Source: a virus. From it: 31,328 nt of DNA. The notes under the pieces are model-generated. The model did no database searches. It was not told the origin of the DNA and was given only the letters and a program-made list of their open reading frames with translations. The position numbers and the translations under genes were made by a program. Numbering within the stretch: position 1 is the stretch's first letter; each line of letters begins with the position of its first letter. Below are positions 1 to 31,328 of this stretch, one piece after another. The stretch is from IMG/VR virus record IMGVR_UViG_3300037294_000302, positions 1 through 31,328 of that record; one strand, 5' to 3'.

Positions 1-2
1 TT

Positions 3-89
3 ATCGGCATTGAGCAGGACGACAAGTACTTTGATATTGCCACCGAGCGGATTTACAAAGACGAACCCCAACAAATATTAGCCTTATGA
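3..89 (+). CDS. C-terminal end of a DNA methyltransferase (partial)
   Basis: Only the last 28 codons are inside the window; the gene enters from the left and stops with TGA. The residues GIEQDDKYFDIATERI match the end of the N6/N4 DNA methyltransferase family, where a strand with G-x-E lies near the AdoMet site and is followed by a Y-x-x-x-A-x-x-R-I helix. The same layout (GMELDPKYCDV) closes the second methyltransferase at 15274-16419, which supports the call. The stop overlaps the ATG of the next gene as ATGA, so the two are probably translationally coupled. Target base and sequence cannot be told from this fragment. Confidence 0.75.
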   Translation: MGIEQDDKYFDIATERIYKDEPQQILAL

Positions 90-235
90 CACACCCCATT
101 ATCCGAATGCTTCGGTACAAATACGGGTTGAGCGAAGCGGTCGCACTTGCGACGGTCAAGGCAATCCGCAGAGGATTGAATATGAAAGCGAACGAAGAGG
201 TTACTGAATTGATGTACCTAAGCCACAAAAAATGA
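86..235 (+). CDS. Small hypothetical protein, 49 aa
   Basis: The ATG overlaps the methyltransferase stop (ATGA) and the stop overlaps the next ATG (AATGA), so the frame sits exactly in a coupled chain of plus-strand genes. The product begins MTHPIIRMLRYKYGLSEAVA and is basic and probably helical. I do not recognise a family. It is too short to stand alone as evidence, but the two overlaps make a real gene likely. Confidence 0.55.
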   Translation: MTHPIIRMLRYKYGLSEAVALATVKAIRRGLNMKANEEVTELMYLSHKK

Positions 236-517
236 AAAACTTACTTTGGTTAGGTGATTTGAGGAATCCGTTTTTAAACGAAGAGAATAAGATCACCGGC
301 GATATTTATGACTAGAATATTAATTGGGTTTTGAACTACAATCAGTTCGTCAAATGGATTGAAATGTACGGATTCCCAGAATTACACTGAAAAGACGGGT
401 GCTGATTGTGCAAAGTGGTTAGTCGATAATTCCGACAGACCACTACCCCAAATCTATATTCATTCTGCAAACCCCGTTGGAGCGGATTATATTAAAAACG
501 AACTATCGAAAAAATGA
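232..517 (+). pseudogene. Decayed cREC (cyclic-phosphate processing receiver-like) gene
   Basis: The frame starting at 232 reads MKNLLWLGDLRNPFLNEENK, then a TAG at 313-315, then continues as WVLNYNQFVKWIEMYGFPE to a TGA at 388-390. In another frame, from 389, it resumes as EKTGADCAKWLVDN, then PLPQIYIHSANPVGADYI, and ends at 515-517. Together these are the first and last parts of a cREC-type phage protein. The middle, which in the family holds an S-F-D-H-D-like stretch, is missing and the frame has shifted. The first acidic motif also reads WLGD, where the family usually has W/F-L-D-D. The gene therefore carries a nonsense codon, a deletion with frameshift and a changed acidic site. Its stop still overlaps the ATG of the next gene (ATGA), a relic of the intact operon. 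Confidence 0.8.
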
Positions 518-1740
518 CAAGACGCGAGCAGGTTTTTCAAGAGTTCGACAGCATGACAAGCGAAGAAATTAATGAGCGGGGATTTGCTCAGACTCTTGCT
601 GAGAAATACGGTTACACAAATAGTTCGGCAATCCTAAAGGCGAAAGCTGAATATTTTGCGGGCAAATCGGATGAAACGGGTAACGCCGGAATACTTGAAG
701 TGTTCGCAAAAATCGGACTAAAAAAGGAAACCGCCGACCACGGCTGGATAAAACATAAAGAGATTTCTGCCCACTTCAAAAACCCTTATTACTCTGCTGA
801 TAATATTCAAGATGTAACAGAATCTTTCGAGAAAATCTTAAAGAAATATCAAACTAAGATTTTCAAGAAAGCCCCAATAATCAAAGATTCGTTTGAAAAA
901 ATGTTAATCGTCACCACCACCGACGATCACGTAGGAATGAACCCAAACCCACACGGATTGGGTCTATTCGAGTACGAATACACGCCGCAGGTGTACAGAG
1001 ATAAGTACGAAGAGGTTTGGGCAACTATCTGCAAAAAGTACGATGATAACCGAGGGGCGTTTGACGTTCTTTGCTTAGATAACTTAGGCGATGAGCAAGA
1101 CGGGTGGCATGGTTATACGACCCGTGGGGGGCATAAATTGCCGCAGAACGCAACAAACTTTGAGGTTGCCGAAGTGGTCATGGATACGAAAATAGAACTA
1201 CTACATAAGTGCATTGATAACGGCATTGCAAAGAAGGTAATACTTCGCAAAGTGGGTAACGATAATCATTCTGGAGATTTTGGCAAGATTGTAAATTTGG
1301 GTGTAAAGAAAGCTATTGAGGCAACTTATCAAAAAGAATTAGTTGAAGTGGATATTTTGCACAAGTTTATCGAGCAGCGATTTTGGGGAAAACACGCGTT
1401 TCTGTTGACGCATGGCAAGGATGAAATTGATAGAAAGTTTGGATTGCCGTTCTATTTGAACGACAAATCTATTAACTATTTGAAGTCGTACATTGACCAT
1501 TACGGACTGAATCAAAAGTATGATAGAATCCACTTGGATAAAGGCGATTTGCATCAATTAGGCAGCGAAACAATTAAGTCACTTACGTATAATAACTTTA
1601 TGAGCTTCGCACCCGCTTCGAGTTACTGCCAACATAATTATGCAAATAATGCTCCCGCAGGATTTACGTGGAGAATAGTTCACAAGCAAGACACACAAGA
1701 AGAAAGAGGTAACATTTATTTTGACTATAAGAAAATATGA
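514..1740 (+). CDS. Calcineurin-like metallophosphoesterase, phage type
   Basis: A 408-aa protein with a helical N-terminal part (1-125) and a C-terminal phosphoesterase core. The core shows the metal-binding pattern in order: TTTDDHVG (137-139), LGDEQD (191-196), a variant VGNDNHS (247-253, where the family has GNHD/E), LLTHGKD (H300) and KGDLHQLG (343-350, in place of GHxH). These would hold a two-metal site that hydrolyses phosphodiesters or phosphomonoesters. The substrate is unknown; DNA, nucleotide or cyclic-phosphate substrates are all possible. The start ATG overlaps the end of the cREC pseudogene, and the stop overlaps the DUF1599 gene (ATGA). Pairing with a nucleotide-modification family protein hints at nucleotide metabolism, but that is inference. 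Confidence 0.75.
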   Translation: MTRREQVFQEFDSMTSEEINERGFAQTLAEKYGYTNSSAILKAKAEYFAGKSDETGNAGILEVFAKIGLKKETADHGWIKHKEISAHFKNPYYSADNIQDVTESFEKILKKYQTKIFKKAPIIKDSFEKMLIVTTTDDHVGMNPNPHGLGLFEYEYTPQVYRDKYEEVWATICKKYDDNRGAFDVLCLDNLGDEQDGWHGYTTRGGHKLPQNATNFEVAEVVMDTKIELLHKCIDNGIAKKVILRKVGNDNHSGDFGKIVNLGVKKAIEATYQKELVEVDILHKFIEQRFWGKHAFLLTHGKDEIDRKFGLPFYLNDKSINYLKSYIDHYGLNQKYDRIHLDKGDLHQLGSETIKSLTYNNFMSFAPASSYCQHNYANNAPAGFTWRIVHKQDTQEERGNIYFDYKKI

Positions 1741-2045
1741 AATTACAAGAACAGATTCAAGAGTTCAACGAATTTGCCGAAAAGCAAGCAGATATAATGT
1801 TGAAAAAGGGCAATGACTACGCCAACGAAGACCGACTAAGTAACTTCAAGTTAGTTGCTCAGATTACGGGATTAACGCCCGAACAAGTGATAATGGTTTT
1901 CATCGCAACAAAAACGGTGCGGTTGGGCAACCTAATTGCAAGCGGGAAGGCTCCAAATAATGAGTCAATCGAGGATAATTTACTCGATTCGTCAAATTAC
2001 AATCAACTACTTAACATGATTCGCAATGATAAAAATACTAAGTAA
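1737..2045 (+). CDS. DUF1599 / Nmad1-like protein
   Basis: A 102-aa protein with the family signature KGNDYANEDRLSNF (24-37), a middle helix KTVRLGNLIASGK (59-71) and NESIEDNLLDSSNY (75-88). This matches the small DUF1599 family, also called nucleotide modification associated domain 1, which is frequent in phages and found near DNA-modification genes. The biochemical role is not established. The spacing of acidic and asparagine residues recalls all-alpha nucleotide-binding folds, but no catalytic claim can be made. It is coupled to the phosphoesterase upstream by ATGA and overlaps the next gene by 20 bases. Confidence 0.75.
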   Translation: MKLQEQIQEFNEFAEKQADIMLKKGNDYANEDRLSNFKLVAQITGLTPEQVIMVFIATKTVRLGNLIASGKAPNNESIEDNLLDSSNYNQLLNMIRNDKNTK

Positions 2046-2457
2046 TCTCTCTCGAATCACAAGTTTTGGTCGAACCTTAATCGGGTTGGCTGTGGCTATT
2101 GCTGTGTTCTTCTTCCTACGTAGCGTATTGATAGATTGGCACTATAATAAGTACGTGAATCCCGTTGTTGTTGTGAAGGTGGAACAAGCCACTAAGCCTT
2201 TGTTATTTTCGATTGATAGCCTTACAACCGCCGCAATCGAGTCGGGCCAAAACTTGACAATTGCAACGGGTCAGATAAGCGAATTGCAATTGATTATTCA
2301 GACCATCAACGGGCAAAAAAAAACCACCGAAAGCAAGTTGCAATCGGCAGTCCAACAGAACAAAAAGTTAAAAGATATGGATAAGGTTGATTTGTTGATA
2401 ATCAGAAAAAAAATATTCAAAGACGATTCAACTTTTGTGAATTGGTGGGAGCGTTGA
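2026..2457 (+). CDS. Single-pass membrane coiled-coil protein (possible inner-membrane spanin-like)
   Basis: A 143-aa protein with one strong hydrophobic segment near the N-terminus (about 15-34, TLIGLAVAIAVFFFLRSVLI) followed by a long polar, Q/K/E-rich helix likely to form a coiled coil (about 60-120). This Rz-like layout (N-terminal anchor plus periplasmic helix) fits an inner-membrane spanin, but no lysozyme or holin is next to it, so the role is open. The last eight codons lie inside a 24-bp direct repeat whose second copy is at 3006-3029. Read through the second copy, the frame would end in W-F-S instead of stopping after NWWER. The present stop therefore appears to have been created by the downstream insertion. 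Confidence 0.55.
   Translation: MIKILSNLSRITSFGRTLIGLAVAIAVFFFLRSVLIDWHYNKYVNPVVVVKVEQATKPLLFSIDSLTTAAIESGQNLTIATGQISELQLIIQTINGQKKTTESKLQSAVQQNKKLKDMDKVDLLIIRKKIFKDDSTFVNWWER
2433..2456. repeat. 24-bp direct repeat, copy 1
   Basis: These 24 bases are identical to 3006-3029 in the same orientation. This copy is the 3' end of the membrane coiled-coil gene (codons for FVNWWER plus the first bases of the stop). The two copies are 573 bp apart and enclose the reverse-oriented gene at 2563-2997. Confidence 0.9.
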
Positions 2458-2497
2458 GGTCATTCGTGCCGCACGACGCATTCCAAAGTATTTTGAT

Positions 2498-2551
2498 TCT
2501 TATGTTACTTTATACGTTTAAGGTAACATATAATCTTTCTTATGTTACTTT
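2498..2551. repeat. Repeated TATGTTAC element able to form two exclusive hairpins
   Basis: TCTTATGTTACTTT occurs at 2498-2511 and again at 2538-2551, and GTAACATA lies between them at 2523-2530. The central copy can pair with either flank: loop 14 with the left one, loop 10 with the right one. The element lies between the 3' ends of two convergent genes, so it may end transcription on one or both strands, though there is no clear T-run. The region 2458-2562 holds nothing else I can identify. Confidence 0.5.
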
Positions 2552-2562
2552 CATTACTTCTG

Positions 2563-2997
2563 TTATAAGCAATTTATGAAATTCTGCAACCGATGAACAT
2601 ACATAAAATTATTGGGCAAATAAAAGACTTCCTCACGTTTAATATTATAAATTATTCTTAAAGAAAAAAGAGGGCAAGTCTCATTAAAAGCAATGTCTAA
2701 GAAGCTATCATTTCCTATATTTTTTGAATAATAAAAGTATTCGCAATTATCGTCTGTTTCTAATTCTTCAAAACCTAACTTAATTAGCCAATGTCCTGTT
2801 AATATTATAGGTTTCGCAAAGTCTGTATATTCTGTCAGGGGGTGTAATCCATAAAATTCTGGATCATCTTCTTCTTGATACATACCAAATTTAGATGAAT
2901 ACCCTTTTTCTAAATGTTCTATGAAGTCTATTTTTATAAAATTGCCCCCTCTGTCTTTTATGAAATTACCTAATTGTATTTCTGAATTTTTAATCAT
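2563..2997 (-). CDS. Accessory protein of a family common in Bacteroidota phages
   Basis: A 144-aa protein starting MIKNSEIQLGNFIKDRGGNF and ending YVHRLQNFINCL. The layout (an I-x-x-G-N-x-I/V opening, a central PIILTGHWLIKLGF segment and a closing Y-V-H-x-L-Q-N) belongs to an unnamed family I associate with Bacteroidota phages and prophages, with no known function. A longer reading from 3048 is rejected because it would run through the second 24-bp repeat; the ATG at 2997 gives the family-like N-terminus. The gene points against the plus-strand genes to its left and sits wholly between the two repeats, so it looks like a recently added accessory gene. Confidence 0.65.
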   Translation of the reverse strand: MIKNSEIQLGNFIKDRGGNFIKIDFIEHLEKGYSSKFGMYQEEDDPEFYGLHPLTEYTDFAKPIILTGHWLIKLGFEELETDDNCEYFYYSKNIGNDSFLDIAFNETCPLFSLRIIYNIKREEVFYLPNNFMYVHRLQNFINCL

Positions 2998-3005
2998 ATT
3001 TGTTA

Positions 3006-3029
3006 TTTTGTGAATTGGTGGGAGCGTTG
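3006..3029. repeat. 24-bp direct repeat, copy 2
   Basis: Identical in sequence and orientation to 2433-2456. It lies just upstream of the reverse gene's start and codes for nothing in that gene. Joined to the preceding coding region, it would extend the membrane protein by W-F-S to a TAA at 3036-3038, so this copy plausibly keeps the original 3' end of that gene. Confidence 0.9.
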
Positions 3030-3040
3030 GTTTTCTTAAA

Positions 3041-3092
3041 GCTAACAACGGGTATAGTTAATTTTTCAACTAACCATACCCGAAGCGTTATG
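3041..3092. other. attC-like hairpin (imperfect, with asymmetric spacer)
   Basis: CGGGTAT (3049-3055) pairs with ATACCCG (3076-3082). The stem continues after one A/C mismatch as GTTA (3057-3060) with TAAC (3071-3074). Outside an asymmetric spacer (AA on the left, AAGC on the right), TAAC (3043-3046) pairs with GTTA (3087-3090). A TAAC...GCGTTA outer box with an unequal spacer and a mismatched inner stem is the layout of integron attC sites. It could instead be an ordinary terminator between the genes at 3100-3285 and 2563-2997. No integrase is in the window. Confidence 0.4.
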
Positions 3093-3099
3093 GGTAATG

Positions 3100-3285
3100 C
3101 TAAACCAATAGCTTTTTTAGAGACTGAGAAATCATTCTTAACTGTTTCCATTTTATATCGCTTTTTATAGCTTCTTCTAATTGGTTTTCTTCTTTATATT
3201 CTCTAAAGTGTTTTAGTAATTGTTCACATCTTGCATCAATTTTACCTATTTCACTTTCTAATCTTTCTCTTAATGTTTGTTTCAT
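3100..3285 (-). CDS. Small helical hypothetical protein, 61 aa
   Basis: The product (MKQTLRERLESEIGKIDARC...) is charged and almost certainly helical, with a heptad-like spacing of leucines suggesting a short coiled coil. No family is recognised. It is the last gene of the minus-strand early operon before the attC-like hairpin, separated from the small membrane gene upstream by about 50 bases that hold a 6-bp hairpin (3303-3322). A regulatory or structural helper is possible, but nothing shows it. Confidence 0.55.
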   Translation of the reverse strand: MKQTLRERLESEIGKIDARCEQLLKHFREYKEENQLEEAIKSDIKWKQLRMISQSLKKLLV

Positions 3286-3338
3286 TTTGTATTTGATTTA
3301 ATCCGTTTCGTACCTCAAACGGCACATATTACAATTCG

Positions 3339-3491
3339 TTAGAACGCATCTAGCCAGTCAAAAAAACCCGCCACTTGCAGAACTACGCCTCCAATCAGGA
3401 GGAGCATAAACACCAGAAATGACAAAAATGCCAAGTGTTGCAGGTCAGTTGCTGTGTCGTAGAACTCTTCTTCTCCGTTTTCGTTTTTCAT
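3339..3491 (-). CDS. Small single-pass membrane protein, 50 aa
   Basis: The ATG overlaps the stop of the YqaJ exonuclease (ATGA), so it is coupled to the early operon. The protein has an acidic N-terminus (MKNENGEEEF), one hydrophobic segment at about residues 20-44 (LAFLSFLVFMLLLIGGVVLQV) and a short DWLDAF tail. No family is recognised. Tiny early membrane proteins in phages often target host envelope functions or exclude other phages; that is only a general possibility here. Confidence 0.6.
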   Translation of the reverse strand: MKNENGEEEFYDTATDLQHLAFLSFLVFMLLLIGGVVLQVAGFFDWLDAF

Positions 3492-4102
3492 GATTGTATT
3501 TGTTTACTGTACTTGTCTAATTCATTTTGAAGTGAATCGCCGAACTTTTCGACGGATGCAATAGTAGCATCATAGTTTTTTAATTCTTTCCGCTCAATTC
3601 GCTTCACCCACATTGGGAGCGGTTTGAAACGGTCATCGAAACTGATGAAATCCATCCATTCTAAATCTTCGTTCACCACAAACGCTACAGTGATTTGCGG
3701 CAAATATTCGCTCGGTATTTTGTCATGTCGAATGTACTGAACGTGGTTAGAAGTGTTCGGGCATTTAATTTCGATTCCACCATCAAAACCTACAAACCCG
3801 TCAGGTGAGTACCCTAGAAATTTGTAAATGTCTGAAACACAAAAACCCGCTTGGTGTACTTCTCGAAAGTTTAACCTTTCGTACAATTCAACTACGTGCT
3901 GTTCGTAATCTATCCCTCGTTGCATTGCATCGTTGGAGAACCCTTCGGGAAGCGTAAAACTACTAAACCTTTCCGCGATTATTTGGTCTTGGAGCGAGAG
4001 CCAAGCGGATGATATTAACCGCTTGAAACTCGTTCCTGATACCATTCCGTGTTTTAGTTTATGCCATTCCTCGCTACGCTGGGGCATATTAAATACTTGC
4101 AT
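3488..4102 (-). CDS. YqaJ-type (lambda exonuclease-like) recombination nuclease
   Basis: A 204-aa protein of the YqaJ viral recombinase family. It opens with QRSEEWHKLKHGMVSGTSF, the typical N-terminal block. Catalytic residues of the PD-(D/E)XK fold follow: E67 (GIDYEQ), D101 (GYSPDGFV), E111 and K113 (GIEIKCP), and the downstream Q136 (YLPQI). The enzyme digests one strand from a double-stranded end, giving single-stranded DNA for the annealing protein encoded just upstream (Sak3, overlapping by 14 bases). The start at 4102 keeps the usual distance to the RSEEW block; an ATG at 4087, two bases after the Sak3 stop, is the alternative. Confidence 0.88.
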   Translation of the reverse strand: MQVFNMPQRSEEWHKLKHGMVSGTSFKRLISSAWLSLQDQIIAERFSSFTLPEGFSNDAMQRGIDYEQHVVELYERLNFREVHQAGFCVSDIYKFLGYSPDGFVGFDGGIEIKCPNTSNHVQYIRHDKIPSEYLPQITVAFVVNEDLEWMDFISFDDRFKPLPMWVKRIERKELKNYDATIASVEKFGDSLQNELDKYSKQIQS

Positions 4103-4697
4103 CCTGTAACTCTTTAAGGTGTTGGACAGTTACTTTGTACTTGTCTGAAATAAAGCCTGTGGTTACTGCTCCGGTACTCAATGCTTCAATAGCTTTAGCC
4201 CATCTTTCTGGCTCATCAGGGGACAATACTGGCTTAGATTGTGGCTCCGCAGGTGGAGATTGCGGTAAATCTTCTCCCGCATAAATGTAGTGACCTAAAC
4301 CAAAGAGTGCTAAATTTTTGGTTAAGCAACGCATTATTGCTGTGTTTATGTCAAACATAGAAGCCGCTTCGCACTCCTTTGCCCCAAACCTTGTCTCGTA
4401 AGTGTACGTAACATTTTTTTGAGACTTATTAGCTCCATCGGTAACGGGCAAGTGCATAGGCAGCGTTTCTCCGTTTATGGTAACTTCGGTTGAAACTAAG
4501 TAGCCTAAGTCTTTATCGTATAAGTACGGCTTCTCTCCGAAATAAATGGTCTTATAAGACGCTTCTGGAAACTTTTCTTTAACAATTCCCCATGCCCAAA
4601 TCCATGAGAGATAATTGAGTTTGCCTTTTTGTTTTACTTTGTGATTGCAGTTTATTATTGACAAAATGCTCCACGTCTCGTTCTTTTTTTCGGTCAT
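4089..4697 (-). CDS. Sak3-type single-strand annealing protein (DUF1071)
   Basis: A 202-aa protein with the DUF1071/Sak3 signatures: YLSWIWAWG (29-37), YETRFGAKECEAASMFDINTA (about 100-120) and RCLTKNLALFGLG (123-135), followed by a proline-rich linker and a helical tail. Such proteins are Rad52-like annealases that coat single-stranded DNA and pair complementary strands. Together with the YqaJ exonuclease (14-base overlap downstream) and the SSB-like protein upstream it forms a complete phage recombination module. It probably also supports replication and concatemer formation. The C-terminal tail (150-202) is not conserved and may contact the SSB. Confidence 0.85.
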   Translation of the reverse strand: MTEKKNETWSILSIINCNHKVKQKGKLNYLSWIWAWGIVKEKFPEASYKTIYFGEKPYLYDKDLGYLVSTEVTINGETLPMHLPVTDGANKSQKNVTYTYETRFGAKECEAASMFDINTAIMRCLTKNLALFGLGHYIYAGEDLPQSPPAEPQSKPVLSPDEPERWAKAIEALSTGAVTTGFISDKYKVTVQHLKELQDASI

Positions 4698-4714
4698 TTG
4701 TTCTGGTTGGTTAA

Positions 4715-4728
4715 GCCCCTTTCGGGGC
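4715..4728. terminator. Intercistronic GCCCC/GGGGC hairpin
   Basis: A 5-bp stem with a 4-base loop in the 36-base gap between the SSB-like gene and Sak3. On the minus strand it precedes the Sak3 start and has no T-run; on the plus strand GTTTG follows it. It may be a weak terminator, an RNA stability element or a block to antisense transcription. Confidence 0.4.
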
Positions 4729-4733
4729 GTTTG

Positions 4734-5153
4734 TTAAAATGGTAAATCTTCTTTGTTGTCTGCTATCAAAGCAGTAGCGGGTACGTTCTGAGATGGTGCT
4801 TGTGTTACTACCTCCGACTCAGCTTTGAATACCTTCCAAGCGGCAAGGGTAATGTAGAATTTGCCGTTGTATTCGTTCCTCGAAATGTTGAAGTCTACCT
4901 TAACTTCGCCGCCTACTTTGTTGTACTTTTTGAACGCTTCTACCTTCTCTGCTCCGAAGATTTCAAAAGCATATTTATTGTTGTACGCTTCCGTCGTTTC
5001 GAGTGTAAAGGTGATTTTCTGCCATTCACCAGAGCCATCTTTTTTTTGTCCCTTTTCGACGGGCATGATAGCCTTGATTGTACCTGTTCTGTTTAATCCT
5101 TCGTTCATTGTTTCTTGTTTTATTCCGTTTATAAATTCGTCAAATGGGTGCAT
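4734..5153 (-). CDS. DUF3127 protein, SSB-like single-stranded DNA-binding protein
   Basis: A 139-aa protein with an OB-like core: TGTIKAIMPVEKGQKKDG (23-40), then WQKITFTLETTEAYNNKYAF. It ends in an unstructured tail closing with EDLPF, the acidic tip by which bacterial SSBs recruit partners. This is the DUF3127 family, which in Bacteroidota phages takes the SSB position in recombination modules. It would coat single-stranded DNA made during replication and by the YqaJ exonuclease. It lies directly upstream of Sak3 in the same transcript. An earlier ATG is not available in frame, and MHPFDEFINGI fits the family start. Confidence 0.82.
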   Translation of the reverse strand: MHPFDEFINGIKQETMNEGLNRTGTIKAIMPVEKGQKKDGSGEWQKITFTLETTEAYNNKYAFEIFGAEKVEAFKKYNKVGGEVKVDFNISRNEYNGKFYITLAAWKVFKAESEVVTQAPSQNVPATALIADNKEDLPF

Positions 5154-5158
5154 TTCGA

Positions 5159-5530
5159 TTATTGCCCGTTATTTATTACAAATAAGCCATCTTCAATTTT
5201 TCTAACAGTAAACACTTTCCTATCCTTATCTTTGCCAAAGTTTTTTAAAAATAGGTTCGCAACGTCCTTAGATTCAATGCGAGATGATTGGTTTTGGGTG
5301 GCAACTTTAGGGTATATCGAAAAGCCTATATTTTCGTTATTAAACTGCATCGCTATTTCATTTCCAATTAACCCAAAAGTTACATATCTATAACTTTGGC
5401 GTAATTGATTATTCATAGTCATTGCGTAGTTGCCGTTTTTTTTATTGTACCAAACAGAAAACTCATTTTCTGATAATCCCTTTCGGGGCTTATTTTCCTT
5501 GGCGAACTCAAAAGGTTGAAACTTGATCAT
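5159..5530 (-). CDS. Hypothetical phage protein, 123 aa
   Basis: Begins MIKFQPFEFAKENKPRKGLS and is followed five bases later by the SSB-like gene. The sequence alternates beta-prone stretches (NYAMTMNNQ, YRYVTFGLIG, IGFSIYPKVA) and ends with a strand pair (KVFTVRKIEDGLFVINN), so a compact beta domain is likely. No family is recognised. Its place between small early genes and the SSB suggests a replication or recombination accessory, but there is no direct evidence. Confidence 0.65.
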   Translation of the reverse strand: MIKFQPFEFAKENKPRKGLSENEFSVWYNKKNGNYAMTMNNQLRQSYRYVTFGLIGNEIAMQFNNENIGFSIYPKVATQNQSSRIESKDVANLFLKNFGKDKDRKVFTVRKIEDGLFVINNGQ

Positions 5531-5559
5531 TATTTTTTGTGTTTATAAAAGTTTAAAAA

Positions 5560-5634
5560 TTAGCAAAAGCACCATAAAGCAATGATGCAGAACCCCCACG
5601 CAGCTGCGTAAAAGTATGTTTTTAGTTTCTTCAT
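5560..5634 (-). CDS. Possible 24-aa membrane peptide
   Basis: MKKLKTYFYAAAWGFCIIAL followed by WCFC. A basic start and one hydrophobic run give a plausible micro-membrane protein in a gap that otherwise holds nothing. Other tiny membrane proteins occur in this operon (3339-3491 and 7990-8103), which makes it more believable, but a peptide this short could arise by chance. Confidence 0.35.
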   Translation of the reverse strand: MKKLKTYFYAAAWGFCIIALWCFC

Positions 5635-5660
5635 ACAATTGGAAAGTACATACAAAATTA

Positions 5661-5801
5661 CTACGCTCGTTCATTAATATACTCTTCAAGTTTTTGGTAG
5701 AAGAGTCCTTTATCACGCCACTTTTGATAGATAAATTCTACCTCACTATAAAGTATATCGTAATCTTTTGCCGTTTGTTCTATAAATCCGTTTTTCTTCA
5801 T
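5661..5801 (-). CDS. Small hypothetical protein, 46 aa
   Basis: MKKNGFIEQTAKDYDILYSE, then VEFIYQKWRDKGLFYQKLEE. The ATG overlaps the stop of the upstream gene (ATGA), the same coupling seen throughout this operon. The product is charged and helical with regularly spaced aromatic residues. No family is recognised. Confidence 0.6.
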   Translation of the reverse strand: MKKNGFIEQTAKDYDILYSEVEFIYQKWRDKGLFYQKLEEYINERA

Positions 5802-6142
5802 GAGTAGTCTTGAATTTTGATGAATACAGATTCATTCAATTCCAAAGTATCCCAGTCGCTTTTTGTGATAATTTCTTCGCTCTCGATTGTTTCAAGGAAC
5901 GCTCGGAGCGTGTAGCACCTCGATATGTCGAGTTTCTTGAAATAGCTATGAACGGAATCTACTGAAAGAAAAACTTTGCGTTCAGGAGGCAACCCCAAAC
6001 CCGCTCTAATTCGTTGGCGTGTAGCGGTTGCAAGCATTGCCGCCCGAACTAAGAGTAGTTTAGCCCCTGAGTATGCTTTCTCAGCATCCTCGTAGTAGTT
6101 TGGTTCTACTGCTATCTGAAATAATTCGTGTCCCTTTGTCAT
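5798..6142 (-). CDS. Hypothetical protein, 114 aa
   Basis: Starts MTKGHELFQIAVEPNYYEDA with ATGA overlaps at both ends, so it is firmly part of the early operon. The first half is helical (EKAYSGAKLLLVRAAMLATA, then TRQRIRAGLGL). The second half (VHSYFKKLDISRCYTLRAFL) could hold a small helical bundle. No catalytic motif and no family are recognised. Confidence 0.65.
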   Translation of the reverse strand: MTKGHELFQIAVEPNYYEDAEKAYSGAKLLLVRAAMLATATRQRIRAGLGLPPERKVFLSVDSVHSYFKKLDISRCYTLRAFLETIESEEIITKSDWDTLELNESVFIKIQDYS

Positions 6143-7068
6143 AGTTTCTCTATTTTGGCGTTAGTGTATTTGGTTAATTTGTTTAACATTGTTTCGATTT
6201 CAGACAATATCACTTTCGCTTCATCGGTCAAAAGAACGGGTTTGTGAGCGTTGTTAATTTGCTCTAAGTAACTAACTAACTTCACCTTGTCAGGAGCGGC
6301 AGCGGCTTTTTTGGCATCTTTTTCGATTTGCAATTGAGCTGACTTTTCGTTCGCTATTCGCTTGCTTTCAGCGTCAATCAATCGTTGCTTCTCCGCTTGC
6401 TCTGCATTAAGTTCTTTTTCTCTTATTGCCGCTTCTTTTTTCAGCTTTTCATTCTCTAGTTGCTGCCGTTCTCTCGCTTCTGCTTCTGCTTTTTCTCTTG
6501 CCTTGCGTTCATCTTCTGCCTTGCGTTCTGTTTCAATTTTTGCTTCGTGAGTAGCTTTTAGACCACCTAAGAAACTTGTAAAACTTTCGTCGCTCATTGC
6601 TTCAAATTCAATCCTATTGATTTCGGTAAACTTAGAAACCTCGTTAATCCTTTTTTGAGTTCTCAACTCCTTTCGCTCCGCTTCAAACCTTTTTACAAAG
6701 TCCGCTTTCCACTTCGCTTTTTCCTCGATAGCCTTGAATTTGATTTGCATAACTTGTTTAGCTTTGAGCCAAAGTTTATCCTCTAAATCGTACTCCGCTT
6801 TGAAGTTTTGGACTTCACTACGTTTTGCATCGAAGATTTTCTCGGCACTTACTCGTGCATCTTTTGAGTTTTTCCGAGCAACTTCTGCGAGGTCGATGCT
6901 CATTTTGTCGTAAATGTCTTTTACGACAATTTCATCTACTTGCTTTTCCCATGTATCTGTTCCTGCAAAAATTTGTTGCAGAACATTTTGAACTTCCTCT
7001 TGTTTACTAGCTGAGACTTTTACAGCCAATTCGCTTACTTCTGGCGGCAATGTTGTTAAATTTGTCAT
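6139..7068 (-). CDS. Large coiled-coil early protein, 309 aa
   Basis: Residues about 60-265 are almost continuously charged helix, with an E/K/A/R-rich core (AEDERKAREKAEAEARERQQ at about 181-200) predicted to form a long coiled coil. The ends are less charged: an N-terminal cap (1-50) and a C-terminal helix pair (VSYLEQINNAHKPVLLTDEA). Similar long-helix proteins occur in phage early regions beside recombination genes and may act as scaffolds, but I cannot name the family. It is coupled downstream by ATGA and preceded by a GC-rich hairpin. Confidence 0.7.
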   Translation of the reverse strand: MTNLTTLPPEVSELAVKVSASKQEEVQNVLQQIFAGTDTWEKQVDEIVVKDIYDKMSIDLAEVARKNSKDARVSAEKIFDAKRSEVQNFKAEYDLEDKLWLKAKQVMQIKFKAIEEKAKWKADFVKRFEAERKELRTQKRINEVSKFTEINRIEFEAMSDESFTSFLGGLKATHEAKIETERKAEDERKAREKAEAEARERQQLENEKLKKEAAIREKELNAEQAEKQRLIDAESKRIANEKSAQLQIEKDAKKAAAAPDKVKLVSYLEQINNAHKPVLLTDEAKVILSEIETMLNKLTKYTNAKIEKL

Positions 7069-7085
7069 GTTCTTTTGTTTTTAAT

Positions 7086-7120
7086 GCCCCGCCGTACACG
7101 AATACGTCGGGGCGTTTTTT
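7086..7120 (+). terminator. GC-rich hairpin with T-run on the plus strand
   Basis: GCCCCG (7086-7091) pairs with CGGGGC (7108-7113), with GTA/TAC pairing inside, followed by GTTTTTT on the plus strand. Read on the minus strand, as the operon is, it sits just before the coiled-coil gene and lacks the T-run. It would therefore mainly stop antisense transcription or protect the downstream mRNA. Confidence 0.5.
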
Positions 7121-7121
7121 G

Positions 7122-7397
7122 TTATGCTAATTGAAGTTCTCTTGATTCTTTGCGGCGATTGTCAACCGCTTCGCCTTCGCGGTCTGGAACCTGCGAAAGT
7201 GTCATTCTTGCGTTTTCTAAAAAATCAATTACATCATCGAAAGAATTAACCTTTCGATTGTTGAGTATTTCCCTGCCACCGTTCACTTCGTGAAATACTT
7301 CAACCGATCCATTGTGAATCATTGGGATCAGTTCGTGATAAGTGTTGTGGCATTCGTATTGGCATATTGCAAGCAAATAAAGGGCTTCCGTTCTCAT
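7122..7397 (-). CDS. Hypothetical protein, 91 aa
   Basis: The start at 7397 (MRTEALYLLAICQYECHNTY) is chosen over an ATG at 7454. The longer version would add a hydrophobic, low-complexity N-terminus and begin inside the stop region of the upstream gene. The product is helical with a charged C-terminus (PDREGEAVDNRRKESRELQL). No family is recognised. Confidence 0.6.
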   Translation of the reverse strand: MRTEALYLLAICQYECHNTYHELIPMIHNGSVEVFHEVNGGREILNNRKVNSFDDVIDFLENARMTLSQVPDREGEAVDNRRKESRELQLA

Positions 7398-7453
7398 TGT
7401 TCTGGTGTTTGATTGTGATACAAATATAAACAAGATTGGTTTAGTAAACAACA

Positions 7454-7993
7454 TTAACTCAATAAAAGGTAAAGAAAATATAATTCTAGCTTAGTCGCTT
7501 TCAATAATTTGTCAAATCCTGCCTGAAATTTGAGTTGAGTTTGTTCATCGCAACTTCGTAAATCCATTAGCACATCGAAGTATTTTCGAGTTTCAACAGT
7601 TAGTTGTTGCATTTCGTCAAATGTTGAAACTTCTAAATACTCAGTAGCTTCTTTTTCTTTTTTATGGATTACCTGAAAATCCATCCCATCAGACATGGCA
7701 ATAATTGCGTTCAACGCTCCGACCTTAGTCTTTTCATCTTTGATAAGGTAGGTGTCAAAATGGCAACGAACTCGCTCTGATATTTGCTTGAATAGCCTAA
7801 AATCGGCAATCGCATAATCTGGAAAGTCATTATATTTTGTTAGGTGCGAAACCATTTTTACCAACTCGGTAGCACCTCTTCTTAAAGCTCCCCTTTGTTT
7901 AGTTTTATGACTTAGAAAGGTTTTGTTTTCTATCGCGTTTGCTGATTCTCTAAGGTGAAAGAACTGCCAAGCATCGTCGTAATCTTTATTCAT
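7454..7993 (-). CDS. Hypothetical protein, 179 aa
   Basis: Starts MNKDYDDAWQFFHLRESANA; the ATG overlaps the stop of a 37-aa gene (ATGA). The sequence is mainly helical, with no cysteine pairs, Walker motif or recognised catalytic triad. A basic block (SHKTKQRGALRRGATELVKM) near residues 28-47 could bind nucleic acid, but this is only a composition argument. No family is recognised. Confidence 0.65.
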   Translation of the reverse strand: MNKDYDDAWQFFHLRESANAIENKTFLSHKTKQRGALRRGATELVKMVSHLTKYNDFPDYAIADFRLFKQISERVRCHFDTYLIKDEKTKVGALNAIIAMSDGMDFQVIHKKEKEATEYLEVSTFDEMQQLTVETRKYFDVLMDLRSCDEQTQLKFQAGFDKLLKATKLELYFLYLLLS

Positions 7994-8103
7994 CGTTTTC
8001 CTATTTTGTTGTTTAGGTCTATATTTTTGAATATTTTCGGCAAGTATTTCAGCAGGGCGAAACAGCCGATAACAAGCCCTATTAGTGTTAATATTTCGTT
8101 CAT
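7990..8103 (-). CDS. Small membrane-anchored protein, 37 aa
   Basis: MNEILTLIGLVIGCFALLKY, then LPKIFKNIDLNNKIGKR: one hydrophobic segment at residues 4-20 and a basic tail. Both ends overlap neighbours as ATGA, which is strong support for a real gene of this size. No family is recognised. Confidence 0.6.
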   Translation of the reverse strand: MNEILTLIGLVIGCFALLKYLPKIFKNIDLNNKIGKR

Positions 8104-8297
8104 GCTCCTTGAATTTTCAAAAATGTGATAGATTCGATATTCTGATGTCTATTATCTTGTACGAGGTAGTACTTCGCATCAATGAAAAACGTATTTTTCA
8201 CCTCTGACATACTTAACCCGTCGCACTCGTAAGATTCAGTTATAACCTCACGGTTCCCAAAATATTTAATTGAATAAGTTACTTTGTACTGTTTCAT
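8100..8297 (-). CDS. Hypothetical protein, 65 aa
   Basis: MKQYKVTYSIKYFGNREVIT, and later AKYYLVQDNRHQNIESITFL. Strand-rich at both ends with a helix between, suggesting a small alpha/beta fold. Both ends overlap neighbours as ATGA. No family is recognised. Confidence 0.6.
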   Translation of the reverse strand: MKQYKVTYSIKYFGNREVITESYECDGLSMSEVKNTFFIDAKYYLVQDNRHQNIESITFLKIQGA

Positions 8298-8527
8298 GCT
8301 TTGTTTGCTAGGGTTTGTAAAAGGTCAACGTGCTGCTGCAATACTACCCGAACGTGATTCCTGAACCTTTCTGTAAGAAAGTCAGCCCTTAAGAGTTTTG
8401 ATATAATTGATTGTGAGTATTGCTGATTAGTGTACACGTAAAACTTATTTTGTATCAAAAAATCAGCTAGTTCGAGCTGTGAAAGATTCATGTCTTTTAG
8501 TAACTTCCTTAGTTCGGGTGGTGTCAT
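8294..8527 (-). CDS. Small helix-turn-helix (XRE-like) protein, 77 aa
   Basis: The start at 8527 (MTPPELRKLLKDMNLSQLEL) forms an ATGA overlap with the VRR-NUC stop; a longer frame reaching 8653 is rejected because it lies inside the VRR-NUC gene. LRKLLKDMNLSQLELADFL is a typical first half of an XRE-family HTH, and YSQSIISKLLRADFLTER supplies a likely recognition helix. It may be an early regulator or a DNA-binding accessory of the nuclease and helicase upstream. Confidence 0.65.
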   Translation of the reverse strand: MTPPELRKLLKDMNLSQLELADFLIQNKFYVYTNQQYSQSIISKLLRADFLTERFRNHVRVVLQQHVDLLQTLANKA

Positions 8528-8763
8528 TCTGTTGAGATTAAAACGTTGAAATTTAATTTTGATAATTCTTCTATTCGGTATTCTTGAATCTTGCTTAGTA
8601 CGCCAGTAGGCTTTTTGACTTCGATAAAAAGAACATCGTTCGGTTTTAGGCAAATCAAGTCAGGCACACCGTTTTTGTTAGCTTTGGAGATTTTCAGCAC
8701 GTACCAACCTAGCTTCTCGTATCGTTTGATTATTTTGCTTTGTATTTTTTGTTCCGAAATCAT
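8524..8763 (-). CDS. VRR-NUC domain nuclease
   Basis: A 79-aa single-domain protein carrying the VRR-NUC pattern: a conserved N-terminal acidic helix (E4), GVPDLICL with D35, IEVKKP with E48 and K50, and Q60 in the following helix. This family of PD-(D/E)XK nucleases acts on branched or nicked DNA and in phages often travels with SF2 helicases. Its first 86 bases overlap the 3' end of the helicase gene in another frame. The N-terminal glutamate is within the overlap, so the overlap seems real. Confidence 0.82.
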   Translation of the reverse strand: MISEQKIQSKIIKRYEKLGWYVLKISKANKNGVPDLICLKPNDVLFIEVKKPTGVLSKIQEYRIEELSKLNFNVLISTE

Positions 8764-9976
8764 TCTTGAAATGTGTTAGTGTGTAGTTCTTTTTTTTCAT
8801 TACTTGATTGTATATTTTTGACTCAATGCCACCTTTCGCAAACAGCCAAAAAACAGTATTTTCGGTGCGTTCTTTGGTCGTTAATCTATCCCGACTTTGC
8901 CAATAACTAACCGCTGAGTGGTCTATGTTATAGTACACCAAATAATCAGCCTGACGTAAGCTAATACCTTCACGGCCTGCTTGGATTTGCAGAGCGATAT
9001 ACTGAAACCCCTCCATATTGAAGGCATCTAGCTCGGTAGTCAACTTATAGCCTAGTACCTGCTTGAGGGCATCAAGTTCAGCTTTGAATTTGTAGAAAAT
9101 CCCCAGACGTTTGCCCTCAAAGTTATTGCGAATGTATTCAGCTTTTGTAAGGTCAAAAATGATAGCGTTACCACTTTCGCCAATGGCGGTTCCCGAAAAA
9201 ACTTGTTGAATTTTACTTTGTTGCTTCACGGCGGTATCTGCCAAGATTGTGTCAGTTTTTCCTCGATAAATACCGTGCGTTGCCAAGTCTTTTGCGATGG
9301 CATACGTGAACGGTTTCATTTGAACTTCAATCACTTTTTCTGTAACCTTCGACTTGAACCCCGCCTCTTCCTGCGTAAAATCAATTATGTACCCCTCCAG
9401 AAAACGATTGATTTTTTGTTCATCAGCTTGGGAGTAATCACTTACATCTCCGTAGCCGAAATTCTTTTTTGTGATGTTGACGAAATCTTTCGCCCATTTG
9501 TAAAACGTCTTATACTGAGCAAACGGACTGAAATTCGACACCCAAAACTGGTGATAGAATTGACTGAAACTTTCGGGCGTTGGCGTACCGGATAGATATA
9601 TTTGCGGCAAGTGGGCCCACCGCTTCTTAATCTCGACAGCTGAACCGTTCGGTTTCGGGAACGCACCGTTTCTGTGGTGTTCGTCACAAATTACTATATC
9701 GAAATTACCTTCTACTTTGTGAAGAGATTCATAGTTAACTACCTCGATACCGAATGCGGGGGTCATTAGTGCGTAATCGTATTGAATCGAACTAATAGCT
9801 TTCTTTTTTGTAATGAATAAGACGCTTTTCTTCTTTAACAGTTTGCAGGTTAGTAATGCGGTTAAGGTTTTGCCGCAACGAACCTGCATAGCCAAATAGA
9901 CAATATTTTGCTTTATAATCATTTCGGCGGCACGGGCGGCAATATCTTTTTGGTATTCTCTGAATTGTAGTGTCAT
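8678..9976 (-). CDS. SF2 DEAD/DEAH-type DNA helicase
   Basis: A 432-aa protein with SF2 helicase motifs in order: Q-region FREYQ (5-9), Walker A QVRCGKT (31-37), motif II DEHH (98-101), motif III SGTPTP (129-134), motif V QAGREGISL (332-340) and motif VI YWQSRDRL (358-365). It belongs to the SNF2-like phage helicases that work with VRR-NUC nucleases on replication or recombination intermediates. Motif I reads M-Q-V-R-C-G-K-T, a common phage variant. The C-terminal 25 residues are polar and overlap the VRR-NUC gene, so they are probably dispensable. The start overlaps the HNH gene stop (ATGA). Confidence 0.88.
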   Translation of the reverse strand: MTLQFREYQKDIAARAAEMIIKQNIVYLAMQVRCGKTLTALLTCKLLKKKSVLFITKKKAISSIQYDYALMTPAFGIEVVNYESLHKVEGNFDIVICDEHHRNGAFPKPNGSAVEIKKRWAHLPQIYLSGTPTPESFSQFYHQFWVSNFSPFAQYKTFYKWAKDFVNITKKNFGYGDVSDYSQADEQKINRFLEGYIIDFTQEEAGFKSKVTEKVIEVQMKPFTYAIAKDLATHGIYRGKTDTILADTAVKQQSKIQQVFSGTAIGESGNAIIFDLTKAEYIRNNFEGKRLGIFYKFKAELDALKQVLGYKLTTELDAFNMEGFQYIALQIQAGREGISLRQADYLVYYNIDHSAVSYWQSRDRLTTKERTENTVFWLFAKGGIESKIYNQVMKKKNYTLTHFKNDFGTKNTKQNNQTIREARLVRAENLQS

Positions 9977-10512
9977 AGTTCGTTAATTTTCTGTCTTATG
10001 TAGCCTAGAGCCTTATTTAGCGTGCATTCCTGCTCTGTTGATATTTGATGTAATCGAAGATGGCAATCTCTGCAAAGAGAAATAATTTCCCTTAGCTCGT
10101 ACTTAGTCAGCATCCATCGATAAGTATTATGGTGTAAGTGAATATTTTCTTCTGAATCGCATATGTTACATTTGCAATATTTCTCCTTATACTTTCCAGT
10201 CTTCACTTTTTCTCTTACAGACTTCCAATATTCAGACCTTAGAAATTCGTCATAAGACTTGTACCCATGATTGCGTAGGATTGAATCCCGAACTAAGTAC
10301 ACATCTTGTAATGTCCTTTCGGTTTTAAGTATCCTATCGACAAGCCCATCATTACTTACGGATAGCAAGTACACATCTCTTTTTATGTGATTGATCATAT
10401 CATCTAAGGCTACATAGTATTCATTGAATCCGCTTTTTGCTGCTACCTTTCCTTTCAGTTCCTCTAATACCTCTAAGTTTGTATAGTCCATTGCTGTATA
10501 GTTTAGCACCAT
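9973..10512 (-). CDS. HNH-type zinc-binding protein (putative endonuclease)
   Basis: A 179-aa protein with an N-terminal helical region and a C-terminal HNH fold: CNIC (115-118), HLHHNTYRW (125-133) and CRDC-H (147-151), with a later H155. The two C-x2-C pairs would hold zinc and H127/H128 lie where the catalytic histidine is expected. The enzyme might nick DNA for recombination or attack host DNA. It is not next to the terminase, so a packaging role is less likely. Starts at 10512 or, eight residues later, at 10491 (MDYTNLEVLEE) are both possible. It is coupled to the helicase by ATGA. Confidence 0.75.
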   Translation of the reverse strand: MVLNYTAMDYTNLEVLEELKGKVAAKSGFNEYYVALDDMINHIKRDVYLLSVSNDGLVDRILKTERTLQDVYLVRDSILRNHGYKSYDEFLRSEYWKSVREKVKTGKYKEKYCKCNICDSEENIHLHHNTYRWMLTKYELREIISLCRDCHLRLHQISTEQECTLNKALGYIRQKINEL

Positions 10513-10574
10513 TATTTATAAATTTTGCAGGAATCCATGATTGTATTATTTAAAGATTTGTTAAAAAAATGAAT

Positions 10575-10848
10575 GTGTCAACCGTGTAAACCAAAGTGTC
10601 AACCAAGTGTAAACCACAAAAAAGGTCGTAACACGCTGACTTATAGGAGTTTGCGGGGCGTGTGTAAACCAAAAGGCTTGGTTGACACTTAGTATTTGTA
10701 TTTTTTATTTCCATGTTATTTTTTTTATGATTTTCGGGATTTTGGTTTACACGGTTTACACTTGCTCGTAAACTATTGAGTAGTAGTAGGTTAAGAGTAA
10801 AAATGTGGTTTACACTTGGTTTACACTTGGTTTACACTTGGTTGACAC
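10575..10848. repeat. Iteron array around an AT-rich core: candidate replication origin
   Basis: Twelve copies of a 9-bp unit, GTGTMAACC (M = A or C). Five are on the plus strand at 10575, 10584, 10596, 10607 and 10662. Seven are on the minus strand (GGTTKACAC) at 10680, 10744, 10753, 10807, 10818, 10829 and 10840. The last four are spaced exactly 11 bp apart, one helical turn. The two orientations point toward a very AT-rich stretch at about 10690-10740. The rightmost two copies run into the primase coding end, which spells SVNQV and stop. Iterons plus an AT-rich unwinding region next to the replication gene are typical of initiator-dependent origins. Confidence 0.7.
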
Positions 10849-13072
10849 TTTTTAGCTCTTTTTCGTACTTATAGAGCATATTCCGAGAAACTCCGAGTAA
10901 TCCGGCAGCTTCTTTTTTGTTGACCTTTGGGTTGGCAGCCAACATTTCTAAATATTGGTCTTTTTTGGACTTTTCCTTGTTTTTGCCTTGAATAGACTTT
11001 AACTCAAAAGACTCAATACTATTAACCTTTATCTTTTTCGCCATCGCTATAAAGTACTTACTAAGTCGTTCAGCTTTGAGCACGCTCTCCTTACTTATAA
11101 TTCCGATGTTACCATCTTCGCCGTTGAAGTAGCAGTATATTGTGTTGAGAATAAGAGCGAACCGAGGTATGTAGCTTTTTTGCTTTGGAAGCATTGATTT
11201 CATGTACTCGTTTTCTTCGTCGTCATTCTGGATAGTTGTTATTTCGTTGAATATCCGAATCCATTCAATTTCAGCCTGAAGCGATAAACGAGCCGTCATA
11301 GGGATTATCTCACCGTGGTCGTCATACTTAGCTAGGTTCTTAGATACATCGTCGTAGAAGTAGATTATAGAGTCGTTATACCATTGCAGCAACTCTTCGT
11401 TCATCTCCTTCTTGTTGTAATAAGGAACAGACATCTCCGGAAAGGATAAAAGCATCCTATCTATGAAGCCATTATCTTTGTTTTCCTCGGTGTATAATGA
11501 GTTGAGTATCGGAGCCTGAATACCACCCAGAACGGGAATACGTGGTTTTTCTACAAAAGAACCCTTACGTGTAAGTCTGTTCAGGTTTACCGATGCCCCA
11601 GACCATGTAGACAGCCAAAATTCAAGGTCAGAACCTGCACGGTATTTGTTCATGTCTTTGAACCATCCACCTAACTCATCTTTGAATACCCCAACACCTA
11701 TCTTTGATTCTTGGTGAAGGTCTACCAACGCTTCTAAGGTAATATCGTTGGCTATAAACTGCGTTTTCTGCGGCTTCTTAATCTCTTCGCTTTGTTCCTT
11801 ATCTTTCTTATCTAAGGACTGATAAGCTTCATACTTCTCGTGTTGCCGTATGTACCTCTTTATTTCTCGTGAGTTGATGTTCTCTAAGGGGAAGGTAATG
11901 TTCTTTATCGAGGGGGTTTTGCCTATGCCCGGTTCTCCTACTAAGGCAATCCAAACAGTAGATAATTCATCCCATCCAGTTTTGACTCGGACGTTCATTG
12001 TGCTCCCGATAACCGTGGATGCCAACCAAACTAAGGAACAACCCATGTAGTCTACCGAACTATTAAGGGTGTCGTTGCATTCCAATAGGTAGCCCTGAAT
12101 CTTTGCGGGGAAGATGTCAAGAGGGAATTCTAAGTCTTCCTTGTTGATTGTTACGATAGGCTCGTAATTAATCTTTTTTTTTACTACACGAGTACCAAAC
12201 CCCTCTCCGTAGATTGCCGCACCCGCCGCACTAAAATTACCGTTATGATTCTTGTAAGCATACGCCATGAACGGCGTAATTAGCTTTTCGTGTGGATATA
12301 TTGTTCCGGTGCTAAATAGATACATACACCCAGAATCTTTGTAGACGTAGCCACTATGAGGGGAAGAGGCCCCGATTCTTTTTATAACGTATTTGTCTGA
12401 TAGATTCCGAATAATGGTAAAGTCATTACCGATAATGTCTAAAATAGATGTCTTATCGTTGTAGTCGTTCCACGGTTTTACTTGTGCCTCTTTGTACTCC
12501 TTAGGCTCTTCGTGTTTTGGAGGCTCTTCTATGTAGTTATAGAAAGCCGAACACCCCCAAAGAACCTCACGGTCATAATCTGAAATTTCTTGAACCTGAG
12601 TATAGTTCTTTTCGGTGATGCAATTGTCGTAAACAACGCAATACCCCCCGATACCCCGACTTTCAATAACCGCCTCCGTCATGCCTTTTAGTTTGGCAAT
12701 CTTCTTATTCCCAACTACCAACGGTGTTTTGTAGATGATGTGATACCCTGCGTTAAGAGTCTTGTAGATTACGAACTTGCTGTCAAATTCGTCTATATTA
12801 TCACGGAGAAAAGAAAGGTATTCCTTCCAGAACTTTTCTTGTTCTGAAAGGGTAGCAAACACCTTCAAATCTACGTCAATAACCTCGATATTATCGAAGC
12901 CAGTACAGTACCCGACATAGTGAGCAGTATGAAAGTTTGATGCAAACTCTTCCTTAGAAGGAGCGGTTGTTTGATACCTCTTCCAAGCTATTGTTGGACG
13001 TTTGTCTTTCGCCGTCGGGATTAAGCTATAACCCTTAGACAGCAATAAATTTGCGTGGTCTAATGTTATCAT
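10832..13072 (-). CDS. Primase-helicase: AEP primase-polymerase N-terminus with DUF3987-type ATPase
   Basis: A 746-aa protein counted from the ATG at 13072, which overlaps the preceding stop (ATGA). The N-terminal part matches archaeo-eukaryotic primase/primase-polymerase domains: YSLIPTAKDKRP (15-26), EVIDVDLKV with D66 and D68, GYHIIYKTP (about 109-117) and ESRGIGGYCV (about 137-146). The middle is an ATPase: Walker A GEPGIGKT (379-386) and Walker B VFKDELGG (about 462-469). The last 45 residues form an HTH (KKEAAGLLGVSRNMLYKYEK) that could bind the iterons overlapping its own 3' end. It would unwind DNA and lay primers at the phage fork, and may be the initiator. Confidence 0.85.
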   Translation of the reverse strand: MITLDHANLLLSKGYSLIPTAKDKRPTIAWKRYQTTAPSKEEFASNFHTAHYVGYCTGFDNIEVIDVDLKVFATLSEQEKFWKEYLSFLRDNIDEFDSKFVIYKTLNAGYHIIYKTPLVVGNKKIAKLKGMTEAVIESRGIGGYCVVYDNCITEKNYTQVQEISDYDREVLWGCSAFYNYIEEPPKHEEPKEYKEAQVKPWNDYNDKTSILDIIGNDFTIIRNLSDKYVIKRIGASSPHSGYVYKDSGCMYLFSTGTIYPHEKLITPFMAYAYKNHNGNFSAAGAAIYGEGFGTRVVKKKINYEPIVTINKEDLEFPLDIFPAKIQGYLLECNDTLNSSVDYMGCSLVWLASTVIGSTMNVRVKTGWDELSTVWIALVGEPGIGKTPSIKNITFPLENINSREIKRYIRQHEKYEAYQSLDKKDKEQSEEIKKPQKTQFIANDITLEALVDLHQESKIGVGVFKDELGGWFKDMNKYRAGSDLEFWLSTWSGASVNLNRLTRKGSFVEKPRIPVLGGIQAPILNSLYTEENKDNGFIDRMLLSFPEMSVPYYNKKEMNEELLQWYNDSIIYFYDDVSKNLAKYDDHGEIIPMTARLSLQAEIEWIRIFNEITTIQNDDEENEYMKSMLPKQKSYIPRFALILNTIYCYFNGEDGNIGIISKESVLKAERLSKYFIAMAKKIKVNSIESFELKSIQGKNKEKSKKDQYLEMLAANPKVNKKEAAGLLGVSRNMLYKYEKELKSVNQV

Positions 13073-13278
13073 TTGCTTATTTTTTGAATGTGAAGTTGTA
13101 AAGCGTCGGCACATTGTGCCTGAAAAATTACAGAATCTACGTTATGGTAAATCGTATTTCTGATATTCCCGCCCGTAAACCTCCTTGCAGATGGGGGCAA
13201 GTGCCCCAGTTCATTAAGATAGTCAGCTAATAGTTTGGTCGTTATTCCCGCCGACTTACACTTTGTGTAGTTATTCAT
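13069..13278 (-). CDS. First gene of the early operon, hypothetical, 69 aa
   Basis: MNNYTKCKSAGITTKLLADY, then LNELGHLPPSARRFTGGNIR. A helical, basic protein whose stop overlaps the primase start (ATGA). TTKLLADYLNELG and the following R-R-F-T-G-G-N-I-R could make a small DNA-binding unit, but no family is recognised. As first gene behind the early promoter it is a candidate regulator or replication accessory. Confidence 0.6.
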   Translation of the reverse strand: MNNYTKCKSAGITTKLLADYLNELGHLPPSARRFTGGNIRNTIYHNVDSVIFQAQCADALQLHIQKISK

Positions 13279-13334
13279 ATTTGTTTATCTTAATAAAATT
13301 GTTTAATATTGCTTATCACTTAATTAACAAAAAG

Positions 13335-13365
13335 CAAATTAAACTAAATAAATTCATTAAACAAA
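13335..13365 (-). promoter_or_regulatory. Candidate early promoter, Bacteroidota type
   Basis: On the minus strand TTTG (13362-13365) is followed after 19 bases by TTAATTTG (13335-13342), one mismatch from the TAnnTTTG -7 element. Transcription would start near 13328, about 50 bases before the first gene of the minus operon. The region is very AT-rich, so chance matches are easier here. Confidence 0.5.
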
Positions 13366-13397
13366 ATAAATTGAACATGGGGAGTAGAAAAAGTTAT

Positions 13398-13427
13398 TAA
13401 CAGAGGGACATTGATGTCCCTCTGTTA
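13398..13427. terminator. Perfect 13-bp hairpin
   Basis: Arms 13398-13410 and 13415-13427 are perfect complements (TAACAGAGGGACA on the left) with a TTGA loop. On the minus strand it is followed by ATAACTTTTTC, so it could stop leftward transcription before it reaches the early promoter. It also covers the start of the possible small ORF at 13414. Confidence 0.55.
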
Positions 13428-13518
13428 TCTTGCAGTCCGAGTACAAGAGACGCACTACGATGAAATTAAGGAGAAAGTAAAAGCCTTAATTCGCAAAATA
13501 AAGAACCAATCCAAATAA
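13414..13518 (+). CDS. Possible small ORF, 34 aa, or 3' gene remnant
   Basis: Reads MSLCYLAVRV, then HYDEIKEKVKALIRKIKNQS to a TAA, followed by a T-run. The second half looks like a real amphipathic helix, but the start lies in a strong hairpin and no family is recognised. It may be the end of a lost gene. Confidence 0.25.
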   Translation: MSLCYLAVRVQETHYDEIKEKVKALIRKIKNQSK

Positions 13519-13588
13519 TATTTTTTTATTTAATATCGCATTATTGCAAGATATTATGCGTAATGTTGTGACCCAGACCGCAACGTGA

Positions 13589-13620
13589 TTTTAATTCCAT
13601 CGAATTCGATGGAATTAAAA
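13589..13620. repeat. 32-bp perfect palindrome
   Basis: Each 16-base half (TTTTAATTCCATCGAA) is the exact reverse complement of the other, centred on GAATTC at 13602-13607. There is no loop, so as DNA it is an ideal dimer-binding site or cruciform, and as RNA a near-loopless hairpin. It lies 21 bases before the tRNA-like sequence in the control region. A regulator operator, a terminator or a structural element are all possible. Confidence 0.6.
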
Positions 13621-13640
13621 ATAAGAGTTATTAAGCGGTA

Positions 13641-13702
13641 TTCGGGGTAGCTCAGTTGGTTAGAGCCTGTTGTTTGTCGCTGGTTCGAGTCCAGCCCCCG
13701 AA
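13641..13702 (+). tRNA. tRNA-like sequence lacking the anticodon arm
   Basis: The parts read in order: acceptor TTCGGGG (13641-13647), TA, D-stem GCTC (13650-13653), loop AGTTGGTTA, D-stem GAGC (13663-13666), only 12 bases (CTGTTGTTTGTC), T-stem GCTGG (13679-13683), loop TTCGAGT, T-stem CCAGC (13691-13695), acceptor CCCCGAA (13696-13702). Every stem except the anticodon stem pairs perfectly and the elbow-forming bases (GG in the D-loop, TTC in the T-loop) are kept. At 62 nt it is about a dozen bases short of a tRNA and has no anticodon. It is either a decayed phage tRNA or a tRNA-like element that keeps the body on purpose. Confidence 0.6.
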
Positions 13703-13746
13703 GCGACGTAATCGAAAAAAAGGATTTGTCCACCACACGGACTACG

Positions 13747-13782
13747 TAAATTAGGCGATTGGGGTATCAGTCGCCGAATTTA
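13747..13782 (+). other. Long imperfect hairpin downstream of the tRNA-like sequence
   Basis: TAAATT (13747-13752) pairs with AATTTA (13777-13782). After an A/G mismatch GGCGATT (13754-13760) pairs with AGTCGCC (13769-13775) with one G-U, closing an 8-base loop GGGGTATC. It belongs to the string of structures in the control region; no function can be assigned. Confidence 0.5.
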
Positions 13783-13789
13783 TTTCAAT

Positions 13790-13828
13790 TGCGAAAAGGT
13801 TTATATCGGTTCGACTCCGATACTCGCA
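13790..13828 (+). other. Acceptor/T-arm minihelix-like sequence
   Basis: A T-arm with canonical loop (ATCGG, TTCGACT, CCGAT at 13805-13821) is enclosed by TGCGA (13790-13794) and TCGCA (13824-13828). Only about ten bases stand where D and anticodon arms would be. This looks like a second, more reduced tRNA relic or a tRNA minihelix mimic, 88 bases after the first. Confidence 0.4.
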
Positions 13829-13978
13829 ACTCTGTTTTGATTGAATAGATTAATTTAATTACCCTGATTATGTCGGTGTATATTTTCAACCGAAAAAAGA
13901 TTTTTCCATATTTTGTTGTTTAGGGTAGAGTAATATCCCTGCTTCTGGCGGGGTATATTTTAACCTTCACAAAGACAT

Positions 13979-14036
13979 TCCGTTAGCTACTCCGTGTTTA
14001 TTCATTTGATTCTGAAAAAACTGAGTAGTTAACGGA
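13979..14036. repeat. Inverted repeat, 13 of 14 bases complementary
   Basis: TCCGTTAGCTACTC (13979-13992) and GAGTAGTTAACGGA (14023-14036) can pair with one mismatch around a 30-base loop. The same CGTTAG/CTAACG core recurs in the leader RNA at 14131-14137 and 14244-14250. Between 13830 and 13978 I see only shorter pairings, such as ATATCCC (about 13934-13940) with GGGGTATAT and a repeat of GTATATTTT. Confidence 0.45.
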
Positions 14037-14084
14037 TTATTTCAACAACGGTACTGTAATTTCTGAAATACCTGATGTTATTGA

Positions 14085-14115
14085 TTTGATGCCAACGAAA
14101 TAAGTATTATCTTTG
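14085..14115 (+). promoter_or_regulatory. Consensus Bacteroidota promoter for the leader RNA and late operon
   Basis: TTTG (14085-14088), exactly 19 bases, then TATCTTTG (14108-14115), a full match to TTTG-N19-TAnnTTTG. The expected start, a few bases downstream (about 14120), coincides with the 5' edge of the folded leader. This is the best promoter match in the window. Confidence 0.72.
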
Positions 14116-14117
14116 TA

Positions 14118-14266
14118 GCGCTCAAAACAACTAACGGTCACAAAAGCCGTACTTCATTAGTCGGCATTTTTTATGCCTTCTTTTTTCTATACATCGTTAA
14201 AGCGGTGTCATTTTCGCTAATCGGATTGAATGCCGATATATGTCCGTTAGGATGTTTTGAGCAGCG
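14118..14266 (+). ncRNA. Structured leader RNA with possible attenuator
   Basis: A closing stem joins GCTCAAAACA (14120-14129) with TGTTTTGAGC (14253-14262), then CTAACGG (14131-14137) with CCGTTAG (14244-14250). Inside, GCCG (14146-14149) can pair with CGGC (14162-14165). GGCAT (14163-14167) can form a short hairpin with ATGCC (14173-14177), followed by TTCTTTTTTCT, which resembles a terminator. TCGGCAT (14161-14167) can instead pair with ATGCCGA (14230-14236), excluding that hairpin. The element starts at the predicted transcription start and ends about 50 bases before the Rha start. It may be a riboswitch-like attenuator, a protein-sensing leader or a stand-alone phage RNA. Confidence 0.6.
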
Positions 14267-14318
14267 TATCATGGCATCGCTTTTTTGTGCCTATCACTTT
14301 CATAACTGATAAATACAA

Positions 14319-14903
14319 ATGAAAGACTTAATTCAAAATTCTGAAAAAATGATGTCCAGTAAGCTAATCGCCGAAAGGACTGGAAAGTTACACACTAATG
14401 TGGTTCGTGATATTCGCAATATGATGGATGAATTAGATGAATCACATTTGAGTCATCTAAATTATCGTGAAACAAAGGACAACAGAGGGTACACCGCCGA
14501 AGTCTTCCTAAACGAACGCTTATCGCTTTGTCTTGCGTCGGGTTACTCTATCAAACTTCGAATGATGATAATCGACGACTGGGCAAGCATGAAGACACAA
14601 GCCCAACTTCCCCAAGACCCCATCATATTAATGCGGTTGCAACAAATCGAGTTCGATAGCCGATTAAAACAAGTTGAAGCAAGAATAACGACAAGGCCAG
14701 AATACTTCACAATTGCCAGGTATGGTTCGCTGAAAGGAATACAAGTTGGATTGAAACGAGCCGCTGAACTTGGTCGCAAAGCATCAAATATTTGCAAGGC
14801 GAACGGTTACGAAATGGACACAATCCCCGACCCCCGATTCGGACGGGTGAAACTCTACCCCATTAAGGTTTTAGATTTGCTTTTCAATACCAGTATAGCG
14901 TAA
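14319..14903 (+). CDS. rha: Rha-family phage regulatory protein
   Basis: A 194-aa protein whose first 90 residues match the Rha domain: MSSKLIAERTGKLHTNVVRD, later ETKDNRGYTAEVFLNERLSL and ASGYSIKLRMMIIDDW. A helical linker follows, then a C-terminal domain (YFTIARYGSLKGIQVGLKRA... DPRFGRVKLYPIKVLDLLF) of the type found in phage antirepressors. Rha proteins affect phage growth in some hosts and are thought to regulate transcription, though the mechanism is not settled. Here it heads the plus operon behind a folded leader, a position suited to a controlled regulator. A perfect hairpin follows its stop. Confidence 0.85.
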   Translation: MKDLIQNSEKMMSSKLIAERTGKLHTNVVRDIRNMMDELDESHLSHLNYRETKDNRGYTAEVFLNERLSLCLASGYSIKLRMMIIDDWASMKTQAQLPQDPIILMRLQQIEFDSRLKQVEARITTRPEYFTIARYGSLKGIQVGLKRAAELGRKASNICKANGYEMDTIPDPRFGRVKLYPIKVLDLLFNTSIA

Positions 14904-14910
14904 TTCATCA

Positions 14911-14938
14911 AATCCTACGGTCAACCTGCCGTAGGATT
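14911..14938 (+). terminator. Perfect 10-bp hairpin after the Rha gene
   Basis: AATCCTACGG (14911-14920) pairs with CCGTAGGATT (14929-14938) around an 8-base loop. It is followed by AAATCAAAAAATG, not a T-run, so a classic intrinsic terminator is uncertain; it could be a partial terminator or an mRNA-stabilising stem. Confidence 0.5.
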
Positions 14939-14956
14939 AAATCAAAAAATGCAATT

Positions 14957-15175
14957 ATGGACCTGAAAGATTCAACCTATATTGTAATCGAAAGGCTCAC
15001 GTGCAATTATTACCTCAAAAGATTGACGCCAACATTGTGGCGAAGAACCGAAAGACCCAAATTCATTATAACGCTAATGACTCAATCAGAAGTTGTCGAT
15101 TTCGTAAATGAATCAAAAGAACTTGGATGGTCGGTCGAACGTTGGTCAGAACAATTAAAATGGAAAAATCGCTGA
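14957..15175 (+). CDS. Hypothetical protein, 72 aa
   Basis: MDLKDSTYIVIERLTCNYYL, and later FIITLMTQSEVVDFVNESKE. Two strand-like segments and a helix, ending with W-S-V-E-R-W-S-E-Q-L-K. No family is recognised. It lies between the Rha gene and the methyltransferase. The next 98 bases (15176-15273) hold a T-run and AT-rich DNA but no gene. Confidence 0.6.
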   Translation: MDLKDSTYIVIERLTCNYYLKRLTPTLWRRTERPKFIITLMTQSEVVDFVNESKELGWSVERWSEQLKWKNR

Positions 15176-15273
15176 AGCAATCAATCCAAGAAAAACAGAC
15201 TTTTTTTTAAACTTAAAATCGCTATATTGCGTTATATTACAATGTAAAATATGTGGGGGAAGTCAGAAATTTT

Positions 15274-16419
15274 ATGCAAGTAGTTGATATAACAAGAATT
15301 TTAGAGAATCAGGATAACCCTAGAACAATTAGTAGCGAAAAGTTTGAGAAACTCGTAAAGTCAATAAAAGACTTCCCCGAAATGCTTAAACTTCGCCCTA
15401 TCGTAGTAAATAACGATATGATAGTACTGGGAGGAAACATGAGACTAAGAGCGTGTAAAGAGGCTGGGTTAAAAGAAGTCTCAATAATAAAGGCAGAAGA
15501 TTTAACCCCAGAGCAGCAAAAAGAATTTATTATAAAAGATAATGTAGGATTTGGGACGTGGGATTGGGATATACTTGCTAACGAATGGGATGCAGACGAA
15601 ATAACGGAGTGGGGATTGGATATCCCTAATTTTGAAGTAGAACAATTGGCAGCCGAAGAAGATGACTTCGATACAACTCCACCGGACGACCCATTTACTG
15701 TATTAGGAGACTTGTACGAAATTGGAGAACATAGACTGCTTTGCGGTGATAGTACTTGCAGTGATACAGTTGCCAAATTGATGAATGGCGAAAAAGCTGA
15801 TATGGTTTTCACTGACCCGCCGTACGGGATAAATGTAGTTCAAGGGAATAAGTTTGGAGGAGACAAGATTGTTCCCGCTAAACAATATAGTAAAGTAATC
15901 GGGGATGAGACAACCGACACAGCAAGGGATTTTTATAATAATTGTGTCTCTTTAGGGATGGAAAATTTCATTATTTGGGGAGGTAATTATTTCACAGATT
16001 TTTTAGATCCTTCTATGTGCTGGATAGTATGGGATAAAGAAAATACGGGGAACTTTGCTGATGTAGAACTGGCATGGACATCTTTTGATAAGGCGGTTAA
16101 GTTATATAAATGGCAATGGAATGGAATGATACGAAAAGGAGATAAGACTATCGAAGGAAAAACAAGGGTTCATCCAACACAAAAACCCGTGGGATTGTTT
16201 GTCGATATATTTAAAGACTTTGAATTTAAAATATGCTTTGATGGATTTTTAGGTTCTGGATCAACAATTGTAGCATCCCACCAGCTAAAACGCAAATGTT
16301 ACGGGATGGAATTAGACCCCAAGTATTGCGATGTTATTGTAAATAGAATGTATAAATTAGACCCAAGTTTAGTAATAAAAAGAAACGGCGAGTTATGGCA
16401 TACGAAACAAGAGAATTAG
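15274..16419 (+). CDS. ParB-like nuclease-domain / DNA methyltransferase fusion
   Basis: A 381-aa protein. Residues 1-90 form a ParB/sulfiredoxin-like domain (LENQDNPRTIS, IVVNNDMIVLGGNMRLRACK). The rest is an N6/N4 DNA methyltransferase: catalytic DPPYG (181-185), HPTQKP (300-305) and the AdoMet loop FDGFLGSGST (322-331). The order, catalytic motif before the AdoMet loop, is that of the beta class. This fusion is common beside phage terminases and may mark phage DNA against host restriction or guide packaging. The ATG at 15274 is preferred to a GTG at 15253. AGA and GGA codons look more frequent than in the head genes, suggesting a separate origin. It overlaps the small terminase by 25 bases. 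Confidence 0.88.
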   Translation: MQVVDITRILENQDNPRTISSEKFEKLVKSIKDFPEMLKLRPIVVNNDMIVLGGNMRLRACKEAGLKEVSIIKAEDLTPEQQKEFIIKDNVGFGTWDWDILANEWDADEITEWGLDIPNFEVEQLAAEEDDFDTTPPDDPFTVLGDLYEIGEHRLLCGDSTCSDTVAKLMNGEKADMVFTDPPYGINVVQGNKFGGDKIVPAKQYSKVIGDETTDTARDFYNNCVSLGMENFIIWGGNYFTDFLDPSMCWIVWDKENTGNFADVELAWTSFDKAVKLYKWQWNGMIRKGDKTIEGKTRVHPTQKPVGLFVDIFKDFEFKICFDGFLGSGSTIVASHQLKRKCYGMELDPKYCDVIVNRMYKLDPSLVIKRNGELWHTKQEN

Positions 16420-16769
16420 AACGTCAGGCACTTGAAGCGATAGAGAAACATAAACTGTTTTTTATCGAGGACATTGTTGCTTATATGCCATGTTCTGCCG
16501 CTACCTTTTACAACCATGAATTAGAGAAATTAGAGACCATTAAAGACGCTCTAACGAAAGTTAAGACCGAAATCAAGGTTTCCATGAGGTCAAAGTGGTA
16601 CAAGTCGCAGAACGCCACGTTACAGCTTGCTTTGATGAAGTTATTGAGTAGCGAAAAGGAACTTCGACAACTATCTATGCAGCACGTTGAAAGCAAGCAG
16701 GAAATGACATTTGTTTGGAACGAAACTAAGAATTATGGACCTGACGAGGAAACAGACCAAAGCACTTGA
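16395..16769 (+). CDS. Small terminase subunit (putative)
   Basis: A 124-aa protein directly before the large terminase, overlapping it by 35 bases. It begins with an HTH-like unit: LEAIEKHKLFFIEDIVAYMP then CSAATFYNHELEKLETIKDA, where the C-S-A-A-T-F-Y part resembles a recognition helix. A long charged helix follows, likely for ring assembly. Position and layout fit a TerS that recognises the packaging site and hands DNA to TerL. Sequence identity to a named TerS family is not evident, so the call leans on context. Confidence 0.75.
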   Translation: MAYETRELERQALEAIEKHKLFFIEDIVAYMPCSAATFYNHELEKLETIKDALTKVKTEIKVSMRSKWYKSQNATLQLALMKLLSSEKELRQLSMQHVESKQEMTFVWNETKNYGPDEETDQST

Positions 16770-18042
16770 TTCGTTAGAATCGAACGAGGTTAACGAACTT
16801 GTCTTCGGCGGCGGTGCGGGTGGTGCAAAGTCTTTCCTCGGGTGTTTTTGGATAATTAAATCAGCCCTGAAATATCCCGAAACCCGTTGGATAATCGGCA
16901 GGGCGAAACTTTCAACCCTGAAAGAAACTACACTTAATTCATTTTTTGCCGTTGCTAAAATACAAGGCATGAAAGCTGATGTACACTACAAGTATAATCA
17001 GCAATCCAAAACAATCACGCTAAATAACGGCTCGGTAATACTTCTAAAAGATTTATTCCTATACCCGTCCGACCCAGAGTTTGACGAACTCGGTTCACTT
17101 GAAATTACGGGTGCATTTGTAGACGAATGTAATCAAATCGTTTACAAGGCGTGGACTATCCTAAAATCAAGAATTCGATATAAGTTAGACGAATACGGAA
17201 TCACGCCCACCATTTTAGGAACGTGTAACCCCGCAAAAAACTGGGTTTATACCGAGTTCTACAAGCCGCACAAGGATAAGGCGTTACCTAAAAATAAACG
17301 CTTTATTCAGGCTCTTTTAACAGACAACCCGTTTATCTCAAAGCATTACAAAGATAATTTAATATCATTACCGGAAGCGTCTAAACAGCGTTTGTTATTC
17401 GGGAACTGGGAGTACGACGACGATAAATCAATATTAATTCCCTACGAAAATATATTAAACACTTTCACAAACGCTTTTGTAGATTCAGGCACAAAGTATA
17501 TTGTTGCCGACATCGCCCGATTTGGTGGAGATAAGACGGTTATCGGCGTTTGGTCTGGACTTCGATTATTTAAGATTGTGACCATTGACAAAAGTGGGTT
17601 AGATGAAGTCAAAGAAGAGTTAGAAAGATTGCGGACACAATACCAAATCCCATTATCAAATATAATCGTAGACGAAGATGGTGTAGGCGGCGGTGTCGTA
17701 GACTTCATGAAATGCAAAGGATTTGTGAACGGGTCTAAAGCCCTGAAAAATGGCACAGTAGAGCAAAATTACCGCAACTTAAAAACTCAATGCTATTATG
17801 GAATTAGCGATTTGATTAATAATAACTTGATTTATTTCGGCATTGACGGCGTAGCCAAAGAAAAACTAATCGAAGAACTTCAATATGTCAAGCAAAAGAA
17901 TATGGACAAGGACGGGAAACTTGAAATAATGAGCAAAGAGGACGTAAAAGAGCAGTTGGGGCGTTCCCCCGATTACTCCGATATGGTCATGATGCGTTAC
18001 TGGTTCGAAATAAAGCCCAGCTTATCGTGGGAAGTTGCATAG
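16735..18042 (+). CDS. terL: Large terminase subunit
   Basis: A 435-aa packaging motor. ATPase motifs: Walker A variant FGGGAGGAKS (24-33), Walker B FVDE (128-131) and coupling motif GTCNP (162-166). Nuclease domain: VADIARFGGD with D259 and D266, IIVDEDGVGGG with D313 and D315, and SPDYSD near 412-416, giving the acidic metal cluster of the RNase H-like fold. It resembles PBSX/Terminase_3-type proteins. It cuts concatemers and pumps DNA into the prohead through the portal encoded next. The start at 16735 is an ATG; a TTG at 16711 in the same frame is rejected. Confidence 0.95.
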   Translation: MDLTRKQTKALDSLESNEVNELVFGGGAGGAKSFLGCFWIIKSALKYPETRWIIGRAKLSTLKETTLNSFFAVAKIQGMKADVHYKYNQQSKTITLNNGSVILLKDLFLYPSDPEFDELGSLEITGAFVDECNQIVYKAWTILKSRIRYKLDEYGITPTILGTCNPAKNWVYTEFYKPHKDKALPKNKRFIQALLTDNPFISKHYKDNLISLPEASKQRLLFGNWEYDDDKSILIPYENILNTFTNAFVDSGTKYIVADIARFGGDKTVIGVWSGLRLFKIVTIDKSGLDEVKEELERLRTQYQIPLSNIIVDEDGVGGGVVDFMKCKGFVNGSKALKNGTVEQNYRNLKTQCYYGISDLINNNLIYFGIDGVAKEKLIEELQYVKQKNMDKDGKLEIMSKEDVKEQLGRSPDYSDMVMMRYWFEIKPSLSWEVA

Positions 18043-18066
18043 AACACTATTTTTTTCGTACATTTG
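18035..18066 (+). promoter_or_regulatory. Candidate internal promoter before the portal gene
   Basis: TACATTTG (18059-18066) matches the TAnnTTTG -7 element; TTG at 18035-18037 is 21 bases upstream, slightly long for the usual spacing. It would start a transcript about 35-40 bases before the portal gene. Confidence 0.35.
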
Positions 18067-18088
18067 TCCTGCCAAGACCCGTTAATGC

Positions 18089-18109
18089 TGCGTTCTTAAT
18101 TTGAACGCA
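18089..18109 (+). promoter_or_regulatory. Hairpin abutting the portal start codon
   Basis: TGCGTTC (18089-18095) pairs perfectly with GAACGCA (18103-18109) around TTAATTT; the ATG of the portal gene begins at 18110. The stem occupies the ribosome-binding region and could limit or regulate portal translation, where dosage matters (one ring per head). Confidence 0.45.
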
Positions 18110-19414
18110 ATGAAATCCAACTATAACGAGATTATTTTCGATTACGTCAAGAACGTAAATCTTCAGCATTCTGCTCCACTACACAAGTACGCAGATTTGT
18201 ATCAAGTCAACTCCATTCTATTTGCCCTGATGAATTACAAGGCAGAGAAAGCGAGTCAGGCCAAACCCATGTTATACAAGGTAAAAGACCAAGAAGCCGC
18301 AAAAGACTTTCACAAGTTTAATGGTTTTGCAAAAGATACCTATGAAACTAAGCTACTCAAAAAAGCAAAAGAAAAGGGAGTCGAAGAGATTTACCTAGAC
18401 GACATTACCGTTACATCCCCTTATTATCGAACAAAACGACTGCTTACTAAGCCAAACGAAACGCAATCGTTCGGAGAATTTATTTACAGCTTATCTGCTT
18501 TTTACGATATTTCTGGGTTTAACCTGATTAATACACAGAAAGTAGATGGTCAAGTCGCTGCGTTATATTCCTTGCCAACTCACCAACTCACTATCGAAGG
18601 TGGAAGCCCGCAGGACCCAGTTAAGGCATATCAGTATGATGGGTTATTCACCCAAAAGTTTGACCCAAAAGACTGTCACGCTTTGCGTTCGTTTAGCACA
18701 AATTACAATAAGATGGGTTCGCACCTGTACGGAACGTCAAAAGTTCAAGTATGCTACGCCGACCTTCAAACCTACATCGCAGCATTAGAGCGAGAGCATT
18801 CAGCTTTCAAGACGGGAGATTCCGCACATTTGCTCTTCCCGAAAAACGCAGATGCCCAAATCGAAGCCAGTAACGATAACACGCTTTTGCAAAAGATGCG
18901 TGACGGAATCAGGTCAGCACTCTGGAAGAAAGACGAACACCGTGTCGCCCTCGTTGCTCAGGAATTAGGACATATTAACTTAGCAAACCCAATCGGGCAA
19001 AGTATCACGCTAGAAGTCAAGAAGGATATTCGCGAAATATTAGCGGCGGTATTCATGTTGCCGCCCGAAGTTGTTTTTAACGAATCGTCATCCAGCACAT
19101 ACAATAACGGTAAGGAGAACGGGCGTAGAGCGTTACATCTTGGTGTATTCCCCTTTCTTAACAAACAAGAAGAAATATTATCGGAGGAAATTATTAGACC
19201 CCAAGCAGGATTAAAGTTCTGCTTCGACAAAACCACTTACGACGAATTAACATTTGATAAGGTCGAAGAAATGGCGAAAATGAAAGACATCGACTTTTTA
19301 ACCCGCAAAGAAAAACGTCAATGGTTTGATTATGGCGATGTAAGCGAGGGCGATACGTTTGAAGATGCAATAGAGCCAGTAACCCCCTTAAATTTTGATT
19401 ATGGAAACAGTTGA
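18110..19414 (+). CDS. Portal protein
   Basis: A 434-aa protein in the position and with the features of HK97/SPP1-type portals: an N-terminal helical region (MKSNYNEIIFDYVKNVNLQH), TSPYYRTKRLLTKPNETQSF before the wing, a central YSLPTHQLTIEGG strand region and a C-terminal stem/crown helix (LTFDKVEEMAKMKDIDFLTR). Twelve copies form the ring at the head vertex through which DNA enters and to which connectors bind. The ATG at 18110 is chosen over a TTG at 18101. The 3' end overlaps the MuF-like gene by 14 bases. Confidence 0.85.
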   Translation: MKSNYNEIIFDYVKNVNLQHSAPLHKYADLYQVNSILFALMNYKAEKASQAKPMLYKVKDQEAAKDFHKFNGFAKDTYETKLLKKAKEKGVEEIYLDDITVTSPYYRTKRLLTKPNETQSFGEFIYSLSAFYDISGFNLINTQKVDGQVAALYSLPTHQLTIEGGSPQDPVKAYQYDGLFTQKFDPKDCHALRSFSTNYNKMGSHLYGTSKVQVCYADLQTYIAALEREHSAFKTGDSAHLLFPKNADAQIEASNDNTLLQKMRDGIRSALWKKDEHRVALVAQELGHINLANPIGQSITLEVKKDIREILAAVFMLPPEVVFNESSSSTYNNGKENGRRALHLGVFPFLNKQEEILSEEIIRPQAGLKFCFDKTTYDELTFDKVEEMAKMKDIDFLTRKEKRQWFDYGDVSEGDTFEDAIEPVTPLNFDYGNS

Positions 19415-20192
19415 GGAGTTACGATTGCACTATGAGAAGATGAAAGAAAAGAGCGAAGCCCAAACTTACAGAATGGTTCGTGCTTACCTTTATAATACCT
19501 TAATTCGTTACAAGACAATTGCCGTTAACGAAGCCCCCGCAGCAGCCGAAAACAGACTAAACGAAATTCAGCGTGAGGACTTTCAAAAGCTGTTTGAGGA
19601 GATTTATTTAAAAGTTGGACTGTTTTTTTATCAAGATCAAAAAAATAGGTTAGAGCAAAACAAAAATAAAGATACGCCCAATGTCGATTTTTTTAGTTTG
19701 ATTTGGCGGCAAATTGTGGTTAATGCTACTTCGACTTTAGAAATTGCTTCACTAATTACGCGAGTAACTGAAAATACAAAAACTATGATCCGTGCGTTGC
19801 TCGTTAAGGCAGCAGCCGAACGGATGGCTCCCCGTGACATTGCGAAATTATTCAATGCGGAGAAGGTTATCTTTGCGAAGTCTAGGGCGTTAACCATTGC
19901 ACGAACGGAAGTTGGCAGGGCGGCAAGTATTGGCATAGAACAAGCCGCTAAGGACAGTCAATTAGAATTATTAACCGTTTGGCATCATTCCGCAATTGGC
20001 AATTACAGAGAGAACCACAGACCGTTAAATGGGAAGTATGTAAAGAAAGGTGAGGTGTTCAAGGTTGGCGATGTGACAATGAAATACCCGCACGACCCTA
20101 GCGGCGGTGCGAGCGAAGTGATAAACTGCCGTTGCACTCATAGCTACGTTACGCGAAGGTCAGCCGAGGCGTTAGGAATCGAGCGAAGTTAA
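19401..20192 (+). CDS. MuF / SPP1 gp7-like minor head protein
   Basis: A 263-aa protein with the C-terminal MuF fold: ARTEVGRAA (167-175), RENHRPLNGK (203-212), HDPSGG (231-236) and the hallmark INCRC (241-245). The N-terminal half is helical. MuF-like proteins bind the portal, enter the prohead and in some phages accompany DNA into the cell. No extra toxin domain is attached here, since the protein ends soon after NCRC. The ATG at 19401 is chosen over a TTG at 19395. It is followed by a terminator and a reverse-oriented gene. Confidence 0.85.
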   Translation: METVEELRLHYEKMKEKSEAQTYRMVRAYLYNTLIRYKTIAVNEAPAAAENRLNEIQREDFQKLFEEIYLKVGLFFYQDQKNRLEQNKNKDTPNVDFFSLIWRQIVVNATSTLEIASLITRVTENTKTMIRALLVKAAAERMAPRDIAKLFNAEKVIFAKSRALTIARTEVGRAASIGIEQAAKDSQLELLTVWHHSAIGNYRENHRPLNGKYVKKGEVFKVGDVTMKYPHDPSGGASEVINCRCTHSYVTRRSAEALGIERS

Positions 20193-20253
20193 TCGTTTAT
20201 AATCAAGGTCGAGAGTTCTAGTTCTCGCTGAATCACAACCACCCTTTTATTTT

Positions 20254-20278
20254 GCAACTTACCGACAGTTGCGTTTTT
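20254..20278 (+). terminator. Intrinsic terminator after the MuF-like gene
   Basis: GCAACT (20254-20259), a 7-base loop, AGTTGC (20267-20272), then GTTTTT on the plus strand. A second small stem, CGAGA with TCTCG, lies just upstream at about 20210-20226. It would end or weaken the head transcript before the reverse-oriented gene. Confidence 0.6.
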
Positions 20279-20311
20279 GAAACTTTTGATCATTTTTTCA
20301 TCTTGTTAATT

Positions 20312-20698
20312 CTATGAAACTGCACTACGTATTGATAGAATCCTGATAATAACCTGCTCAGATATTTCGTGCTTTTCGCATAAAGTCTTAAGCAATTCGT
20401 AAAATACCGACTCATCCTCAATGCTCACGGAACTATGAGTAGCGGTCAATCCTTTTGACTCTCGCAACTCCGTGCAGATTTCAAGAATGTTATTAGCAAA
20501 TAGCTCACCGTAGCTTATCGCCCCCTTGCTGTCCAGACCGTTGGCGGTTCGCACCTGCGATATGGTCACTTTCCCACGAAACTTTACGCCAAATCTCAAC
20601 TTGGTTTTATCTCTCATATTTTTGCCCGTGTTTGGACTAACTCCGAAGTACTTTGATATGTCTTTGACCTGACATACATAATCGTCATGGTATTTCAT
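20312..20698 (-). CDS. Reverse-oriented accessory protein, possibly a DNA-binding autoregulator
   Basis: A 128-aa protein, alone on the minus strand among head genes. The N-terminal part (CQVKDISKYFGVSPNTGKNM) looks like a helix-turn-helix, followed by a basic strand pair (LRFGVKFRGKVTISQVRTAN) and a helical C-terminus. The start at 20698 is chosen over 20740 because the longer frame runs through the promoter and the repeats. It carries its own promoter and two operator-like repeats, and a terminator lies beyond its 3' end. This independent unit is typical of a moron: a gene added by transfer and perhaps expressed in a lysogen. No family is recognised. Confidence 0.65.
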   Translation of the reverse strand: MKYHDDYVCQVKDISKYFGVSPNTGKNMRDKTKLRFGVKFRGKVTISQVRTANGLDSKGAISYGELFANNILEICTELRESKGLTATHSSVSIEDESVFYELLKTLCEKHEISEQVIIRILSIRSAVS

Positions 20699-20699
20699 T

Positions 20700-20759
20700 T
20701 GAAGTACATATAAGTAATGGTGAAGTACAAATATAGCCAAACCGTTCCATTATCGCAAT
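20700..20759 (-). promoter_or_regulatory. Promoter with two operator-like repeats for the reverse gene
   Basis: On the minus strand ATTG (20756-20759), 20 bases, then TATATTTG (20728-20735), a full TAnnTTTG match. GTACTTCA occurs twice in the same orientation, at 20721-20728 and 20700-20707, with 21 bp (two helical turns) between starts. The first copy abuts the -7 element near the expected transcription start and the second touches the start codon. A repressor bound here would block its own promoter. Confidence 0.55.
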
Positions 20760-20795
20760 ATTAATATGTTAGTTTGTATAAAACGGGGTAATAAT

Positions 20796-21461
20796 ATGCT
20801 GTATAAATCGCACGGTAGTAAGTCAAGTATTCAGGATGTAGACACAAAGCAAGGAATTGTAATGGGTTATTTGTCGGCATTTGACGTAAAAGATAACGAC
20901 GGCGACGTAGTGCGGAAAGGGGCATTTGCCAAAACAATTGCCGAGCGTGGCCCGAACGGCAAAAAATCCATTCGTTTTCTCCAAGACCACGATAAATATA
21001 AAAACGTAGGTCATTTTCTGGAATTAAAAGAAGATGACTACGGACTGTATTATGAAGGAAAAGTGGGGAACTGGACAGCAGGGCAAGACTACTTAAAAAT
21101 GGTCGAAGATAAGATCATAACCCAACACTCAATAGGCTATCGAAAGATAAAAGAACAAATGAGTATTGAGGGTAATATTCTTTCTGAATTATACCTAGCC
21201 GAGGGGTCAGGTTTACAAGTAGATGCAGCTAACCCGTTTACCCCCGTAATAGGCGTAAAATCAGCCGCAGATTACGCCGAATTATTTGAAAACCTTACGA
21301 AAGCCATATCAAGTGGCACGTATTCAGACGAAACATTTAAGACGGTAATCATACCGCAATTTGAATTTATAAAAGAGCAAATAAAGCAACTCACAAAGCC
21401 GTCACCAGACACTTTGCCGACGACAGAATTTCTCGAATTAATCGAACAATTTAAAATCTAA
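20796..21461 (+). CDS. HK97-type prohead maturation protease
   Basis: A 221-aa serine protease of the HK97 family. It has GIVMGYLSAFDVKDNDGDVV near the N-terminus, the catalytic histidine in LQDHDKY (H65) and the serine in ITQHSIGY (S112), followed by the strand SELYLAEGSGLQ. It cleaves the N-terminal delta domain of the capsid protein during maturation. The next gene is the capsid, as expected. The ATG at 20796 is preferred over 20766, which would add ten residues and lies close to the opposing promoter. Confidence 0.92.
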   Translation: MLYKSHGSKSSIQDVDTKQGIVMGYLSAFDVKDNDGDVVRKGAFAKTIAERGPNGKKSIRFLQDHDKYKNVGHFLELKEDDYGLYYEGKVGNWTAGQDYLKMVEDKIITQHSIGYRKIKEQMSIEGNILSELYLAEGSGLQVDAANPFTPVIGVKSAADYAELFENLTKAISSGTYSDETFKTVIIPQFEFIKEQIKQLTKPSPDTLPTTEFLELIEQFKI

Positions 21462-21469
21462 AGCAAAGA

Positions 21470-22699
21470 ATGGAATTAATTGAAATTAAAGCCGCAATCA
21501 AAGAGCAAGCGGACGGAATCAAGTCGCAAATAGACAACCAAAAGCTAGAGTTTATCTCTATGGTTGGAGAAAAAGCCAGCCAACTAGAATTAAAATCCGC
21601 TCAGGATAAGTTAATTGAACTGACCGACTTATTAACTAAGCAGCAGGACAAGCTAGACAATATCGAACTAAGTCGCAAAAGCACGAATCAAACGGGTTCG
21701 ATATTCGCTAACCAGTTAGCGGAGAAAGTATTTACAAAAGACAACATCCCAAAAATAAAAAGCGGGATGAGAATGACGTTTGACGACATTCAGCTAAAAG
21801 CCGTATCGGATATGACACGTGGCTATTCTGCCACAGCAGGATTGCGGGACCTTTTTGCCGATGTTGAAGCAGGCATTGCCAAAGCCCCAAAAGCAACGCC
21901 AAATGTATTGGATTATATCCGAATCGGAACAACTAATTCAGAAATCGTAAAGTGGGTTATCAAGACAGCTTCGGAAGGCGGCGTGAGTCAAACTGCCGAA
22001 GGAGCCAAGTTCAATCAAGTTTCTTATAAGTTTGACAAGGAGCAAGCATCTGCAAAGAAAACAACCGCTTATTCTAAAATCTCAAAAGAGAACATCGAAG
22101 ATGTAGATTTCACGTTGAACGAAACGATTGTCGAGTTACGCGAGGATTTCTTAATCCAAGTTGGAACCCAAGTACTTAGCGGAGACAATTCAGGCGAGAA
22201 TCATAATGGTATTATTAACCAAGCAAGTGCTTTTGCTCGTCAGGCAGGCATAGGAACCTTAACGGGTGTCACTATGCGAGATGTTTTAGAACACGCATAT
22301 TTGCAAATTCTCGTAGCCGGTAAGGGGAAATATACGCCTAATGCCTGCTTAATTAGTCCAGCAGACTTGACGAAAATTAAAACAATTAAAGACAGCACAG
22401 GACAGTACGTAATGCCTTTGTATCTTTCAAACACGGGTTACGATGTTAACGGCATTCCTTTGATTGCTGACCATAACATTACGCCGGGAACTTTTCTGAT
22501 GGCAGACTTTACGAAGTTCGCATGGTTCAATTACCGAGCCTTGACGATTAATACGTATGACCAAAACGAAGATGATGTCTTGAAAGATTTTATCACAATC
22601 GCGGGTTCGCTTAGAGCCGTATCACGTATCAAAACTCCAGAACTAGGTGCGTTTGTTAAGGGGACATTTTCAACGGCGGTTACTGCATTACAAGCGTAA
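21470..22699 (+). CDS. Major capsid protein, HK97 fold
   Basis: A 409-aa protein nine bases after the protease. Residues 1-75 are a charged coiled-coil delta domain (MELIEIKAAIKEQADGIKSQ and following). The mature part carries family-typical segments: PNVLDYIRIGTTNSEIVKWV, EGAKFNQVSYKF, AYSKISKENIEDVDF, TQVLSGDNSGENHNGII, and the C-terminal DDVLKDFITIAGSLRAVSRI. The delta domain guides assembly and is removed by the protease; the exact cleavage site cannot be placed by eye, but it should lie between about residues 75 and 115. Confidence 0.93.
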   Translation: MELIEIKAAIKEQADGIKSQIDNQKLEFISMVGEKASQLELKSAQDKLIELTDLLTKQQDKLDNIELSRKSTNQTGSIFANQLAEKVFTKDNIPKIKSGMRMTFDDIQLKAVSDMTRGYSATAGLRDLFADVEAGIAKAPKATPNVLDYIRIGTTNSEIVKWVIKTASEGGVSQTAEGAKFNQVSYKFDKEQASAKKTTAYSKISKENIEDVDFTLNETIVELREDFLIQVGTQVLSGDNSGENHNGIINQASAFARQAGIGTLTGVTMRDVLEHAYLQILVAGKGKYTPNACLISPADLTKIKTIKDSTGQYVMPLYLSNTGYDVNGIPLIADHNITPGTFLMADFTKFAWFNYRALTINTYDQNEDDVLKDFITIAGSLRAVSRIKTPELGAFVKGTFSTAVTALQA

Positions 22700-22704
22700 A
22701 AAAT

Positions 22705-22839
22705 ATGTATAAAGTTGCAATTGAGTTTGCAGGGTTAAAGGTAGGGGCAGTTCTAACGAACGTCCCTGCCGAATACCTAAACGAACTTATCAAAGACGGT
22801 TTAATTACCGAAATAAAAAACACTAAAGCGAAAAAATGA
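22705..22839 (+). CDS. Small head-region protein, 44 aa
   Basis: MYKVAIEFAGLKVGAVLTNV, then PAEYLNELIKDGLITEIKNT. The stop overlaps the next ATG (ATGA). Short proteins of this kind often lie between capsid and connector genes in HK97-like phages; the strand-helix layout is compact, but no family is certain. Confidence 0.65.
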   Translation: MYKVAIEFAGLKVGAVLTNVPAEYLNELIKDGLITEIKNTKAKK

Positions 22840-23345
22840 CCTACGGAATTATCGTAAAGAAGTCGGGTGAAACCATCGGTGCGGAGCCAGTTAGCTTATC
22901 GGACGTGAAGCAATATCTAAACGTAACTTTTGATGCTCACGACGCTAAACTAACTCGATTAATTACGTCTATCCGTGAGTCGTTAGAGCAATTCAAGAAC
23001 GTAACACTAATAGACGAACGTAGTGTTAATGTGTCTTGGCAGACATTTTGTGATGATGAACCCCTCCCGTTTCTTCCAATTAAGGCAAACACAACCGTTA
23101 CCGTAACAGACCTTTTAGGCGTTGCGATTGATGCAAGTTTGTTCACATTGTTAGATACGGGCGGTTTCATTACCTTAGTTGGGGAGTTTCCCAACGGTGT
23201 CAAGCTAAGTTACATTACATCAAAGCAGTCTATTTCAAATAATATCAAAGAGTTATTGATTCGCTCGGTAGCCTCTTGTTTTGAAAGCGATATGACACCG
23301 AAACAATCAGTACGCAAACATTTTAATTATGTCGAAATCTATTAA
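22836..23345 (+). CDS. Head-tail connector, gp6-like
   Basis: A 169-aa protein. The opening pattern EPVSLSDVKQYLNVTFDAHD, later LTRLITSIRESLEQFKNVTL, is the helical core of the HK97 gp6 / SPP1 gp15 adaptor family. Beta strands follow (INVSW-like NVSWQTF and TVTVTDLLG). Twelve copies would dock under the portal and hold the DNA after packaging. It overlaps the next gene by 17 bases. Confidence 0.8.
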   Translation: MTYGIIVKKSGETIGAEPVSLSDVKQYLNVTFDAHDAKLTRLITSIRESLEQFKNVTLIDERSVNVSWQTFCDDEPLPFLPIKANTTVTVTDLLGVAIDASLFTLLDTGGFITLVGEFPNGVKLSYITSKQSISNNIKELLIRSVASCFESDMTPKQSVRKHFNYVEIY

Positions 23346-23535
23346 GCCTAAACTAACTCCCGAAGAAATTAAAGAAATTACCGATTTGGTTTTTTTGACC
23401 AATACGAGTATCGACGGGGTGGTTTATCAACAAGGACAGCAAGTTCTTTCGGTTTCTTTAGGCATTGATAAAACAAGATTGGACAATATTTTAAACCGCT
23501 CATTAGCACGATACAAGGACGATGGAGAATTTTAG
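23329..23535 (+). CDS. Small connector-region protein, 68 aa
   Basis: MSKSIKPKLTPEEIKEITDL, then VFLTNTSIDGVVYQQGQQVL. It overlaps both neighbours (17 and 14 bases), which supports a real gene. Helix, strand and helix layout; no family is recognised. It may be an adaptor accessory or a remnant of a longer connector. Confidence 0.6.
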   Translation: MSKSIKPKLTPEEIKEITDLVFLTNTSIDGVVYQQGQQVLSVSLGIDKTRLDNILNRSLARYKDDGEF

Positions 23536-23833
23536 TGAACCAATTCAGATATGTTCAAAGGCAAAAGCGACAGATGCAGCGGGTGGCGTAATCGAATCAA
23601 TCGAAACAATTCACGACACAGTAAACGCAATTATTACGCAATTAGCCCCGAACAAGGATAGCAACGGCAGCCGTCAGGAGTTCGGCCAAAGATACAATAT
23701 AGAGATTTGGAGGAACCCGACTTATGACATTAATGAAAGTTACTACATCAAGTTCCGTTCGTTTCGCTTAACGATTCAGTCAGTTTTATTCACCCAAGAT
23801 GATAAAAAGGTAATAATTATAGCAGCACGATGA
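23522..23833 (+). CDS. Head closure / head-tail joining protein
   Basis: A 103-aa, mostly beta protein: CSKAKATDAAGGVIESIETI, later RYNIEIWRNPTYDINESYYI and VLFTQDDKKVIIIAAR. Size, fold pattern and position between the gp6-like and gp10-like genes match SPP1 gp16-type head-closure proteins, which plug the connector and receive the tail. The stop overlaps the next ATG (ATGA). Confidence 0.75.
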   Translation: MENFSEPIQICSKAKATDAAGGVIESIETIHDTVNAIITQLAPNKDSNGSRQEFGQRYNIEIWRNPTYDINESYYIKFRSFRLTIQSVLFTQDDKKVIIIAAR

Positions 23834-24243
23834 ACGGTTTAACCAATTTTGATGAATGGCGAAAGCAGGCAGAAGCCTATAAAAGAGCCGTGAAGCAAGT
23901 AGCACAGCAGAACATTGAAGAAGCGGCGGGATATGCCGAAACAATGGCGAAGGGTTCCGCCCCCGTTCAATACGGTTTTCACCGTCAGAATATAAAAGGC
24001 TCCGTTGAAAATGCGGGGTACACGGCACGGTTAACAGCTAACGCCACATACGCACCTTATTTGGAGTTCGGTACGGGTGGCGGTGTTGACGTTCCGCGAG
24101 GATTTGAAACGATGGCAAACCAGCTAAAAGGGCGTGGGATTAGGCAAGTAAACCTACCCGCACGGCCTCACATTATTCCCGCCGCATATTCGGCACTTGA
24201 CTTTTTGACACGCAACATCGAAGCCGATTTAGATAAGTTATGA
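23830..24243 (+). CDS. HK97 gp10-like head-tail protein
   Basis: A 137-aa protein with the family signatures GSAPVQYGFHRQNI (42-55, in place of PVDTGRL), YAPYLEFGT (74-82) and ARPHIIPA (about 112-119). The HK97 gp10 family acts at the head-tail interface during tail attachment. The start and stop both overlap neighbours as ATGA. Confidence 0.88.
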   Translation: MNGLTNFDEWRKQAEAYKRAVKQVAQQNIEEAAGYAETMAKGSAPVQYGFHRQNIKGSVENAGYTARLTANATYAPYLEFGTGGGVDVPRGFETMANQLKGRGIRQVNLPARPHIIPAAYSALDFLTRNIEADLDKL

Positions 24244-24665
24244 AAGATGCTACGTTCTATCTGCTTACTGAAATTTACAGAATCCTGAATGGTAACGTTT
24301 CGGGTGATGTCTTTTCTATTGAGCAGCCACACAGCGAAACGTTTAATTTATTTGCAAAGGTTACGAGCGGGTTTATGACTTCGAGCAACACAAAAGACAC
24401 CTTCACGGGGACTTACGTGGCTAACGTGGACGTAATAAATCGAGTAAGTAACACCGCATTAAGTTACGCTGCCTTAGATGCCCTTTGTAACGAGATAACA
24501 GCATTATTAACGCCAACGCCGAATCAAAAAGGCATGGTTGAGAATAACGATTTTAGCCCAATTTATGTACGGGTAACAGGAAGCACAAGTTTCACGGACA
24601 CAAACGACACGAACTACATTTTACGACGAGTTTTAAACATTGAATCACGAATTAAACAAAAATAA
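24240..24665 (+). CDS. Tail completion / terminator protein (DUF3168-like)
   Basis: A 141-aa protein in the place of the tail terminator, between gp10-like and tail tube genes. It starts with a helix (MKDATFYLLTEIYRILNGNV), then a strand rich in Y/V (GTYVANVDVINRV), a second helix (YAALDALCNEITALL) and closing strands (SFTDTNDTNYILRRVLNIES). This helix-strand order fits the tail-terminator fold that caps the tail tube. Sequence signatures are weak, so context matters. Confidence 0.7.
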   Translation: MKDATFYLLTEIYRILNGNVSGDVFSIEQPHSETFNLFAKVTSGFMTSSNTKDTFTGTYVANVDVINRVSNTALSYAALDALCNEITALLTPTPNQKGMVENNDFSPIYVRVTGSTSFTDTNDTNYILRRVLNIESRIKQK

Positions 24666-24667
24666 TT

Positions 24668-25117
24668 ATGAGCCACATTTTAGGTAACAACTACCGTCTT
24701 TCTATCGACATGGGTTTGGATACTCCTACTTGGAAAACATTTCAAGACGAAGTAACGGTAACATTAACGCCAACCAATGATAAGGTTGAGGTGACAAGCA
24801 AGGACACGGGCAAGCATAAGAAGCACATTAAAACGTTGCTCGATCACACCGTAAGCATCACGGCGATTGAGAACAACGCACCCGGGGCAAACTCATTGAA
24901 CTACAATGACATTTACTCTTTGTACTTACTGAATTATTCAGATGCAAACGGCGGTGTTAAGTCTTTCAAGTTACAATCAACCGTTTCGGGTGATAACCTA
25001 TTTTCTTTCACCGGATTTGTTGAATCCCCAACCCTACCCGCTCCGAATAACGGATTGGTTGAGTATTCATTTAACGTACAAGTTGTTTCGCTTCCAACCA
25101 TTGCCCAAGTAGCATGA
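24668..25117 (+). CDS. Major tail tube protein
   Basis: A 149-aa protein of the TP901-1/phage lambda gpV-like tube group: DEVTVTLTPTNDKVEVTSKD and WKTF, later LDHTVSITAIENNAP and FSFTGFVESPTLPAPNNGLV with a closing strand QVVSLPT. It lies immediately before the tail assembly chaperone genes, the invariant order in long-tailed phages. The stop overlaps the next start (ATGA). Confidence 0.85.
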   Translation: MSHILGNNYRLSIDMGLDTPTWKTFQDEVTVTLTPTNDKVEVTSKDTGKHKKHIKTLLDHTVSITAIENNAPGANSLNYNDIYSLYLLNYSDANGGVKSFKLQSTVSGDNLFSFTGFVESPTLPAPNNGLVEYSFNVQVVSLPTIAQVA

Positions 25118-25473
25118 CATTTGAATTAAAACACGGCGAAAACGCCCTTTCACTTTCGGTAAGCGTAAAATCTATGCGGATGGCGTTGGCAACGATGCAA
25201 AGTATGGGGTTTAACGTCGAAGCCTTAGACGTATTCACGCAAAGCGAATTCATGATGGAGTACGCATACAGTGCTTATGTCTTACAATGCCGCTTAGACC
25301 GCAAGCCAGTTGCGTTTAACGTGGTAGAGTTTGAGGATATTATAACCGCAGAGGTTGAAGAAAAGATCAGTAATTTACCTGAACTTTTTGAAGAATTAGC
25401 AAACTCTTTGGTCAGTACCGTTGAAAAGCAACAAAAAAAAACGAAGGGGAAAGTCAAACCGACGATGAATTAG
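25114..25473 (+). CDS. Tail assembly chaperone, short form (gpG-like)
   Basis: A 119-aa protein produced when ribosomes stay in frame: MTFELKHGENALSLSVSVKS, then a helical region, ending in a lysine-rich tail (KQQKKTKGKVKP). It is followed in the -1 frame by a 117-residue open region, so the pair corresponds to gpG and gpGT of lambda. These chaperones coat the tape measure during tail assembly and are not in the mature virion. Size and place between tube and tape measure genes fit exactly. Confidence 0.82.
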   Translation: MTFELKHGENALSLSVSVKSMRMALATMQSMGFNVEALDVFTQSEFMMEYAYSAYVLQCRLDRKPVAFNVVEFEDIITAEVEEKISNLPELFEELANSLVSTVEKQQKKTKGKVKPTMN

Positions 25474-25793
25474 AAGCATACTTTTGTGGTGAACTTGGGC
25501 TTGCTCCTACGCTATTTTGGTATCAAATGACGTGGCGGCAAGCCCTTAACCTTTCAGAGGGTCACAGAAAAAAAGTAGCCCGCGAGTTTGACCGTGAAAA
25601 GTTATTGCACCGAGGCGTTTATACAATGATTCATAACTTCTTAGTTAAGGAGGGCGACCGTAAAGAAGCCCACGTACTTTACCCGACTGAATTTGACGAT
25701 CAGCAAGAAAAAGAAAATTATAGCATGCCAATTGCTAACGTGAAAAACTTATTTTATACAATATTTGCCGACAAGGTTGTAAAGGATGAATAA
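25114..25793 (+). CDS. Tail assembly chaperone, frameshifted long form (gpGT-like)
   Basis: Predicted product of a -1 shift: 109 residues from 25114-25440, then 117 from 25440-25793 (226 aa in all). After the shift the frame reads NEGESQTDDELEAYFCGELG, LAPTLFWYQMTWRQALNLSE and on to KVVKDE. ELGL-P-x-x-F and M-T-W-R-Q-A are typical of the T domain, and they begin well before the first ATG of this frame at 25527, so independent initiation would miss half the conserved region. The T domain recruits tube protein to the chaperone-coated tape measure. The end overlaps the tape measure gene by eight bases. Confidence 0.78.
25434..25440 (+). promoter_or_regulatory. -1 ribosomal frameshift site (A AAA AAA)
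   Basis: Nine A bases at 25433-25441 give the slippery heptamer A AAA AAA in register with the short-form frame (codons at 25435-25437 and 25438-25440). After a -1 slip the next codon is AAC at 25440-25442 and the frame stays open to 25793. Confidence 0.78.
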
Positions 25794-27828
25794 TAAATTA
25801 TTTGTTGACATAGATGCACTAACCAATAAGTTCAACGCCAAAGTGAACGGGGCGATGGATAAGCTGCAAAACTTTGGCGATAAAGCTACAATGGTTGGCG
25901 GTGCGTTATCTATTGCAATAACCGTTCCGGTATTATTAGCGGCAAGACAAGCCATTGCTGCTGCTTCTAATGTAGAGGAAGCCCAGAATAAAGTTAACGT
26001 TGCCTTTAAGACTTCATCGGGTGTTATTCACGAGTTCGCAAAGGACAGCCTAACCAATTTCGGTATCAGTTCAGGGGCGGCACTTGACGCAGCGGCGTTG
26101 TTCGGCGATATGGCTACAAGCATGGGCATCAACACCGGTCAGGCAGCAGAAATGAGTAAAACGCTTGTCGGGTTAGCCGGAGATTTGTCAAGTTTTAAGA
26201 ACATACAAATAGACGTAGCAGAAACAGCCCTCAAATCAATCTTTACGGGCGAAACAGAAAGTCTAAAAGGTTTGGGAATTGTAATGACGGAAGCCAACTT
26301 AAAGGCATTCGCATTGTCGGAAGGTATTCAAAAGAATATCCGTGACATGACCGAAAGTGAAAAGGTCAATTTACGGTACGCCTTTGTAATGGCAAAGACG
26401 ACCAACGCACAAGGAGATTTCGCCCGAACGTCAGACGGGGTGGCAAACCAAACCCGAATTTTAGAGGAAAGTATTAAACAACTTTCGGCGGGATTTGGAG
26501 AGCGGTTACTTCCGATGTACGCCAAAGTATTACAGTCAGTTAATAAGGTTATTACCTACTTTGACAACTTAGACGGTGGCACAAAGGATTTAATTTTGCA
26601 AGTCGGAGGTTTAGCCGCCGCTATTGGGCCGCTATTGTTGGGCGTTGGTGGGGTTATTCAATTAATGCCAGCTTTAACGTTAGGATTTGCCGCACTCACG
26701 GGGCCGATTGGTTTAACCGTTGGGGCGTTAACCCTCGCAGGAGTTGCCATTTATAAATATGTAGATGATTGGGAGAAGGCTTTCGCACGTATTGAAAAGG
26801 CATATTTGCAATTAAAAGTTGTAACGGGTGCGGTGTTTGGAAGCACCACAGCCGAGGTAGACACATCGCAAATCGAAAAACTAAACAAGGTTATTGGCAG
26901 GACTTACGAAATAGCTGATAAATTGTACAAAAACCCTGCGTTTGACTTCTTGCGGGGGGGGCAGTCGTCTTTTGCGGGTATGGGTGCAAACATCCCGAAA
27001 ACAGCACCAAAGCCCACTAATCCACTTGCGGGACTTGGAACGGGGATTGACGGAGTAAAAAAATTAAAAGAACTTGCCAAAAAACACGATAATGCGATTT
27101 TAGATTATAGGCTCAGAATCCAAAAGTCACTTGAATTGGCACGGTCTAAAATAGCTGATGCGGGGGCGGGTATTTCGTCGATGTCGAGCATTACAGCGGC
27201 AGGAACGGGCGGGAAACAAATTGGAAGCCAGATTGCTGAACTGTTCGATTTAGAGGGGTTTGGGGATAATTTGGATAAGCGAGTCGAGGAAATTAAAAAA
27301 AAGATAAAGCAAGCCGCAAAAGGAATCGGCGTAACCATGACCGAAGCTGAATTACTAATAAAAACTGCAAAAGAAGCATCTATGGACGTAGCTTTTGCAG
27401 AATTAGCCAACGGGTTAAGTGAGGGGATAGCATCCATTTTTAATCAAGATATAGATTTTAGCTTTAAAGATTTAGTCGGGAAAATACTTAGTGCAATTGG
27501 TAGTATGTTAATATCAATAGCGACTCCATTGGTTGCGGCGATGGCGTTTGCAAATGTCGCTACTCTAGGAACGATGTCAGCCCAACAGGTAGCATCGGTA
27601 AAAATGCTTGGTGCTGGTATAGCTATGAAAGGTAGCGGCATGGCAATGAGCGCGAACACAAACAGTAATTCGCAGATAAGTTCTCCCCGACAAGGCGGCG
27701 GGAGTTTCGGCGGCAGTAGTGGGTTTACTATGCCAACCCTAAATTTGAATATTAACGGAGTCTTAAAAGGCAACGGAACAGAACTACAAGCAGTACTCAA
27801 TAACACTCAATATTCTTGGAATGGCTAA
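25786..27828 (+). CDS. Tail tape measure protein
   Basis: A 680-aa protein. The N-terminal region (1-60) has an amphipathic helix and a hydrophobic stretch (VGGALSIAITVPVLLAARQA). The TP901-type core follows (FKTSSGVIHEFAKDSLTNFG, later IFTGETESLKGLGIVMTEAN and FGERLLPMYAKVLQSVNKVI), then hydrophobic segments at about 270-320 and 565-600, and a G/S-rich C-terminus. It fixes tail length and helps form the channel for DNA. At about 1.5 Angstrom per residue the tail would be near 100 nm. Its end overlaps the next gene by eight bases. Confidence 0.93.
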   Translation: MNNKLFVDIDALTNKFNAKVNGAMDKLQNFGDKATMVGGALSIAITVPVLLAARQAIAAASNVEEAQNKVNVAFKTSSGVIHEFAKDSLTNFGISSGAALDAAALFGDMATSMGINTGQAAEMSKTLVGLAGDLSSFKNIQIDVAETALKSIFTGETESLKGLGIVMTEANLKAFALSEGIQKNIRDMTESEKVNLRYAFVMAKTTNAQGDFARTSDGVANQTRILEESIKQLSAGFGERLLPMYAKVLQSVNKVITYFDNLDGGTKDLILQVGGLAAAIGPLLLGVGGVIQLMPALTLGFAALTGPIGLTVGALTLAGVAIYKYVDDWEKAFARIEKAYLQLKVVTGAVFGSTTAEVDTSQIEKLNKVIGRTYEIADKLYKNPAFDFLRGGQSSFAGMGANIPKTAPKPTNPLAGLGTGIDGVKKLKELAKKHDNAILDYRLRIQKSLELARSKIADAGAGISSMSSITAAGTGGKQIGSQIAELFDLEGFGDNLDKRVEEIKKKIKQAAKGIGVTMTEAELLIKTAKEASMDVAFAELANGLSEGIASIFNQDIDFSFKDLVGKILSAIGSMLISIATPLVAAMAFANVATLGTMSAQQVASVKMLGAGIAMKGSGMAMSANTNSNSQISSPRQGGGSFGGSSGFTMPTLNLNINGVLKGNGTELQAVLNNTQYSWNG

Positions 27829-30800
27829 ATCACTAAAATATTTTTACGAATACAAAGATTACCGCGAAACCCTACACCGTGTGGAGATACACGTGGAAGG
27901 TTTTGCGGGAACAGCCGTTGAGTTGGCAGCGGGGGGTGAACCGTTCAGTATTCAACAAAACAAAGAGGTAGCACAGCAATATTTAGGCGGGTTAGTACCT
28001 ACAAAATTTAAGCTACAAGCCGTATCGAATTCAAATTTTAATGCTGCTTCCTTTGTCTCCGAAAATTACGGAGATGTAGCTATCTTAAAAAAGCTAGACA
28101 GGGTAGTTGAGTATGAAGGGATTTTAACTCCTTTTGAATCGAAGGATTTAGACTTGCCGAACGGAATGTTTGTTACTGATTTGGAAGCCGAATTGGGAGT
28201 CGTCTACCTGAAAAACGTTACTTACGCCCATACTACTAATAGAATTACATTATTAGCGGTAGTTAAGAAGTGTTTGGATAGACTAAGTTACTTAACAGCG
28301 TTTAATTTTGAAGTAATAGCGAACGGCGTTTTATCCGTTGATAATGGCGGCGTAACAACTTGTACGTGGTTCGATTCGTATATTAACGAAGAGAACTTTG
28401 ACGGGTTAAGCTGTTTAGACGTTTTGAATGAAGTAATACCTTCATATATCGAATTAACGTTTGACAAATCAAAATGGGTTCTTCGTGATGTGTCCGAACT
28501 GAATGCGGGCAACTCGGTTTCAAAACTCTATAACAACGCCTTAACGCTACTTTCAACGTCCGACTACTTACGCCCCACCGCAACGATACAACGCTTGTCA
28601 GGCGGCAGCTTTGGTAAGTCTTTTAGCTTTTCTAACATCACCGTTCAGAAAGAAAAGAGCCGTAGAAAAAAGTTGTTACCGATTGGCGAAATGGACAGCG
28701 TAACGGGATGGACCTACGACGGCGGCGACTATGAATCAGAGTTGATGGAGTTCGCAGACGGGAAGTTATTCAATAAGGGGTTTTCGTCTTTTCAGGGTAG
28801 CAACAACCTAACCCACTACATCAATGCGGCGGGGGTTTCTTACTTTCCAAACAATAATATATTCGAGAATAATGAGTTAGAACAATTAAAAATAAGCATC
28901 AAAGCCGAATCGCAGGGAAATCTAAGGAATCTGCGTTTCCAAATAATTGCGGTTCAAGTTGGTTTGAATAAAAGCTACTTTTTGACAAATGAAGGGGCGT
29001 GGTACGAACAAGTTGACGGACTCTCAAATACTCCGATTTACGAAGTTCCAATTCAAGAACAAGAATTTACGATTACTCTACCAAAACCGCCACATAATCC
29101 GGGTAACTTTCTTTTTCGATTACCGCAAAGCGACGGGATATTTTCAGACGATTCGATTATACCTACGACTAATATAGAGTATAAGCTATTTATCAAGGTG
29201 CTGCTTCCTGAAAGGCTAGGGTCAGTAGACCCCGCAGCATTCGTAGATTCAAGAATCGACTACATTAGAGTAAGTCAACAAAACCTAATTGATATCGGAG
29301 CCGAAGGGTTTGAACGCTCGTTTGGTGGAGCCATTAAAGCCGATAGGACGAACAATCTACCCGTAAAATTTAACGTCGGTTATCCGTTAGAACCGAGTGG
29401 GTTAGAAACGCTTTACCCTACCGCCGCGGCGACTACCTCGCTAAAGTTCTTCAAACCCTACCACAACGGCACGTTTAAAGGTATAACCGAATACATTGCG
29501 GACAGATATTTGAGTAGCCTATCAAAGCGATTAAAAACGTATGATGGGCAAGTGAACAGCGAATTGACGTTTGGTAGTATTGTCGCAATCGACTCCGTAA
29601 AATATCGGGTTCATACTTACGATTACAATACTCGTACAAGATTTGCAAAAGTTCGATTAGTAGAATTGACCACCAACGCAGTAACGGCAAGTGTCCAAGA
29701 CCTAATTAATCCATTCAACAAAGCGGTTGAGTTGGCGTTACGCAACATCCCCCGCGAAGGATTAAAATACGACACACTTTTTGGAAATGAAAATTTCACA
29801 AGTAAGCTAAACGGGTCAGGGCAACTGGTTATAGGGTTACGTTCACAACTGCGAGCCGAAACTTTCTTAGCAAAGGCGGGTGAGGTATTCTTACGCAAAG
29901 AAGGTAACGAAGCAGGAACGGGATTGATTTGGGTTGATAACGATTTGACCGAAACCGATTCGATTAAACCCGTAACGGATGGATTCGCTTTCAAAAGCGA
30001 AGATAATGCATATACCGCCATTCTGGACTTCTCCGAACTTACGTCCAATGTCGTTTTGAAGGTTCCAGTTCTTGCAGCAGACAGCACAATCGCTACGGAT
30101 GCAACGGCATGGATGCGTGGAGCCACGAACGTATTAGCCGCAAAAGATTTCATCGGTTCGGCAAGTGGGGACTTCGACATTGGGATTAAGCGTAATAACG
30201 TTGAGATATTAACGGTAAAAAGCAGGGGGGTTGATATTGATGGAAGGTTGAGCGTAAACAATAACCTTACGGAGTCTGTCAATTTCAAGAACCTTTATTT
30301 TTCCAATCCACTCGAATCAGCCACGAACTTTGCAAGGAGCGGTATATTTAACAACGCCGATTACGCTTCCGTAAATGGCGTTAAAAAATGGAAAATAAAA
30401 AACATAGGGGCAAACGATGCAGCAGGATTATTATTTGGCAATAGCGGGGAAATTGACCTTATAAGTGTCCAAAATACGGGGGCAACGGAGAAGGATTTGA
30501 CACATTCTGAATTGTTAGATAATTCGGTAATGTTTATTTCTGCGAGCAAGCTAACGGGATTTGGCACACGGACCCCGCAAAGTATTATTCACATTGAATC
30601 AGATGCTCCCGTTTTGACCGTAAAAAGCAAAAACGGAGGAAGCGGATTAAGAATAAACGTTTTGAACACAAATAGTTCCCTTTTTCGCGTTCAGCTCGAA
30701 GGGAGTACTAAGGCACAACTAAACACGTCGGGTGAATTAAGTATAAATAACTTAAAGATTTCAAATAATGCTGCGGTTGGCAAAGTTTGGCAATGTAATA

Positions 30801-31328
30801 ACGCGGACGGTTCGGGCGTATGGACTTCTCCGTTAGCTTCCGAAAGATATATTGCTGAATGGAACGCAGGAAGCGGAGTCGCTCCATCGACAAGTCCGAC
30901 AGAGGGCGACTATTATAGAGTAAATGGAGCGGGAACTTACGCAGGTGTTACTTATGCTTCGGGTGATGATACGTATTGGAACGGGTCAGCATGGTTGCTG
31001 CGAAAAAATTACTTAACATTGCCGAAAGCGACATTGGGCATATTAGGTGGTATCAAAATTGGGTCAACGCTCGAAATAGACAGCAGCGGAATCGTAAACC
31101 AAAAAACGGGAGTAGTTACGGCGGGTGATTATCAGGGAGTAACGGTAGACACTTACGGACGGGTGACGGCGGGAACGAATCCAACTACGATTGCGGGGTA
31201 TGGGATTACGGATTATAATAGTTTGTGGGATGCTCGCTTAGGAACGCAAATAGCTTCGGCTAATTATTGGACAAGGGAAGGCAACGGTCAACTTAATTAT
31301 AGCAACAAGGTAAATGTTGGTCTAGTAT
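27821..31328 (+). CDS. Very large tail tip / receptor-binding protein (3' end beyond the window)
   Basis: I translated this frame codon by codon: it is open from the ATG at 27821 to the window edge (1169 codons) and overlaps the tape measure stop. The N-terminal 530 or so residues (MAKSLKYFYEYKDYRETLHR...) are beta-rich with KYRVHTYDYNTRT near residue 590, as in baseplate or tail-tip hub proteins. The later part turns into fibre-like repeats: LTVKSRGVDIDGRLSV, RTPQSIIHIESDAPVLTVKS, GVTVDTYGRVTAGTNPTTIA and GYGITDYNSLWDAR, a tail-fibre pattern. One polypeptide thus seems to join hub and fibre, and would contact the host surface. The true length and C-terminus are unknown. Confidence 0.8.
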   Translation, partial: MAKSLKYFYEYKDYRETLHRVEIHVEGFAGTAVELAAGGEPFSIQQNKEVAQQYLGGLVPTKFKLQAVSNSNFNAASFVSENYGDVAILKKLDRVVEYEGILTPFESKDLDLPNGMFVTDLEAELGVVYLKNVTYAHTTNRITLLAVVKKCLDRLSYLTAFNFEVIANGVLSVDNGGVTTCTWFDSYINEENFDGLSCLDVLNEVIPSYIELTFDKSKWVLRDVSELNAGNSVSKLYNNALTLLSTSDYLRPTATIQRLSGGSFGKSFSFSNITVQKEKSRRKKLLPIGEMDSVTGWTYDGGDYESELMEFADGKLFNKGFSSFQGSNNLTHYINAAGVSYFPNNNIFENNELEQLKISIKAESQGNLRNLRFQIIAVQVGLNKSYFLTNEGAWYEQVDGLSNTPIYEVPIQEQEFTITLPKPPHNPGNFLFRLPQSDGIFSDDSIIPTTNIEYKLFIKVLLPERLGSVDPAAFVDSRIDYIRVSQQNLIDIGAEGFERSFGGAIKADRTNNLPVKFNVGYPLEPSGLETLYPTAAATTSLKFFKPYHNGTFKGITEYIADRYLSSLSKRLKTYDGQVNSELTFGSIVAIDSVKYRVHTYDYNTRTRFAKVRLVELTTNAVTASVQDLINPFNKAVELALRNIPREGLKYDTLFGNENFTSKLNGSGQLVIGLRSQLRAETFLAKAGEVFLRKEGNEAGTGLIWVDNDLTETDSIKPVTDGFAFKSEDNAYTAILDFSELTSNVVLKVPVLAADSTIATDATAWMRGATNVLAAKDFIGSASGDFDIGIKRNNVEILTVKSRGVDIDGRLSVNNNLTESVNFKNLYFSNPLESATNFARSGIFNNADYASVNGVKKWKIKNIGANDAAGLLFGNSGEIDLISVQNTGATEKDLTHSELLDNSVMFISASKLTGFGTRTPQSIIHIESDAPVLTVKSKNGGSGLRINVLNTNSSLFRVQLEGSTKAQLNTSGELSINNLKISNNAAVGKVWQCNNADGSGVWTSPLASERYIAEWNAGSGVAPSTSPTEGDYYRVNGAGTYAGVTYASGDDTYWNGSAWLLRKNYLTLPKATLGILGGIKIGSTLEIDSSGIVNQKTGVVTAGDYQGVTVDTYGRVTAGTNPTTIAGYGITDYNSLWDARLGTQIASANYWTREGNGQLNYSNKVNVGLV

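Follow-up and report, generated by a model that had tools for sequence, protein, structure and literature searches.

The stretch of DNA analysed here (the window, 31,328 nt) is an IMG/VR virus record of a tailed phage. The host probably belongs to the Bacteroidota; the terminase shares 55% identity with its counterpart in Flavobacterium phage 11b. Replication genes constitute a leftward arm from about 13.1 kb. The rightward arm comprises a Phage_pRha-domain gene and ParB/methylase, terminase, portal, capsid and tape-measure genes. Both arms are separated by about 1 kb of noncoding DNA in which the leader described below is located, directly 5' of Rha. The Rha gene (14319-14903, + strand) codes for an antirepressor-type regulator of 194 aa (Pfam Phage_pRha, E 7e-10; PHROG anti-repressor, E 2e-14).

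Five related contigs were retrieved with Rha as a query. Two of them, L003 and L006, have the same promoter and leader directly 5' of Rha. Their leaders are 98% identical to each other and about 72% identical to that of the window. L002 and L004 carry a Rha that is 89-91% identical to the window Rha, and leader and promoter are gone by deletion. These deletions are distinct (L002:2980-3040 and L004:2975-3025) and have short end repeats (TTAATT; ATTCTGAAAAAA). In L002 the region after a tRNA-Met is fused to the Rha start, in L004 the region after two terminator-like hairpins. As both phages keep Rha, leader and promoter are dispensable for it.

The noncoding region upstream of the leader contains several other elements. 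At 13640-13704 we found a tRNA-like RNA with a D-arm, a T-arm and an acceptor stem but lacking a complete anticodon arm; it scored 44 bits with the Rfam tRNA model, and ARAGORN did not call it. Its acceptor stem in L006 is changed on both sides (TTCTGGG/CCCAGAA vs TTCGGGG/CCCCGAA), as is its T-stem (GTTGG/CCAAC vs GCTGG/CCAGC), and its middle is still shorter; therefore, the element looks maintained. A minihelix at 13789-13830, conserved in L003 and L006, has just two parts, a stem resembling an acceptor (TTGCGA/TCGCAA) and a T-arm (TATCGG-TTCGACT-CCGATA); a role as an RNase P-type processing signal is possible. The noncoding stretch between these two tRNA-like elements (13705-13790) is nearly invariant in five phages, has the hairpins GTCCACCACACGGAC and GGCGATTGGGGTATCAGTCGCC and may belong to a longer noncoding RNA. 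A complete tRNA-Met(CAU) is present in L002, L003, L004 and L006 (L003:1919-1992; L006:1702-1775). It is missing from the window at 13825-13845, apparently by deletion at a shared CGCAAC. An inverted repeat, CCGTTAGCTACTC...GAGTAGTTAACGG, spans 13976-14036; 12 nt of the left arm, present in the window and in L006, are absent in L003. Lastly, the window has a near-perfect AT-rich palindrome at 13592-13625, TTTTAATTCCATCGAATTCGATGGAATTAAAA, which is absent from four relatives.

A promoter of the Bacteroidota sigma-A type is located at 14085-14115 on the + strand. It consists of a -33 TTTG (14085-14088), a spacer of 19 nt and the -7 box TATCTTTG (14108-14115); the TTTG-N19-box arrangement is that given by the sequence-only reading. 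In Flavobacterium the TAnnTTTG box sits at -12 to -5 (PMC9723704), and the TTTG element at -33 is known from Bacteroides (PMC7366714). The published box position sets the predicted transcription start at 14120, and both elements are then found at their expected distances. TTTG-N17..21-TAnnTTTG occurs a single time in the 31 kb on both strands; with a first-order Markov null 0.25 exact N19 matches are expected per window. The promoter is kept in L003 and L006. There, a strong hairpin-plus-T-run stands 5' of it, hence Rha in these phages needs a promoter of its own. The distance from the predicted start to the Rha ATG is 199, 199 and 201 nt in the three phages.

The predicted start coincides with the first base of a long closing helix, P1, in the window as well as in L003 and L006, in line with the start proposed by the sequence-only reading. 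P1 closes a multibranch RNA domain of 143 nt (14120-14262, + strand). Its outer part pairs GCTCAAAACA (14120-14129) with TGTTTTGAGC (14253-14262), its inner part CTAACGG (14131-14137) with CCGTTAG (14244-14250). The minimum free energy of a 161-nt stretch was -48.7 kcal/mol (z = -4.0), and 0 of 200 shuffled sequences folded as well. Among 390 overlapping 160-nt segments of the + strand the lowest score was obtained for the one starting at 14161. The leader of L003 folded with z = -7.95.

The helices of the three phages were aligned by hand, helix by helix. Because L003 and L006 are 98% alike, this is effectively a sample of two independent sequences. In P1, nine pairs are unchanged, six carry compatible changes on both sides and none is broken. 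When the 3' arm of P1 was slid along, no shifted position gave more than 5 of 10 pairs in the window (10 in register) or more than 11 of 19 pairs in L003 (19 in register); hybrids of the 5' arm of one phage and the 3' arm of the other paired at 7 of 10 positions. Hairpin P2 (14135-14149; CGGT/GCCG, GGGT/ACCC in L003) shows two compatible changes, one on both sides and one on a single side; its formation competes with the innermost part of P1. The helix of P3 (14163-14177; GGCAT/ATGCC) is invariant in the three phages, the T-run after it is not conserved. P4 (14191-14208; ACATCGT/GCGGTGT) is confined to the window; L003 and L006 have a CTTCTA/TAGAAG hairpin in its place. P5 (14220-14237) is ATCGG/CCGAT in the window and UAAAGGG/CCCUUUA in L003 and L006, with two two-sided changes and, in the window, a pair probability of about 0.92; two outer pairs of L003 are unformed in the window. 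Downstream of the domain, P6 (14273-14291; GGCAT/GTGCC) has one one-sided change and a conserved loop, CGCTTTTYT. Covariation, named by the sequence-only reading as a check, was found for P1, P2 and P5 in effectively two independent sequences; the switch pairing discussed below is absent from L003 and L006. Altogether we consider the covariation evidence for the leader fold good but limited. Two resemblances were rejected: a hammerhead-like CTGATGA of L006 is missing from the window, and an integron attC-like reading of CTAACGG/CCGTTAG fails in L003, where the motif is missing.

Could the arms belong to a DNA-level element, e.g. an operator or a recombination or replication site, in which inverted repeats merely resemble an RNA fold? 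The arms are long inverted repeats, and the fold of the reverse strand likewise surpasses that of its shuffles (z -4.7). In addition, the halves of CTTTCAT...ATGAAAG at the Rha start are spaced by two turns, as is typical of dimer operators. However, several compatible changes, in P1 and P6, give G-U pairs on the + strand only, which points to an element that acts as RNA. Moreover, in L003 the z-score is -7.95 for the + strand and -4.92 for the - strand, and the fold begins exactly at the predicted transcription start. We regard a DNA element as improbable.

How widely is the leader distributed? A covariance model, R2, was built from L003 and L006 only. With the window thus excluded from the model, R2 detected the window leader with 70 bits (E 1.6e-15). 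It had no match in the other relatives. The leader had no match among 4227 Rfam families at the gathering score, and none of note at relaxed thresholds or by blastn in INPHARED. R2 found no copy in 792 Bacteroidota genomes (395 plus 397 from the same family as the Polaribacter MAG L125); filters were stricter in these large searches, and absence of copies is only as strong as the searches made. A pattern of the two P1 arms had 42 matches in IMG/VR, all by chance except L003 and L006. A pattern of the 3' edge, run on IMG/VR and GTDB genomes, and patterns of the promoter edge and of an AGCG/CGCT core likewise recovered L003 and L006 only; other matches were without the fold. Alignment searches for Rha relatives gave no additional loci in IMG/VR and none in GTDB genomes, and the portal protein was absent from 395 Bacteroidota genomes.

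The sequence-only reading had assigned a terminator/antiterminator choice to the leader: TCGGCAT (14161-14167) would either form a short terminator hairpin or pair with ATGCCGA (14230-14236) 63 bases away and so prevent the terminator. In the window the ingredients are present. The complementarity is a perfect 7 bp, extendable to 9 bp (GTCGGCATT/AATGCCGAT), and a T-rich stretch follows the short hairpin at 14163-14177 (TTCTTTTTTC). However, the predicted equilibrium probabilities are about 0.17 for the short hairpin and about 0.07 for the long-range pairing, i.e. both are minor, and this terminator hairpin has just 5 bp, three of them G-C. ATGCCGA pairs mainly with the local arm ATCGG (14220-14224; about 0.92), and long-range pairing would disrupt the covarying P5. 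L003 and L006 carry CCCTTT at the position of CCGAT in the window, which makes an alternative helix with the P3 arm impossible, and their best alternatives to the long helix are 7-pair matches elsewhere. Neither of them has a T-run following the GGCAT/ATGCC hairpin (ATATCACTTC). A terminator pattern scan flagged P3 and P4 in the window and P5 in L003, so the hairpins differ between the two phages. The antiterminator pairing has no counterpart in L003 and L006, and the leader had no match to a known aptamer class in Rfam. Sequence comparison and fold modelling together make riboswitch- or attenuator-like switching through TCGGCAT:ATGCCGA unlikely, and the particular choice between terminator hairpin and long helix appears highly improbable. 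From the original proposal we retain a promoter at the edge of a conserved folded leader before Rha; the terminator/antiterminator choice is not supported.

Alternatively, the domain could be a small RNA in its own right that shares only its position with Rha and is set free by processing or by termination near 14266-14290. Such an RNA could act in trans, e.g. by antisense pairing to the Rha start region as c4 of phage P1 does, or it could bind a protein. It would have its own promoter and a sealed 5' end, and 3' of the domain there is AGCG-N11-CGCTTTTTT, a weak but conserved terminator-like arrangement. Its AGCG/CGCT stem is, however, a weak 4 bp and was missed by the terminator scan. There is a precedent: the small RNAs c4 (P1/P7) and sar (P22) control phage antirepressor genes (PMC12197685). 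The likeness lies in this link of an RNA with an antirepressor gene; the leader has a larger closed multibranch fold and did not match the Rfam C4 covariance model even at a lax threshold. Ungapped counts were used for complementarity of the leader to the Rha start as RNAduplex is uninformative for long sequences. The 3' arm of P1 is complementary to the sequence immediately 5' of the Rha ATG over 11 bp in L006 and 9 bp in L003, whereas the window is at the level of shuffled sequences (3 vs 2.9). Because neither an Rfam family match nor a conserved antisense match was found, we do not file the leader with c4 and sar. The persistence of Rha in L002 and L004 without the element also speaks for a separate RNA. 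A small RNA stays in consideration since the leader is dispensable and since L003 and L006, though only these two, have 9-11 bp of complementarity between the P1 3' arm and the Rha start region; we regard it as a serious alternative, though a less probable one than a leader acting in cis.

Bacteroidota 6S RNA is another structured RNA of similar build. It is about 150-190 nt long, has its own promoter and a long end-to-end closing stem. In size, promoter and closing stem the leader is alike; it differs in that it has no Rfam 6S match and carries several inner side hairpins where 6S RNA has a single open bubble.

We favour an element that acts in cis, i.e. a 5'-sealed, structured leader of about 200 nt of the Rha mRNA, and would give this an even chance. 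Promoter and fold are conserved, the position before one gene and the spacing are kept, and the terminator scan detected no terminator-like site from the domain to the Rha ATG. In addition, the start codon of Rha is covered by a hairpin, P7 (14297-14325, + strand), in which CTTTCAT (14297-14303) pairs with ATGAAAG (14319-14325). A comparison of 29 start sites of the window found no longer pairing than these 7 bp. CACTTTCATAA, which is complementary to the start-codon region, is kept in the three phages and is invariant while the adjoining spacer differs. On account of the conserved promoter, fold and spacing, the lack of a terminator and the conserved start-codon complement, the leader may stabilise the Rha message and/or lower its translation. 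Perhaps it acts on translation via P7. P7 is weak (region z = +0.48) and could equally be an operator for a protein.

A cis-acting leader would work as follows. Transcription would start at 14120 from the sigma-A-type promoter and run on through P6 into Rha, which would yield a 199-nt leader. With its 5' end sealed, the message would be shielded from 5'-end-dependent decay, and the 7-bp hairpin over the AUG would hold basal translation of the antirepressor low. A transcription terminator/antiterminator switch would not be required. Known structured 5' leaders include stabilising 5' hairpins, RNA thermometers and translational riboswitches, in which the 5' end is sealed or the start codon occluded. 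The phage leader shares with them a stem at the very 5' end, a multibranch domain and a start-codon hairpin. It differs by being outside the known aptamer and thermometer families and by having been found in three phages only.

RNA control of antirepressors is already known from enterobacterial phages with c4 and sar. A bolder proposal is that the leader represents a novel class of regulatory RNA in Bacteroidota phages, in which a 5'-sealed multibranch leader responds to a signal from the host or the phage and sets production of the Rha antirepressor and, with it, the choice between lysis and lysogeny. This appears rather unlikely. Given the very narrow distribution and no known input, we rate the importance as moderate. 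Because the predicted start falls exactly on the first paired base in all three phages, the leader is easy to test. If true, it would be a structurally unrelated example of antirepressor control by RNA, and this in phages of the Bacteroidota, in which regulatory RNAs are little studied.
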